From contig JAJDVT010000109.1 of assembly GCA_022826005.1 (NCBI GenBank), positions 62,001-126,000 on the forward strand: DNA of 64,000 bases, in the 5' to 3' direction. The notes under the pieces were generated by a model that did not search any database, was not told the origin of the DNA, and saw nothing but the letters and a program-made list of their open reading frames with translations. The DNA is from Gemmatimonadota bacterium. Lineage in GTDB: Bacteria; Gemmatimonadota; Gemmatimonadetes; Longimicrobiales; Gaopeijiaceae. The position numbers were made by a program, and so were the translations under genes. Shown piece after piece: positions 1-64,000 of this stretch (position 1 is the first letter of the stretch; each line of letters begins with the position of its first letter).

Positions 1-2490
1 GGCCGCCGTGTCGATGGTCTCGACCCGGTTGTGCAGGAAGAAGACCTGCCCGCCCCGGTCGAGTTCCTTCTGGCAGGCCTCGGAGACGAGGTGATCGCTC
101 CACCCGAGCACGTGGGTGACGACCGGCATGCGGTCGCGCGGCGGGGTGCGGATCAGCGACAGGTCGCGGATCCCGGTGAGCGACAGGTAGAGCGTCCGGG
201 GGATCGGGGTCGCGGTCAGCGTCAGCACGTCGACGGTGGTGCGAAGCCGCTTGAGGCGCTCCTTCTGGCGGACGCCCAGCCGCTGCTCCTCGTCGATCAC
301 CACCAGTCCGAGGTCGCGGAAGGCCACGTCGCCGGAGAGGAGCCGGTGGGTCCCGATCACGATGTCGGCCTGCCCGCCCGCGGCCGCGGCCAGCACCTGG
401 CGCTGCCGGGCGGGCGGATCCAGGCGCGACAGCGACTCCACCCGCACCGGGTAGTCGGCCAGGCGGTCGCCGAAGGTCCTGGTGTGCTGCACCACCAGGA
501 CGGTGGTGGGGGCCAGCACCGCCACCTGCTTGCCGTCCTGCACGGCCTTGAAGGCGGCGCGGACCGCCACCTCGGTCTTGCCGTACCCGGCGTCCCCGCA
601 CACCAGCCGGTCCATGATTCCGGCCGACTCCATGTCCCGCTTCACGTCCTCCACGGCGCGGCGCTGGTCGGGCGTGTCCTCGTAGAGGAATGAAGACTCC
701 ATCTCGCGCTGCCAGCGGGTGTCGGGCGGGAAGGAGTGGCCGGGGCGGGCGCGGCGGGCGGCCTGTAGCTCGAGCAGCTCGGCGGTCATCCGGTTGATGG
801 CGGCCTGCGTCTTCCGCCTGAGGTTTCTCCAGCGCTTTCCGCCGATGCGGTGCAGCCGCGCGGGGGCGTCTTCCGGGTGCGTGCCCACCCACCGTTCCAC
901 CTGGTCCAGCAGGTTGACGGGGACGCGCAGGATCTCGTCGCCGTCGTAGACGATCACCAGCGACTCGATCGACACGCCCCCGACGGTCACCCGTTCGAGG
1001 CCGCGGAAGCGGCCGATGCCGTGCTCCATGTGCACGACGTAGTCCCCCGGCGAGAGCTGCGCGAGGCTCTCCAGCGAGGCGGCCCCGCGAAACCGCTTCC
1101 GCCGCCTCAGCTTCCGGCCGCGGCCGAAGATCTCGTGGTCGGTGAGGAGGTTGACGGGCGAGGCCGGGTCCGCCAGCCGGAAGCCGCCGCTGATCGAACC
1201 GACGACCAGGTGGCAGGGAAGGACGCGATCACGGACCTGGACGAGTTCCTCCAGGCGCGCCGCCTGCCCCTCGTTGTCGCAGAGGATGTGGGTCTCGGCG
1301 CCCGCCGCGGCCGCTCCGGCCAGGAACGAACGCAGGCGGCGGGTGTTTCGCTCGATCGGCGGAGGGCGCTGCGCCTGGAAGACGGGGTCGCCGACGTGCT
1401 CCTCGATGAAGACGAGCTGCGGATGGCGGCGGGCCCGGTCCGCCAGCGCCTCGGGGGGGAGGAAGAGTTCGCCCGGCCGGGTGGCCGGCGAGCCCCAGCG
1501 GACGGCCTCCCGGTACCGCGCCTCGGCCTGTTGCCACACGGGCCCGGCCTCGTCGGCCCAGTCGCCGCCGCCTGTGCGAACCAGGATGGTGTCGCGCGCG
1601 AGCCGGTCGAGGAGGGAGCAGGGGGCGGGGAGCGCGGCCTGGGGAGGGTGCGGGGATTGCTCCGCGGCGGCCGGGGAGCCGCGAGGGCCGGGCGAGCGCT
1701 CCCGCGTGGCTGGGTCCCCCCGGGACGTGTCCCGGCGCGAGGCCCCGAAGCTGACCGGGAGGATGTCGATCCGGCCGGTGTCGCCGGTGGAGCGCTGGTC
1801 GAGGACGTCGAAGAAGCGGATCGACTCCACGTCGTCGCCCCAGAACTCGACGCGGGCCGGGCCGGCGGCGCCGAAGGAGAAGAGGTCGATCAGGCCGCCG
1901 CGCACGGCGTACTGCCCCGGTTGCTCCACCGTGGGGGCGCGTTCGAAGCCGCGCTCCTCCAGCGCGCCGGCCAGGGTGGCGGGGCGGAGCACCTGGCCGG
2001 TGGTCACCGTGAAGCGGAGTGCCGCGAGGTCGTGGGGAAGCGGCGCCAGCTCCTGCAGGGCGCGCCGGGTGGCCACCAGGATCCGCGCCTGGCCCGCAAG
2101 GAAGGCTTCGAAAGCCTCGACGCGCTGGCCGGTGGCATCCAGGCGGGGATCGTCGCCGTCCGGGGCGAGGGCTTCCCGCTGCGGGTAACGGGTGGCCGCA
2201 CCGGGGCCCAGCAGGGTCTCGAAGTCGCTGAGGTGTTCGCCGGCTTTGCCCGGGGAGGAGGCCGCGACGACCCAGCGGCGGTGGGGGAGAAGGGTGGCGA
2301 GGGCGGCGACGGCAGCGAGGGGGAGGGAGCCGGGAGCGCCGCCGGCCGTCCGGGTGGTGCCGGGGGAGGGGAGGCCGCGGGCCAGCGCGCGCAGGGCGGG
2401 GGTGGCGAGGACCGCTCTGGTGGCGGGGTGGAGGTCCGGGCTCCTGGTGCCGGCCGGCTCCGAGTTGACAACCGGGTCCGGACTACCCAC
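1..2490 (-). CDS. mfd: Transcription-repair coupling factor Mfd, N-terminal 830 residues (C-terminus beyond window)
   Basis: Mfd is a DNA translocase that removes RNA polymerase stalled at lesions and recruits UvrA. Translation from 2490 gives a UvrB-like N-terminal module with the RGGLIDLF stretch and the EFWGDDVESIRFFD stretch, then an RNA-polymerase-interacting/Tudor-like segment PGDYVVHMEHGIGR near residue 480, then SF2 helicase motifs including the DEEQ box (IDEEQRLG, residues 732-739). Family length is about 1150 residues, so the last roughly 300 residues lie past position 1. The start is a GTG at 2488-2490 that overlaps the TAG stop of the upstream VWA gene (GTGGGTAG), implying translational coupling. 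No frameshift was seen between the motifs checked. Recognition is firm; the exact start is inferred. Confidence 0.95.
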   Translation of the reverse strand, partial: MGSPDPVVNSEPAGTRSPDLHPATRAVLATPALRALARGLPSPGTTRTAGGAPGSLPLAAVAALATLLPHRRWVVAASSPGKAGEHLSDFETLLGPGAATRYPQREALAPDGDDPRLDATGQRVEAFEAFLAGQARILVATRRALQELAPLPHDLAALRFTVTTGQVLRPATLAGALEERGFERAPTVEQPGQYAVRGGLIDLFSFGAAGPARVEFWGDDVESIRFFDVLDQRSTGDTGRIDILPVSFGASRRDTSRGDPATRERSPGPRGSPAAAEQSPHPPQAALPAPCSLLDRLARDTILVRTGGGDWADEAGPVWQQAEARYREAVRWGSPATRPGELFLPPEALADRARRHPQLVFIEEHVGDPVFQAQRPPPIERNTRRLRSFLAGAAAAGAETHILCDNEGQAARLEELVQVRDRVLPCHLVVGSISGGFRLADPASPVNLLTDHEIFGRGRKLRRRKRFRGAASLESLAQLSPGDYVVHMEHGIGRFRGLERVTVGGVSIESLVIVYDGDEILRVPVNLLDQVERWVGTHPEDAPARLHRIGGKRWRNLRRKTQAAINRMTAELLELQAARRARPGHSFPPDTRWQREMESSFLYEDTPDQRRAVEDVKRDMESAGIMDRLVCGDAGYGKTEVAVRAAFKAVQDGKQVAVLAPTTVLVVQHTRTFGDRLADYPVRVESLSRLDPPARQRQVLAAAAGGQADIVIGTHRLLSGDVAFRDLGLVVIDEEQRLGVRQKERLKRLRTTVDVLTLTATPIPRTLYLSLTGIRDLSLIRTPPRDRMPVVTHVLGWSDHLVSEACQKELDRGGQVFFLHNRVETIDTAA

Positions 2491-4513
2491 CGGCCGCGGG
2501 ATTCGGCGCGTGGCTGCCGGGGCGCGGGCCTTCGCGGGGACCTGGCGCGGTGCCACGGGGCCGGTGACCCTCCCGGCGACCCGGCACGTCCTTCCCCCGG
2601 TCCGCCTCGCCGCCGCCGGGACGGGACCTCAGCGCGCGCGAGGCCGCCACGACGGTCTCGGCGATCAGCAGCCCCAGGACGAGAAGCCCAATGGGGCGCC
2701 ACGGTTCCGGACCCCGGCCCGAGCGGAAGATGTGCCGGGACCAGGACGAGGCATCGCCCACGATGTCGCGGGTTCCGGGGAGCGCCCGGCGCACCTCGCG
2801 GACGGACGCGGGGGTCAGGTCCGACTCCCGCGCGGGCGGGTTGACCGGAACGGCGTCCAGCAAGTTGTCGCCGGCCAGCGCCCGGTAGAGTCCCGCCGTC
2901 CGGGTCGCCAGGAACGGCTGGTCTCCGTCCACCACGTGTTCAGTCCCCTCCGGGTCCCGCACCAGGGTGGCGGCAGGGGGCGGGCGGAAGTTCACGCCCG
3001 AGGTCACCGACCCGATCCCGCCGCCCCCTTCCGTCCACCGCTCGATGGCCCACTCGAGCAGCGGGATCATCGCCGCGGAGACCGGGAGGCTGGTCGCGAC
3101 TTCGTCCAGAGGGGATGCGAGCAGGACGTAGGGGCCGGCCGGCCCGCTGCCCGCGACCAGCCAGGGGTCGCCGTTCGAGAGGGAGGCTCGCGAGCCGGTG
3201 GTGGGCGGGGCGCCATCCCCGGCGGGCGACATTCGGAAGTAGCGCCGGATCTCTATGTCGGCGAGGTCGACGGCGATGTCGCTCGCCGCGACGCTTGCCC
3301 CCCCGGCCGCGGCCGGGCCGTACCGGAAGGGGATGCCGGCCTCGGCGAGGCGGCGGTTCAGTGCTGGAAGCCGCGCCGGGTCGGGGTGGGGAACCACGAT
3401 GGCGCTCTGCGTGATGCCTCGCCGCTCGAGCCCTTCGCCGCCGACGCTGACGAGGGTGGCCGCGCGTGCGGCTGCCCCCAGCGCGATGCGCTCGCTCTCC
3501 GCGAGGACCGCCAGCGCTTCGGTGAGGAAGATCGAAGCCGGGCCGAGGACGGCGACATCGGTGGGATTCCGTACGGGGAAGGAGAAATAGCGCCGGTCGT
3601 CCGCGGTGAGAGGGTCGGCGTCGATCTCGACGTGGCCCTCGACCCGGCCTGCCGGAAAGGGACCGGCGGGCAGGCGGACCGTGGTGCCGGCGGAGGCACG
3701 GGCCGCGGCCCTGACCTGTCCCCCGATGTAGAGGCGCACACCCACGGTGTCCCCCGTGGGGGCGCCCGTGATGGAGACTGCCGCCTCGGTGCGGCGCCCC
3801 GCCAGCGGAGGGAGTCCCCCGCCGAAGGAGACCCCCTCGATCCCGCGGTTGTCCGCTCCGGTGGCCGGAAACCCGAACACGACGATGGGGATGTCTTCAC
3901 GGGGAAGCGGCGGCTCGGGCATCGCCGTGGCCTGGAGATCGGTGAAGACATGGACCTCGCGCTGGGGCAGCCCGCTCTGACCGACCAGGGCCCGGGCCCG
4001 CTCGATCGCCTGGCGGAGATCGCCGAACGTGTGCGCGGGCCCGGTGGCGTCGATCGCGGCCCGCGCCTGCATGACCCCTCCCGGAACGGCCGGCTCCCAG
4101 GGCGTGCCGGCCCGCACCACCCAGATGACATCGTCGTGGCTGGCGTTGGCCACGCTCTGCCGGGCCACGGCCTTCAGAGTGTCGAGCAGACGGCGCCCGT
4201 CCTGGATGATCGTGGTGCTCAACGAGTTGTCGATGACCAGCGCCAGCGCGGTGGGATCGTGGCTGCCGCCCGATCCCGGAAAATGAATGCGGGCGCCCAG
4301 AAGGACCAGCAGCACCACGAGAGCGGCGCGCAGCAGGAGCAGCAGAAGCTGCTGGGTGCGGATCTGGCGTGCGTGCTCCCTTTCCGTCCTGAGCAGGTAG
4401 CGGATCGCCGGAAAGGTGAAGGTCTTGCTCTCCTGGCGATAGAAGAGGTGCAGGATTACCGGCACCAGCACGACCGCGCCGGCCAGCAGAAAGAGCGGAT
4501 TGAGGAAGCCCAT
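2483..4513 (-). CDS. BatA-like VWA-domain inner-membrane protein
   Basis: A 676-residue membrane protein with the BatA-type N-terminus: two hydrophobic segments (about residues 5-24 and 54-73) flanking a basic linker, followed by a von Willebrand A-like domain whose MIDAS motif DNSLS (residues 95-99) fits D-x-S-x-S. A C-terminal hydrophobic segment follows before an Arg/Gly-rich tail. Such proteins usually work with MoxR AAA ATPases and DUF58 proteins in envelope or complex assembly. Its ATG directly follows the TGA of the DUF58 gene (TGAATG), and its stop overlaps the mfd start. No moxR is visible nearby. The specific substrate is unknown. Confidence 0.8.
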   Translation of the reverse strand: MGFLNPLFLLAGAVVLVPVILHLFYRQESKTFTFPAIRYLLRTEREHARQIRTQQLLLLLLRAALVVLLVLLGARIHFPGSGGSHDPTALALVIDNSLSTTIIQDGRRLLDTLKAVARQSVANASHDDVIWVVRAGTPWEPAVPGGVMQARAAIDATGPAHTFGDLRQAIERARALVGQSGLPQREVHVFTDLQATAMPEPPLPREDIPIVVFGFPATGADNRGIEGVSFGGGLPPLAGRRTEAAVSITGAPTGDTVGVRLYIGGQVRAAARASAGTTVRLPAGPFPAGRVEGHVEIDADPLTADDRRYFSFPVRNPTDVAVLGPASIFLTEALAVLAESERIALGAAARAATLVSVGGEGLERRGITQSAIVVPHPDPARLPALNRRLAEAGIPFRYGPAAAGGASVAASDIAVDLADIEIRRYFRMSPAGDGAPPTTGSRASLSNGDPWLVAGSGPAGPYVLLASPLDEVATSLPVSAAMIPLLEWAIERWTEGGGGIGSVTSGVNFRPPPAATLVRDPEGTEHVVDGDQPFLATRTAGLYRALAGDNLLDAVPVNPPARESDLTPASVREVRRALPGTRDIVGDASSWSRHIFRSGRGPEPWRPIGLLVLGLLIAETVVAASRALRSRPGGGEADRGKDVPGRREGHRPRGTAPGPREGPRPGSHAPNPAAGG

Positions 4514-5449
4514 TCAGGGGAGCCGCTGGCGTTTCCAGAGGTAGAAGCGAAGGGCGCGTGAAAGCGGCTCATCGGTCCCGATGGTGGAATACGCGATGCC
4601 GCGGCTGGTCAACTCGGTGGTCCAGTCGGCGATTGCGCTGCTCACGGCGTCCCGGTATTGCCGGCGCATGTCGGCGACCGAAGTGCGCAGCGAATCGCCC
4701 GTCTCCGGGTCCACGAACCGTGTCTCGCCGGTCGTGGGCAGATCGCGTTCCCCGGGGTCGATGAGGTGGAAGACGAGCACCTCGTGCCCGGTGTGCTGCA
4801 GGTAGATGAGCGCCTTCGCGGTCGCGGCCGGCTCCACGAGCAGGTCCGAGATCAGAATCACCAGTCCCTTCCGCTTAAGCCGCATGGCAACGCGCTTGAT
4901 GGCCGACTCGGAGTCCGTCCTGCCGCCCCCCTTGAGCGCGTGCAGGTGCCGGAGCAGCATGCGCCAGTGCATCTTGCCCCCGCGGGCGCGGATCTGGCGC
5001 ACGATCCGTTCGTGGAAGGCCATGAACCCCACGATGTCGCCCTGGCGGGTCAGGATGAGCGAGATGGCGGCCGCGAGGTGCTTCGCGTACCAGAGCTTGG
5101 TGGGAAGCCCCGTCCGGGAGGACCAATCCATGGACTCGCTCACGTCGATCAGCATGTACGCGCGCAGGTTCGTCTCCTCCTCGTACTGCTTCACGAAGAA
5201 GCGGTCGGAACGCGCGTACATCCGCCAGTCCAGCGTCCGCAGGTCGTCGCCCGGCTGGTAGGCCCGCAGCTCCGCGAACTCCGCGGAGAAGCCGCGATTG
5301 GGGGAGCGGTGCAGGCCGAGCATGAACCCGTGCACCACCTGGCGGGCGATGATGTCGATCCCACCCAGCTGGGCCAGCGTCGCGGGGTCCAGCAGATCGG
5401 TGCGCCGGTCCAGGTGTGGAGTGACGGTTTCGTTCGTAGCCATGGCCAC
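4514..5449 (-). CDS. DUF58 domain-containing protein
   Basis: A 311-residue soluble protein of the DUF58 family. Two hallmark stretches are visible: the YQPGDDLRTLDWRMYAR segment (residues 64-80) and a VWA-like metal-binding DVSES motif (residues 102-106). DUF58 proteins are normally encoded beside MoxR-type ATPases and VWA membrane proteins; here only the VWA partner follows, joined by a TGAATG junction. The start chosen is the first ATG of an ATG-GCC-ATG pair; the second, two codons later, is equally possible. The role is probably in a MoxR-type assembly or stress system, which is inference from family context. Confidence 0.85.
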   Translation of the reverse strand: MAMATNETVTPHLDRRTDLLDPATLAQLGGIDIIARQVVHGFMLGLHRSPNRGFSAEFAELRAYQPGDDLRTLDWRMYARSDRFFVKQYEEETNLRAYMLIDVSESMDWSSRTGLPTKLWYAKHLAAAISLILTRQGDIVGFMAFHERIVRQIRARGGKMHWRMLLRHLHALKGGGRTDSESAIKRVAMRLKRKGLVILISDLLVEPAATAKALIYLQHTGHEVLVFHLIDPGERDLPTTGETRFVDPETGDSLRTSVADMRRQYRDAVSSAIADWTTELTSRGIAYSTIGTDEPLSRALRFYLWKRQRLP

Positions 5450-5539
5450 TGAATCTGCGGCGGGCGCCCGGCGCGGGGAAGGGTCCCGCGGGAGCGCCCG
5501 GCGGCTGCGCCGCTCGAGGCTGAGCCGAAGGTGGGTCGG

Positions 5540-8500
5540 TCAGCCTCCGAGCCGGTACGTCACCGACATCTTGATCCGGCGTCCCTTGGGGCTGTGCGTG
5601 AACCCGTCGTAGGACTGCTCCCAACGCACGTGCGGCGGGTCGGCATCGAGGACGTTCATCACGTAGAGCCCCACGTCCAGATTGCCGGAAGCGCGGCGCA
5701 GCAGGTTGAGGTCCCAGGTCACGAACTGGTCGATATCCTCGAACTCGGTGCCCACAAAGAGCTCATTTGTGTAGCCCGCTACCGTATGGAGATGGTTGAC
5801 CAGGCTGTAGTCGCCGAAGTGGTAGCCGGCCGACAGGCTCGATTTCCACTGCGGGAGCGGCGGCGCGATCGGGTTGCCCCAGTTCAGCTTGCCGGCGGCG
5901 TCGTGCTCGGCGAAGACCTCGGTTTCGCCCACTTCCAGCGCCCTGACGAAGAACTCGCTCGTATGGGTGCCATCGAGTCCGAGCGAGACGATGGCCTCGC
6001 CGACCGGAAACCGGGCACTGGCGTGCAGGTCGAACCCCGACATCTCGATCCCCGGCCAGTTGACGTTGCGCACTTCGATTCGTTCGACGGACTGCACGTC
6101 GCACGTGCCGGTGCCGCGCCCGTCGGGGCAGGTCACGAACCGCTGGATCGCGGCCCGCGAGCTCCCACCCATGTCGTACAGGCGGCTGATGCCCGCATAC
6201 GGCAACACGTCGATCACATCGCGGAAGTCGTAGTCCCAGTAGTCGAGCGACGCTCGCAACCTGGGCAGCTGGAGGTTGACGCCCACGTTGTAGGTGAAGG
6301 CCCGCTCCGGAACCAGGTTCCTGTCGCCGTAGGTGTCGATGGCCTTGTAGATGCCCGCTTCGCTCACATACTCCAGCGATGTGTGGAGATCCTCGTTGAG
6401 GTCATCCACCGAGGGGGTCCGGAAGGTGGTCTGGACCGAGGCACGGAGCGCCAGCGGTCCCGCCAGCGCCACCCTCAGGGCGACTTTGGGATCGAAGCTG
6501 CGCACGGAGCCGTGGAACTCGTAGTTCGCCGCCACCTGGCCGTTGATCCGGTCCCCGATCTCGAGGTTGGTTTCGGCGAAGAAACGATTAACGGTCTGGG
6601 CGTCGTCGTAGTTGTAGAAGCCGGTCGTGAAGTGGAACGGTCCAACCTTCTCCAGACAGCTCCGGTCGCCGGGCACGGGGCACGGGTTGCGCGCGAGGTC
6701 GGCGGCCTCGTTCGGGACCGCCGAAACGCTGAGCCTGCGGAACTGGTATCCGACGGCGTACTCGGCCACTTCCTCGACCAGCCCGCCCCTGAGCATTGCG
6801 TCGACCGTCACGAGGTTGGCTGCGTTGTCGAGATTCACTTCGCCGTTCATCCAGTCGATCAGCTCGGGCGTGTTGTCCAGCCCCGCCACGTAGTCGGGGT
6901 TGGGCGAGCCCTGGTAGGTCGCGCCGGGTTGCGCGGAATGCTGATGGGCGTTGCTGAAGGGGTTGTAGTACATGCACCCGCCCTGGCCCGGCACGGCGCC
7001 TCCCGGCGGTCCCAGGGCCATCCCGGACGGGGTGGTGGCGTCGACGACCACGCCGACCCCGCAATTCGGGCCGCCGAAGCCCCGGAAGGCCAGGAACTTG
7101 CGGTACAGATACTCGCCCGGAAGGTTGGCGTTTCCGGCCGAGCGGGAGAAACTGGCGGCCACCTCGAACACGGACTCGCGCTCACCGAAGAGCTCGAGGT
7201 CGCGCTCCAGCGAGGCGGCGACCCTCTGGGTACGCAAGTCCCGCCGGAGCGTGCGTGGCGGGCCGGAGTTGCCGACCATGCGGCCGAAGAAGTACCAGTC
7301 GTTCTCCAGACACTCCTCCCGTGTGGCGAATCCGGCGCTCTGCCCGTAGCTCTGGCAGAACACACTCCGCCCGGGGTGGTCCGGCTGGATCAGCTGGGTG
7401 CCGTTGTACGGCGAGATCGGCGGGTAGGACGGCGTCGTGATCCAGTTGGGGACCGTGGCCTCCGTCCACAGCGCCTCGAGGTGGTAGCGGGACCGGCCGC
7501 CGAATTCGCCGTTCAGCTCGGCGAAGGTCCGGATCTGCCGGGAGTCCTCGGCCAGGTTGTCGAAGGGCGCGTAGCGGAACCGGCAGGTATCGGACTGTCG
7601 GTATCCTCCGAAGTCCAGGCACTGCGGATCGATGAATATGCCGCCCCATCCTCCGTAGTGGGCATCCGTGAGGGCCGCGACGAACTCCTCCCTGGTCTCA
7701 TCGCCCGTCAATCTCGGGAAGAGGAACGCGCCGGGGTTCCCCGTGTAGGACCAGCCGCCGCCGCCGGGCTCGAAGTCCTGGAGCATCCATTCGCGCTCTT
7801 CCGGCACCAGCTCCTGGGTCAGGAACACCTCGGCCGAGACGACTGCGTGAGCGTTTTCGCCCAGACGGGAGCCCCAGATCGCACCCACGTTGGTCTCGCC
7901 GGCCCCGGCGAAATATTCGTGGGCGCCCGAGAATTCGAGCCCCTCGAAGTCGCCGCGGGTCAGGAAGTTGACCACGCCGGCCACGGCGTCGGAGCCGTAG
8001 ATTGCCGAAGCTCCTTCCTTCACGATCTCCACCCGGTCCACGGCGACCGACGGGAAGGCGTTCACATCGACGAAACGGCCGCCGGAGATGCGCATCGGAA
8101 ACTGTACCTGGCGTCTTCCGTTGAGCAGCACCAGGGTGCGGGAAGCGCCGATCCCGCGCAGGTTGACGCTGGCGGCGGTCTCCGTTACGAGGCCGGGTGG
8201 GCGGGTGGTGTACCAGCCCTGGCGGGCGCCGAGGATGCCGCTGCTGGCCGTCACGTTGCGGAAGAGGTCGAACGACTGCGGCGCGCCCTGCTCGGCGAGG
8301 GTTCTGCGCCCCATCACCGAAACCGCATACGGCAGCTCTATGGGGGACTCCGAAAAGGCCGTGCCCGTGACCACCAGCTCCTCGACGTGAAGAACCGAAT
8401 GTTCCATCTGGAGTTCGAGGGACACGATCCCGCCGCTGGTGACGGTGACCGTCCGGACCACGTCCAGGTGGCCGATCAGTTCGGCGCGCAGCTCGTGCGT

Positions 8501-8725
8501 GCCCGCCGGGACCCCCTCGATGGTGAACCGGCCACCGTCCCGCGACAGCACCCCGAGACCCAGGGCCGGAATGTGGACCTGCGCTCCGTCGAGCAGTTGT
8601 CCGGATTCGGCGTCCGTGACCGTGCCGGTTATGGTGCCGGTGTTCTGCCCCTGGAGTGGTGCGGCGCCGGCTGCGCAGACCATGCACACGAATAGAAGGA
8701 ACGATCTGTCTGGCTTGTTCAGCAT
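5540..8725 (-). CDS. TonB-dependent outer-membrane receptor with carboxypeptidase-like N-terminal domain
   Basis: A 1061-residue outer-membrane transporter. From the chosen ATG at 8725 there is a signal peptide (residues 1-27, ending LQGQ), a carboxypeptidase-regulatory-like beta domain (about 30-108), a TonB-box-like VEELVVTG (114-121), a plug domain (about 124-260, with VNLRGIGASRTLVLLNGRR) and a long beta-barrel ending in alternating residues RIKMSVTYRL. The frame stays open upstream to 8974, but that extension has no signal peptide, and ATG 8725 has a GGGAGC ribosome-binding sequence. It stands alone, divergent from lepA, with no SusD-like lipoprotein beside it. The substrate (siderophore, vitamin, glycan or peptide) cannot be told from the sequence. 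Confidence 0.93.
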   Translation of the reverse strand: MLNKPDRSFLLFVCMVCAAGAAPLQGQNTGTITGTVTDAESGQLLDGAQVHIPALGLGVLSRDGGRFTIEGVPAGTHELRAELIGHLDVVRTVTVTSGGIVSLELQMEHSVLHVEELVVTGTAFSESPIELPYAVSVMGRRTLAEQGAPQSFDLFRNVTASSGILGARQGWYTTRPPGLVTETAASVNLRGIGASRTLVLLNGRRQVQFPMRISGGRFVDVNAFPSVAVDRVEIVKEGASAIYGSDAVAGVVNFLTRGDFEGLEFSGAHEYFAGAGETNVGAIWGSRLGENAHAVVSAEVFLTQELVPEEREWMLQDFEPGGGGWSYTGNPGAFLFPRLTGDETREEFVAALTDAHYGGWGGIFIDPQCLDFGGYRQSDTCRFRYAPFDNLAEDSRQIRTFAELNGEFGGRSRYHLEALWTEATVPNWITTPSYPPISPYNGTQLIQPDHPGRSVFCQSYGQSAGFATREECLENDWYFFGRMVGNSGPPRTLRRDLRTQRVAASLERDLELFGERESVFEVAASFSRSAGNANLPGEYLYRKFLAFRGFGGPNCGVGVVVDATTPSGMALGPPGGAVPGQGGCMYYNPFSNAHQHSAQPGATYQGSPNPDYVAGLDNTPELIDWMNGEVNLDNAANLVTVDAMLRGGLVEEVAEYAVGYQFRRLSVSAVPNEAADLARNPCPVPGDRSCLEKVGPFHFTTGFYNYDDAQTVNRFFAETNLEIGDRINGQVAANYEFHGSVRSFDPKVALRVALAGPLALRASVQTTFRTPSVDDLNEDLHTSLEYVSEAGIYKAIDTYGDRNLVPERAFTYNVGVNLQLPRLRASLDYWDYDFRDVIDVLPYAGISRLYDMGGSSRAAIQRFVTCPDGRGTGTCDVQSVERIEVRNVNWPGIEMSGFDLHASARFPVGEAIVSLGLDGTHTSEFFVRALEVGETEVFAEHDAAGKLNWGNPIAPPLPQWKSSLSAGYHFGDYSLVNHLHTVAGYTNELFVGTEFEDIDQFVTWDLNLLRRASGNLDVGLYVMNVLDADPPHVRWEQSYDGFTHSPKGRRIKMSVTYRLGG

Positions 8726-8892
8726 ATCCAGCTCCCAGGTACAGGGTGAGAGGCAGTTCGGTACGGTGTTCGCGCAGGCGGGTATTCCTAATTGTTGGCC
8801 CGGAGATGCCGATATGCAACTAATGGGGCCGGAACCGAGTCGACCCCCACGGCCATTCGCGAGGCACGGCGAGCGGCGGCCGGGCGGTGCAA

Positions 8893-8922
8893 TTGACCCC
8901 GCAAAAAAGCCGTTGTTACCTT
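8893..8922 (+). promoter_or_regulatory. Putative lepA promoter
   Basis: TTGACC at 8893-8898, an 18-base spacer containing an A-run, and TACCTT at 8917-8922, about 80 bases before the lepA start. The -10-like element fits the TANCTT pattern that recurs before several other genes in this window. This is a pattern-based prediction with no transcript evidence. Confidence 0.45.
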
Positions 8923-9000
8923 CGTTGATGACTTCGGGGCGGGCGGCCGCGGCTGCGCCCCGCGCTCCCTTCATCCCCGGATTCCGGCTGGGCTTCCAAA

Positions 9001-10809
9001 GTGCGGACCGACCTGATTCGCAATTTCTGCATCATCGCGCACATCGACCACGGCAAGTCCACCCTGGCCGACCGGCTCCTGGAGTCGACCGCCACCGTGG
9101 ACAGCCGCCGGATGCGCGACCAGGTCCTGGATTCCAACGAGCTCGAGCGGGAGCGCGGCATCACCATCAAGCTCCACGCGGTGCGCATGTCCTACCGCGC
9201 CCGGGACGGCCGGGACTACGACCTGAACCTGATCGATACCCCCGGCCACGTCGACTTCACCTACGAGGTTTCGCGCTCCCTTGCCGCCTGCGAGGGCGCC
9301 ATTCTCGTGGTCGACGCGACGCAGGGGGTTCAGGCCCAGACCCTCTCCAACCTCTTCCTGGCCCTCGACGCCGACCTCGAGATCATCCCCGTGCTGAACA
9401 AGATCGACCTTCCCGGGGCCGAGCCCGAGCGGCGCCGGCAGGAGGTCGCCGAACTGATGGGCATCGATCCGGGGACGGTGCTCGAGGTGAGCGCCAAGGA
9501 GGGGAAGGGAATCGACGAGGTACTGGAAGCGGTGGTTGCCCGTGTCCCGGTCCCCGGGGGCGACGCGTCGGCACCGCTGCGCGCGCTCATCTTCGACTCC
9601 TACTACGACCAGTACCTCGGCGCGGTGCCCTCCATCCGCGTCGTCGACGGAACGCTGGCGCCCGGAATGACGATTGCCTTCGGTGCCGTGGACTCCCGCT
9701 ACGAGGTGACCGAGGTGGGACACATGCGCCTCGGGCGCGTCCCGGCGGCGTCGCTGGGACCCGGGGAGGTGGGGTATCTGGTAGCGGCGATCAAGGCGGT
9801 GTCGGACACCCGCGCGGGCGACACGGTGCTCGACGCCTCCCGGCGCTCCGTCGAGCTGCTGCCGGGGTACAAGGAGGCCAAGCCGATGGTCTTCGCGGGC
9901 CTCTATCCTTCGGACACGGACGGCTACGAGGAGCTGCGCGACGCGCTGCACAGGCTCCGCCTGAACGACGCATCCCTCCACTTCGAACCCGAAACCTCGA
10001 AGGCGCTGGGCTTCGGTTTCCGCTGCGGTTTCCTGGGACTCCTCCACATGGAAGTCGTTCAGGAGCGCCTGGACCGCGAATTCGGGGTCAAGCTCATTAC
10101 CACGGTCCCGAACGTGAAGTACGAGGTGGCGATGTCAGACGGGAGCAGGCTGTGGGTGGAGAACCCGTCCGAGCTTCCCGACCGGGCATTGGTGGACTCG
10201 GTGGCCGAGCCTGTGGTGCGCGCGCACATCGTCGTGCCGGCGGACTACATCGGGAACGTGCAGAAGCTCTGCCACGAGCGCCGGGGCACGTTCCGCGGGA
10301 TGAGCTACCTCGATCCGCGCCGGGTCGAGATGGACTTCGAGCTCCCGCTCGCCGAGATCGTGCTCGACTTCTACAACCGGCTGAAGAGCGGCACCCGCGG
10401 CTATGCGGCCCTGGACTACGAATTCCAGGAGTACCGGCGCGACAATCTGGTCAAGCTTGACGTGATGGTGAACCGGGAACCCGTGGACGCCTTCTCCGTC
10501 ATCCTTCACCGCGACAACGCCTACCACCACGGCCTGGCCCTGGTGCGCAAGCTCAGGCAGCTGATCCCCCGGCAGCAGTTCGACGTCACGCTGCAGGCCG
10601 CGATCGGGGGCCAGATCATCGCGCGCGAGACGGTGAAGGCGGTGCGCAAGAACGTGACCGCGAAGTGCTACGGCGGCGACATCACCCGCAAGCGCAAGCT
10701 TCTCGAGCGCCAGAAGGAGGGGAAGAGGCGGATGAAGCAGGTCGGGTCCGTGGAGATCCCGCAGGAGGCGTTCATGGCGGTCCTGCAGCTCGACGATACG
10801 CGCTCGTGA
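9001..10809 (+). CDS. lepA: Elongation factor 4 (LepA) GTPase
   Basis: LepA is a ribosome-bound translational GTPase that back-translocates or remodels stalled ribosomes. The 602-residue product matches the usual family length. The G1 loop [10 protein letters not shown] lies near the N-terminus, followed by the GITIK switch region, the DTPGHVDF G3 motif and the NKIDL G4 motif; the EF4-specific C-terminal basic segment with [21 protein letters not shown]-type sequence is present. The start is GTG at 9001; no ATG fits ahead of the conserved N-terminus and the Shine-Dalgarno signal is weak. The next gene starts inside its stop codon (GTGA), so the two are likely co-translated. Confidence 0.98.
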
Positions 10810-11828
10810 GGGAGGGGAATCCGCCGGAGACGGATCCGCCCGTGAGGAAGGGGGCGCCGCGCTGGATTGCGGGGGTGGACATCGGCGGGACCAATCTGCG
10901 CGCCGGGATGGTCCCGTACGGGGGGGGTGAGCCCGCCGCGGTGGTGAGCGCACCGACCCGCGCCGGGGAGGGTGCCGAGGAGGTGGTCGCACGGGTGGTC
11001 GAGATGATACGCGCGTCGATGGAGGCCGTGGGGGCGGAGGGGGGAGGGGTGGCGGGCGTCGGCATCGGGGCGCCGGGCCCGCTGGACCGCGAGCGCGGGA
11101 TCGTCACCGAGACGCCGAACCTGGGCTGGCGCGAGGTGCCGTTGCGGGACATGGTCGCTGAACGGATCGCTCTTGCGGTGGCCACCGAGAACGACGCCAA
11201 CTGCGCGGCCTACGGCGAGTGGTGGCTGGGCGCGGGACGCGGGGCGGAGCGGCTGGTCGGACTGACGCTCGGGACCGGGATCGGCGGGGGAATCGTCTTG
11301 GGCGGGGAGATCTACCACGGGGCATCCGGCGCGGCGGGGGAAGCGGGCCACATGTCGGTGCACTTCGCAGGGCGGCGGTGCGCCTGCGGGTCGAACGGCT
11401 GCGTAGAGGCCTACGCATCGGGGCCGGCGATCGCGGCCAGGGCGGTCGAGGGACTCGGAACGGCCGGGGACACCTCACTGGCCACACTCGTGTCGGAGGA
11501 TCCGGCCCTGGTGACCGCCGAGGCGGTCTGCGAGGCCGCCACCGCCGGCGACGGCTATGCCAGGGGAGTCCTGGAGGAGACGGCCCGGATCCTCGCGGTG
11601 GCGGTGGCCAACCTGATCCACCTCTTCAACCCGGACGTGATCGTCATCGGTGGCGGAGTGGCCGCCGCCGGAGACTTGCTCTTCCGCCCTCTCCGCGCCG
11701 AAGTGAGCAGGCGGGCCTTCCGTTCAGCGGCCGGCGCCTGCCGCATCGTACCCGCGGAGCTCCCGGAGACCGCGGGGATGATCGGGGCGGCGGCGGTGCT
11801 GAAGCGCATGTTGCACGGCTCCCTGTGA
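10806..11828 (+). CDS. ROK-family sugar kinase (glucokinase-like)
   Basis: A 340-residue kinase of the ROK family, phosphorylating glucose or a related sugar with ATP. Visible motifs: N-terminal phosphate loop DIGGTN (residues 25-30), catalytic region ENDAN (128-132), the GEAGHM segment with the zinc-ligand histidine (182), and the ROK zinc-binding signature CACGSNGC (192-199). The start taken is a GTG at 10806 overlapping the lepA stop; a second in-frame GTG at 10842 would trim 12 residues. ROK members include glucokinases, fructokinases, N-acetylmannosamine kinases and repressors; there is no HTH here, so an enzyme is favoured. Substrate is unresolved. Confidence 0.88.
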
Positions 11829-11872
11829 CCCGCCGCCGGACCGTCCATGGTCACCCCACCGGGACCATCCGA

Positions 11873-11903
11873 TTGCCGCGGCCCCCTCGCCCTCCATTAT
11901 CTT
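11873..11903 (+). promoter_or_regulatory. Putative promoter for the STAS-HATPase gene pair
   Basis: TTGCCG at 11873-11878 and TATCTT at 11898-11903, separated by 19 bases, about 55 bases before the ATG at 11957. The TATCTTC element matches the recurrent pattern described in the findings; the spacer is longer than usual, so the -35 assignment is weak. Confidence 0.35.
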
Positions 11904-11956
11904 CACTCCGATGAAGAGAGCACTGCACCTGCGGCCGCGACCACCCGGCTCCTGAC

Positions 11957-12838
11957 ATGCGCGTCATCGAGATACCCCGGTCGCTGGACTACCGCAACGT
12001 CGAGCACATCTACGAACAGGCCGCCGGCGACGATTCCAGCCCGGTGCTCTTCGACGCCCGCCGGCTACGCTGGATCGACCCCAACGGTATGCTGCTCCTT
12101 CTCGCCGCGGGCCAGGTGGCCGCCCGGAGCGGAACAGCCCCGCGGATCTCGCTGCCGGCCCGGCAGGAGGTCACGGGGTATCTCGAACGGATGGGTTTTC
12201 ATCACGCGGCGGCGGGCATCTTCAGGTCCGGTGCGGGGACCAGGCGCCGGTCCCGTTCGGCCTCCGACGTTCTGCTGGAAATCACTCCGGTCACCACGAA
12301 CTCGGATGTGCACGACGTGGTGGACCGGGTCCAGGCACGTGCGGGCGCCATACTCTCCACGGCGCTCCGCTATCCCCGTTCGGCCGTGGTCCAGTTTTCA
12401 GTGATCCTCTCCGAAGTGTGCCAGAACATCGTAGAGCATGCGGAGGCTCCCGGATGGGTCGCGGCTCAGGCCTACAACTGGCAGAAGAGACTTGGGCGCC
12501 ACGTCGCGGTCATTGCCGTCTCGGACCTCGGGTGCGGCTTTCGCGCCTCCCTGGAGGCGGAACATGCCGCCCGGTTCGGCGACCGCTGGGGGGACGCGAC
12601 GGCCCTGGAGGCGGCGTTTCTTCTGGGCCTCACGCGCTTCGCCGACACGGGGAGAGGGCAGGGGATCCAGCAGATACGCAAGCAGGTGGGCCGCTGGCAG
12701 GGCATCCTGTCGATCCGGAGCGGCACCGTCCGGATCGCCGACACTCCCGACTGGAGCAGCCGCCCCCCTCTGGAAGAAGGCCTGACGCACTTCCCGGGCT
12801 CCCAGATCAACATCATCCTCCCTGAACGGACCGGTTGA
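11957..12838 (+). CDS. STAS-like domain fused to a GHKL/HATPase domain
   Basis: A 293-residue protein. Residues 1-90 look like a STAS domain: beta-alpha pattern with IDPNG (40-44) where phosphorylatable STAS proteins carry Asp-x-Ser, so the usual serine is replaced by Asn. Residues about 145-290 form a GHKL ATPase of the anti-sigma/serine-kinase type: N-box SEVCQNIVEHA (E153, N157), G1 box DLGCGF (190-195), G2 box GRGQGI (232-237) and a terminal beta strand INIILPE. No transmembrane segment or histidine-kinase dimerisation helix is seen. The next gene encodes another STAS-like protein, suggesting a partner-switching pair. Function is inferred only; the target is unknown. Confidence 0.75.
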   Translation: MRVIEIPRSLDYRNVEHIYEQAAGDDSSPVLFDARRLRWIDPNGMLLLLAAGQVAARSGTAPRISLPARQEVTGYLERMGFHHAAAGIFRSGAGTRRRSRSASDVLLEITPVTTNSDVHDVVDRVQARAGAILSTALRYPRSAVVQFSVILSEVCQNIVEHAEAPGWVAAQAYNWQKRLGRHVAVIAVSDLGCGFRASLEAEHAARFGDRWGDATALEAAFLLGLTRFADTGRGQGIQQIRKQVGRWQGILSIRSGTVRIADTPDWSSRPPLEEGLTHFPGSQINIILPERTG

Positions 12839-12876
12839 GCAGAGGGCGGATCGGATGACCAAGGGGTCCGGACCGG

Positions 12877-13452
12877 ATGGGTGAATCCCCGACTCCCCTG
12901 TTGACCATTGACGTCGGCGCGATCGTGGGCGACGCGGTTGCTCCGGCGCGCCGCGATCTGGTTACGCGCCCGACGGGGCGGGCCGTCAGGGAAGCGATCG
13001 AAGTGCGGATCGCCCGCACCACCCGCGCTCCGTCCGTCTCGCTGCTGGACTTCAGCCAGGTGAGGATTCTGGACTTCAGCTGCGCGGACGAGGTGATCGC
13101 CAAGCTTCTCGTCCGCTACCTGCGGCGCGACCGCCCCCGCGAAGCCTTCTTCCTCTTTCGCGCAGTGGGCGACAATCACCGCCATGCGGTAGAAGAGGTG
13201 CTGGGCAGGCACGGACTCGCGGCTGTCTGCAATCTTGGCGGAGGGTATGAACTGCTGGGGTCCGCAACCGGGGAGGAACGGACTGCGTGGCGGGCGCTGG
13301 AGCACAAGGGCCGGATCGGACCCGGCGAACTCGCTGCCCGGTTCGGCGAAGATGGGGTGCTGGTGATCCGCGGACTGGCCGACCGGCGCCTGGCCTGGTA
13401 CGGCCGGACGGACGGCGCTTGCGCGCTTAGCACGCTCGCCCGCAATCCCTGA
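12877..13452 (+). CDS. STAS-like (DUF4325-type) protein with C-terminal helical extension
   Basis: A 191-residue soluble protein. Residues about 40-125 resemble a STAS/DUF4325 fold, with the segment VRILDFSCADEVIAKLL (62-78), in which S68 sits where anti-sigma-factor antagonists are phosphorylated. Residues about 133-175 are predicted helical and beta-hairpin-like (ALEHKGRIGPGELAARFG), which could be a small winged-helix module, but this is only pattern-based. It follows the STAS-HATPase gene by 38 bases and probably shares its transcript. The likely role is antagonist or adaptor of that ATPase. I cannot name an exact orthologue. Confidence 0.6.
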   Translation: MGESPTPLLTIDVGAIVGDAVAPARRDLVTRPTGRAVREAIEVRIARTTRAPSVSLLDFSQVRILDFSCADEVIAKLLVRYLRRDRPREAFFLFRAVGDNHRHAVEEVLGRHGLAAVCNLGGGYELLGSATGEERTAWRALEHKGRIGPGELAARFGEDGVLVIRGLADRRLAWYGRTDGACALSTLARNP

Positions 13453-13477
13453 CGACAACTTTGCTGACGGAGGCATA

Positions 13478-14665
13478 ATGAGCGCCCGACCAACCTCGAA
13501 TGGCAGATCCGGAACGGCGACCAGCGCAGTGCACGCCGGGTGTCCCGAGCCCCGTCCCGGCAGCCCGGTGGTGCAGCCAATCGTGCGCAGCTCCACCTTT
13601 CACTGGGCGGGCCCCGGCGATGGCCCGGACCTTCTGTACAGCCGGTACGGCAACAACCCGAACCAGCTCTCGGTCGCCGCCAAGGTCGCCGCGCTGGAGG
13701 GAACGGAGGCCGGCCTGGCGCTCGCCAGCGGAATGGCGGCGATCTCGATGACCATCCTCTCCGCAACCGGCCCCGGCGACCACGTGGTGGCCAGCCGCCA
13801 CCTCTACGGCGCCACCCATGCCCTGCTGTCCGGCGAACTCCCCAGGCGCGGGATCACCACCACCTTCGTCGAGCCATCGGACCCCGAGGCCTGGGAAGCG
13901 GCGCTGGCCCCGCGCACCCGGGTCGTCCTCATCGAGATGCCCACCAACCCCACCCTGCGCGTCTTCGACATCGAACCCGCCCGGCGCGCCGCCCGCTCGG
14001 CCGGCGCCCTCCTCGCGGCCGACATGACCTTCGCCACCCCCGTGAACATCCGCGCGGCGGAGCACGGAGTCGACGCGGTCGTCCACTCGGCCACCAAGTA
14101 CCTCGGCGGCCACTCCGACCTGATCGCGGGGGTGGTCGCGGGCAGCCACGAGCTGATCGCCGGCGTTACAGGGATGATGAAGCTCTACGGGGGCTCCCTC
14201 GATCCGGGCGCGGCCTGGCTCCTCGAGCGCGGCATGCGCACGCTCCCGGCCCGGATGGACCGGCACAACCGCACCGCCCACGCCCTGGCCCGCTGGTTCA
14301 CCGAGGTCGAGGGCATCCGCGCGGTGATCTACCCCGGGCTGGCGAGCCATCCCGACCACGAACGCGCCACCCGCATGCTGAGCGGGTACGGCGGGATGGT
14401 TTCGATCGTCCTGGACGGCGGCGGAGAAGCCGCGGACCGCTTCTGCTCCAGGCTGCGCCTGGCCGTGCCGGCGCCCTCCCTGGGCGGCGTCGAGACGCTG
14501 GTGTCGCAGCCGCGCCACACGTCGCACGTCGATCTCGGCACCGGGGAGCGCGACGCCCTTGGGATACCCGACGGGTTCGTGCGCATTTCGGTCGGCCTGG
14601 AGGACCTGGAAGACCTCAAGGCGGACTTCGCCGCGGCTGCACGGGCGGTGTCGGCCCTCGGCTGA
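13478..14665 (+). CDS. Cys/Met metabolism PLP-dependent enzyme (cystathionine gamma-synthase/methionine gamma-lyase type)
   Basis: A 395-residue fold-type I PLP enzyme. Family landmarks: SRYGNNPN (55-62), SGMAAIS (84-90), the YGATHALL segment contacting the cofactor (110-117), the cofactor-binding Asp in ADMTF (D182), and the PLP lysine in SATKYLGGHSDL (K207). ATG 13478 is preceded by a GGAGG at a good spacing. It acts in trans-sulfuration or methionine breakdown; which reaction (gamma-synthase, beta-lyase or gamma-lyase) cannot be decided from motifs. A second family member lies at 29978-31162. It converges on pruA, 34 bases away. Confidence 0.85.
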   Translation: MSARPTSNGRSGTATSAVHAGCPEPRPGSPVVQPIVRSSTFHWAGPGDGPDLLYSRYGNNPNQLSVAAKVAALEGTEAGLALASGMAAISMTILSATGPGDHVVASRHLYGATHALLSGELPRRGITTTFVEPSDPEAWEAALAPRTRVVLIEMPTNPTLRVFDIEPARRAARSAGALLAADMTFATPVNIRAAEHGVDAVVHSATKYLGGHSDLIAGVVAGSHELIAGVTGMMKLYGGSLDPGAAWLLERGMRTLPARMDRHNRTAHALARWFTEVEGIRAVIYPGLASHPDHERATRMLSGYGGMVSIVLDGGGEAADRFCSRLRLAVPAPSLGGVETLVSQPRHTSHVDLGTGERDALGIPDGFVRISVGLEDLEDLKADFAAAARAVSALG

Positions 14666-14699
14666 CCCGGCCCGTCCGCGCCCGCCCTCCGCCCGGCTG

Positions 14700-16328
14700 C
14701 TACTCCGCCCGCATGAACGGGTATTCCACGCTCGTCGGCGGCGCGAGGTTCTCCTTGATGCTCCTCGGCGACAGCCACCGCGAGATGTTGAAGGCCGACC
14801 CCGCCTTGTCGTTCGTGCCCGACGCCCGGCCACCCCCGAATGGCTGCTGCCCGACGACGGCCCCGGTCGGCTTGTCGTTCACGTAGAAGTTGCCGGCGGC
14901 GTAGCGCAGCCGCTCCAGTGCCTGGCGCACCGCCGGCCGCTCGCGCGCGAAGACCGCCCCGGTGAGCGCATACGGTGACGTGCGGTCCACGAGGTCGAGG
15001 GTTTGGTTCCATTCGCCGTCGGGGTACACGTGGATCGACATCACGGGGCCGAAGATCTCGTCGCACATGCTCTCGTAGGCGGGGTTTTCCGCCTCGATGA
15101 TCGTGGGCCGGATGAAGAACCCGTCCGAGTCCGAGTACCGTCCGCCCGCGATCACGCGCGCGTCCGAGCTGGCGGCGGCCCGATCTATGTACCCCGATAT
15201 CGAATCGAAGGCGCCGCGGTCGATCACCGCGTTCACGAAGTTCCTGAAGTCGGCGGGATCCCCCATTGCGAGCCCGTTCGTCTCCTCGACGAGCGGGTCC
15301 CGGATCCGCTTCCATAGGGAGCGCGGAATGTAGGCCCGCGACGCCGCCGAGCACTTCTGCCCCTGGTACTCGAACGACCCGCGCACGATTGCGGTCCTCA
15401 GCGCGTCCGTATCGGCCGACGGATGAGCCACGATGAAGTCCTTGCCCCCCGTCTCGCCCACCAGGCGCGGGTAGGAGCGATACCGCGCGATGTTCTTCCC
15501 CACGGTCGTCCACAGCGACTGGAATACGCCGGTCGAACCGGTGAAGTGCAGCCCGGCGAAGTCCCGGTGCTCGAGCGCGGCGGCAGTAACCGCCACCGGA
15601 TTCCCCGGCACGAAGTTGATCACGCCGGGCGGCAGCCCCGCCGCCTCCAGCAGGCGGTAGATGTAGTACGCGGAGAGCACGGCGTGCTTGGAGGGCTTCC
15701 AGAGCACCCCGCACCCCACCATGGCGGGGATCCCGGCGAGGTTGGCGCCGATCGCGGTGAAGTTGAAGGGACTCACCGCGTAGACGAATCCCTCCAGGGG
15801 CCGGTAGTCCAGGCGGTTCCAGATCCCCGTTTCGGAGTGGGGCTGCTGGTCGAAGATCTGCTCCGCGAAGAATGCCCCGTAGCGGAAGAAGTCGATGACC
15901 TCGCAGGCCGCGTCGATCTCCGACTGAAAGGCATTCTTGCTCTGGCCGAGCATGGTCGACGCGTTGATCCGCGGGCGCCAGGTCGTCCTCAGCATCTCGG
16001 CGGCCCGGAGGAAGACGGCCACGCGGTCCTCCCAGGCCCACGCAGCCCACTCTCGCCGTGCCTCGACGGAGTCGACTATGGCGCGGCGCGCCTCTTCGGC
16101 CCCGGCCTCGTGCCACACGCCCAGGCACTGCCCGTGGTCGTGGGGCGAGCGGATCTGATGGGTCCTTCCGGTGCGGATCTCCTTGCCGCCGATGATGAGC
16201 GGGATGTCCGGCCGTTCCCTCCCGACCTGTTTCAGCGCGGCCTTCAGGTCGGCCCGCTCGGGAGTTCCGGGGGCATACGAATAGACGGGTTCGTTTTCGG
16301 GAGCGGGAATACGGATCGTACCGGACAT
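14700..16328 (-). CDS. pruA: L-glutamate gamma-semialdehyde (1-pyrroline-5-carboxylate) dehydrogenase
   Basis: Oxidises glutamate semialdehyde, the hydrolysed form of pyrroline-5-carboxylate, to glutamate with NAD, the second step of proline catabolism. The 542-residue product matches the stand-alone P5CDH group. Visible: the N-terminal IIGGKEIRTG, the SPFNFTAIG substrate/cofactor segment, the FTGSTGV NAD loop, the GETGGKD glutamate motif and the catalytic cysteine in YQGQKCSA, then the EIFGPVM segment. The ATG at 16328 has GGAAG before it; an upstream ATG at 16376 would add 16 poorly conserved residues. No proline dehydrogenase gene is present in the window, so the partner must lie elsewhere. 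Confidence 0.93.
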   Translation of the reverse strand: MSGTIRIPAPENEPVYSYAPGTPERADLKAALKQVGRERPDIPLIIGGKEIRTGRTHQIRSPHDHGQCLGVWHEAGAEEARRAIVDSVEARREWAAWAWEDRVAVFLRAAEMLRTTWRPRINASTMLGQSKNAFQSEIDAACEVIDFFRYGAFFAEQIFDQQPHSETGIWNRLDYRPLEGFVYAVSPFNFTAIGANLAGIPAMVGCGVLWKPSKHAVLSAYYIYRLLEAAGLPPGVINFVPGNPVAVTAAALEHRDFAGLHFTGSTGVFQSLWTTVGKNIARYRSYPRLVGETGGKDFIVAHPSADTDALRTAIVRGSFEYQGQKCSAASRAYIPRSLWKRIRDPLVEETNGLAMGDPADFRNFVNAVIDRGAFDSISGYIDRAAASSDARVIAGGRYSDSDGFFIRPTIIEAENPAYESMCDEIFGPVMSIHVYPDGEWNQTLDLVDRTSPYALTGAVFARERPAVRQALERLRYAAGNFYVNDKPTGAVVGQQPFGGGRASGTNDKAGSAFNISRWLSPRSIKENLAPPTSVEYPFMRAE

Positions 16329-16470
16329 CGATCTTCCAGTCTGGAGGTTGGCGGGAGCGCCCGAAGCCGGCTGCACGGGGCCGAACCTTGAGCGGCAACG
16401 GAGGCAATTTCACCCGGCCGGCCCGGCAGTGCAACCCGCAGCGGCGACCGGCTCCCGCGGGCCGCCCCGG

Positions 16471-16498
16471 TTGACGGGCGGCGAAGTACCGGTAGCTT
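16471..16498 (+). promoter_or_regulatory. Putative promoter for the NifU-like/Mrp genes
   Basis: TTGACG at 16471-16476, a 16-base spacer, and TAGCTT at 16493-16498 followed by CC, about 60 bases before the NifU-like ATG at 16560. It is one of the better -35/-10 pairs in the set sharing TANCTT. Confidence 0.5.
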
Positions 16499-16559
16499 CC
16501 TCTGCGTCGTGTGCGGCGTCTTTTCAGCGAACGGCGGTTCTCCGCCGCCGAACGGAGCA

Positions 16560-16790
16560 ATGGGTACCAGAGATCGGATCGAAGCGGTCCTCACATCAAT
16601 CCGGCCGGCCATCCGGTCCGACGGCGGTGACGTCGAGCTGGCGGGCTGGAACGAGGAACTCGGCAGGGTGGAGGTCCGCCTGATGGGAGCCTGCGAGGCC
16701 TGCCCCATCTCGATGCTGACCCTGAAGGAAGGTATAGAGCGCCGTCTCAGGGCTGCCGTTCCCGAAGTCCGGGTGGTCGATGCCCGCTGA
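16560..16790 (+). CDS. NifU C-terminal-domain Fe-S scaffold/carrier protein
   Basis: A 76-residue stand-alone NifU C-terminal domain. The N-terminal helix RIEAVLTSIRPAIRSDGGD and the cluster-binding CxxC in GACEACPIS followed by TLKEGIERRL are diagnostic. Such proteins hold and pass on [4Fe-4S] clusters. The ATG at 16560 gives a compact domain; an in-frame GTG at 16509 would add 17 residues with no family support. It lies 6 bases before the Mrp ATPase gene, and the pair probably functions together in cluster delivery. The separately encoded CxxC may matter because the Mrp partner lacks its own cysteine pair. Confidence 0.9.
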   Translation: MGTRDRIEAVLTSIRPAIRSDGGDVELAGWNEELGRVEVRLMGACEACPISMLTLKEGIERRLRAAVPEVRVVDAR

Positions 16791-16796
16791 GCGCGC

Positions 16797-17966
16797 ATGA
16801 GCCGACGCGAAATCGCCGCTGCGGTGACCCGGGCCCTCGAGGGGGTCGTCAATCCCGCGACCGGCCAGGATGTGGTTGCCGGTGGCCAGGTTGCGGAGGT
16901 TGCCGTGGACGAAGAGGGCCGGACCCGCTTCGCGTTCTCGCTGCGCAAGGGGGATCCGGGAGCACTGGTTCGCCAGGCGCGGGCCGCTGCCGGCTCCGTC
17001 GACGGGGTGAGCAGCGTGAAGGTTGACGTGCAGCTCCCTCAGACTCCGCCGGGCGGTACCAAAACGCCTGCGCCCCCCGGCCGGCAATCCCGGGGTGCCC
17101 CCGCCGGCACGGTGCCGGAGCGCCCCCCCAGGCGAGGCCTTCAGCCGGGCTCGGTCCCCGCGCCCGTCCCGCAGCCGGGCATTCTGCCGGGAGTCGCGCG
17201 GATCGTGGCGGTCAGTTCGGGGAAGGGGGGCGTCGGCAAGTCGATGGTGGCCACCAACCTCGCGGCCTACGCCGCCTCGCAGGGCCTCGCCACCGGACTC
17301 CTCGACGCCGACATCTACGGCCCCAACATCCCGACCATGTTCGGCGAGGGGCGCCGGCCGGCCGTTACCGGCGAGAAGGGGTCGGAGATGATCGTCCCCC
17401 TCCAGGCGCACGGCGTGAGCCTCATGAGCCTCGGCTTCCTGCTGGAGCGCGAACAGCCGGCGATCATGCGGGGTCCGCTCATCGCCGGCATCCTCAAGCA
17501 GTTCATGGAGCAGGTGGCGTGGGGCGACCTGGACCTGATGATCGTGGACATGCCGCCCGGGACCGGCGACGCCCAGCTGTCGCTCGTCCAGACGGTCGAG
17601 CTCGATGGGGCGTTGATGGTGACCACCCCGCAGAAGGTTGCCACCGGAGACGTGCGCCGGGGCGTGAAGATGTTCGAAAGGGTCAACACCCGCATCCTCG
17701 GAATCGTGGAGAACATGTGCGGGTTCCGGATTCCGGGTTCGGGCGAGGTCGTCGACCTGTTCGGACGCGGCGGCGGGGAAGAGCTGGCGGGAGAACTCTC
17801 GGTGCCGTTTCTGGGACGGATCCCGCTGGATCTGGCTGTCCGCCAGGCGGGAGACGATGGGAGGCCGACCGTGGTGTCTGCGCCCGGTTCGCCCGCCGGC
17901 CGATCGCTGGCCGGCATCGGTGACCGCCTTCTCGCGGCCCTCGGCGGGCTGCCGCCGCGGCGGTAG
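16797..17966 (+). CDS. mrp: Mrp/ApbC-family Fe-S carrier P-loop ATPase
   Basis: A 389-residue protein with an N-terminal MIP18/DUF59 domain (about 1-80), a Pro/Gly-rich linker (82-130) and a Mrp/NBP35 ATPase domain. The deviant Walker A SGKGGVGKS (141-149), the switch segment DADIYGPN (170-177) and DMPPGTGD (251-258) are all present. Oddly, the segment after ENM that normally carries a CPxC cluster-binding pair reads ENMCGFRIPGSGE (305-317), with one cysteine and no CxxC. Family members load and transfer Fe-S clusters as homodimers through that pair. It sits directly downstream of the NifU-like gene, which may supply the cluster ligands; that is inference. Confidence 0.92.
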   Translation: MSRREIAAAVTRALEGVVNPATGQDVVAGGQVAEVAVDEEGRTRFAFSLRKGDPGALVRQARAAAGSVDGVSSVKVDVQLPQTPPGGTKTPAPPGRQSRGAPAGTVPERPPRRGLQPGSVPAPVPQPGILPGVARIVAVSSGKGGVGKSMVATNLAAYAASQGLATGLLDADIYGPNIPTMFGEGRRPAVTGEKGSEMIVPLQAHGVSLMSLGFLLEREQPAIMRGPLIAGILKQFMEQVAWGDLDLMIVDMPPGTGDAQLSLVQTVELDGALMVTTPQKVATGDVRRGVKMFERVNTRILGIVENMCGFRIPGSGEVVDLFGRGGGEELAGELSVPFLGRIPLDLAVRQAGDDGRPTVVSAPGSPAGRSLAGIGDRLLAALGGLPPRR

Positions 17967-18006
17967 GGGCCAGCCCCCACCGGGAGAACCCGCGTTCGCT
18001 ACAGGC

Positions 18007-18243
18007 CTATTCGCCCTCGAGCCACTTCCTGTCCGCCGCCGAAAGCGTCCCCCCGCCGCGCATCCTGTCGACCAGCTTCAGCACCAGCCAGCCGACGAGC
18101 ATGATCGGCGCGACCTTGAACAGGAGGAAGCTGGCAATCCCCACTGTGAGACCCAGTATCGCCCCGACGACGGTGAGCACGATCCAGACCACGACGATGC
18201 TCAGGATTCCCATCGCAAGGAACGTCAGCAGGGTCCCGATCAT
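18007..18243 (-). CDS. Small membrane protein of unknown function
   Basis: A 78-residue protein with two hydrophobic helices (about residues 3-27 and 30-56) and a short basic/acidic C-terminus (KLVDRMRGGG...LEGE). A strong GGAGGG lies just before the ATG at 18243, which supports it as a real gene. Small two-helix proteins of this kind occur near envelope-stress loci, and this one follows the sigma-factor operon in the same orientation, but a separate promoter is likely (168-base gap). I do not recognise a named family. Confidence 0.6.
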   Translation of the reverse strand: MIGTLLTFLAMGILSIVVVWIVLTVVGAILGLTVGIASFLLFKVAPIMLVGWLVLKLVDRMRGGGTLSAADRKWLEGE

Positions 18244-18345
18244 GATCCCTCCAGAGATATGTTCACCGCCACCGGCCCGCGGGGCGTTCGCCCCCGGCTC
18301 TCCCGGCCCCGGCCCGGTGGTGGATAGCTCTTCGCTACCCTCATA

Positions 18346-18373
18346 ATGATAATGCCAACGGCCATAAATGTAA
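18346..18373 (-). promoter_or_regulatory. Putative promoter for the 78-residue membrane protein
   Basis: Read on the minus strand, TTACAT (18373-18368), a 16-base spacer and TATCAT (18351-18346) lie about 100 bases before the ATG at 18243 in an AT-rich patch that stands out locally. Prediction from sequence only. Confidence 0.35.
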
Positions 18374-18411
18374 CGGATCCCGTCCGTGCCGCCGCAAGAC
18401 CCCGGAGACGT

Positions 18412-19287
18412 TCAGGAGATCCAGATGAATTCGACGGACCCCAGCGCCGCCGACAGGTCAACCTCGATTCTTCGGCCTGCACGGCTCCAGTTGAGCGACG
18501 TGTAGACATCCCCGCGTTTCGCGAATCCGTCCGCGTCGATCGATGCCAGAAAGCTCCCCTCGTGCCGAACCCGCACGCCCAGCGACTCGGGGACATGGAT
18601 TCGCATCCCCCCAAGTCCCATGTTGATCGACAGCCGTGCGTCCTCCGGCCAGTCCCCCTCCAGCCCGAGAACCACAAGGCCCAGCCCGGCCTTCACGGAG
18701 ACGTGCTGTGCGTTCAGGTTCCCGAGGCCGTGCGCCTCGAAGTCGGCCACACCGACGTTGATCCTGGCGGAGTCCATTTGCTGCGGGTTGGCCGAGCGGA
18801 TGCGGAGTTCGGTTTCGGAGGCGCCGATGTTCATCGCCAACCGCTCTACCGGCATCCCCGTCAGATCCACGTCCGCCTCGCCTCCGATGAAGCCGAGCCG
18901 CAGGTCCATCGGGACGTTCGGCGGGAGTTCCAGGTCGATCGATGGCGTGTCCGCGGGGCCGTCATCGGATTCGTCCTCGATCTCCATGGTGACCTCGAGC
19001 CTGCCGTACCGGTAGTCGGTCGTCGGCGTCGCAAAACGCTCGTCGAAACGCATCCGGGCCCGGTACAGCAGGCCGGATGGGCCGCGGCGCACCTTCAGAC
19101 GCCCGATTCCGTACATCACCTCCACCTCGATGCGTTCCTCGTCCGTGACCTGGCGGGAATGCGTGAGGGCGCGAAGCTGCTGCGCACGAAGCTCGCCGGC
19201 CCCGGCCACTGCAACCAGTCCGGCGGCCAGAAGCAGTCCGCAATACCGGCCCGAAGGCACCGGGAAGGCCCGCCGCGCGGGGATCAC
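18412..19287 (-). CDS. Exported beta-rich protein (LiaF/toastrack-like domain)
   Basis: A 291-residue protein with an N-terminal hydrophobic export signal (CGLLLAAGLVAVAGAGELRAQ) and a body of short repeating beta strands (alternating hydrophobic residues, Asn/Gly turns such as INVGVADFEAHGLGNLNAQ), typical of DUF2154/toastrack-like domains in LiaF- and adhesin-like proteins. The start is a GTG at 19287 overlapping the TGA of the preceding gene (GTGA) with GGGAGAAGG ahead of it; an ATG at 19311 is possible but lacks that signal. It is the fourth gene of the sigma-factor operon and probably acts in the periplasm. Exact role unknown. Confidence 0.7.
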   Translation of the reverse strand: MIPARRAFPVPSGRYCGLLLAAGLVAVAGAGELRAQQLRALTHSRQVTDEERIEVEVMYGIGRLKVRRGPSGLLYRARMRFDERFATPTTDYRYGRLEVTMEIEDESDDGPADTPSIDLELPPNVPMDLRLGFIGGEADVDLTGMPVERLAMNIGASETELRIRSANPQQMDSARINVGVADFEAHGLGNLNAQHVSVKAGLGLVVLGLEGDWPEDARLSINMGLGGMRIHVPESLGVRVRHEGSFLASIDADGFAKRGDVYTSLNWSRAGRRIEVDLSAALGSVEFIWIS

Positions 19288-20891
19288 GGCGCCTTCTCCC
19301 CGGAGGACCATTCTTCCGCACCCAGGTCGTCGTCGTTGGCGAAGCTGCCGGACCAGCGCGCCCCGGCGCTGCCGCCACGGGTGATGAGCACGGCTCCGAA
19401 GCCGGCGACGGCGGACACCAGGCAGGCGAGCGCCCCCGCGACGAACAGGATTCCGGAGACCCAGTCGATCACGGGCACGGCGATGAAGATGCTGCCCGCC
19501 GCGAAGGGGAGAAGGAGGGTTGCGAGCCCGGCAAGTCTCGCGGTGAAGGGCTGGTCGGCGTCGAACCGGTCAAGCCAGCCGACGCCCAGCCCCAGCACCC
19601 ATCGCCCGACGTTCTCGGCCGCGCCCACGAAGCCTGCGAAGAACGCCAGGCAGACGACCACCGGAAACAGGGGCACCCAGATGAGGAGGGCGGGGATTCC
19701 GATCACCGTCACCGTAAGCGCGGCGACGCCCAGCAGGAAGATCGGCAGTACCGCGTACCCGCCTGCGAAGCCCACCAGCGTGCTGCCCATGGGATTGCTG
19801 GAGAGCTCGCCGACCACCGACCGGACGCGGTGCCCCCCGAGCACCGACAGCAGCAACGTCAGCGCGCCGAGCACGACGAAGGCCACGACCGTCCCCAGCA
19901 CCCCCTGTGCCGCGTCCTGCACCCGGTAGAAATACGTTGACACACGTCCCTGCGACGGCCGGCTGCGCCGTTGGACCTGGACCTGGGCGAGGGCCTCGTC
20001 CCTGAGGCGATTGTGAAGCCGTTCCTCCCGCTGCTGCAACCGGCGGCGCAGGTCCACTCGCTCGCCCCCGAGCACGACGCCGGCATCCGCCACCTCGGAG
20101 TCCAGGGTCCGCATGTCCCCATCGATCCGGCTGCCGGCTGCCAGCGCCAGGGCGCCGTTCATGACCACCACGTTGCCGCGCACGTGACCTCGCACCTGCA
20201 GCAGCCCGTCCACGTGGACAACGCTGCCGTCGACCGATGCGTCCGCGGGGATCGTGTAGTCCTCGCCGATGCGCACCACCACCTCCCCGGGATCCATGTC
20301 CTCGACGGCGGTCGCCCAGGCCTGCAGGAAATCGGCACCGCGGCCGAGGATGGCGATGGCCTGGGCCACGCCTTCCCCTTCGCCGGCCACCGGCGGCGGG
20401 TCTTGCGACCGCGGCACCTGGACCGGAGCCGCAAAAGCCGCATCCAGCGCCTCTTCGACTCTCCGCAGAAGGTTCAGATCGGCCTCCGGAAGTTCCGGGT
20501 CCGGACTCCACTCGTCCAGTCCGCGCGCAAGCGGCTCGCCCAGGAGCGACTCCATGCTGCCGAGGAGGCCCCGCCAGGCCCGATCGGACGCGCCCCCGGG
20601 GGTGTATTGCCCGAGGGACTCCCCGTTCAGCCTTGCAATCCCGTCCGCGAAACCGATGGTGAGGGTCTCGCCGTTGGCGAATTCCAGAAACAGCGAGGCT
20701 TCCTCGTCGGACACCTCGATCCGGCTGGAGACGACCTGGTGCTGCTGCGACGAGCCCGCCGGGGCCCAGAAGAGCAAGAGCAGCCCCGCGCCCAGTCCGG
20801 TGTGCCAGCGACGCTGCGCCGCCCCCCGGAAGCCGGACGGGGTCACGCCGCGGCCTGGCGCGTCCGGACCCATATGCCTATACCGGTACAT
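19284..20891 (-). CDS. Bactofilin-like (polymer-forming) domain fused to a multi-pass membrane domain
   Basis: A 535-residue protein. After an N-terminal hydrophobic segment (about 31-48) comes an extracytoplasmic region; residues about 205-278 carry the short repeating beta pattern of polymer-forming/bactofilin proteins (IPADASVDGSVVHVDGLLQ, then VRGNVVVMNGALALAAGS). A charged helical stretch (280-310) leads to five or six membrane segments between 328 and 503 and a short acidic tail. Its ATG overlaps the end of the anti-sigma-like gene by 14 bases. It may sense or shape the envelope under control of the sigma factor two genes upstream. Function is inferred from operon position. Confidence 0.75.
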   Translation of the reverse strand: MYRYRHMGPDAPGRGVTPSGFRGAAQRRWHTGLGAGLLLLFWAPAGSSQQHQVVSSRIEVSDEEASLFLEFANGETLTIGFADGIARLNGESLGQYTPGGASDRAWRGLLGSMESLLGEPLARGLDEWSPDPELPEADLNLLRRVEEALDAAFAAPVQVPRSQDPPPVAGEGEGVAQAIAILGRGADFLQAWATAVEDMDPGEVVVRIGEDYTIPADASVDGSVVHVDGLLQVRGHVRGNVVVMNGALALAAGSRIDGDMRTLDSEVADAGVVLGGERVDLRRRLQQREERLHNRLRDEALAQVQVQRRSRPSQGRVSTYFYRVQDAAQGVLGTVVAFVVLGALTLLLSVLGGHRVRSVVGELSSNPMGSTLVGFAGGYAVLPIFLLGVAALTVTVIGIPALLIWVPLFPVVVCLAFFAGFVGAAENVGRWVLGLGVGWLDRFDADQPFTARLAGLATLLLPFAAGSIFIAVPVIDWVSGILFVAGALACLVSAVAGFGAVLITRGGSAGARWSGSFANDDDLGAEEWSSGEKAP

Positions 20892-21822
20892 GACGACGAT
20901 CCATTCCCGATTGGTTGACGAAAATCCTGTACAGGATCCTGCCCGAAATCAGTGAGAGTCCACCAAGTACGAGGAGACACAGGAGAGCCACCGGCAGGAC
21001 GCCGCCAAGCAATTCCGTGGATCCGATCCCCGTGGCCGCCCCCGGCGACCAACCCCCGAACAGCCCGTCGGCAAGGGCCGAAACGGCGGAGACGCCCTTT
21101 TTCCAGAGGAAGCCTGCCGCGCTCGCGGGGGTCACCAGGGGATCGCTGAAGATCCCGGCAAGGATGTAGGCGAAGGACGCGACCAGTGCGGTGGGCGCGA
21201 ATGCCATCCCCGCCGCGGCGGCGAGCCTCTGCCTGCGCTCGGGCCACAGCATCAGGACGCGCCTCCATGCCTCGGTGCGCGCCCTCACAGGCACTGGAAC
21301 AGTTCCGAGCCGGGCCATCACACGCTCGGCAAAGCCGTCTCGGGGCGCGAGGACGGGGAGCCGGCCGAGGTGCCGGTGCAGGCGTCTCCAGCTCGCCAGG
21401 GCCATCGCCGCCTCGCGATCGCGGGCCACGAACGCGGCGAGCGCCCGGGCCTGCCTGGGAGGGAGCCCTTCTTCGAGCAGTTCGCTGAAGACGTTGCGAA
21501 CCGCCGGGTGGCCCGTGCCGGTGATCCATTGCCACGCCCGCGTCCAGCCCGGGCGGCGCGCCCTGAGGGCTGCCAGCACCCGAACCTTGAAGTCCGCGGA
21601 GGGGGCGAACGCCGCCAGCCGGCCCAGCGCGGCGATCAGCGAACGGAACACGCGCACCTCGGCGGCAAGCCGGGGATCGGCGGCCAGCGCGGCTTCGAAG
21701 TCGGCGCCCTCGTCCGGGCCCAACTCCCCGTCGAGGTACGCGAAGAGCCGGCTCACGGCCGGATCGAGCCGGTCCGGTGCCGGTCGGGTGGGCATCGCTC
21801 TGTCGGTTCTCTTTCGCATCAT
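20878..21822 (-). CDS. Anti-sigma-factor-like membrane protein with a duplicated N-terminal domain
   Basis: A 314-residue protein encoded 33 bases after an ECF sigma factor. Residues about 26-88 resemble a zinc-less anti-sigma domain (AYLDGELGPDEGADFEAAL...). Residues about 112-173 repeat the same pattern: LGRLAAFAPSADFKVRVLAAL in copy one aligns with LGRLPVLAPRDGFAERVMARL in copy two. The HxxxCxxC zinc motif is absent. Two hydrophobic segments (about 203-224 and 272-293) would anchor it in the inner membrane. It probably sequesters the neighbouring sigma factor until an envelope signal releases it. The start at 21822 is the first of two adjacent ATGs and is not certain. Confidence 0.7.
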   Translation of the reverse strand: MMRKRTDRAMPTRPAPDRLDPAVSRLFAYLDGELGPDEGADFEAALAADPRLAAEVRVFRSLIAALGRLAAFAPSADFKVRVLAALRARRPGWTRAWQWITGTGHPAVRNVFSELLEEGLPPRQARALAAFVARDREAAMALASWRRLHRHLGRLPVLAPRDGFAERVMARLGTVPVPVRARTEAWRRVLMLWPERRQRLAAAAGMAFAPTALVASFAYILAGIFSDPLVTPASAAGFLWKKGVSAVSALADGLFGGWSPGAATGIGSTELLGGVLPVALLCLLVLGGLSLISGRILYRIFVNQSGMDRRHVPV

Positions 21823-21855
21823 GTCTGCCAGTACGCCGGTCGCTCCCGATGGGTT

Positions 21856-22557
21856 TCAGTCTGCTTCGCCGCCCGTCTCATCGAGAAGATGGCCCAGGGC
21901 CTCCTTCAGTTCCAGACGGGCGCGATGGATGTAGGTCTTCACGGTTCCGAGCGGAACATCCATGATTTCAGCGATCTCCTGGTAGGAGTAGCCTTCCACA
22001 TGCCTGAGCAGCGTGGCAGTCCGGTACTGGGGCCGCAGCTGCCCGATCGCCGCTTCGATCTGGCTTCCGAGCTCCATGTTTTCAACATAGGCGTCGGGGC
22101 GCTCCAGGTCAGATTCGAGGATCGGCCGGGTTCGGGCCTGTTCCTCCTCGGTCAGCGCGTGAGGCGATCCATGGATGGAAATCGTGTTGAGCCGTTTGCG
22201 CCGGAGGTGATCGATCGTGAGGTTGTGCGCGATCTTGAAGATCCAGCTCGAGAACTTGTAGCTCGGGTTGTAGCTGCCGATGGCGTTGAACGCCCGGATG
22301 AACGCCTCCTGGGCGAGGTCTTCCGCCAGGGCACGGTCGCGCACCATCCGGTAGACGAGCGAAAAGACCGGTTTCTCGTACCGGTTCAGGAGCTCCCGAA
22401 ACGCCTTCTGGCGTCCCTCGGCAGCCTGCTTGGCGAGTGTGCTGTCGGGAACGGTTTGTTCCAAGGCCTCACCGTTCTTCCCTGGGATGAATTGAGGACG
22501 TTCCGGCCGTGCACCGGTCGGACGCCCCCGGTTCGCGTAGTGGATGCCGGCCCGCAC
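21856..22557 (-). CDS. ECF-type RNA polymerase sigma factor
   Basis: A 233-residue sigma-70-family protein of the extracytoplasmic-function group. Region 2 is visible in RALAEDLAQEAFIRAFNAI and the -10-binding FSSWIFKIAHNLTIDHLRR; region 4 in YSYQEIAEIMDVPLGTVKTYIHRAR. The start given is a GTG at 22557; a TTG at 22464 would remove about 31 non-conserved residues and place the product nearer the usual ECF length of about 200. It heads an operon with an anti-sigma-like protein and two envelope proteins, so an envelope-stress role is likely. It is transcribed away from ubiE across a short divergent gap. Confidence 0.93.
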   Translation of the reverse strand: MRAGIHYANRGRPTGARPERPQFIPGKNGEALEQTVPDSTLAKQAAEGRQKAFRELLNRYEKPVFSLVYRMVRDRALAEDLAQEAFIRAFNAIGSYNPSYKFSSWIFKIAHNLTIDHLRRKRLNTISIHGSPHALTEEEQARTRPILESDLERPDAYVENMELGSQIEAAIGQLRPQYRTATLLRHVEGYSYQEIAEIMDVPLGTVKTYIHRARLELKEALGHLLDETGGEAD

Positions 22558-22579
22558 TGGAACAAATCGCAGGCCCGTC

Positions 22580-22585
22580 TAGCTT
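22580..22585 (+). promoter_or_regulatory. Putative -10 element for ubiE
   Basis: TAGCTT at 22580-22585, 45 bases before the ubiE ATG at 22630 and inside the sigma-factor/ubiE divergent gap. No good -35 is seen (best TGGAAC, 16 bases upstream). It belongs to the TANCTT set. Confidence 0.3.
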
Positions 22586-22629
22586 ACGGGGGTTCCGCAA
22601 TCCTTCCTTCAGATTCGAGTCGCCAACCC

Positions 22630-23409
22630 ATGTCCGCGACGGGTCACAAGGCCAGTCAACAGAAAGAAGGTGACACCTTGACCGCGCTGCGGGAAGCGGA
22701 ACCGGCTGCCGGCCGGGGCCGGGCCGAGCAGGTCCGGACGCTTTTCAGCGAGATTGCGCCCCGCTACGATCTGCTCAACCACCTCCTGAGCCTGAACGTC
22801 GACCGGAGGTGGCGCAGGCGCGCGATCCGCGAGCTCGGATGGGAGGCCGCGCCGGGAGGCGCCTACCTCGATCTGTGCACCGGCACCTTCGATCTTGCGG
22901 TCGAACTGGCCGCGCGGCGCGGGTTCGAGGGAACGGTTCTGGCCTCGGACTTCGCCCTTCCCATGCTGGCCCGCGGCCTGGGCAAGATTCACGACCGTCC
23001 GGTGCTGCCAGTGTGCGGCGACACGCAGCGACTTCCCTTCGCGGACCGCACCTTCGCGGGCGTTACGGTGGGATTCGGGGTACGCAACCTGTCCGATCTC
23101 GCTTCCGGTTTCCGCGAAGCGTGCCGGGTGCTCGAGCCGGGCGGGCGGTTCGTGGTGCTCGAGTTCTCCGTGCCGCCGGGGAGGCTGATGCGCGGTGCCT
23201 ATCTGCTGTACTTCAACCACATCCTGCCCCGTGCGGGGAGGCTGGTCTCGGGGCACCCGTGGGCGTACAGCTATCTGCCGAAGTCGGTAGAGGGCTTCCC
23301 GGGGCCGCGGCGGCTGGCGGAGCTCATCCGGGAGGCGGGCTTCACCAGGGTGGAATGGTTCCTGCTCACCGGGGGGATCGCGGCGATCCACGTCGGGGTG
23401 AAGGGGTAG
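22630..23409 (+). CDS. ubiE: Demethylmenaquinone/2-polyprenyl-benzoquinol methyltransferase
   Basis: A 259-residue SAM-dependent methyltransferase of the UbiE/MenG family, which methylates the quinone ring in the last or a late step of menaquinone/ubiquinone synthesis. Landmarks: FSEIAPRYDLLNHLLSLNVDRRWRR, motif I LDLCTGTFDLA (canonical members have GTGD, here GTFD), GDTQRLPFADRTF, FGVRNLSD and the terminal GGIAAIHVGVKG. ATG 22630 has no clear ribosome-binding site; a TTG at 22678 preceded by AGAAGG is an alternative that would still keep the conserved core. Its 3' end overlaps the convergent M16 gene by 44 bases. Confidence 0.94.
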   Translation: MSATGHKASQQKEGDTLTALREAEPAAGRGRAEQVRTLFSEIAPRYDLLNHLLSLNVDRRWRRRAIRELGWEAAPGGAYLDLCTGTFDLAVELAARRGFEGTVLASDFALPMLARGLGKIHDRPVLPVCGDTQRLPFADRTFAGVTVGFGVRNLSDLASGFREACRVLEPGGRFVVLEFSVPPGRLMRGAYLLYFNHILPRAGRLVSGHPWAYSYLPKSVEGFPGPRRLAELIREAGFTRVEWFLLTGGIAAIHVGVKG

Positions 23410-24853
23410 GGGAAGGGCCGGCCGGGCCTCCGTCCAGGACGGTGACCGTGCCGAGTTCCGAGGGCGAGCCGTCGAAGCGGGTGGTGTCGCCGACGAGGAG
23501 GATGGTCATGCGATCCGGGTCGACTTCGCGCCGGAATACCTCCTGGACCGCGCGGGGCGTGACTCCCTGGATGCCGCGCAGATACCGTTCGAGCCAGTCG
23601 TCCGGCAGCCCCAGCGCCCTGTAGGCCATCCCGCGCGATATGACCTGGAGCGGGGTGCGGAAGTTGAACACGAAGCCGTTGACGGTCTCGTCTATCGTCA
23701 GCTCGACCTCTTCCTCGGTGGGTGGCGCGGCGCGCATGGAGTCGAAGGTGGCGAGGATGAGCCGGGTCGCCTGCAGGGTGGTCTCCGGGCGGGTGCGGGT
23801 CAGCGCGCCCACAAGGCCGTCGTTCCGGCTGGACGTGGTCCAGAGCGACGACGCGCCGTAGGCGAGGCCCTCCCGGGTCCGTACGCCGGCCATGAGGCGG
23901 CTCGAGAAGCCCGAAGCCCCCAGGATCGCGTTTGCGACCCGTGACGCGAAATACTCGGGGTTGTCCCCCTGGCGCAGGCGGGAGGGGTGGGCCATGACGA
24001 TCACGCTCTGCTCGATCTCGCGGTGAATGACGAAGACGCCGGGCTCGTCGCGGATCCTCGGGGCGGGATCTTCGAGGAGCGCGCCCGAGCAGGGCGGCCA
24101 GCCGTCCAGCGCCTCCTCGAGCAGCGCGGATGCGCGCTGCCACGTCACGTCTCCGGTGACGCCGAGCACCATGTTGTCCGGGCAGATGATCGCCCCGTGC
24201 ACGTGGCGCAGCTTCTCCGGGGCCAGGTCGGCCGGCTCCAGGTCCGCGTCGCCCATCTCCCAGCCGACGGGATGATCGCCGTACATGATGTGGTTGAAGC
24301 GGCTGAAGGCCAGCGTTCCCGGATCGTCGCGGCCGCGCCGCACCCGCTCCAGTTCGGTGCCGCGCCAGCGCTCCACCTGCGCCGAGTCGAAGCGCGGCGT
24401 GCGGAGCATCGATGCCCAGAGCCGAACCGCCTCGTCCATGTGCTCTGAGAGTGAGTTCACCCAGGAAGAAGCGCTGCCGCCTCCCTGTCCGAAGCTCATC
24501 GCCAGCCCCAGGAGTTCGATGCGATCATCGACGGAGTCGGGGGGCAGGCCGGCGGTGCCGCCGGTGCGCAGCAGGTTAGGGAGGGCCGAGGCCGCCGCCA
24601 GGTGCTCGCGGGTGAGGTTCCGCACCCCGCCATCGAAGGTGGCGTAGAAGGTGACGAGCGGGAGTTCGGTGTCCTGGAAAAAGTAGACGGGGACGCCCCG
24701 GATCGTGTGGGACTCCGGCTCGATCGGCGTGAAGCGGATCTCCGGGAAGCGCATCGCGGCGATCCTCTCCCGCACCGGCCCCTCCTGGGCGTGGGCCGAA
24801 TGCATGGGGGCCGCCAGCAGCACGGCAGCCGCCAGCCGGAGGACAGAGCTCAT
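23366..24853 (-). CDS. M16-family peptidase, non-catalytic partner subunit
   Basis: A 495-residue exported protein (signal peptide 1-22, ending HAQ) with the two-domain M16 fold. The zinc motif HxxEH of the family is missing: the matching place reads LPNLLRTGGTAG. The C-terminal segment GLAYGASSLW and the ASGFSSRLM region are typical substrate-clamp residues. Such inactive members pair with a catalytic M16 protein in a heterodimer, and that catalytic gene lies immediately upstream with an ATGA overlap. Periplasmic peptide or protein degradation is likely. The final 30 residues are Pro/Ser/Arg-rich and overlap the ubiE 3' end. Confidence 0.87.
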   Translation of the reverse strand: MSSVLRLAAAVLLAAPMHSAHAQEGPVRERIAAMRFPEIRFTPIEPESHTIRGVPVYFFQDTELPLVTFYATFDGGVRNLTREHLAAASALPNLLRTGGTAGLPPDSVDDRIELLGLAMSFGQGGGSASSWVNSLSEHMDEAVRLWASMLRTPRFDSAQVERWRGTELERVRRGRDDPGTLAFSRFNHIMYGDHPVGWEMGDADLEPADLAPEKLRHVHGAIICPDNMVLGVTGDVTWQRASALLEEALDGWPPCSGALLEDPAPRIRDEPGVFVIHREIEQSVIVMAHPSRLRQGDNPEYFASRVANAILGASGFSSRLMAGVRTREGLAYGASSLWTTSSRNDGLVGALTRTRPETTLQATRLILATFDSMRAAPPTEEEVELTIDETVNGFVFNFRTPLQVISRGMAYRALGLPDDWLERYLRGIQGVTPRAVQEVFRREVDPDRMTILLVGDTTRFDGSPSELGTVTVLDGGPAGPSPTPSPRRGSPRSPR

Positions 24854-26424
24854 CGGGACCCCTCCCGCACCATGACCGCGACCGTCCGGGTGCTCGGGAT
24901 CAGGTAGGCCCTCGCCACCCGCTGCACATCCTCGGGCGTCACCTCGGCGATACGCCGCGAGAGCCGGAAGGTCTCCCTCCAGTCCCCGAGGGACGCTTCC
25001 GACTCCGCGATCTGCATGGCCAGCTGCAGATTGGAGGACAGCCGCCGGAATTCGCCCGCGCGGTACTGGTTCTGGATGCGGGTCAGTGCGTGCGGCTCGG
25101 GGGGCGCGTCACGCATGGCCTCGATCTCCTCCATGATTGCGCGTTCGATCTCTTCGGTCGTGTGCGGCGCTCGTGGGACGGCCGAAATCATGAAGAGCCC
25201 CGGATGCAGCGCTCCCGGCCCCAGGTAGGCGGCGACCTGGATCGCCGAACGGTCCTCGGCGATCAGCCGGCGGTACAGGCGGGTGGTGCGCCCGCCGGTA
25301 AGCACGGAGGCCAGCATCGTGAGCGCGGGCGCGTCCTCGTGAAGCGCCGACACGGCCCGCCAGCCCATCAGCAGCCGGGGCTCGGCATCGAATTCGACCG
25401 TGATGCGGCGCTCGCCGCGCTGCACCGGCTCGCGAGCCAGCGCCGGCGGGGGCGGCCGGCCGGCCGGCACCGGGGCGAAGTACTCCTCCGCCAGCCGGAT
25501 CACCTGGGCCGCGTCCACGTCGCCGACGATCGCGGCGACGGCGTTGGCGGCCCCGTAGTAGTCGCGAAAATACTCCTCGGCCTGGGGACGGGTGAGCACG
25601 TCCAGGTCGGCCGCATGCCCGATCACGGGAACGCCGTATGGATGCACCTGGAACGCCGTGGCCAGGAAGGCGGACTCGAGAATGCCGCCCGGACTCGTCT
25701 CCAGCCGCATGCGCCGCTCCTCCTTCACCACGTCGAGCTCGGTGAAGAACTCGCGGAACACGGGGTTCGCCATGCGGTCGGACTCGAGGGCGAACCAGAG
25801 TTCGATCCGGTTCGCGGGCACCTCGACGAAGTAGCGTGTGGCCTCGTGGGAGGTGGTGGCGTTGAGGCCCTGCGCACCCTCCGAGGTGAGGATGTGGTCG
25901 TATTCGTTCGAACGCACGTAGGCGCGGGCGCTGTCCTCCAGCGTGGCGCCGCGCGTGCGGAAGCGCCGGATGGCCGCGGTGTCGGGACGGGACCGCCCCA
26001 TCTCCGCGACCATCGAATCGCGCACCGCGTCGATCGCGTCCAGGAGGGGCGCTTCCAGGGCGCGGTTGCTGGTGCCGATCTCGTGGGAGCCCTTGAAGAG
26101 CAGGTGCTCCACCACGTGGGCGATCCCGGTCCGGCCCAGATGCTCGTTGACCGACCCGACGGGGTAGTGGACGACCAGCGCGGCGGTGGGGGACTGGGGG
26201 CGCTCCAGGATGAGGAAGGTCATCCCGTTGTCCAGGGTGTGGGTGACGACGGGGAGCTGCGTGCCGGGGATGGGCCGGGCGGGGGGCTCCTGGGCAGCCA
26301 GGCCGACCACCCGGCCCAGCGCGATGGCGGTGGCGAGAACGAGCGTCCGGGCGACGGCGCGCGCCGGGGCGACCGTGCGTGCCGCGGCCGGGGGGCGGGC
26401 GGCGTGCAGCCGGTGCCTCAGCAT
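24850..26424 (-). CDS. M16-family zinc peptidase, catalytic subunit
   Basis: A 524-residue exported metallopeptidase. From ATG 26424 there is a long basic N-terminus and hydrophobic export segment (about 20-45, ending GLAAQ), then the inverse zinc motif HVVEH (103-107) and, downstream, NATTSHEATRYFVEV with the third-ligand region. The frame is open further upstream to 26928, but that extension overlaps mutM and has no export signal. ATG 26424 overlaps the mutM stop (ATGCTGA). It forms a catalytic/non-catalytic pair with the next gene. Periplasmic processing is inferred; the substrate is unknown. Confidence 0.88.
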   Translation of the reverse strand: MLRHRLHAARPPAAARTVAPARAVARTLVLATAIALGRVVGLAAQEPPARPIPGTQLPVVTHTLDNGMTFLILERPQSPTAALVVHYPVGSVNEHLGRTGIAHVVEHLLFKGSHEIGTSNRALEAPLLDAIDAVRDSMVAEMGRSRPDTAAIRRFRTRGATLEDSARAYVRSNEYDHILTSEGAQGLNATTSHEATRYFVEVPANRIELWFALESDRMANPVFREFFTELDVVKEERRMRLETSPGGILESAFLATAFQVHPYGVPVIGHAADLDVLTRPQAEEYFRDYYGAANAVAAIVGDVDAAQVIRLAEEYFAPVPAGRPPPPALAREPVQRGERRITVEFDAEPRLLMGWRAVSALHEDAPALTMLASVLTGGRTTRLYRRLIAEDRSAIQVAAYLGPGALHPGLFMISAVPRAPHTTEEIERAIMEEIEAMRDAPPEPHALTRIQNQYRAGEFRRLSSNLQLAMQIAESEASLGDWRETFRLSRRIAEVTPEDVQRVARAYLIPSTRTVAVMVREGSR

Positions 26425-27242
26425 GGCTGGCACCGCGGGCAGCAGAATGCGGAGCGGCCCCCGAAGACGATGCGCTCGATCGGGGTCCGGCAGCGGAAGC
26501 AGGGCCGACCCTCCCTGCCGTAGGCATGAAGCCGCCGCCTGAACAGCCCCTCTTTTCCGTCGGGGGCGCGGTAGTTTCGCAGTGTGGTGCCGCCGGCGTC
26601 CACCGCGGCGCGGAGGACGCGCCTGAGCGCTCGGTGAAGCCGGATTGCGGCCTCGTCCCCGACTTCGTTGGCGGGCGTGCGCGGATGGATGCGCGCGAAC
26701 CAGAGCGCTTCGACCGCGTAGATGTTCCCGGCTCCGGCGATCTTGCGCTGGTCGAGCAGGAGGGAGCGCACCGGCGAGCGCGACCCGGACAGGATCGCGC
26801 GCAGCCGCCGTCCGGTGAAGGAGCGGGAGAGAGGCTCCGGTCCCAGGCGCCGGGACCAGCGGGTCCACTCCGCCCGGGAGAGTCGTTGGAGCCGTCCGAA
26901 GCGGCGGACATCGTCGTAGACCACGCATCCGCCGCCCTCGAGGTGGAAGAGGACCGCCGGGTGCGTCGACGCCGGGGGCGGACCGGGGCCGGCGCCCGGC
27001 ACGAAGCGCCCGGTCATCCCGAGGTTGACCACCACCCGGGCGCCGTCGTCCAGGACCAGGATCACGTTCTTGCCTCTTCTGCCGACCTCGCGGAAGCGCC
27101 TCCCCTTCAGCGAGGCGCCGAATTGCAATGTCGTTCCGGCCACAACGTCCTCCCGTATCACGGTGACGCCGCGGATGACCTTTCCCGGCAGGACTACGGC
27201 CAGCCCCCGCGCGATCGTCTCGGCCTCAGGCAGTTCGGGCAC
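26418..27242 (-). CDS. mutM: Formamidopyrimidine-DNA glycosylase
   Basis: A 274-residue base-excision repair enzyme that removes 8-oxoguanine and ring-opened purines. The mature N-terminus PELPEAET places the catalytic Pro2 and Glu3 correctly; NLGMTGRF, DVRRFGRL and the helix-two-turn-helix segment with GAGNIYAVEALW are present; the C-terminal zinc finger reads CFRCR...CCPRC with Arg/Gln residues that contact DNA between and after the pairs. Length matches the family. It follows the YbjQ-like gene by 12 bases and leads into the M16 pair, so it shares a transcript with functionally unrelated genes. Confidence 0.96.
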   Translation of the reverse strand: MPELPEAETIARGLAVVLPGKVIRGVTVIREDVVAGTTLQFGASLKGRRFREVGRRGKNVILVLDDGARVVVNLGMTGRFVPGAGPGPPPASTHPAVLFHLEGGGCVVYDDVRRFGRLQRLSRAEWTRWSRRLGPEPLSRSFTGRRLRAILSGSRSPVRSLLLDQRKIAGAGNIYAVEALWFARIHPRTPANEVGDEAAIRLHRALRRVLRAAVDAGGTTLRNYRAPDGKEGLFRRRLHAYGREGRPCFRCRTPIERIVFGGRSAFCCPRCQPC

Positions 27243-27254
27243 GGGTCCGGGGCA

Positions 27255-27575
27255 CTATTCCAGTGCCACCGCGGTGCCGCTCGTGGTCACCATGAGCATG
27301 CCGTTGCCGGTTCCCAGCACTTCGTAGTCCAGATCCACCCCGATGATCGCGTCGGCGCCGCGGGCACGCCCCTCGTGCGCCATGTCGCGGAGCGCTTCCT
27401 CGCGGGCCGTGCGCAGGGCCTTCTCGTAGGCGCCCGAACGGCCACCGACAATGTCACGGATCCCGGCCAGGAAGTCCTTGACGATGTTGGCGCCGATGAT
27501 GGCTTCCCCGGTAACAATGCCCAGGTATTCGCCGATGCGGGATCCCTCCACCGAGTTCGTCGTTGTAACGATCAA
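27255..27575 (-). CDS. YbjQ/UPF0145-family protein
   Basis: A 106-residue protein of the YbjQ family (sometimes called heavy-metal-binding domain), forming pentameric rings in known structures; biochemical role unsettled. Recognisable segments: [20 protein letters not shown], an Arg/Glu-rich helix ([15 protein letters not shown]), and the closing strand [13 protein letters not shown]. The start is TTG at 27575 with an excellent GGAGGAG six bases before it, which fits the family N-terminus ([10 protein letters not shown]). It lies 55 bases after purD in the same operon. Confidence 0.9.
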
Positions 27576-27630
27576 CGCTGCTCCTCCAATCCGCTTGTGT
27601 TTCGTTTACAGGGGAAATCCTGCCATTCCG

Positions 27631-28899
27631 TCAGGTCCGCCGCCGGGCCTCCCGCCAACCGATGTCTCCGCGGAACCGGCATCCCTCGAAGGTGATTGCA
27701 GCCGCCACATCGCGGCTCGCCGCCCGCGCACGGCCGAAATCCCGGTCGACCGCGGTCACGGCCAGGACGCGTCCGCCGGAGGTGACCAGCCGGCCGGCCT
27801 CGAGCGAGGTGCCGGCGTGAAATACGTGAACCGCGTCGGGAAGGGAGGGGATCGAGACGGGTGCTCCCTTGCGGTACGCGCCCGGATACCCGTCGGCGGC
27901 CAGCACCGTGGTCACGGCCGCCGCCTCCACGAAGGCCGGCACGTGGCCCGAGAGCCCCGACCCCTCCGCCACTGCGAACATCGGCTCCATGAGGGACGAT
28001 GAGAGCAGGGGGAGCACCGCCTGGGTTTCGGGATCGCCGAAGCGACAGTTGAACTCGACGACGCGGGGGCCGTCGCCGGTGATCATGAGCCCCGCATAGA
28101 GAAGTCCGCTGAAGGGGCTCCCACCCTCTGCCAGCGCCCGCAGCACCGGGGTCACGATCCGCTCTCCCACCTCCTGCATCAGCGCATCGGTAACGAACCC
28201 GACCGGGGCATAGGCCCCCATCCCGCCGGTGTTCGGCCCCGTGTCGCCCTCGCCGATCCTCTTGTGGTCCTGCGACGCGAGGAGGGGCACGAAGTCCTCC
28301 CCGTGGGCGAGGTAGAAGACCGAGAGCTCCTCACCCTCCATGTACTCCTCGATCACGACCTGCTGGCCGGCCTCCCCGAAGGCCCCCGAGAACATTTCCC
28401 GGGCCGTGGCCACCGCCTCGTCGACCGTGCTGCACACCACCGCCCCCTTCCCGGCCGCCAGCCCCGACGCCTTGACCACGATCGGGGCTCCCATCGCCTC
28501 GATGCAGGCCGCGGCCGCACTCGCGTCCGCATGCACCTCATAGGCCGCGGTCGGAACCCCGGCCCCCGCCATCAGGTCCTTGGCGAACGCCTTGCTGGAC
28601 TCGATCCTCGCGGCGGCGGCCGAGGGGCCGAAGACGGGGATCCCGGCGCCCCTGAGCCGGTCGGCCAGCCCCGCGGCCAGCGGCGTCTCGGGGCCGACCA
28701 CGACGAGATCGATCCGGTTGGCGGCCGCCCACCCGGCAAGCGCCACCACGTCTGTGGGCGAGATGGCCACGCCGGTGCAGTGCGGCGCCATCCCGCCGTT
28801 CGGCAGCGTCGCGAAGAACGACGCGCCGGGGGCGTCCCGGCGGAGCTTCCACAGCAGCGCGTGCTCGCGCCCGCCGTTGCCCGCGATCAGGATGCGCAT
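27631..28899 (-). CDS. purD: Phosphoribosylamine-glycine ligase
   Basis: A 422-residue ATP-grasp enzyme joining phosphoribosylamine and glycine in the second step of purine synthesis. The N-terminal GNGGREHALLWKL, the VVGPETPLAAGLADRL segment, the ATP-grasp loop KASGLAAGKGAVV, the EEYMEGEELS segment and NCRFGDPETQ metal/ATP residues are all present. ATG 28899 begins exactly at the conserved N-terminus (MRILIAGNGG). It is 34 bases after the M48 gene and is the only purine gene in the window. Confidence 0.97.
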   Translation of the reverse strand: MRILIAGNGGREHALLWKLRRDAPGASFFATLPNGGMAPHCTGVAISPTDVVALAGWAAANRIDLVVVGPETPLAAGLADRLRGAGIPVFGPSAAAARIESSKAFAKDLMAGAGVPTAAYEVHADASAAAACIEAMGAPIVVKASGLAAGKGAVVCSTVDEAVATAREMFSGAFGEAGQQVVIEEYMEGEELSVFYLAHGEDFVPLLASQDHKRIGEGDTGPNTGGMGAYAPVGFVTDALMQEVGERIVTPVLRALAEGGSPFSGLLYAGLMITGDGPRVVEFNCRFGDPETQAVLPLLSSSLMEPMFAVAEGSGLSGHVPAFVEAAAVTTVLAADGYPGAYRKGAPVSIPSLPDAVHVFHAGTSLEAGRLVTSGGRVLAVTAVDRDFGRARAASRDVAAAITFEGCRFRGDIGWREARRRT

Positions 28900-28933
28900 C
28901 GTGCGTCTCCGGCTCCGGTGGGTGCAGGCCCGG

Positions 28934-29968
28934 TCACCGCCGGAAGTTGTCCAGGAAGCTCTCGCCGACCCGCCGGGCCGCGCCGGCCATCTGGTCCAGC
29001 ATCTCCTTTGCGCCCTTGCCGTAGGCGTTGGCAGCCTCGGAGAGGTCTTCCGCGTACGCCGGATCGGGCTCGCCCCGGCGCTGGTATTCGCCCCTGAGCA
29101 CCCGGTCGTAGGCGCCGGACTCGATCCAGGCACGCAGCTCCGCGACCCGCAGGACCCAGAAGGGGTGTGTCTCCATGATCACGTTCAGCACCTTGAAGAC
29201 CTGGTCGGCGAGATCGCCGGACTCCCGGTATTCCTCCGCCTGGCGGATGAACTCGGGAAGCGATGTCTGCTCGTCCGAACCGCCGCCGGCCATCTTGAGC
29301 ATCGAGGAGAGCACCACCTCCGGATCCTGGATCGCCAGCAGGCCGGCACGGTCGGCCGAGAGCTCGCTCTTCCGGGACCATTCCAGCAGGCCGACGAGGA
29401 TCGCCCGGGCCGCCAGCCCCACGATCGGAAAGCCCAGCTTGGCCAGCTCGATGAGCAGTTCGGTCATCGTGCGGTAGAGGACGTGGTCGCTCATCACGTG
29501 CCCGACTTCGTGCCCCATCACATAGGAGATCTGCCGGTCGTCCAGCAGCGCGAGAGACCCGGAGTTGAGGATGATGAACGGCCTGTCCATCCCGTACGCA
29601 CCGGCGTTGACGACCGGATTCTGCGCTACGAAGAGGGGGTAGCGTTCCGGGGCGTCCAGGGTATCGCAGACGTCCTCGTACAGCTCCCACAGGTGCGGGA
29701 ACTGGCTGGGGCCCACGCGCACGGCGTTCGCCTGGAAGGCGAGCCGGACCGGCTTTTCGCCGAAGAAGCCGAAGAGGGCGCGGAGGACCTGGTCGAAGAG
29801 GGGAAGCTTCCTCAGCGCGGCCAGAGCCGCCCTGTCCGCGGGGTGCTCCCAGACACGCGAAGAGATGTCGGTGAGGATCCGCTTGCCGCCGCCGCCCGTG
29901 CCAGGACCTCCGCCGGAGCCTTCGCCGCCTCCCCAGCCGCCTGAATCGGAGAAGTCGTAGTCGGTCAT
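28934..29968 (-). CDS. M48-family zinc metalloprotease
   Basis: A 344-residue M48 protease. The zinc motif HEVGH is at 153-157 inside YVMGHEVGHVMSDH, and the third ligand is E202 in SELSADRAG. The first 30 residues are Gly/Ser-rich and acidic, probably disordered, and there is no signal peptide, so a cytoplasmic or membrane-associated location is likely (one weak hydrophobic stretch at about 178-196). It may act in protein quality control like other M48 members. It lies 9 bases after the PLP enzyme gene and before purD. Confidence 0.88.
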   Translation of the reverse strand: MTDYDFSDSGGWGGGEGSGGGPGTGGGGKRILTDISSRVWEHPADRAALAALRKLPLFDQVLRALFGFFGEKPVRLAFQANAVRVGPSQFPHLWELYEDVCDTLDAPERYPLFVAQNPVVNAGAYGMDRPFIILNSGSLALLDDRQISYVMGHEVGHVMSDHVLYRTMTELLIELAKLGFPIVGLAARAILVGLLEWSRKSELSADRAGLLAIQDPEVVLSSMLKMAGGGSDEQTSLPEFIRQAEEYRESGDLADQVFKVLNVIMETHPFWVLRVAELRAWIESGAYDRVLRGEYQRRGEPDPAYAEDLSEAANAYGKGAKEMLDQMAGAARRVGESFLDNFRR

Positions 29969-29977
29969 GTCGTGTTC

Positions 29978-31162
29978 CTATTCATTGTTGCGAAGCGCCT
30001 GTTCCAGATCTTCGACGAGGTCCCTTCCGTCCTCGATGCCGACGGAGAACCGCACCAGGCCGTTTGTGATCCCCATGCGCAGGCGCGCCTCCTCGGGAAC
30101 CGACGCGTGGGTCATTACCGAGGGGATCGAGATCATCGATTCCACCCCGCCCAGGCTCTCGGCGAGGCGGAAGAGGCGGGTGCGCTCCACCAGCCGCTTG
30201 GCGTCCGCTTGCGAGAACTCGGCCGAGAGCATCCCGGCGAAGCCGGTCATCTGGCGGCGCGCCAGTTCGTGGCCGGGATGAGACGCCAGCCCCGGGTAGT
30301 GCACCGCCCGCGCCGCCGGGTGGGACTCGAGGAACTCGGCGATCCGCACCCCGTTGCGGTTGTGGCACTCCATGCGCAGGTGCAGGGTGCGCGTGCCGCG
30401 CAGCGTCAGCCAGGAGTCCATGGGGCCGGGCAGGGGACCGGTCGATTTGCGCACGAAGTGGAGTTCGTCGGCCAGGGCGTCGTCGTTGACCACGAGGATG
30501 CCGCCGAGCAGGTCCGAATGGCCGCTGAGGTACTTCGTGGTCGAGTGCATGACCACATCGGCACCGAGGGATAGCGGCCGCTGGTTGCCGGGCGACGCGA
30601 AGGTGCTGTCCACGCAGAGGAGGATGCCGCGCCGCCTTGCGATCTCCGAGATCGCCCTGATGTCGGCGATGCGCATCAGCGGGTTCGAGGGGGTCTCGAG
30701 GTGGATCAGGCGGGTTTCCGGGCGGATAGCGGCCTCCACCGCGCCGGGGTCGCGGGTGTCGGCCAGGGTCACCTCGATTCCGAGGCGGGACAGGATCCGC
30801 GTGAACATCCGGGTGGTGCCGCCGTAGGTGTTCTCCTCGCTGACGATGTGTCCGCCGGCGGCGACCGCCTTGGCGAGGCACTCGATGGCCGCGAGGCCGC
30901 TGGAAAACGCGATTCCGTGCCGGCCGCCCTCCAGCGCCGCGATGTTGGCCTCGGAGGCTTCCCGGGTGGGGTTCTGAAGGCGCGCGTACTCGTAGCCCCG
31001 GTGCCGCCCGATGCCATCCTGGACGTAGGTGGACGTCTGGAAGATCGGCGTCGTGATCGCGCCGGTGACCGGTTCGGGGGACTGCCCGGCGTGTACGCAG
31101 AGGGTGTCGAAACGGCCTGCCCGGGTCTCGGGTACCGGTTCGCTCCGCGACGGATCGGACAA
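29978..31162 (-). CDS. Cys/Met metabolism PLP-dependent enzyme (cystathionine gamma-synthase/beta-lyase type)
   Basis: A 394-residue trans-sulfuration-family enzyme. Landmarks from the chosen start: YEYARLQNPTR (58-68), SSGLAAIE (88-95), TYGGTTR (112-118), the cofactor Asp in VDSTFASP (D185) and the PLP lysine in HSTTKYLSGHSD (K210). A TTG at 31162 with AGGAG eight bases ahead is chosen; an ATG at 31276 would put the start upstream of the likely -10 element and add 38 unconserved residues. It leads a seven-gene minus-strand run. Cystathionine gamma-synthase or beta-lyase is likely, but the exact reaction is not resolved. Confidence 0.87.
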   Translation of the reverse strand: MSDPSRSEPVPETRAGRFDTLCVHAGQSPEPVTGAITTPIFQTSTYVQDGIGRHRGYEYARLQNPTREASEANIAALEGGRHGIAFSSGLAAIECLAKAVAAGGHIVSEENTYGGTTRMFTRILSRLGIEVTLADTRDPGAVEAAIRPETRLIHLETPSNPLMRIADIRAISEIARRRGILLCVDSTFASPGNQRPLSLGADVVMHSTTKYLSGHSDLLGGILVVNDDALADELHFVRKSTGPLPGPMDSWLTLRGTRTLHLRMECHNRNGVRIAEFLESHPAARAVHYPGLASHPGHELARRQMTGFAGMLSAEFSQADAKRLVERTRLFRLAESLGGVESMISIPSVMTHASVPEEARLRMGITNGLVRFSVGIEDGRDLVEDLEQALRNNE

Positions 31163-31237
31163 AGGCGGCGCTCCTGTGGATGATGAGGTGGCCGGCCGGT
31201 TGGGGCCGGTGTGGCCCACCGCGGCATGGCCGGTCTG

Positions 31238-31243
31238 AATATA
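31238..31243 (-). promoter_or_regulatory. Putative -10 element for the seven-gene minus-strand run
   Basis: Reading on the minus strand, GCTATATTC contains TATATT at 31243-31238, about 75 bases before the TTG start at 31162. The leader between them can form a GC-rich hairpin (GGTGGGCC paired with GGCCACC), which I do not recognise as a known riboswitch. Confidence 0.35.
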
Positions 31244-31347
31244 GCATGGGGCCACGGAACGCACCGGCGGACACAAGGACCCGGGTGGATCCCGGGGGGT
31301 GCCCCTGATCGGGATATTCCCCGCACGCGCCGCCGGCGGGGCTGTGC

Positions 31348-31353
31348 TAACTT
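31348..31353 (+). promoter_or_regulatory. Putative -10 element for glmM-glmS
   Basis: TAACTT at 31348-31353 in the context GCTAACTTTC, about 80 bases before the glmM ATG. The same GGCTAACTTTC context appears before alaS. No convincing -35 is visible. Confidence 0.35.
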
Positions 31354-31433
31354 TCCGTGCGAGCCAGGGGCGCCGCGAGCGTCCGTGCCGCCCTGCGCGA
31401 TCGCCGCCTCACCTCCGACCCGACTCCGCCAGC

Positions 31434-32843
31434 ATGCCGATCCGTCTCCCCGCCGACCTCATGGTGAGCGTCTCCGGTTTTCGGGGGCGCGTGGGGCCGT
31501 CGCTCACGCCCGAGCTGGTGGCGGGCCTGGGGGCCGCGTACGGAGCCTTCGTCCGGGACGAGGGGGACGGGGACACGGTGATCGTGGGGCGCGATTCGCG
31601 CACCTCGGGACCGATGCTGATGCGCTCGGCGGTGGCGGGGCTGCTCTCGGTGGGGTGCAGGGTGGTGGAGCTCGGTGTGGTCCCCACGCCGACGCTGATG
31701 CTCGCGGTGAAGGAGGCCGGTGCGGCGGGGGGGATCGCCGTGACCGCCAGCCACAACGCTGCCGAGTGGAACGCGCTCAAGTTCGCCGCGCGCGGGGGCG
31801 CCTTCCTTCCGCCCGAGCGGATGATCCGCTTCCAGGAACGGGTGAGGGAGGAGGATCCGGCGCGGGCGGCGTGGGACGCAATCCCGCGGGTGGACCGGGA
31901 TGCGGGCGCGCCCGGACGTCACGTCGAGCGGATCCTGGGGCTGCCGTTCGTTGATGTGGAAGGGGTCCGCCGGGAGCGGGTGCGCGTGGCGCTGGACTGC
32001 GTCAACGGCGCCGGGGGGGTCGTGCTGCCGGATCTTCTGGAGCGGCTGGGGTGCGAGGTGCACGCGATCGGGCTGGAGCCGCACGGGAGGTTCCACCGGG
32101 ATCCGGAGCCGACCGCGCGTAATCTCGCCGCTCTGGGTGAACTCGTGCGCGACAGTGGAGCCCGGATCGGGTTGGCGGTGGATCCGGACGCCGACCGGCT
32201 GTCGCTGGTTGACGAGCGGGGGCGCGCGCTGGGCGAGGATCTCACGCTCGCGCTGGCGGCGGACGTGGTGCTGCGGCGCGAGCGCGGCCGCGTGGTGACC
32301 AACCTGTCGACGAGCCGGGTGGTGGAGGACATTGCGCGCGGGCACGGGTGCCGTGTGGCGAGGGCGCCGGTGGGCGAAATCAACGTGGTGGTGAGGATGG
32401 TGGCCGAGGGGGCGGTGGTGGGGGGGGAGGGGAACGGGGGGGTGATCGTTCCCGCGCTCCACCTCACCCGCGACGCGCCGGCCGGGGCGGCGCTGCTGCT
32501 CCAGTACCTTGCCGACGAGCCCGGGATCCCGCTGTCGGAACGGGTCGCCACGCTCCCCTCCTACACGATCGTGAAGGAGAAGGCCGCCTTCCCGCGGGAG
32601 GCGCTCGCGGCGGCTTACACGGCCCTGGCGGAACAATTCCCGCCGGGCGTGCGTGACGACTCCGACGGCCTTCGGATCGAGTGGCCCGCCAGAGGCGCGT
32701 GGCTGCATGTGCGGCCATCGGGCACCGAGCCCGTGGTGCGCCTGATCGCGGAGGCGCCTGACCCGCCGCCGGCACAGTCGCTGGTGGACCGGGCGCGAGG
32801 AATACTGAACGCCTGCATCGCGACAGGTGGGGCGGCCGGCTGA
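31434..32843 (+). CDS. glmM: Phosphoglucosamine mutase
   Basis: A 469-residue phosphohexomutase converting glucosamine-6-phosphate to glucosamine-1-phosphate for UDP-GlcNAc synthesis. The phosphoserine loop TASHNAAEWN, the metal loop DPDADRLSLVD, the sugar loop GGEGNGGV (EGNG in place of the usual GEQSGH) and the phosphate-binding RPSGTEP are present. The ATG at 31434 begins just before VSVSGFRGRVG, the usual N-terminus. The TGA stop shares its A with the ATG of glmS, so the pair is translationally coupled, which supports GlmM over phosphoglucomutase/phosphomannomutase. The atypical sugar loop leaves some doubt about exact specificity. Confidence 0.9.
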   Translation: MPIRLPADLMVSVSGFRGRVGPSLTPELVAGLGAAYGAFVRDEGDGDTVIVGRDSRTSGPMLMRSAVAGLLSVGCRVVELGVVPTPTLMLAVKEAGAAGGIAVTASHNAAEWNALKFAARGGAFLPPERMIRFQERVREEDPARAAWDAIPRVDRDAGAPGRHVERILGLPFVDVEGVRRERVRVALDCVNGAGGVVLPDLLERLGCEVHAIGLEPHGRFHRDPEPTARNLAALGELVRDSGARIGLAVDPDADRLSLVDERGRALGEDLTLALAADVVLRRERGRVVTNLSTSRVVEDIARGHGCRVARAPVGEINVVVRMVAEGAVVGGEGNGGVIVPALHLTRDAPAGAALLLQYLADEPGIPLSERVATLPSYTIVKEKAAFPREALAAAYTALAEQFPPGVRDDSDGLRIEWPARGAWLHVRPSGTEPVVRLIAEAPDPPPAQSLVDRARGILNACIATGGAAG

Positions 32844-34681
32844 TGTGCGGCATCATCGGCTATATCGGTCAGCGTCCGGCCGGCCCGATCCTGCTGGAGG
32901 GGCTCAAGCGCCTGGAGTACCGGGGCTACGATTCGGCGGGGCTGGCGATCTTGACCGGCGGCCCCGGTCTGGCGGTCGTGAAGCGCCCGGGAAAGATCGC
33001 CCAGCTGGAAGACGCGCTGAACGGGCGCTTTCCCGACGGCACCTGCGGGATCGCACACACCCGCTGGGCGACGCACGGCATCCCCAATCGGGTGAACGCC
33101 CACCCGCACGTCTCGTCCTCGGACGACATCGCCCTGGTCCACAACGGCATCATCGAGAGCGCGGCCCGCCAGCGCCCTCTGCTCCGCGACCTGGGCTACC
33201 GATTCCGCAGCGAGACCGACACGGAGGTGCTCGTGCACCTCATCGACCTGGCCTTTCGCGAGTGCGACCGTCTTGAGGACGCCGTGGCCGGAGCGCTGGC
33301 GAGGATCGAGGGGACCTACGGCATCGCCGTCGTCAGTGCCCGTGATCCGGGGAAGATCGTGGTAGCCCGGAACGGCAGCCCGGTTCTCCTGGGGATCGGC
33401 CCGAACGACGAGTACTTCGTGGCCTCCGACGCGGCTGCGGTCGTCGCGCACACGCAGAAGGTCGCGCGGCTGCGCGACGGCGATTCCGCGGTCCTGAGCC
33501 GTGAAGGCTACCGCACCTTCGACCCGGCCAGACGCGCGGTCAGCCGCGGTTTCCACATCGTCACCTCGGATGCGGAGACGATAGGGAAGGGCGGCTACGA
33601 CCACTACATGTACAAGGAGATCCTTGAACAGCCGTCCTCGTTGCGCGACGTCATGAGGGGGCGGCTCCTCGAGGAGGAGGGCACCGCCCGGCTGGGCGGG
33701 ATCACCATGTCGGACCGGAAGCTGGCGGCGGTCGACCGGATAGTCGTCACCGCCTGCGGGACGAGTTGGCATGCGGGGCTGATCGGGGCCCGCATGATCG
33801 AAGAGATGGCCAGGATCCCGGTCACGGTCGAATACGCGTCGGAGTTCCGCTACCGCAACGCCGTGCTGGCCCCGACCACCCTGGTGATGGGCGTCAGCCA
33901 GTCCGGCGAAACCGCAGACACCCTGGCCGCGCTCAGGGAAGCGAAGCGGCGCGGCTGCCCTATCATGGGGATCGTCAACGTGGTCGGCTCGACAATCGCG
34001 GCCGAGACCGACTTCGGCATGTACCTGCACGCCGGACCGGAGATCGGCGTGGCCTCCACCAAGGCGTTTACCAGCCAGGTCGTAGCGCTCGCCCTGTTCG
34101 CCCTCTACCTGGCGCGGCGCAGGAACATGTCGATTCTCGAGGGACGCCGGCTGGTGCGGGCGCTTACAGGGCTGCCGGACCAGGTGGAGGAGGCGTTGAA
34201 GGTGGACCGGCATGTGAAGGAACTGGCCCGCATCTACCGGGATGCACCGAACTTCCTCTATCTCGGTCGCGGCTACCAGTTTCCGGTAGCCCTCGAGGGA
34301 GCTCTCAAGTTGAAGGAGGTAAGTTACATTCACGCAGAGGGTTATCCCGCCGCAGAAATGAAGCACGGGCCCATCGCGCTGATCGACGAGAACATGCCGG
34401 TGGTGGTGCTGGCGCCGCGAGACGGCGTCTACGCCAAGACGCTTTCGAACATCGAGGAGGTGCGGGCGCGCCGCGGCCGGGTGATCGCGGTGGTCAACGA
34501 CCGGAGGGACGAAATCGCGGACCGGGTGGACGATGTCATCGTGGTTCCGTCCACCGTGCCCGCGCTCATGCCCGTGCTCGCGGCCGTTCCGCTTCAGCTG
34601 CTGGCGTATCACATGGCGGTGATGCGCGGCTGTGACGTGGACCAGCCGCGCAACCTCGCCAAGTCGGTGACGGTGGAGTGA
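32843..34681 (+). CDS. glmS: Glutamine-fructose-6-phosphate aminotransferase (isomerizing)
   Basis: A 612-residue enzyme making glucosamine-6-phosphate from fructose-6-phosphate and glutamine. The N-terminus CGIIGYIG puts the glutaminase nucleophile Cys right after Met1; HTRWATHG and the VHNGIIEN-like VHNGIIES follow. Two SIS domains fill the C-terminal half (TACGTSWHAGL, SQSGETADTLAAL, STKAFTSQ) and the product ends in DQPRNLAKSVTVE, the universal tail. No glmS ribozyme is possible here because the ATG overlaps the glmM stop. Confidence 0.98.
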   Translation: MCGIIGYIGQRPAGPILLEGLKRLEYRGYDSAGLAILTGGPGLAVVKRPGKIAQLEDALNGRFPDGTCGIAHTRWATHGIPNRVNAHPHVSSSDDIALVHNGIIESAARQRPLLRDLGYRFRSETDTEVLVHLIDLAFRECDRLEDAVAGALARIEGTYGIAVVSARDPGKIVVARNGSPVLLGIGPNDEYFVASDAAAVVAHTQKVARLRDGDSAVLSREGYRTFDPARRAVSRGFHIVTSDAETIGKGGYDHYMYKEILEQPSSLRDVMRGRLLEEEGTARLGGITMSDRKLAAVDRIVVTACGTSWHAGLIGARMIEEMARIPVTVEYASEFRYRNAVLAPTTLVMGVSQSGETADTLAALREAKRRGCPIMGIVNVVGSTIAAETDFGMYLHAGPEIGVASTKAFTSQVVALALFALYLARRRNMSILEGRRLVRALTGLPDQVEEALKVDRHVKELARIYRDAPNFLYLGRGYQFPVALEGALKLKEVSYIHAEGYPAAEMKHGPIALIDENMPVVVLAPRDGVYAKTLSNIEEVRARRGRVIAVVNDRRDEIADRVDDVIVVPSTVPALMPVLAAVPLQLLAYHMAVMRGCDVDQPRNLAKSVTVE

Positions 34682-34688
34682 GCGGCGG

Positions 34689-35129
34689 GTGAGGATCGTC
34701 GTGCAGCGCGTGAGCGAGGCCTCCGTCACTTCGGAGGGCGAGACCCTCGGCGCGATCGGCCCCGGGCTGGTGGTACTGGTGGGCTTCACCGCCGGCGACG
34801 ACCAGGCCGGCGCCGGCTGGATGGCCGACAAGGTGGTGAATCTGCGCATCTTCAACGACGCCGCCGGGCGTATGAACCGGTCGCTGCTCGACATCTCCGG
34901 CGAAGTGCTGGCGGTCTCGCAGTTCACTCTCTACGGGGATGCCGCGAAGGGGCGCCGGCCGTCGTTCATCCGCGCGGCCCGGCCCGAAGTCGCCATCCCG
35001 CTCTACGAAGAATTCGTGGCGGCGCTGCGGGGGATCATGCCCGGGGCGGTGCAGTCCGGGCGTTTCGGTGCCCTGATGGAGGTCGCGCTGGTCAACGACG
35101 GCCCGGTAACGCTGGTGATCGAGCGGTAG
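34689..35129 (+). CDS. dtd: D-aminoacyl-tRNA deacylase
   Basis: A 146-residue DTD protein that cleaves D-amino acids from mischarged tRNA. MRIVVQRVSEASV, the catalytic SQFTLYGD segment and the cross-dimer motif NDGPVT (the family's GP motif) are present. The start is GTG 34689, seven bases after glmS; the family N-terminus MR(A/I)VVQRV fits exactly. Length is the family norm. Confidence 0.97.
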   Translation: MRIVVQRVSEASVTSEGETLGAIGPGLVVLVGFTAGDDQAGAGWMADKVVNLRIFNDAAGRMNRSLLDISGEVLAVSQFTLYGDAAKGRRPSFIRAARPEVAIPLYEEFVAALRGIMPGAVQSGRFGALMEVALVNDGPVTLVIER

Positions 35130-35136
35130 TGCAGGA

Positions 35137-35733
35137 GTGAGCGTCCCCGTGGTGCTGGCGTCGGCCTCTCCCCGGCGCGCCGAGGTGCTGGCCATGCTGC
35201 GGATCTCGTTCACTGTCGCGCCCGCCGGGGTGGAGGAGCGCCGGCTCCCCGGGGAGTCTCCGCGCCGGTACGTGGAGCGGCTGGCGCGCGAAAAGGCCCG
35301 GGCGGCGATGCCTGCCCGCCCGGGCGCGCTGACCATCGCGGGTGACACGATCGTGGTCCTGGACGGGCGCGTGCTGGAGAAGCCGGCCGGCCCCGCGGAC
35401 GCCGCTGCCATGCTTGCCGCGCTGTCGGGGAGGGCGCACACGGTATACTCTGGTCTGGCATTGACCCGGGGAGAGCGGATTACGTCCGGGGTCGCCACGG
35501 CCCGGGTGGTCTTCCGCGACCTCGGGCGGGAGTTCATTGATCGCTATGTGGAAACGGGGGAACCTCTGGACAAGGCCGGCGCGTACGGGATTCAGGGATA
35601 CGGTTCCGCCCTGGTCAGGGAGATCGAGGGCGACTACTTCACCGTGGTAGGCCTGTCGGTGGCCGAATTCGTGACGCTGCTGCCCGGGCTGGGGCTACAG
35701 TACCGGCCGGGTGAAGGGGTGGTGGCTCGATGA
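35137..35733 (+). CDS. maf: Maf-family nucleotide pyrophosphatase
   Basis: A 198-residue Maf protein, a house-cleaning pyrophosphatase acting on dTTP/UTP or modified nucleotides. The N-terminal SASPRRAEVL, the AREKARAA helix, GDTIVVLDG with the catalytic Asp, and the GAYGIQGYG segment are characteristic; the last supports the dTTP/UTP (YhdE-like) subgroup. The start is GTG 35137, seven bases after dtd, with GCAGGA ahead. Confidence 0.94.
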   Translation: MSVPVVLASASPRRAEVLAMLRISFTVAPAGVEERRLPGESPRRYVERLAREKARAAMPARPGALTIAGDTIVVLDGRVLEKPAGPADAAAMLAALSGRAHTVYSGLALTRGERITSGVATARVVFRDLGREFIDRYVETGEPLDKAGAYGIQGYGSALVREIEGDYFTVVGLSVAEFVTLLPGLGLQYRPGEGVVAR

Positions 35734-35794
35734 CTCGCCCGAGCTGGTGCGATCTGCACCGGGATGCCGCGTGTTGCACCGGAGCGCCGCGGCG

Positions 35795-37309
<1,515 letters not shown>

Positions 37310-37438
37310 AGAGCCTGTCCCGGTCTGCGCACGAAGGCGGCGGTCGAGCAGCGTTGGCGGTGCGGATCCGGACGCCGAATGGCGGGCCACGCCCGGCGGG
37401 TGCAGGTCGCCGGAACAAACCCGGAGTGAGAATCCGCG

Positions 37439-37857
37439 ATGAAAAACGGACGCTTTTTCGTGGGACTGGTCGGGGTCGCCGCGGTAGTGGCCTGGCTGAT
37501 GTGGACCGGAATCAGCGACAGCATGGTGTACTATCTCACCCCTGTCGAACTGATGGCGCGGGTCGACGAGGATCCGACCTTCCACCAGGTGGGGGTCAAG
37601 GTCAGCGGACGGGTCGTCGAGGGATCGTGGGAGCGGGGAGCGGGAGGCACCGGCACCCACCGGTTCGTGGTCGCCGACCTCGAACGCCCGGAGGTCCTCT
37701 TCACGGTGGTGTATGAAGACGTCCTCCCGGACACCTTCAACGACACCGCCGAGGTCGTGCTGGAGGGCACCTACGGGACCGACGGCGTATTCGTTGCGCA
37801 CACCGTCCTCACCAAGTGCGGAAGCCGCTACGAGGCGGCGGAGGAGGAGTTGGCGGC

Positions 37858-37861
<4 letters not shown>
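37439..37861 (+). CDS. ccmE: Cytochrome c maturation heme chaperone CcmE, cysteine (CXXXY) type
   Basis: A 140-residue periplasmic heme chaperone anchored by one N-terminal helix (about 5-23). It carries the OB-fold beta segments VGVKVSGRVVEGS and VVYEDVLPDTF. In ordinary CcmE, heme is bound covalently by a His in HxxxY; here the site reads KCGSRYE, giving Cys127 and Tyr131, the CXXXY form known from archaea and some sulfate reducers (system I*). The gene opens a ccm operon and its stop overlaps the GTG of ccmF. The His-to-Cys change is read directly; functional equivalence is from family knowledge. Confidence 0.93.
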
Positions 37862-39903
<2,042 letters not shown>

Positions 39904-39910
39904 CGCTGCA

Positions 39911-40354
39911 ATGACCGTGATCCTCGGCGGCATCCTGCTCGCCGCAGGCGTGATGCTCGTCGTCCTGGAGCCGGTGTTTTCGGGGCGCGGCGCACCCCTC
40001 TACGACGGTGTGGACGATTTTGACAAAGGGGCCGCCCGGCGGCGGGTCGCGCTCACCGCGTTGCGCGATCTGGAGTACGACCGGGCGACCGGCAAGCTGG
40101 ACGGCACCGACTACGAGCTCCTGAAGACCGAGCTTTCCCGCGAGGCTCTGCAGCACCTCGGCACTCGGGGGGCGGGCGGAGGCGATCCGGTCGTCGAGCG
40201 CGCGTCGAGAGAGCTGGAGGAGGAGATCGAGCAGATCCGAAGGGCGCTCCGCGAGGGGCTCCAATGCGGAGAGTGCGAACACCTGAACGTCTCCGGCGCA
40301 CGGTATTGCGGGCGCTGCGGTGAGGCGCTGGCGGTCCATGGAGGGGCCTCTTGA
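39911..40354 (+). CDS. CcmI-like membrane protein with C-terminal zinc ribbon
   Basis: A 147-residue protein between ccmF and ccmA. It has one N-terminal membrane helix (about 3-20), then a stretch typical of CcmI N-terminal regions (ALTALRDLEYDRATGKLDGTDY), a charged helix (EELEEEIEQIRRAL) and a C-terminal zinc-ribbon-like CGEC...CGRCG. Its position in a ccm operon without ccmH suggests an apocytochrome- or heme-handling adaptor. The CcmI likeness is short and the zinc ribbon is unusual for that family. The function is inferred only. Confidence 0.7.
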   Translation: MTVILGGILLAAGVMLVVLEPVFSGRGAPLYDGVDDFDKGAARRRVALTALRDLEYDRATGKLDGTDYELLKTELSREALQHLGTRGAGGGDPVVERASRELEEEIEQIRRALREGLQCGECEHLNVSGARYCGRCGEALAVHGGAS

Positions 40355-41055
40355 CGCTGGCCGCGCGCAATCTTGTGTGCAGCTACGGACCGACACGGGC
40401 CGTGGACGGCGTCGATCTCGAGGTGGCCGACGACTCGATCCTGGCCGTTTTCGGGCCGAACGGGGCGGGGAAGACCACGCTGCTCAAGGCGCTCAGCGGC
40501 GAACGGACACCCGATGAAGGGGTGGTAGTGGCGGACGGCAAGGCGATCAGGGGATCGGATCCGGAGTGGCGGTGCCGGGTCGGGCTGGTTTCGCACCGCA
40601 CAGGCCTCTACATGAAGCTCACCGTGATGGAGAACCTCCTTTTCTTCGGCGTGCTGCACGGCCTGGCGAAGGCTGCCCTTGCGGCAGAGGAGGCGCTGGC
40701 CGCGGTGGGCGCTCCCGAACTCGCCCGGCACCGCGCGGAGGTGCTTTCCCACGGGCAGCGACAACGGGTTGCGCTGGCTCGCACCCTCCTCCACGATCCC
40801 GACATCCTCTTTCTGGACGAGCCCTTCTCGGGGCTCGACCCCAACGGCGCCGAGGCGCTGGAGGCCGTGCTGCGGGAGCGCAGGTCACCAGGGAGAATAG
40901 TCGTGCTTGTGACACACGACCTGCGGCGGGGACTCAGGCTGGCCGACCGGGTGGTGGTGCTGCGCCGCGGCCGCAAGGTACTGGACGACGACCGGGCGGA
41001 GTGCGAGGCGGAAGCGCTGGTGGGCCTCTTCACCGACTCTGGAAGCCCCGCGTGA
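40351..41055 (+). CDS. ccmA: Heme-export ABC transporter ATP-binding protein CcmA
   Basis: A 234-residue ABC ATPase that powers release of holo-CcmE from the CcmABCD complex. Walker A GPNGAGKTT, the signature LSHGQRQRV (His in place of the usual Gly), Walker B ILFLDEPFSGLD and the switch histidine in VTHDLRRG are present. The start is TTG 40351, overlapping the preceding stop (TTGA) with GGAGGGG upstream. Position beside ccmB and ccmC makes the assignment firm. Confidence 0.94.
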   Translation: MTLAARNLVCSYGPTRAVDGVDLEVADDSILAVFGPNGAGKTTLLKALSGERTPDEGVVVADGKAIRGSDPEWRCRVGLVSHRTGLYMKLTVMENLLFFGVLHGLAKAALAAEEALAAVGAPELARHRAEVLSHGQRQRVALARTLLHDPDILFLDEPFSGLDPNGAEALEAVLRERRSPGRIVVLVTHDLRRGLRLADRVVVLRRGRKVLDDDRAECEAEALVGLFTDSGSPA

Positions 41056-41726
41056 CTTCGCTGCGCTGGATCGGCGTGATCGCCTGGAAGGACCTGCGCG
41101 CCGAGTTCCGCTCCGGCGGCAGAATCGCCGCGATGATCTCCTTCTCGGTGCTGGCGTGCTTCCTCTTCAGCTTCTCGCTGGGGAGTCTGGTCGCGGGCCG
41201 GGATGTCGCGGCCGGGCTTCTCTGGCTGACGGTGCTCCTTGCGTCGATCTCCGGGGCCGGACGCACCTTCGACGCGGAGGAGGAGGACGGCGCCTTCCGT
41301 CACCTGCTCCTCTCACCGGTGTCCCGCCACGCGATCTTCCTGGGCAAGGCCGCCGCCAACCTGGTGCCGGTCACGCTGGTGGCCGCCTTCACCCTCTTCG
41401 CCCTCACCCTGTTCTTCAGGATCGCCGCCCCCGGCTCCGTGGCACTGCACGCGGCCATTCTCCTCCCGGGCGCCATCGGGCTCGCCGCCGCGGGAACCCT
41501 CTTCGGCCTGATCTCCAGGCACAGCAGCCTGGGCGACTCGCTCCTCCCGGCGCTCACCTTCCCGGCGCTGGTGCCCCTCGTGTTCTTCGGCGCGACGGCA
41601 TCGTCCAGGGTCTTCCTCGACCGGCCCTGGGCGGAGATTTCGGGTCCGGCGCGGTTGCTCTGGGGCATTGCGATCGGCGTCGTTGCGGTCGGCGCGCTCC
41701 TGTTCCGTTATCTTACGGACGATTAG
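41052..41726 (+). CDS. ccmB: Heme-export ABC transporter permease CcmB
   Basis: A 224-residue membrane protein with six hydrophobic helices, the usual CcmB size. The N-terminal AWKDLRAEFRSGGR, the central SGAGRTFDAEEEDGAFRHLLLSP and SRHAIFLGKA segments are typical. The start is GTG 41052 within the ccmA stop (GTGA). It forms the membrane part of the CcmABCD complex with CcmA and CcmC. Confidence 0.93.
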   Translation: MTSLRWIGVIAWKDLRAEFRSGGRIAAMISFSVLACFLFSFSLGSLVAGRDVAAGLLWLTVLLASISGAGRTFDAEEEDGAFRHLLLSPVSRHAIFLGKAAANLVPVTLVAAFTLFALTLFFRIAAPGSVALHAAILLPGAIGLAAAGTLFGLISRHSSLGDSLLPALTFPALVPLVFFGATASSRVFLDRPWAEISGPARLLWGIAIGVVAVGALLFRYLTDD

Positions 41727-41732
41727 CAACCC

Positions 41733-42554
41733 GTGGACGAATCCCGCGCCGCACCGCGAGCGGCTGCGACCCGTCCCACGGGCCGTCGGCAAGCGATGCA
41801 CGCACAGGAGGCTACGGGGCCGCGTCACGGCATGCGAATCGGACACGGGAATGGGGGAAGGCTCGCGTACCTGGGCTTCGGCCTTGCAGCCGCGGGCGTC
41901 GCTACGATTCTGCTGGTCCACTGGCTGGTGGCGTTTTGGGTGCCGACGGAGGCAGCGCAGGGCGTGGTGCAGCGGATCTTCTACATTCACGTCCCCGCTG
42001 CGTGGGCATGCTTCCTCGCCGCCACCGTGGCTGGTCTGGCCAGCGCAGCCTACCTCTGGCTGGAGGACGAGCGGGGGGACATGGCCGCCGTCGCGGCGGC
42101 GGAAGCGGCCCTCGTCTTCGGTGCCATCGTGCTTCTTACCGGTCCGCTCTGGGGACGCATCGCATGGGGGGCCTACTGGGACTGGGGGGAGCTGCGCCTG
42201 ACGCTCACCCTGCTGCTCTGGTTCAGTTACCTGGGGTACTTCCTGATCCGTGGGTCCGTCGCGGACCCCAGGAAGGGCAAGCGTTTCGCGGCCGTTGTCG
42301 CGATTATCGGCGTGCTCAGCATCCCCCTGAATCACGTCAGCGTCGTCTGGTTCCGCTCGCTGCACCCGGAGCCGGTCGTCTTCAACCCCGAGGGCCCGTC
42401 ACTCCCCGGCGAAATGCTCGCTACGCTGCTGACGTCCCTCGCGGGATTCATGATGTTGTTCCTGGGCCTCTTCACGATCCGCTATGTGATCGAAAACCAC
42501 CTGCGGCACCGAAACCGGACCTCTCAACCGGACAACTCCGGAGCGTTGACATGA
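41733..42554 (+). CDS. ccmC: Heme-handling protein CcmC
   Basis: A 273-residue polytopic protein that loads heme onto CcmE. Six membrane helices, the periplasmic IHVPAAW and LNHVSVVWFRSLHP histidine segments and a WWD-type motif are present. That motif reads WGAYWDWGELR, where canonical CcmC proteins have WGxxWxWDxRL, so the acidic residue is shifted. The start is uncertain: GTG 41733 gives a long polar N-terminus of about 45 residues; ATGs at 41796 and 41832 are alternatives. No strong ribosome-binding site distinguishes them. Confidence 0.9.
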   Translation: MDESRAAPRAAATRPTGRRQAMHAQEATGPRHGMRIGHGNGGRLAYLGFGLAAAGVATILLVHWLVAFWVPTEAAQGVVQRIFYIHVPAAWACFLAATVAGLASAAYLWLEDERGDMAAVAAAEAALVFGAIVLLTGPLWGRIAWGAYWDWGELRLTLTLLLWFSYLGYFLIRGSVADPRKGKRFAAVVAIIGVLSIPLNHVSVVWFRSLHPEPVVFNPEGPSLPGEMLATLLTSLAGFMMLFLGLFTIRYVIENHLRHRNRTSQPDNSGALT

Positions 42555-42751
42555 TCTGGCGCAGCTCAATCGGCACACTCTGGCTCCTGCTCACCCCGGC
42601 CGTGGTGGCCGCTCAGGCAGCGGATGGAGGGCGTGGCGCGCTCCGTCCGTATGTTCACGTGCTGCTTGCCTACGCGGTCGTCTGGATTCTGATTCTGTTC
42701 TGGGTCTGGTGGATTGCGCGAAAGCTCTCGCGGTTGAATAATGGACACTGA
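42551..42751 (+). CDS. ccmD: CcmD-like small membrane protein
   Basis: A 66-residue protein at the end of the ccm operon. The C-terminal half carries the CcmD pattern: RPYVHVLLAYAVVW, a hydrophobic helix, then a basic RKLSRL end. The N-terminal half has a second hydrophobic, signal-like segment ending VVAAQA, which most CcmD proteins lack. ATG 42551 overlaps the ccmC stop (ATGA). CcmD stabilises CcmC-CcmE contact and helps release holo-CcmE. Confidence 0.85.
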   Translation: MIWRSSIGTLWLLLTPAVVAAQAADGGRGALRPYVHVLLAYAVVWILILFWVWWIARKLSRLNNGH

Positions 42752-42922
42752 GGAATAGTGGGGACGGTTCCCTCATGGAGGCCGGGAGGCTATAGTCACT
42801 CCGACGAACCCTTTCAACCTTGCTACGCTGATTCGTGCGATGCCCGGGGCAATGGAGCCTTTCCGGGCTCGTCAGCCCAGCACAATTGGCCGGATGGCCT
42901 ACAGACACTGGAGACGATTCCG

Positions 42923-44365
42923 ATGACCCACCGACGCCCGAAGCTGCTTCACGCGGCTGCTGTCGCCCTGCTGGCCCTCGCTTTGCTGGCGAGGCCCGGC
43001 GCAGCCCAGAACAACGGTACGACCAGTACGCTCCGGTACGGCTCGGGGCTCCTGGACATTCCGGTGGCGACCGTCCTTCCCCACCTCACCATAACCGGAA
43101 CGTATTCCGGGTTCCGGATCTCGATTCCGAACACGCAGATCATCGACCGCAACGGCAACGTGGTGGGCCAGGGACCAGCTTTCGAAAAGTGGCTGTCGGA
43201 CGGGTCGATCGCGATGGGTCTCTTCAACCGTGCGGAGCTCGGCATCAGCATCCAGCACTTCGACGATCCCGACGAGGGCGGCAACCTCCTGGGCGCTTTC
43301 GGACGGGTCTCGGTGCTCCCGGCGTCGGTCCGGTACCTCGATCTGGCACTCGGGGCGCGCTACGTCACCTCCCCGTCCTTTGGCGACGACTATGGCAACT
43401 ACGAGTTCCAGCCGTCCCGCTTCGCCTTTCCGGACTCGCGCGTCTACAGCGGCTACAACGGCCACAACGACTTCAGCAGCAACTTCACGCCCTATGCCGT
43501 CGCGACCGCCACGTTGCCCGGGTTTGACGCCGGCCCCGACTACGACATCACCCTCAACCTGGGCTGGGGCGCGGGGATGTTCACCGCAGGCAGCGACCTG
43601 GAGTTCTACCGGACGGCTTCCTCCAACGGCATCTTCATGGGTTCAGCGCTCAATTTCTCGATGGGTGGCGGACGCTTCCTGAACCTGATGGCGGAGTTCA
43701 ACGGCTTCGACACCAACGCCGGCCTGCAGGTCGACTTCGGCGGGCTCAGATTCGGTGCCTTCATGCTCGGGCTGCAGCACGACGGTTCCTCGACCATCAA
43801 GTCGCGCAAGTTCGGCATCCTGGGCTCGATCGCCTTCTGCGCCGAGCACGGCGGCCTCTGCAGCAACGTGCCCGAACCGCCGGCCCCCGACACGGTGATG
43901 CTGCCCGCTCCGCCGCCGGACACGGTGGTCATCGAGCGGACGACCACGCCTCCGCTTCCCACCGGGACTCCGGCCACGATCTGCCTCGCGACCGGCATGA
44001 ACGTGCAGGTGATGCTCACGGCGGCCGGAGACACGCTGGTGGGACCGAACCGGGTGTCCATGCGCGCACTCGGCCCGGGGATCGTCTTCGCGGGCGCCTA
44101 CGCCGGTGATGCCGAGTGGTTCAACGAGGACGAGCCGGTGATGGTCGAGGAGCGGCGCTTCGACAAGTCGGGGAATCCGCTGAGGCTCGACTGCGGCAAC
44201 ATCATGCAGATTGCCATGCACGAGGGCGTGCCGGTCTTCGTGGAGCGCTCGGCCGAGGAGCCGTACACGATGGTGTACGTCCCCGTGGTCGCGGGGGAGT
44301 GGCAGGGCTACGAGTACGGCCTGCAGGGGACGCGCGGCCAGGCGCAAGGGGGCACGCGCGAGTAG
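42923..44365 (+). CDS. Exported outer-membrane-barrel-like protein, function unknown
   Basis: A 480-residue protein with a signal peptide (residues 1-28, ending ARPGAAQ). Residues about 35-310 show amphipathic strands and aromatic girdle residues of an outer-membrane barrel (RYLDLALGARYV, YDITLNLGWGAG, LQVDFGGLRFGAFMLG). A Pro/Thr-rich linker (about 320-350, DTVMLPAPPPDTVV) leads to a compact C-terminal domain of about 120 residues. GGAGA precedes the ATG at good spacing. It follows ccmD after 171 bases and likely has its own promoter; a short hairpin (GGGCTCGTCAGCCC) lies in that gap. I do not recognise the family. Confidence 0.7.
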   Translation: MTHRRPKLLHAAAVALLALALLARPGAAQNNGTTSTLRYGSGLLDIPVATVLPHLTITGTYSGFRISIPNTQIIDRNGNVVGQGPAFEKWLSDGSIAMGLFNRAELGISIQHFDDPDEGGNLLGAFGRVSVLPASVRYLDLALGARYVTSPSFGDDYGNYEFQPSRFAFPDSRVYSGYNGHNDFSSNFTPYAVATATLPGFDAGPDYDITLNLGWGAGMFTAGSDLEFYRTASSNGIFMGSALNFSMGGGRFLNLMAEFNGFDTNAGLQVDFGGLRFGAFMLGLQHDGSSTIKSRKFGILGSIAFCAEHGGLCSNVPEPPAPDTVMLPAPPPDTVVIERTTTPPLPTGTPATICLATGMNVQVMLTAAGDTLVGPNRVSMRALGPGIVFAGAYAGDAEWFNEDEPVMVEERRFDKSGNPLRLDCGNIMQIAMHEGVPVFVERSAEEPYTMVYVPVVAGEWQGYEYGLQGTRGQAQGGTRE

Positions 44366-44386
44366 CGACGGACGTTCACTCCGCCG

Positions 44387-45814
44387 TCAGGCCTCGCGCC
44401 CGAGGATACGGGCGATCCCGGGCGTGAGGTCGGCGGCGGTGTCGATGTCGGACTCCACTTCCAGAAGCGTCACGGCCAATCCGTCCGCGCGCGCCCGGTC
44501 CAGGGTCTCTCTCATCACCGATCCGGTGCTCCAGCGGATTCCCCTGAAGAGGCGGGGCCGGGGCTGCCGCAGCCCGAGCAGGTAATAGCCGCCGTCCCGC
44601 GAGGGACCGACGACCACATCCGCCGAGTCCAGCGCGCTGAGGGCCCGGCGGATCGTCGTTCGGTCAACCGCCGGTGCGTCGGTACCGATGACGACCGCCC
44701 GCCCGGACCCCTCGAATGCGCGGTCGAACATCCGTGACATGCGCTCTCCCAGGTCTCCCGAGCCCTGGGGCCAGTACCGCGCAGCCCCTGCGCCCAGCCA
44801 TTCCCGAACCTCGCGCTCGGCGCCATCGGGCGTGAAACACACGGTAACGGTGGCCGGAGAGCCCGCCACCCGGTCGATCACGACACGGCCCATCCGCCGG
44901 TAAAGCGCGGCCGCGCGTTCGTCGCCCAGGGTGCGGGCGAGACGGGTCTTGACCGCGCCGGGGCGGGGAGCCCTGGCGAAGACGAGCAGGTTGGGGGCGG
45001 TGGTGAACTCCGGCCGAGGGCGAAGCCGAGCCGAGCCTGCGGAATCGGGTGGGCTTGCGTGGTTGGCAAGGCTCGGCTCATCCGCGGGTCTCGTCCCCTG
45101 AACGGGAGGGCTCGCCAGCCGCCTTCGCGGCGGGTACGCGACCGCCAGCCTGGCGGGATCTGCCCCCGCGAGGAACCGCGAGATCAGGCGGACATTGCGG
45201 AGCAGCCCCCGGATGCGGCCTTCCTCCTCGTAGCGGCGCGGGCTGGTGGTGACAGTCGCAAGAAGGGGGCGGAGCTGTCCCCGCCGCAGCAGCCGCCGGT
45301 TCAGGATGACGTCCTCCATCAGAGGCACGTCGGGGAAGGCGCCACGGGCAAAGAACAGGTCGCGCCGGATCAGGAGCCCCTGGTCGCCGTAGACGAGGCC
45401 GAGGGTGCGTTCGCGGACCCGCTGGCCCCACTCGAGAACGCGGTAGAAGCGGTGGAGGTGTCTGAAGGCGAGCGAGAAGTGGGCTGCGTCGGATCCGTTT
45501 GCCTCTACGTGACGATCGATGGCGGCAAGGGCGGCGTCGTCCAGGCGCGAATCGGCGTGCAGGAAGAGGAGCCAGGGGGTCGTGAGGAAGGCGGCGCCGG
45601 CATTCATCTGGCGGGCCCGGCCGGGGCGGCTCCGCAGGATGAGGGCGCCCCCCGCGCGCCCGGCGCGCACCGTCTCGTCACATGAGCCGCCATCCACGAC
45701 CAGCAGCCTGCCGGGAGGGAGGGACAGCCGGGCAAGATCGGCCAGCAGCGCGGGAAGGGTGGCGGCTTCGTCCAGCGCCGGGATGACGACGCCGAGCGGG
45801 AGATGACTGTCCAC
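44387..45814 (-). CDS. Two-domain glycosyltransferase: TIGR04283-type GT2 fused to TIGR04282/DUF2064
   Basis: A 475-residue fusion. Residues 1-235 form a GT2-type transferase: VVIPALDEAATLPALL, the VDGGSCDET acidic site, the PGRARQMNAGA signature (64-74) and LHADSRLDD. After a Pro/Ala-rich linker (235-272), residues 273-475 form a DUF2064 nucleotidyl/glycosyltransferase: FARAPRPGAVKTRLAR (279-294) and GTDAPAV, GPSRDGGYYLLG. Both families are linked in annotation systems to arsenosugar-type clusters, though no ArsM or radical SAM gene is nearby. The start is GTG 45814, immediately after the stop of the TVP38-DUF547 gene. Confidence 0.88.
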   Translation of the reverse strand: MDSHLPLGVVIPALDEAATLPALLADLARLSLPPGRLLVVDGGSCDETVRAGRAGGALILRSRPGRARQMNAGAAFLTTPWLLFLHADSRLDDAALAAIDRHVEANGSDAAHFSLAFRHLHRFYRVLEWGQRVRERTLGLVYGDQGLLIRRDLFFARGAFPDVPLMEDVILNRRLLRRGQLRPLLATVTTSPRRYEEEGRIRGLLRNVRLISRFLAGADPARLAVAYPPRRRLASPPVQGTRPADEPSLANHASPPDSAGSARLRPRPEFTTAPNLLVFARAPRPGAVKTRLARTLGDERAAALYRRMGRVVIDRVAGSPATVTVCFTPDGAEREVREWLGAGAARYWPQGSGDLGERMSRMFDRAFEGSGRAVVIGTDAPAVDRTTIRRALSALDSADVVVGPSRDGGYYLLGLRQPRPRLFRGIRWSTGSVMRETLDRARADGLAVTLLEVESDIDTAADLTPGIARILGREA

Positions 45815-47338
45815 CTACCTCGCAGTGTCGTTCAGGGTCCAGTCGTAGTCGGTGAAGACCAGCCGTGCGCGGGGGTCCTCCAGCGCCTCACGGGCACCTC
45901 CCTGCGTGTAGCGCGCGAGGAACGCCCTTACCCCGTCATGCCCTCCGAAGTCCTCCTTGAACCAGTCCAGCAGCACGTTCACGCGCACGATCGGCCGACC
46001 CCCGGAGGCGTCCACCCCGAACTGGGCGGGGTCGCTCACGAACGCCGTCACGCGTGCGTCGAGCTGTTTGCCCAGCGTCTCGGCCCGGTACGCTTCCCGG
46101 GTCAGCGGGGGACAGCTGATCGCGGCGCAGTTGATCGCAAAATGGATCCTCGGATCCCCCAGTGGACGGATGATCTCGTGCTCGATCTCGTCCTGGGAGC
46201 GCTCCGCCCCCGCAACAGGGCAGTGCGGGCCGGTGAAGACGTCCCCGATCTGCCAGACGGAGTTGGCCGGGCGGCCCGCGGCGGCGTTCCTGATGCGGAG
46301 CAGGCCGCCGGCCGGCCGGATCGGGTAGTGGGAGACGACCCGCTTCAGCATGCAGGCGTTGTAGGCGTTGATCCAGAAGGCGAGGCGCTCTTCAAGGGGG
46401 GAGCCGGCGAGGGTGGCCTGATCGGTTGCGCTCAGTTCGGCGATGTATCGGTCGAGCCCGGAGGGATCTGCCGCCAGCCGCGCGTAGTCCACCCCCGCGT
46501 CGGTCACGACCGAGGCGAGGACGGCCGTCAAGGCGGCGTGGTCGGGAAGGGTGGGGGCGGCACGGGGCTGTTGCGCGGCCGCGCCGGGGCCGCCCGCCGG
46601 CAGCGCGAAGAGGAGAAGGATGGCGCCCATGCCGGGAAGGCGAACGCCCAGGCGCTTGAGGATCGCGGGCAGGAAGCTGAGCAGCAACAGCAGCGCCCCC
46701 GCGACGAACACCAGGGAAAACGCCTGAGTGCTGGCCTCGCGCGAGCCCTCGAGCAGTGCGTCGGCGAAGAAGGTATAGATCGCGGTGCCGGGCACGATTC
46801 CTATCACCGTCGCCGTGGCGTAGGTGCGCCAGGTGAGGGGCATCAGGCCCGAGCCGAAGTTGAGGGCGTTGAAGGGGACCAGCGGGATCAGCCTCAGGGT
46901 GAGCAGGCCCCGAAACCCGTGCTGCGTGACGACGTTGTCGAGCTTCTCGAGGGCTCGCGAGTCGCTGCCCATAAGGGTGCGCACGCCGTCTCTGCCGAGG
47001 GTGCGGGCGAGGAGAAAGGCCGCGTTCGCGCCGATGTTGGCGGCGAGCATGTTGAGCAGCGTGCCCCACCAGAAGCCGAAGACGGCGCCGCCGGCGAAGG
47101 TGAGAATCGTCCCGGGGACGGCCAGTGCGGTCGCGGCGGCGTAGAGCGCGACGAAGACGACCGGCGCCAGGGAGTAGCCGCGCAGCCAGTCCAGGAACTG
47201 GAAGATTCCTTCGCGCGTGAGGTAGGCGCTCAGCGGCGTCCGCGTGGCGATCAGGAACACCCCTATGAGGAATACGGCCAACAGGCCGAGTTTCATCAAC
47301 GGGCCGGCGCGGCGGGCGCGGGAGATCACTTCAGCCAT
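45815..47338 (-). CDS. TVP38/TMEM64 (VTT) membrane domain fused to DUF547
   Basis: A 507-residue fusion. Residues 1-230 are a VTT/DedA-like membrane domain with several helices, the re-entrant loop VPGTILTFAGGAVFGFWWG and the LRLIPLVPFNALNFGSG motif. Residues about 234-256 look like a leftover signal peptide (GAILLLFALPAGGPGAAAQ), followed by a periplasmic DUF547 domain (about 265-507; ERLAFWINAYNACML, CAAISCPPL, FVSDPAQFGVD). The ATG overlaps the end of the flavoprotein gene by 13 bases. A transport or lipid-related role is suggested for VTT proteins; DUF547 function is unknown. Confidence 0.85.
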   Translation of the reverse strand: MAEVISRARRAGPLMKLGLLAVFLIGVFLIATRTPLSAYLTREGIFQFLDWLRGYSLAPVVFVALYAAATALAVPGTILTFAGGAVFGFWWGTLLNMLAANIGANAAFLLARTLGRDGVRTLMGSDSRALEKLDNVVTQHGFRGLLTLRLIPLVPFNALNFGSGLMPLTWRTYATATVIGIVPGTAIYTFFADALLEGSREASTQAFSLVFVAGALLLLLSFLPAILKRLGVRLPGMGAILLLFALPAGGPGAAAQQPRAAPTLPDHAALTAVLASVVTDAGVDYARLAADPSGLDRYIAELSATDQATLAGSPLEERLAFWINAYNACMLKRVVSHYPIRPAGGLLRIRNAAAGRPANSVWQIGDVFTGPHCPVAGAERSQDEIEHEIIRPLGDPRIHFAINCAAISCPPLTREAYRAETLGKQLDARVTAFVSDPAQFGVDASGGRPIVRVNVLLDWFKEDFGGHDGVRAFLARYTQGGAREALEDPRARLVFTDYDWTLNDTAR

Positions 47339-48735
47339 TGGATCACCTTCTTGAGCGTTCGTCCCGCCGGCGTGTCCAGGCGGGAGCGGAGGAATTCGGC
47401 GGAGGCCCTTTTCACGCCCTCCACCATCGTCGGGTAGGGGAAGATGGTGTTCGCGATCGCGCTCAGGGTCAGCCCGTGCTGCTTCGCGAGCACGAAGGGG
47501 AGGATCAGGTCGCCGCCCCCGTGCGCGACGACCGTGGCGCCCATGATTCGGCCCTTCCTGTCGGCGGAGACCTTCACGAAGCCGACGGCCGCTGCGTCCA
47601 CGATGGCCCGGTCGAGATCGTCCAGCCCGTAGCGGTAGACGGTCCCGCCGGCCCCGGTGGCCTGCTCCTCCGACAGGCCCACATGTGCCACCTCGGGATC
47701 CGTGAAGGTGACCCGGGGAACGTTCTGGTAGCTGATCTTCGTCTTTGCCGGCAGCGTTGCGTTGCGGAGCGCTACCTTGGCCATCTGTTCGGCCACGTGG
47801 GTGAACTGCATCGCGCCGGTGACGTCCCCGACCGCCCACACGGTCCGTCCCGAGGTGCGGAGGTGGGGATCGACGACAACCGCCCCGCGCCGGGTGCGCA
47901 CTCCGGCCGCTTCCAGGTCCAATCCCTCGGTGAGGGGACGGCGGCCCGTGGCGACGAAGACCTCGTGCGCGGAGACGGAATCTCCCCCCGTTGTTTCCAC
48001 CACCTTGCGGCCGCCCTCCTTGCGGACCCCGGTTGCGGCAGCCTCCGTGCGCACATCGATGCCCTCTTCGGCGAGGAGGCGCTGCATGAACTCCGCAACG
48101 TCGGGGTCCTCGTTGATGAGGATTGTGGGAGCCATCTCCAGCACCGTGACCCGGGAGCCGAGCCGCGCGAAGATCTGGGCGAACTCGGTGCCGATGGGCC
48201 CGCCGCCCAGGATCACGATCGATTCGGGCAGTTCGTTCTCGTCAAAGACGGTCTCGTGAGTCCAGTAGCCCGCCTCCCGAAGGCCTGCAACGGGGGGGAT
48301 GGCCGGCACCGCTCCGGTAGCGACAACGAAGCGCTTCGAGCGGATCATCCCCACGCCCTCCACCTCAACCGTGTCCGGATCGGTGAAGCGGGCGGCTCCG
48401 AAGTGCACGGCGACGCCCATCTTGCGGAAGCGCTCGGGATCGTCGTGGTGGGCGACGGTGGCGCGGGCCGACCTCATCCGCTCCATCACCGCCTGGAAGT
48501 CGTGGGCGTGCGCGGCGGCGCGGAGCCCCAGGGCCCGCGCTCCGCTCATCTGGTGCGCCAGGCGGCCCGACGCGATCAGCGCCTTGGACGGCACGCACCC
48601 GGTCCAGAGGCAGTCGCCCCCCAGGGCGTTCTTTTCAACGATCGCCGCGTCCAGACCCAGGTAGCGGGCCCCCGCGGCGGAAACCAGCCCGCCCGTGCCG
48701 CCCCCGAGAGCGACGAGATCGTAGGTGGTGTTCAT
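47326..48735 (-). CDS. Mercuric reductase-like FAD-dependent disulfide oxidoreductase
   Basis: A 469-residue class I flavoprotein disulfide reductase. The FAD loop GGGTGG (11-16), redox cysteines in GGDCLWTGCVPSK (C42, C47), the NAD loop LGGGPIGTEFA and the AVGDVTGA FAD contact are present. The C-terminal catalytic HxxxxE found in lipoamide dehydrogenases (usually HAHPTLSE) reads FPYPTMVEG, so the His is missing. That variant is common in mercuric-reductase-like members linked to TVP38 genes, and here the TVP38-DUF547 gene follows with an overlap. The substrate is unknown; no mer genes are nearby. Confidence 0.87.
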   Translation of the reverse strand: MNTTYDLVALGGGTGGLVSAAGARYLGLDAAIVEKNALGGDCLWTGCVPSKALIASGRLAHQMSGARALGLRAAAHAHDFQAVMERMRSARATVAHHDDPERFRKMGVAVHFGAARFTDPDTVEVEGVGMIRSKRFVVATGAVPAIPPVAGLREAGYWTHETVFDENELPESIVILGGGPIGTEFAQIFARLGSRVTVLEMAPTILINEDPDVAEFMQRLLAEEGIDVRTEAAATGVRKEGGRKVVETTGGDSVSAHEVFVATGRRPLTEGLDLEAAGVRTRRGAVVVDPHLRTSGRTVWAVGDVTGAMQFTHVAEQMAKVALRNATLPAKTKISYQNVPRVTFTDPEVAHVGLSEEQATGAGGTVYRYGLDDLDRAIVDAAAVGFVKVSADRKGRIMGATVVAHGGGDLILPFVLAKQHGLTLSAIANTIFPYPTMVEGVKRASAEFLRSRLDTPAGRTLKKVIQWLK

Positions 48736-49071
48736 GAAATGAGTCGCTTTGCCGGCGCCTCGGGTGTGGCCCCGGGCGCCCCGGTTGAAAGTTGGCCGAT
48801 TCTGCCATGGAATCGCCCATGGATAACGATACCTTGATCCTGCCGTTCGTGATCCGCGGGTTCCATCGGCAACTCCCCGGCCGGGCCGGGGTCGCCGCCG
48901 CCGCTCCCGCGCCGGGACCGGACAGCTTGACTTCGGACCATTTCGCATTATCTTCGGTTTATGTTCGCCGGAGTGCCAGGGACCGAGGAACCGCCCGCGG
49001 CGCACCGCGCACGCCCGGTCGATCCGCAACGGTAACGCAACCACCCCAGCCGCAAAGGAACAGGCCCGAAG
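48736..49071 (+). other. Divergent intergenic region between the flavoprotein gene and recA
   Basis: This 336-base gap holds no supported gene. It contains the probable recA promoter near 48927-48954 and a leader of about 110 bases before the recA ATG, with GAAG just ahead of the start. I looked for LexA-type operators (CTGT-N8-ACAG or GAAC-N4-GTTC) and found none, so SOS control of recA is not visible here. Confidence 0.6.
48927..48954 (+). promoter_or_regulatory. Putative recA promoter
   Basis: TTGACT at 48927-48932, a 16-base spacer and TATCTT at 48949-48954 (followed by CGG). This is the best-formed member of the TANCTT set. The transcript would carry a leader of about 110 bases. Confidence 0.5.
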
Positions 49072-50163
<1,092 letters not shown>

Positions 50164-50212
50164 CGGCAGGGAGGGTGGCGGGATTTCGCGGGTGGGCCGT
50201 CGACCCCGTCGG

Positions 50213-50285
50213 CCCGGGGAACAAGTCCCCGCTGCATTCGGGTGGGGATTGTGAGCGGACCGCTGGAGCGAGACTTGTCCCCGGG
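50213..50285 (+). repeat. Long bulged inverted repeat between recA and alaS
   Basis: The arm at 50213-50227 (CCCGGGGAACAAGTC) is the reverse complement of 50272-50285 (GACTTGTCCCCGGG) except for one bulged base, giving a 14-base-pair stem. The 44 bases between can form an inner hairpin (CCCCGC at 50227-50232 with GTGGGG at 50242-50247, with one G-U pair) and a weaker one near 50254-50264. There is no T-run, so it is not a classic Rho-independent terminator. It lies 50 bases after the recA stop and upstream of the alaS -10-like element. It could be a recA 3' stabiliser/terminator or a DNA operator. Confidence 0.6.
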
Positions 50286-50319
50286 CGCCTCGGTCCCGGC
50301 GTCTCGGGCGCTGTTGGGC

Positions 50320-50325
50320 TAACTT
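50320..50325 (+). promoter_or_regulatory. Putative -10 element for alaS
   Basis: TAACTT at 50320-50325 in the context GGGCTAACTTTCGG, about 62 bases before the alaS ATG at 50387. It shares its flanks with the element before glmM. No good -35 is visible. Confidence 0.35.
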
Positions 50326-50386
50326 TCGGTAGTCGGCCAGCTATCGGCAGTCCCGCCCAACCCCTCGTCCTCATGACCGTCCTGCA

Positions 50387-53076
<2,690 letters not shown>

Positions 53077-53080
<4 letters not shown>

Positions 53081-53445
53081 AGAGGGGCGGCGACATCCCG
53101 GACGGGCATGGCAAGGTGGGGCCGGTGAACCCGGCTGATGGCCCGGCTGGGACCATCGGCGAGTGGATCGACCGGAGTGAGCGCCCCGTCCCCGCCGAGT
53201 TCCGGCCGCATCTTTCCGCCGGTGGGCCGGTCTCGCCGGACACGCTTCTGGCGGCCGCGGAGCAGGAGGTCAGAGGCTGTGCCGCCGGGAATCCACGGGA
53301 CCGCCGGACCGCCTTCTCGCTGCTCGCGGCCGACGCCTACGTGACCTGCGCGTGCGCGCTCGCCATCGAGGAAGGCGCTGAAGTCCCGGCGCTCGCGGAG
53401 ACGGCGCGGCGAGTGGCACAAGGCTGGTGGGAATACCTGCGATGA
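53077..53445 (+). CDS. Hypothetical protein in the alaS operon
   Basis: A 122-residue, probably soluble, mostly helical protein. The first 30 residues are Gly/Pro-rich; the rest is amphipathic helix (TLLAAAEQEVRGCAAG, TAFSLLAADAYVTCACALAIEEGAEVP style). It starts with ATG in the alaS stop (ATGA) and its own stop overlaps the next ATG (ATGA), which argues strongly that it is translated. Cysteines occur as C-A-C in the C-terminal helix. I do not recognise the family. Confidence 0.65.
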
Positions 53446-54242
53446 CAAGGAGCTACGGAGACTTCCACAGTCACCTTGTGCCGGGTGTCGACGACGGTTC
53501 GCGAACCCTGGCGGACGCTCTACACTCGATCGATCGCATGGTGAGCGCGGGAGTCACGCATGTGATCACCACGCCCCACTTCCGGGCCTCCCTCACCGTT
53601 GACCGCGAATTCGGAGCGTACATGGCTTTTCTGGATCGCCGGTGGGAGGCGGTGCGGCGCGCGGTCTCCGACGCCTACCCGCACCTGGATTTCCGGCGCG
53701 GCCTCGAAGTGAGGCTGGACACGGCCGCGCCCGACCTTTCGGACCCGAGGCTTCACCTCGGCGGCACCCCGTTCGTGCTCGTCGAGTGGTCCATGTTCAC
53801 CGCACCGCCGGATGCACCGGAGCTGCTTGCCCGGCTGGCCGCGGCGGGCCATGCCCCGATCGTCGCACACCCCGAGCGCTATGGCGGCATCGACAAGGAC
53901 CTTGTCGCGCTGCGCGCCTGGAAGGAGGCGGGCGCGCTGCTTCAGGGGAACTACGGATCCCTCGCCGGCCAGAACGGGCCGCGCGCCCGGAGACTCATCT
54001 TCCAGATGCTCGAGGAGGGTCTCCTGGACTATCTGTCGTCGGACTTCCACGGACGGCCGGAGTACACGTTCCATCTGTCCGACGGCGCCACCGAACTCAC
54101 CCGGCGGGGCGGCGCCGGACAGCTGGATCTGCTGGGCAAGGTCAATCCGCGCCGACTCTTCGAGGGTAAGCGGCCCCATCCCGTACCCCCGCTGCAGACG
54201 GACGACCCCGTTACACAGATGCTGCACGGTTTTCTCAGGTGA
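53442..54242 (+). CDS. PHP-domain protein-tyrosine phosphatase (CpsB/YwqE-like)
   Basis: A 266-residue PHP-fold phosphoesterase. Metal-site residues fit the CpsB/YwqE group: DFHSHLVPGVDDGS (H9, H11), TPHF (H46), GLEV (E89), AHPERY (H143) and SSDFHGRP (D201, H203). These enzymes dephosphorylate tyrosine kinases controlling capsule or exopolysaccharide synthesis. ATG 53442 overlaps the preceding stop (ATGA). No BY-kinase gene lies in the window, so the partner is unknown; a histidinol-phosphatase-like substrate remains possible. Confidence 0.85.
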   Translation: MTRSYGDFHSHLVPGVDDGSRTLADALHSIDRMVSAGVTHVITTPHFRASLTVDREFGAYMAFLDRRWEAVRRAVSDAYPHLDFRRGLEVRLDTAAPDLSDPRLHLGGTPFVLVEWSMFTAPPDAPELLARLAAAGHAPIVAHPERYGGIDKDLVALRAWKEAGALLQGNYGSLAGQNGPRARRLIFQMLEEGLLDYLSSDFHGRPEYTFHLSDGATELTRRGGAGQLDLLGKVNPRRLFEGKRPHPVPPLQTDDPVTQMLHGFLR

Positions 54243-54880
54243 CCGGGCGGATGACCGGGCGAACCGCACACCCGGCGAGGGGCTTCGCGCTCGCCGATTC
54301 GCTCAGGGAGCTGGCGGATCTGGCGTCCGAAGTCGCGGACGGCTGCGACGCCGCCATCGCCGCCTACGCGGACAGTGCGCTCGATGCGCTCGCCCGCGGC
54401 CGCAAGCTGCTCTTCTGCGGCAACGGGGGCTCGGCCGCCGACGCCCAGCACCTGGCCGCCGAATATGTCGTGCGCATGTCCCGCGAACGCCGCGCCCTGC
54501 CCGCCGTGGCCCTGACCACCGACACTTCGGTCCTCACGGCCTGCGCCAACGACCGCGGGTACGAGGAGGTCTTCGCGCGGCAGGTGCAGGCGCTGGGCCG
54601 CGCGGGGGACCTGCTAGTCCTGCACTCGACCTCGGGCGACTCGCCCAACCTCGTGCGCGCCGCGCGCGTGGCCGGTTCCTCCGGGGTGCGCACGGTGGGG
54701 GTTCTGGCACGGGGGGGCGGGCGCCTGCGGTCCCTGGTCGACATAGCGGTGGTGCTGCCGACCGAGAGCGTTTCGCGTGCGCAGGAGGTCCAGCTCGCGA
54801 TTGGCCACATCGTCTGCCGGCACGTCGAGGAGACCCTGTTCGGAGACGGGTCCTCAAGTCGGCAGGGAGGGAAGGCGTGA
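54239..54880 (+). CDS. gmhA: Phosphoheptose isomerase-like SIS protein
   Basis: A 213-residue SIS-domain protein of the GmhA/DiaA group. CGNGGSAADAQHLAAEY (60-76) includes the metal/substrate residues H71 and E75; Q182 and H190 in AQEVQLAIGH match the remaining zinc ligands of GmhA, favouring a true sedoheptulose-7-phosphate isomerase over DiaA. HSTSGDSPNLVRA is the phosphate-binding loop. GmhA starts the ADP-heptose pathway for LPS core. GTG 54239 overlaps the preceding stop. No other heptose gene is nearby. Confidence 0.85.
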   Translation: MTGRMTGRTAHPARGFALADSLRELADLASEVADGCDAAIAAYADSALDALARGRKLLFCGNGGSAADAQHLAAEYVVRMSRERRALPAVALTTDTSVLTACANDRGYEEVFARQVQALGRAGDLLVLHSTSGDSPNLVRAARVAGSSGVRTVGVLARGGGRLRSLVDIAVVLPTESVSRAQEVQLAIGHIVCRHVEETLFGDGSSSRQGGKA

Positions 54881-55644
54881 ACGGACTCGATCTTGGACTT
54901 GAGGGCAAACGGGCCCTGGTGACCGGGGGGTCGCGCGGCGTCGGCAGGGCGGTCGCGGAGCTGCTCGCGCGGGCGGGTGTGCACGTGGGCATCTCCTATC
55001 ACAGCCGCGAAGCCGACGCCCGCCGGGTGGTGGAGAACATCCGCGCACTGGGGGTGCGGGGCTGGGGCGAAGGGGGAGATCTGGCCGACCGCGCAGTGGT
55101 GGACCGGCTCTTCGCCCGCACCGACTCCGAATTCGACGGGCTGGACATCTTCGTCGGCAACGCGGGTATCTGGCCGGTGGACGACGTCCCCCTGTCCGAC
55201 ATGGACGACGAGCGCTGGCACACCACGGTCGCCGTGAATCTGGATTCGATCTTCTTCACCACGCGGGCCGCGCTCAAGCGGATGGATGACGACGGGCGGG
55301 TGGTGCTGGTCAGCTCGACGGCGGGCCAGCGGGGAGAGGCCTTCCACTCCGACTATGCCGCCACCAAGGGCGCGATCATTTCGCTCGTGAAGGGGCTCTG
55401 CGTCGAGGTGGGGCGCCGGGGCATCACGGTAAACGCGGTGGCGCCCGGCTGGATCGATACGGAGATGTCCGCCAGCGCCCTGCGGGGTCCCGGGAGGACG
55501 GCAATCGACGACGCGATTCCACTCGGAAGGGTGGCCACGGCCGAGGACGTGGCCGGGCCGATCGCGATGCTGTGCACGCCTCTGGCCCGCCACATCACCG
55601 GGGAGGTTCTCAACGTAAACGGGGGAGCGGTACTGGTCGGGTGA
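54877..55644 (+). CDS. Short-chain dehydrogenase/reductase (FabG-like)
   Basis: A 255-residue classical SDR. The cofactor loop TGGSRGVG, the structural NAG (NAGIWPV), the catalytic Ser in LVSSTAG and YAATKGAI (Tyr-x-x-x-Lys) are present, as is the NGGAVLVG C-terminus. A GTG at 54877 overlaps the gmhA stop (GTGA). The fold is certain; the substrate is not. A 3-oxoacyl-ACP reductase is possible, but no other fatty-acid synthesis gene is close. Confidence 0.9.
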   Translation: MNGLDLGLEGKRALVTGGSRGVGRAVAELLARAGVHVGISYHSREADARRVVENIRALGVRGWGEGGDLADRAVVDRLFARTDSEFDGLDIFVGNAGIWPVDDVPLSDMDDERWHTTVAVNLDSIFFTTRAALKRMDDDGRVVLVSSTAGQRGEAFHSDYAATKGAIISLVKGLCVEVGRRGITVNAVAPGWIDTEMSASALRGPGRTAIDDAIPLGRVATAEDVAGPIAMLCTPLARHITGEVLNVNGGAVLVG

Positions 55645-56936
55645 GCGTCCGCATCGAGGTTCCGGGCCCCGTCCGCAAATTGATCGAACAGCTGGAGGCA
55701 GCCGGCTACGAGACGTGGGCCGTGGGCGGCGCGGTCCGGGACGCACTGCGCGGCAGTCCCGCCGAGCGGGAGGATTGGGACCTGGCCACCCGCGCCACCC
55801 CCGCGCAGATGCGGGAAGTCTTCGGGCGCACCATCCCGCTCGGCCCCGAATACGGCACGCTCGGCGTCTTCGGCAGCGACGGCGTCCTCTACGAGGTCAC
55901 CACCTTCCGCCGCGACGTGGTCACCTACGGGCGGAAGGCTCGCGTGGCCTTCGCTGAGACGCTGGATGAGGACCTCTCGCGGCGGGACTTCACCGTCAAC
56001 GCGATGGCCTGGCACCCCGGGCGCGAGATCCTGCACGATCCTCACGGGGGCGCACGAGACCTGAAGGCCGGGATTCTGCGCACCGTGGGCGACCCCTCGG
56101 AGCGCTTCCGCGAGGACTACCTGCGCGTCCTGCGCGGGCTGCGCTTTGCCGGCGTGCTGGGTCTCGAGATCGAAGCGGGCACCTGGGACGGGATGACCGC
56201 TGCCGTGCCCGGCCTCGACCGCCTCTCGCGGGAACGCGTCCGGGAGGAGCTGATGAAGGTGCTGGCCGGCCGCGCGCCGTCCGGCACGCTGGGGCTCTAC
56301 CGCCGCTGCGGAGCCCTCGCGCGGGTGCTCGGCGGGATGTCGCCGGAGGCGGGGCGGGGCGCGCTTGCCACGGTGGACGCGGTCGGGGAGCCCGATGGGG
56401 CCGGGGCCGCGGGGGACACGCGCCTCGGTGTGGTCCGCCTGGCGGCGCTGCTGCTCTTCGGGGCGGGGGCCGGGAAGGACCCCGCCGCGGTGGCCGAGCT
56501 CCTGGACGGGCTGCGCTTTTCCAGGGAAGAGGTGGAGCGGGTCACCGCCGCGATGAGCGGGGGGCTGGGGCCGGATCCGCGGCAGACGGCCGACCCCGCG
56601 GCACGGCGCCGCTGGGTCGCCGCGACGGGGTGGGGCGGGGTGGGGGACATCTTCCGGGTGTGGCTCGCTGCGCTGCGGGCGGGGACCGCTCCCCGTGGCG
56701 AGGACGAGGTGCGCCGTGTGATCGCGGCGGCCAGGCGGGACCGGGACGCGGGCGTGCCCCGGTCGGTGGCGGATCTGGCCGTCGCGGGGCGGGACCTGGT
56801 GGCGCGGGGGTGGGAGCCGGGTCCGGGGATCGGCAGGGCGCTGCACGGGCTCCTGGAGGCGGTCTGGGAGGATCCGGCGCTCAACACGCGCGCCGCCCTG
56901 ATGGAGATGGTGGCCGCGATGGAGGACGGGGAGTGA
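55641..56936 (+). CDS. cca: CCA tRNA nucleotidyltransferase
   Basis: A 431-residue class II nucleotidyltransferase that adds or repairs the 3' CCA of tRNAs. The GGAVRD loop, the metal-binding EDWDLATRA, the RRDFTVNAMA motif and the EDYLRVLRGLRFA helix with templating-type residues are seen. It starts with GTG in the preceding stop. The window's only tRNA gene lacks an encoded CCA, consistent with need for this enzyme. A poly(A) polymerase of the same family cannot be fully excluded. Confidence 0.92.
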   Translation: MSVRIEVPGPVRKLIEQLEAAGYETWAVGGAVRDALRGSPAEREDWDLATRATPAQMREVFGRTIPLGPEYGTLGVFGSDGVLYEVTTFRRDVVTYGRKARVAFAETLDEDLSRRDFTVNAMAWHPGREILHDPHGGARDLKAGILRTVGDPSERFREDYLRVLRGLRFAGVLGLEIEAGTWDGMTAAVPGLDRLSRERVREELMKVLAGRAPSGTLGLYRRCGALARVLGGMSPEAGRGALATVDAVGEPDGAGAAGDTRLGVVRLAALLLFGAGAGKDPAAVAELLDGLRFSREEVERVTAAMSGGLGPDPRQTADPAARRRWVAATGWGGVGDIFRVWLAALRAGTAPRGEDEVRRVIAAARRDRDAGVPRSVADLAVAGRDLVARGWEPGPGIGRALHGLLEAVWEDPALNTRAALMEMVAAMEDGE

Positions 56937-57000
56937 TGCAGTACGTGGCGCGATGGAAGACAGGCCGGGGTGGAGGACGGGCTGCGACGGGATACGGGCC

Positions 57001-58371
57001 GTGAGCGAGAACCGCGACCTGTTCGGGGGAGGGCGGAGGGGGCGGGGGAGTTCCGGGGCGGGTGGCGGGCGCCCGGAGTCCGGCGATCCCGGTCCGCCCG
57101 CACCTCTTGCCGCACGCATGCGGCCCCGGACCCTCGACGAGTTTCACGGGCAGACGAAGGTCGTGGGAACCGGCGGCCCCCTGCGCGCAATGATCGAGAG
57201 CGGCCGAATCTCCAGCTTCATCCTGTGGGGGCCTCCCGGGTGCGGGAAGACGACCCTGGCCCGGCTGGTCGCCGCCGGTGCAAACGCCGCCTTCGTCTCC
57301 TTCAGCGCGGTTACCGAGGGGGTCGCGCGAGTGCGGGAGATCATCGCCGAGGCGCGGACGCGGCGCCGTGCGACCGGGCGCGGGACCATCCTCTTCTGCG
57401 ACGAGATCCATCGCTTCAACAAGGCGCAGCAGGACGCCTTCCTGCCGGTGGTGGAGGCGGGCGATGTCGTTCTCATCGGCGCGACCACGGAGAACCCGAG
57501 CTTCGAGGTGGTGCGTCCCCTCCTCTCCCGGGCGCCCGTCGTGGTCCTCGAGCCCCTCGCACGCGAAGAGTTGGCGACCGTCCTCCGGGACGCGCTTGCG
57601 GACGCGGAGCGGGGGCTCGGCGCCCTGGCAGTCCAGGCCTCCAGCGAGGTGGTTGGCCGGATTGCCGAGGCCGCCGACGGAGACGCGAGGCGCGCGCTAG
57701 GGATCCTGGAGCGGGCGGTGGAGCTGGCGGGCGGCGCCGGTGCGACTCTGACGCTGAAGATCGTGGAGACCGCCATTCAGCGGCGCTTCGCGGTCTACGA
57801 CAAGTCCGGGGACCAGCACTACGACCATATCTCGGCGCTCCACAAGTCCGTCCGCGGCGGGGACGCCGACGCCACCCTGTACTGGCTCGGACGCATGCTG
57901 GACGCGGGCGAGGACCCGATGTACATCGCTCGCAGGCTCGTGCGCATGGCCGTCGAGGACATCGGCCTCGCCGACCCCGCCGCCCTCTCCGTGACCGTGG
58001 CGGCACGGGACGCGTTGCGCTTCCTCGGGTCCCCGGAGGGCGAACTGGCGCTGGCACAGGCCGCCGTCTACCTGGCCGGGAGTCCCAAGTCGAACCGCCT
58101 CTACAGGGGCTGGGGCCGGGCACTCGCACGGGCCCGGGAGACTCCCGGCGAAGCCGTCCCGCCCCACCTTCGCAACGCTCCCACCCAGCTGACCAAGGAC
58201 CTCGGCTACGGAAGGGACTATCTTTACGATCCGGACCAGCCCGGCGGTGTTTCGCGCCAGCACTACCTGCCGGCCGGCATGGTGGGGGAAGAGTACTACC
58301 GCCCCGGAGACGCCGGCTGGGAGGCGGAGCTGGGACGCCGGCTGGCCGAGTGGCGACGCAAGAGGAGGTAG
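57001..58371 (+). CDS. rarA: Replication-associated recombination AAA ATPase RarA
   Basis: A 456-residue AAA+ ATPase of the RarA/MgsA group, acting at stalled replication forks. Before the core, MRPRTLDEFHGQ is the usual start of the conserved region; Walker A GPPGCGKTT, Walker B FCDEIHRFNKAQQ and the sensor segment GATTENPSFEV follow. The C-terminal clamp-loader-like domain HKSVRGGDADATLYWLGRML is diagnostic. GTG 57001 is chosen; an ATG at 56953 would add 16 residues. Its TAG is followed, in the same frame, by hflX. Confidence 0.94.
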   Translation: MSENRDLFGGGRRGRGSSGAGGGRPESGDPGPPAPLAARMRPRTLDEFHGQTKVVGTGGPLRAMIESGRISSFILWGPPGCGKTTLARLVAAGANAAFVSFSAVTEGVARVREIIAEARTRRRATGRGTILFCDEIHRFNKAQQDAFLPVVEAGDVVLIGATTENPSFEVVRPLLSRAPVVVLEPLAREELATVLRDALADAERGLGALAVQASSEVVGRIAEAADGDARRALGILERAVELAGGAGATLTLKIVETAIQRRFAVYDKSGDQHYDHISALHKSVRGGDADATLYWLGRMLDAGEDPMYIARRLVRMAVEDIGLADPAALSVTVAARDALRFLGSPEGELALAQAAVYLAGSPKSNRLYRGWGRALARARETPGEAVPPHLRNAPTQLTKDLGYGRDYLYDPDQPGGVSRQHYLPAGMVGEEYYRPGDAGWEAELGRRLAEWRRKRR

Positions 58372-58377
58372 CGGCCC

Positions 58378-59679
58378 ATTCCAACTCAGCTCCTGGACCC
58401 GCGCAGAGGTGTCGAGCGCGCGATCCTGGTCGGTGCTCCCCTCGGGAGCGAGGCCCGGGAGGAAACGCAGGAACACCTGGCAGAGCTGCGACGCCTTACG
58501 GATACCGCCGGGGGACTGGTCGCCGGGGAACTGGTCCAGCGCATCCGCGCGCCCGGTTCGCAGTACTACCTCGGGAAGGGGAAGGCCGGAGAGCTCGCCG
58601 GCCTCGTGCGCGAACGGGAAGCGGAGCTGGTCATCTTCGACGACGAACTCACCCCCGCCCAGTGCAAGAATCTGGAGAAGCTGTGCGGCGTGCGGGTCAT
58701 GGACCGCACGGAACTCATCCTGGACATCTTCGCGACGCGGGCCCGCAGCTACGAGGCAAGCATGCAGGTCGAGCTCGCCCAGCTTCAGTACCTGCTGCCC
58801 AGGCTGCGGCGCATGTGGGTCCACCTGTCGCGGATTCAGGGGGGCATCGGCTTCCGCGGCCCGGGAGAGACGCAGCTGGAGACCGACCGGAGACTGATAG
58901 GCACCCGGATCGCGGAACTCAGGCGCAAGCTTCAGGCGGTCGCGCGGGCCCAGGCCACGCAGCGCAAGGGACGCCGCGGCCGCTTCCGGGCGGCTCTGGT
59001 CGGCTATACCAACGCGGGCAAGTCGTCGCTGCTGCAGGAGCTCTCCGGTTCGCCCCAGTTCGTGGAGGACCGGCTCTTCGCCACGCTCGACGCGTCGACG
59101 CGTTCCGTTCCCCTCGGCGACGGCTACGACGCGCTGCTGACCGATACGGTGGGCTTCATCCGGAAGCTGCCCCACCACCTCATCGCCTCCTTTCGGTCGA
59201 CGCTGGAGGAGGCGCGCGAAGCCGATGTCATTCTGCACGTGGTCGATGCTTCGCACCCGGACAGGGACGGGCAGCGCGAGGTGGCGCGACGCGTACTCGA
59301 CGAGTTGGGTCTGGGCAGGCGGCCCAGGATCCTGGTGCTCAACAAGATCGATCTCCTCTCGGCGGAAGAACTTCTGTCCCTGAAGAAGCGTGTGTCTCCC
59401 CGGGCGGATTCCTGTGCGCTCTACACCTCCGTACCGAGACCCTCCACGCTGGAGCCCCTGCGGCAGGAACTGAAGAAACGAATCAGGGATCGGATGCAGC
59501 GGATCAGCGTCGAGTTTCCCGCTCGTGCGGGCCGGGTTCTCTCGGCGCTCTACGAACGCGGCGAGGTGCTGTCCCGCAGCCAGCAGGGAACCATGGTCAG
59601 GGTCGTGGCCAAGGCGCCTCCGGCCCTCGTCGGATGGCTTCGGTCACGCGGCGGGGTTCGGGTCAGCGAAGGCGTATGA
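58378..59679 (+). CDS. hflX: GTPase HflX with a probable ATT start codon
   Basis: A ribosome-splitting GTPase of 433 residues. The conserved N-terminal domain (RAILVGAPLG, QYYLGKGKAGEL, FDDELTPAQCKNLE, DRTELILDIFA) is complete only if translation starts before 58606, where the first GTG lies. Between the rarA stop at 58369-58371 and that GTG there is no ATG, GTG or TTG in frame. ATT at 58378 sits nine bases after an AGGAGG, ideal for initiation, so it is chosen; CTG at 58393 is the next option. G1 VGYTNAGKSSL, G3 DTVGFIRKLP and G4 NKID are present. Confidence 0.9.
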   Translation: MPTQLLDPRRGVERAILVGAPLGSEAREETQEHLAELRRLTDTAGGLVAGELVQRIRAPGSQYYLGKGKAGELAGLVREREAELVIFDDELTPAQCKNLEKLCGVRVMDRTELILDIFATRARSYEASMQVELAQLQYLLPRLRRMWVHLSRIQGGIGFRGPGETQLETDRRLIGTRIAELRRKLQAVARAQATQRKGRRGRFRAALVGYTNAGKSSLLQELSGSPQFVEDRLFATLDASTRSVPLGDGYDALLTDTVGFIRKLPHHLIASFRSTLEEAREADVILHVVDASHPDRDGQREVARRVLDELGLGRRPRILVLNKIDLLSAEELLSLKKRVSPRADSCALYTSVPRPSTLEPLRQELKKRIRDRMQRISVEFPARAGRVLSALYERGEVLSRSQQGTMVRVVAKAPPALVGWLRSRGGVRVSEGV

Positions 59680-59745
59680 ATCCACAAGCTATTCAGGCGT
59701 GCCTCGGAACAAAATATTGACAAAACGTCAGATAAGGATGTTTAC

Positions 59746-60516
59746 ATGAGACTTTACATTAACATCGATCATGTGGCCACGGTCCGGCAGGCGCGCATGA
59801 CCATCGAACCCGACCCCGTGAGGGCGGCGGTGCTCGCGGAGCTGGGCGGCGCCGACGGGATCACCGTGCACCACCGCATCGACATCCGCCACGTCTCTCC
59901 GCGGGACGTGGAGCTGCTGATGCGGACGATCCGGACGGGCCTCAACCTGGAGATATCGTCGCGGGAGAGGATGGTGAACTACGCGGCCGGCGTCGCGCCG
60001 ATGGCGGTCACCCTGGTGCCCGAGAGCCGCCAGGAGGTCACGACCGAGGGGGGACTGGACCTCGGCGAGACGGAGGTGCGGCGATCCGTGGCCAACGCGC
60101 TCAAGCGGTTCGCCGATGAGGGGATCCGCTCCTCCCTCTTCATCGATCCCGACCTCGAAGCCATCGACCACGCGGCAGCGCTCCAAGCGGACGCCGTGGA
60201 GTTGCACACCGGCGAATACGCGAATGCGCTGTCGAGCTACGAGAAGGCGGATGAACTGACGAGGCTGGTGCGAGCGTCCGAGTACGCGCACGGAGCGGGG
60301 CTGGCCGTTCATGCCGGACACGGGCTCACCTACGAGAATGTAGTGCCGGTGGCCGCGCTGCCCTGCATCGAGGAGCTGAACATCGGGCACAGCGTGGTCT
60401 CGCGCGCCATCTTCACCGGGCTCGAGCGCGCCGTCCGCGACATGCGGGCGATCGTGGATGCGTCTCCTTCCCGCGTGGCGCGTCCCGGCGAGTGGGTCCA
60501 CCCGATCGGGTTCTGA
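59746..60516 (+). CDS. pdxJ: Pyridoxine 5'-phosphate synthase
   Basis: A 256-residue TIM-barrel enzyme for the last ring-forming step of the DXP-dependent vitamin B6 route. NIDHVATVRQAR, LEISSRERM-type segment, VTLVPESRQEVTTEGGLDL, SLFIDPDLEAI and HAGHGLTYENV match the family. The usual HLREDRRHI motif reads HHRIDIRHV, with Glu and two other residues changed, although both His residues and two Arg remain. ATG 59746 has AAGGA at good spacing in an unusually AT-rich leader (about 59708-59760). Confidence 0.92.
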   Translation: MRLYINIDHVATVRQARMTIEPDPVRAAVLAELGGADGITVHHRIDIRHVSPRDVELLMRTIRTGLNLEISSRERMVNYAAGVAPMAVTLVPESRQEVTTEGGLDLGETEVRRSVANALKRFADEGIRSSLFIDPDLEAIDHAAALQADAVELHTGEYANALSSYEKADELTRLVRASEYAHGAGLAVHAGHGLTYENVVPVAALPCIEELNIGHSVVSRAIFTGLERAVRDMRAIVDASPSRVARPGEWVHPIGF

Positions 60517-60569
60517 TTCCACCTGACCAACTATCTGGCTTGGCTGACTTGGAAACCGGAGAGACTCGC

Positions 60570-61616
60570 ATGCGAGGCCGCTGGATCACGCCGCTCGGAC
60601 TCGGGATCGCGGCGGTACTCCTCTGGTGGCTCTTTCGGGACGAAAACCCGGCGGAGATCTGGGGTTACATCCGCCGCGCGAACTTCGGTCTTCTCCTGCT
60701 GGCGGTCGTGTTGACGACCGCGACCTTCCCGGTGAGGGCGATCCGCTGGCGGTACCTGTTGGCGCCCGCCCAGTCCGCAGCGCCCTTCCGTTCCCGCTTC
60801 GAGGCCGTTTGCATCGGGTTCATGGCCAACAATCTCCTGCCGCGGGCCGGTGAATTCGCACGGGCCTACGCCTACAGCCGCCGCGAGCCGGTCCCGGCCG
60901 CGACGGCCTTTGCCACGCTGGTCGTCGAACGGTTTCTCGACGGGATTGCGATCCTGCTGCTGCTCCTGCTGGCCCTCGCCAGCCCCGGCTTTCCGGCAGG
61001 CGATCTCCCGCCCGGGATCGTCGCCGGAGTCAGGGTGGTCTGCCTCTTCCTGGGCCTGGTGGTCGCGGGTTCCGCCTGCCTGTTGGGAGCGCCAGGCCCG
61101 GCCATGCGCGCGACCGCGTGGCTCGCGCGCTCACTCCTGCCGGCCCGCGCGGCGGACGCTTCCGTCGATCTGGCACAGCGCTTCGTGGAGGGACTGGCGG
61201 CGCTTCGCGGCTGGCGTCTCATGCTTCCCGCCCTCGGTTGGAGCCTGGGCGTCTGGACCCTTCAGTCGCTCTCGTTCTGGGTCGGATTCCTGGCCTTCGA
61301 CATTCACCTCCCCTTCGACGCGGCCTTCTTCACCAACGGGTCGGTCGCCATCGCCTCGACCATTCCCACGCCCGGGTTCTTCGGGACCTTTCACGCCGCG
61401 GCGAAACTCGCGCTGGCGGATGTCTATGCGGTGGCCGAGGCAAGCGCCCTGGGATTCGCGGTCGGCTGGCACCTGGGAAGCTTCTTTCCCATCACCATCA
61501 TCGGACTCTGGTACGCCCGGGGTCTCGGGCTGTCCCTGAAGGAGGTGCGTGGCCGGCCCGGCGATGAAACCCGCCGCGACCGGCCCGAATCCAGGTCCGA
61601 GGGGCCCGCCGAATGA
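60570..61616 (+). CDS. Lysylphosphatidylglycerol synthase TM-domain/UPF0104 flippase-like protein
   Basis: A 348-residue inner-membrane protein with about eight helices and no soluble domain, matching the LPG_synthase_TM (UPF0104) family. PVRAIRWRYLL, FMANNLLPRAGEFARAY and the later TIPTPGFFGTFH are the family's conserved segments. Such proteins are thought to move lipids or glycolipid intermediates across the membrane. ATG 60570 has GGAGAG ahead. Its stop overlaps the ispE ATG (ATGA). Confidence 0.87.
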   Translation: MRGRWITPLGLGIAAVLLWWLFRDENPAEIWGYIRRANFGLLLLAVVLTTATFPVRAIRWRYLLAPAQSAAPFRSRFEAVCIGFMANNLLPRAGEFARAYAYSRREPVPAATAFATLVVERFLDGIAILLLLLLALASPGFPAGDLPPGIVAGVRVVCLFLGLVVAGSACLLGAPGPAMRATAWLARSLLPARAADASVDLAQRFVEGLAALRGWRLMLPALGWSLGVWTLQSLSFWVGFLAFDIHLPFDAAFFTNGSVAIASTIPTPGFFGTFHAAAKLALADVYAVAEASALGFAVGWHLGSFFPITIIGLWYARGLGLSLKEVRGRPGDETRRDRPESRSEGPAE

Positions 61617-62587
61617 TCCGCGGCCGCGAGCGGGCAGCGACCGGATGGTCCGCGGCCTGTCCGGCCAAGGTGAACCTCTTTTTGCGCATTCTGGCGCGTG
61701 AGGACACCGGATTCCACCAGATAGAGACTCTGTTCCAGGCAGTGGCGCTCTTCGACCGTGTGGATGTTCGCCCAGGCGCGCAGGGCATCGCGCTCGAAGT
61801 GCGCCAACCGTCGGGACCGGACTCCATCGGCGACCTCGGCGAACCCGGCGAAAACACCGTGATGAAGGCTGCTCGCGCCTTCTTCGCGGCAACCGGAATC
61901 GCGCCCGCCGTATCCCTCGTCCTCACCAAGAGCATCCCTGCGGGGACCGGGCTGGGTGGCGCCTCCTCCGACGCCGCCGGCACGCTCTCGGCCCTGAACG
62001 CGCTCCACGGCGCGCCGCTCAGCGCCCGCGAACTGGTCGCGCTGGGGGGGCGGATCGGGGCCGACGTCCCGTTCTTCTGCAGCGGGGCCGCGACTGCGCT
62101 GGCGTGGGGAAGGGGGGATCGACTCCTGCGCTTCCCCTCGCCGCCGGCTGCGCCGGTGGTGCTGGCCATCCCCTTCAAGCGGGTCTCCACCGCGACGGCG
62201 TACCGGGAGGCGTCGGCCCGACTGCAGTTGCCCGCGCCGCCCTCCCTGCTCGCCCGGCCTTCGCTGCTGGCCGAAGCCGGTTCGGAGGCGTGGAGTCCTC
62301 TGGCGGAACTGCAGTGGAACGACTTCGAGCGCGCGGTCTTCGCGCGTGTAGCGGGGCTGGACCGGGTCCGGTCCGCGCTGGCGGAGGCGGGGGCGTCGGT
62401 CGCGCGCCTTACCGGCAGCGGCTCTGCCGTTTTTGGGGTTTTTGACGACCTCCGGAGTGCCCGGACCGCAGCCGCCGGGGTAAGGAGGATGGAGGGCGTG
62501 GCGGCGGCGCTGGTGGTGCCGACCCTGACCGAAGTGCCCGAACTGGAGGCGGTGGCCAATGCGGATGACCTCGGCGGGCCGCCTTGA
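61613..62587 (+). CDS. ispE: 4-diphosphocytidyl-2-C-methyl-D-erythritol kinase
   Basis: A 324-residue GHMP kinase of the MEP isoprenoid pathway. CPAKVNLFLRIL at the N-terminus, the GHMP loop PAGTGLGGASSDAA, and GRIGADVPFF with the RLTGSGSAVFG glycine motif near the C-terminus are diagnostic for IspE. Length is slightly above the usual 280-300, with a short extra N-terminal and C-terminal segment. It is the only isoprenoid gene in the window. Confidence 0.95.
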   Translation: MIRGRERAATGWSAACPAKVNLFLRILAREDTGFHQIETLFQAVALFDRVDVRPGAQGIALEVRQPSGPDSIGDLGEPGENTVMKAARAFFAATGIAPAVSLVLTKSIPAGTGLGGASSDAAGTLSALNALHGAPLSARELVALGGRIGADVPFFCSGAATALAWGRGDRLLRFPSPPAAPVVLAIPFKRVSTATAYREASARLQLPAPPSLLARPSLLAEAGSEAWSPLAELQWNDFERAVFARVAGLDRVRSALAEAGASVARLTGSGSAVFGVFDDLRSARTAAAGVRRMEGVAAALVVPTLTEVPELEAVANADDLGGPP

Positions 62588-62631
62588 ACCCACCACCCGG
62601 ATCGCACTACGATACCTGAAGGGTCCACCGC

Positions 62632-62702
62632 TGGCCCGTCGTCTAATGGCAGGACACCGGTCTTTGGAACCGGCGGTGGTGGTTCGAATCCACCCGGGCC
62701 AA
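62632..62702 (+). tRNA. tRNA-Gln (anticodon TTG)
   Basis: A full cloverleaf: acceptor TGGCCCG pairs with CGGGCCA, the anticodon stem CCGGT/ACCGG encloses loop CTTTGGA with anticodon TTG, and the T-arm GGTGG/CCACC encloses TTCGAAT. U1-A72 is typical of bacterial tRNA-Gln. The discriminator is A at 62702 and CCA is not encoded. It lies 44 bases after ispE. Confidence 0.97.
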
Positions 62703-62767
62703 CTTGGTTTCAGCGGACTTCCGGGTATTCCCGCCCGGACGGCATCCCCTCGCATCGGTCGATCAGG

Positions 62768-64000
62768 ATGAACCTCACCGCCCACCTCGCCGTCGCCCTG
62801 CTGGCCCTTCAGCCAGTCGCGGAAGAGCAGGCGGCCTCCGCTGCCGACTCGGTCCGCACGCACCGGCACGCACGCACCTTGCAGCTGCGGTTCGAGCGAC
62901 TGCGCATCCGCAACCTCCCCCGCATCCCTGACGGCGGCAGCCACGAATGCGACGAGATCATCGGGCGGCTCTGCGTCTGGGACGACGGGGACGACGACTG
63001 GACGCCGAAGGAGGAGCCGGACGCCATCATCGAGGGCCGCGACGACCTGCTGGCCGCACTCGACTCCCTGGCCGCGCTGATCCCCGGGGACCACTGGGTT
63101 CTGGGCCAGCGCATCCGCTACCTGGTCGAGGCCGGCCGCTTCGAGGACGCGGAAGCCGCGGCGCGTAGGTGCGGGCTGCCCGGCGGCTGGCGCTGCGACG
63201 CCTACTTGGGGTTCGTGCTCCACCATCGGACGAGATTCGTGGCGTCGGAGGCGGCATTTCGCAGCGCCATCGAAGGAATGCCCGCGGACGTGAGGGAAGA
63301 CTGGACCTCGCCGGTCGCGGTGCTCGGACGCGACCTCCGCCGGTGGGTCTCCGCGCACCCCGACCCTGCCGCCGCTCTGGCCCGGCTCTGGACCCTGGCC
63401 GACCCCCTCTACCTTGTTGAAGGCAACGACCGCTGGACCGCGCACATGAGCCGCTGGAGCTACGCCATGAGCGCCCGGCGCGCAGCCAACCCCTACCAAA
63501 TCAGCTGGGGGAACGACTTCACCGAGGTGGCGGTGCGCTACGGGTGGCCCATCGCCTGGGAGCGGTCCTGGCCCCGCGTCGGGCAGTCCCGCGCCAGCGT
63601 GACAGGGCGGGACCTGCCCACGGCATTCCGAGCCTTTCCGCCCATTGAAGTCCTCGGTCGGGGATCCACCGGCGAGGAGCCGGTGATCTGGGAGAGAGAG
63701 GAAGAGGACCACCCGCGCGCCAGCTACCTTCCTCCACATCTCGATTCGCTGGGTACCCTCGATGCCGAAATCGGCCGGTTCTGGAGGCCCGGTCACATTG
63801 TTGTGGTGGGTACGTGGAGGACACCGGACGCGGCGGACCCGGAAAGCACCGCAGAGCACCCCGTCCTGGCCGGCCTCTTCGTCGAGCAGGGGGGCGTCCT
63901 GGCCGCCGACACGAGTATCGTCGCGGAGCCTGGAGGTATCGTGCGGCTGTCGGCTCGCGTGCCCTGGGCGGACTGGGGGGTGCTCAGTCTGGAAGCCTGG
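62768..64000 (+). CDS. Unrecognised probably exported protein, 5' part (runs off window)
   Basis: An open frame from ATG 62768 to the window end: 411 codons with no stop. The N-terminus (MNLTAHLAVALLALQPVAEE) resembles a signal peptide. Residues about 90-200 look like helical, TPR-like repeats (LEAGRFEDAEAAARR-type pattern: VEAGRFEDAEAAARRCG), and the later part is rich in Trp and Pro with beta-like strands (GRFWRPGHIVVVGTW). AGG precedes the start. I cannot name a family. The reading frame shows strong high-GC third positions, like neighbouring real genes, which supports coding. Confidence 0.65.
   Translation, partial: MNLTAHLAVALLALQPVAEEQAASAADSVRTHRHARTLQLRFERLRIRNLPRIPDGGSHECDEIIGRLCVWDDGDDDWTPKEEPDAIIEGRDDLLAALDSLAALIPGDHWVLGQRIRYLVEAGRFEDAEAAARRCGLPGGWRCDAYLGFVLHHRTRFVASEAAFRSAIEGMPADVREDWTSPVAVLGRDLRRWVSAHPDPAAALARLWTLADPLYLVEGNDRWTAHMSRWSYAMSARRAANPYQISWGNDFTEVAVRYGWPIAWERSWPRVGQSRASVTGRDLPTAFRAFPPIEVLGRGSTGEEPVIWEREEEDHPRASYLPPHLDSLGTLDAEIGRFWRPGHIVVVGTWRTPDAADPESTAEHPVLAGLFVEQGGVLAADTSIVAEPGGIVRLSARVPWADWGVLSLEAW

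Follow-up and report, generated by a model that had tools for sequence, protein, structure and literature searches.

A predicted STAS-GHKL kinase and its putative STAS substrate form a widely retained gene pair in Gemmatimonadota with homology to CapK/CapS

Two adjacent genes of a Gemmatimonadota genome probably encode a dedicated kinase-substrate pair that is homologous to the CapK/CapS regulators, with a STAS-GHKL protein (P1) that would phosphorylate a STAS protein with a winged-helix-like tail (P2). Retention of the pair is near-universal among the examined genomes of one class, and it occupies a fixed chromosomal place. Domain make-up, motifs, co-occurrence, adjacency and homology were computed for the pair, and we infer its catalysis, signal and output. 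The window, i.e. the whole stretch of 64,000 nucleotides that was analysed, contains both open reading frames described in the initial annotation, and the features discussed below are as follows (all on the forward strand).

9001..10809, +, lepA, conserved upstream neighbour
10866..11828, +, ROK-family sugar kinase gene, conserved upstream neighbour, start approximate
11957..12838, +, P1, STAS-GHKL protein of 293 aa, predicted serine kinase, CapK-like without the N-terminal HTH
11957..12235, +, P1 STAS domain, residues 1-93, with residue 43 in place of a phosphorylatable Ser
12263..12829, +, P1 GHKL kinase domain, residues 103-291, with SpoIIAB as best structural match
12413..12427, +, P1 N box, E153-V-C-Q-N157
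12524..12538, +, P1 G1 box, D190-L-G-C-G194
12650..12664, +, P1 G2 box, G232-R-G-Q-G236
12877..13452, +, P2, STAS and winged-helix-like protein of 191 aa, predicted P1 substrate, CapS-like
12898..13260, +, P2 STAS domain, residues 8-128, DUF4325-like
13078..13080, +, codon of P2 Ser68, aligned to CapS Ser54
13264..13443, +, P2 winged-helix-like C-terminal domain, residues about 130-189, predicted to have helices 2 and 3 merged and the HTH turn shortened
13478..14665, +, Cys/Met metabolism PLP enzyme gene, conserved downstream neighbour

P1 had been described as a STAS-like domain without the phosphorylatable Ser, joined to a GHKL ATPase of the anti-sigma kinase type, and both parts of this description hold. 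The AlphaFold2 model of P1 is confident (mean pLDDT 84.9); for its kinase domain (residues 103-291) the closest structural match is SpoIIAB, an anti-sigma kinase (1l0o_A, Z 14.1, 135 residues at rmsd 2.9), and residues 1-93 match the STAS protein TM1442 (1vc1_A, Z 10.0, 88 residues at rmsd 2.0). The phospho-Ser position of the STAS fold is taken by I40-D41-P42-N43-G44, where P42 and G44 are invariant among 57 relatives and position 43 is free to vary (N in 32, Y in 13, A in 5, S in 2, others in 5), so that a phosphorylatable residue there is not selected. The GHKL residues E153, N157, D190, G192, G194, R233, G234 and G236 are invariant in 57/57, and 70 of the 189 columns of the kinase domain are conserved at 95% or more. 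Pfam assigns STAS_2, HATPase_c and HATPase_c_2 to P1, all below their cut-offs; in the alignment of P1 relatives (A1), both HATPase_c and HATPase_c_2 are matched by every one of the 40 members, and STAS_2 by 21 of them at E up to 0.1. NCBIfam gave no match for P1 or P2, and neither PDB searches with P1 alone and P2 alone nor a scan of viral contigs with the P1 profile returned a useful match.

The intact Ser that had been noted in the STAS-like domain of P2 is likewise present, within D66-F-S68-C-A-D-E72. D66 and S68-E72 are invariant in 58/58 relatives, and Ser68 also in 6/6 outside sequences. The AlphaFold2 model of P2 is confident too (mean pLDDT 89.4), and its STAS domain matches RsbS with Z about 9 (6jhk_B, rmsd 3.6 over 106) and SpoIIAA with Z 8.5; CapS structures are absent among the structural matches listed (structure library to April 2026), and Foldseek with the same model found nothing at E < 0.001. 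The extra C-terminus of the earlier description is there as well, and the model predicts a winged-helix-like fold for it, residues 129-191 reaching Z 6.3-7.8 against winged-helix proteins, which is middling if taken alone. Conservation at 95% or more is found in 20 of 101 columns of the STAS domain and in 0 of 63 columns of the tail. Plasmids searched with P2 gave no useful match.

Lack of co-occurrence of the two genes in other genomes would have refuted the module according to the initial annotation, and we found the opposite. P1 is present in 192 of 200 Gemmatimonadota genomes (a sample of the phylum with completeness of at least 90%) and P2 accompanies it, none of the 192 being among the P2-less genomes listed. 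At the family level P1 occurs in 113/121 genomes (71/73 of high quality), and a match to the P2 profile was obtained in 372 of 395 genomes, or in 275 of 286 if only those of high quality are counted. P1 is missing from G114, G198, G221, G254 and four genomes of family f11; seven of these eight are listed as P2-less too, and we take the eighth, G127, to be P2-less since it was not seen among the P2 matches listed, with three P2-less genomes unlisted. The pair was not found in families f8 and f11, the latter lying outside the class. A scan of genome contigs with P1 alone gave 36 loci, all from Gemmatimonadota, as was to be expected anyway from a search that retrieves close relatives.

The arrangement of the locus is conserved as well. 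Each of the 66 loci read, among which 58 have distinct proteins, has P2 directly after P1, with an overlap of 4-23 bases between the two genes in 58 of the 66. The proposed comparison of neighbourhoods showed that pair adjacency and the LepA, ROK, PfkB and Cys/Met surroundings are conserved across Gemmatimonadota. Given for two locus sets that share some genomes, the Cys/Met enzyme gene comes after P2 in 27/30 and 29/33 loci (56/63 with enough downstream sequence), a PfkB-type kinase gene lies immediately upstream of P1 in 21/30 and 30/34, and a ROK gene is found upstream of P1 in 22/30 and 28/34, a count in which short loci may miss ROK. The window itself has 128 bases between ROK and P1, too few for a PfkB gene. 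Pairwise identities of P1 track those of LepA with a Spearman coefficient of 0.87 (231 pairs). The corresponding coefficients are 0.85 for the Cys/Met enzyme (153 pairs), 0.69 for P2 (231) and 0.71 for ROK (153), a pattern that argues for vertical inheritance.

The initial annotation could not match the arrangement to a named system; the closest one proved to be CapK/CapS. In the report by Chambers et al., EMBO J 2026 (PMC13373217), CapK (HTH-STAS-GHKL) is activated by ssDNA and phosphorylates Ser54 of CapS (STAS-wHTH), whereby the CapS repressor dimer is broken and the adjacent immune operon opened; mutation of CapK N218 prevents signalling. A literature search that covered few subscription journals and preprints listed, among its matches, none on such a Gemmatimonadota pair beyond PMC13373217.

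With P1 as tblastn query, one protein encoded on a Nostoc plasmid (E 7e-7) and one of a Gordonia phage (E 3e-9) were found. The gene after that of the Nostoc kinase encodes a STAS-wHTH protein, which in turn matched CapS in the PDB (9z72, E 0.0022; 9z71, E 0.034). Further plasmid capK/capS loci were gathered with a piece of CapS as query, including the studied E. roggenkampii pair and a pair from Cytobacillus; L099 and L102 were left out, as they have CapS-like genes without an annotated kinase gene beside them. The P1 profile scored 102 bits on the Nostoc kinase, 86 on that of phage Phishy, 57 on Cytobacillus, 46 on Sphingobium, 32 on E. roggenkampii and 15 on Vibrio, against 6.2 for the best shuffle. 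Scores of the P2 profile were 39.5 bits for Cytobacillus, 33 for Nostoc, 16 for Sphingobium, 7 for E. roggenkampii and 5 for Vibrio (best shuffle 5.5), and the 75-aa protein of Phishy went unreported by it. When the Nostoc protein was combined with 39 P2s in one profile, CapS 9z71 (E 0.0028) was the sole PDB match at E up to 10; without the Nostoc row (A2), the P2 profile found no CapS in the PDB. The direct link of P2 to the two Proteobacterial CapS proteins closest to those studied (E. roggenkampii and Vibrio) is thus weak, both scores being near those of shuffles, and the link via the Nostoc and Cytobacillus intermediates, and via the kinase, is good. Taken together, profiles, the conserved Ser, the catalytic Asn and a single-chain GHKL-STAS protein (see below) support homology of P1/P2 to CapK/CapS.

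Some of these relatives have settings of their own. The pair on Nostoc linckia plasmid AP018224.1 (L095) is unannotated and is followed by an MBL-fold gene (assigned by inspection and unmatched in Pfam) and then a Prok-E2_A gene; the operon is likely of the immune type. The N-terminal HTH is missing from the Cytobacillus kinase too, whose gene lies upstream of a multiubiquitin/ThiF operon. Genes 32-33 of Gordonia phage Phishy (L096:3495-4634) encode a STAS-GHKL protein annotated as histidine kinase and then the 75-aa STAS-like protein, with SFADE; this pair adjoins the integrase region.

The genome of the window offers a second view of the same two domains. A search of it with the P2 profile returned a second site (E 3.9e-6, G000:C81:166793-167056) that lies inside a 415-aa protein (L120:562-1809) composed of GHKL and a C-terminal DUF4325 domain (47.6 bits against a cut-off of 23). 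On this DUF4325 domain the P2 profile scores 23 bits with Ser aligned on Ser (shuffles up to 5.9), and on the GHKL part the P1 profile scores 16.7 bits (shuffles up to 12.0). That one chain combines GHKL with a P2-like STAS domain supports the view that such domains act together. The 415-aa protein also matches the PADLOC DrmA model over positions 108-393.

The GHKL domain of P1, of the SpoIIAB type, would bind ATP and phosphorylate Ser68 of P2, and the P1 STAS domain, without a conserved phosphorylatable residue at that position, probably gates the kinase by sensing or docking. For CapK, binding of the activating ssDNA is proposed to take place in a groove formed between the STAS and GHKL domains, with Trp68 needed for activation (PMC13373217); this carries over to P1 by analogy only. 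CapK Trp68 aligns into an insertion beside P1 Leu10 (L in 39 and F in 18 of 57), and CapK K237 and K239 align with P1 residues that are variable in the 57 relatives. Basic P1 residues near the latter positions are kept (R178, with R in 49 and K in 5; R181, with R in 56 and K in 1 of 57), and Y173 and W175 (50/57) are kept nearby. Phosphorylation of Ser68 would alter self-association or partner binding of P2, comparable to the dimer loss of CapS and to VapS, whose output is a protein partner and whose phosphomimic breaks the VapS-VapC complex (PMC13373217).

A full CapS-like repressor, in which P2 represses its own and other promoters and is released when ssDNA after DNA damage activates P1, seems unlikely to us. 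The order of STAS and winged helix is that of CapS, P2 is homologous to CapS, 12 of 58 relatives have a complete HTH turn and one of 39 P2s matches MarR_2 (E 2.4e-5), all of which would suit a repressor. On the other hand, the equivalent of CapS Asn145 is N in 1 of 58 P2s, that of Lys151 is Lys in none (Arg in 14, the window included) and the Gly169-Gly170 wing is not kept in the 58 relatives; the turn is shortened in 39, and in 7, with one subclade affected, most of the tail is gone. In the model of the window's P2, helices 2 and 3 are fused as a single helix (149-169). DNA binding by P2 is thus doubtful in the window's species, given the loss of the CapS contacts, the shortened turn and the merged helices, and it may persist in lineages with a complete HTH turn. 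Since wing and recognition helix look altered and the tail is mostly gone in one subclade, a protein partner would be at least as likely an output in the window's lineage. A vacant SOS role is not available either, as LexA (PF01726) was found in 120/121 genomes, for which reason P1/P2 as a LexA substitute was rejected.

The repressor reading also finds no operator-like palindrome common to the genus upstream of P1, and a scan for promoters and terminators gave one site, at the junction of P2 and the Cys/Met gene. Several DNA elements were seen as well. Window positions 11900-11956 contain an inverted repeat, TCTTCACTCCGATGAAGA, which is similar but not identical in the species of L002, L003 and L007 and overlaps the ATG of a 14-codon frame ending just before P1; the region is possibly a leader peptide or a promoter. 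A perfect palindrome, GGTCCGGACC, lies at 12865-12874 just before the P2 start codon (seen in the window sequence alone). The GC-rich genomes of the window's genus carry a dispersed AT-rich palindromic element of ~45 bases, roughly GATGTAANGNNNACATTACANNATGTCATGTNNANTATACAT, which is found upstream of P1 in L010, L011, L013, L014 and L015 and elsewhere (G000:C37:23643, C41:4527 and others), with sites near unrelated genes. Its first 19 bases have 109 sites in the window's genome at up to 2 mismatches against 0 for a reversed control. It could be a mobile repeat or the operator of an amplified regulator family, perhaps PadR-like. The GATGTAANGNNNACATTAC element is present in 6/6 genomes of the window's genus, and none of the other 55 genomes of a 61-genome sample has more than one site; the window's own species lacks it upstream of P1. 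P2 as the regulator of this dispersed element is disfavoured, the element being in practice confined to the genus and P2 class-wide.

The initial annotation had suggested a partner-switching module. Of this proposal, the kinase-substrate STAS/GHKL module is well supported (SpoIIAB-like fold, invariant Asn and Ser, strict co-occurrence, single-chain protein), switching of the classical kind much less so. In the latter, P1 would be an anti-sigma factor that keeps hold of a sigma factor as long as P1 is not bound by unphosphorylated P2, and a PP2C phosphatase would reset P2. The SpoIIAB/RsbW-like kinase fold, a STAS substrate with invariant Ser and several sigma-70 paralogs in every genome of the 61-genome sample fit such a scheme. 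However, no PP2C or sigma factor gene lies beside the pair in the loci seen, as had been noted for the window, and the NCBIfam SigBFG cut-off was reached in 0/61 genomes. Furthermore, 11 of 200 genomes have the pair without a PF07228 protein (the only phosphatase family searched) and four f11 genomes have PF07228 without the pair, and a separate REC-PP2C/RsbW/STAS cluster exists in the same genome, so that we consider classical switching by P1/P2 improbable. The only PF07228 protein of the window's genome is a response regulator-PP2C (G000:C10:17025-19628, L067) on another contig than the pair, and its gene is divergent from two others, for an RsbW-like kinase and for a STAS protein, so that the cluster looks like a classical module. 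Very improbable is the reading of P1 as a silent ATP-binding scaffold and P2 as a structural STAS partner that assemble into a complex with the operon products (sugar kinases and Cys/Met enzyme), suggested by the conserved co-location with the ROK, PfkB and Cys/Met genes but opposed by the invariance of the GHKL ATP-binding residues and the Ser; catalytically silent relatives usually lose such residues. An immune-linked regulator was rejected, no immune gene being among the neighbours seen. PADLOC on P1 returned DrmA only (E 4.7e-11), which probably reflects the GHKL/DUF4325 stretch at the N-terminus of the 1750-position model.

The kinase-substrate pair homologous to CapK/CapS remains our preferred reading. 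Its wider meaning lies in the contrast to what is known of CapK/CapS, described in 2026 as an accessory regulator beside immune operons (PMC13373217), since a homologous pair in nearly all examined genomes of a class, without an immune operon, suggests that the same kinase-substrate chemistry serves core physiology as well. As a speculation that we put forward tentatively, the pair might be a housekeeping stress switch of Gemmatimonadota and belong to the stock from which the mobile immune-operon regulators CapK/CapS and VapK/VapS arose; the core kinase might sense a cell-wide signal, possibly ssDNA or another polyanion bound between STAS and GHKL, and phosphorylation of P2 Ser68 might set free a target on the chromosome through protein-protein contact, the winged helix having by then given up its role in DNA binding. 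P1 and P2 offer a system for seeking signal and output outside immunity, and the comparison provides a testable name for two core genes without NCBIfam match in a poorly studied phylum.

Among known families and systems, DUF4325 (PF14213) shares the S-x-x-D-E motif with P2, and its model is touched weakly by 5 of 39 P2s (best E 0.0032), but the window's P2 has no Pfam match and the curated cut-off is not reached. SpoIIAB/SpoIIAA and RsbW/RsbV resemble the pair in the kinase fold and the fold of the STAS substrate, but P1 carries a STAS domain of its own, P2 an extra domain, and neither adjoins a sigma factor or PP2C gene. VapK/VapS/VapC, compared by the description in PMC13373217, shares with the pair a STAS-GHKL kinase that lacks an HTH, along with a STAS protein whose Ser/Thr is conserved; it differs from the pair in that no PIN-domain nuclease gene lies beside P2, the next gene in the window being that of the Cys/Met enzyme, and in that the P2 tail is longer and winged-helix-like. 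From CapK/CapS, the pair is set apart by P1 beginning at the STAS domain without the N-terminal HTH of CapK, by the altered or reduced winged helix of P2, by flanks with LepA, ROK, PfkB and Cys/Met enzyme genes instead of an immune operon (within the loci fetched), and by a core, seemingly vertically inherited status as opposed to an accessory one. Yet in both the gene of a STAS-GHKL kinase is followed by that of a STAS-wHTH protein, P1 N157 (57/57) corresponds to CapK N218 and P2 S68 (58/58) to CapS S54, and profile homology is clearest with the plasmid pairs of Cytobacillus and Nostoc.
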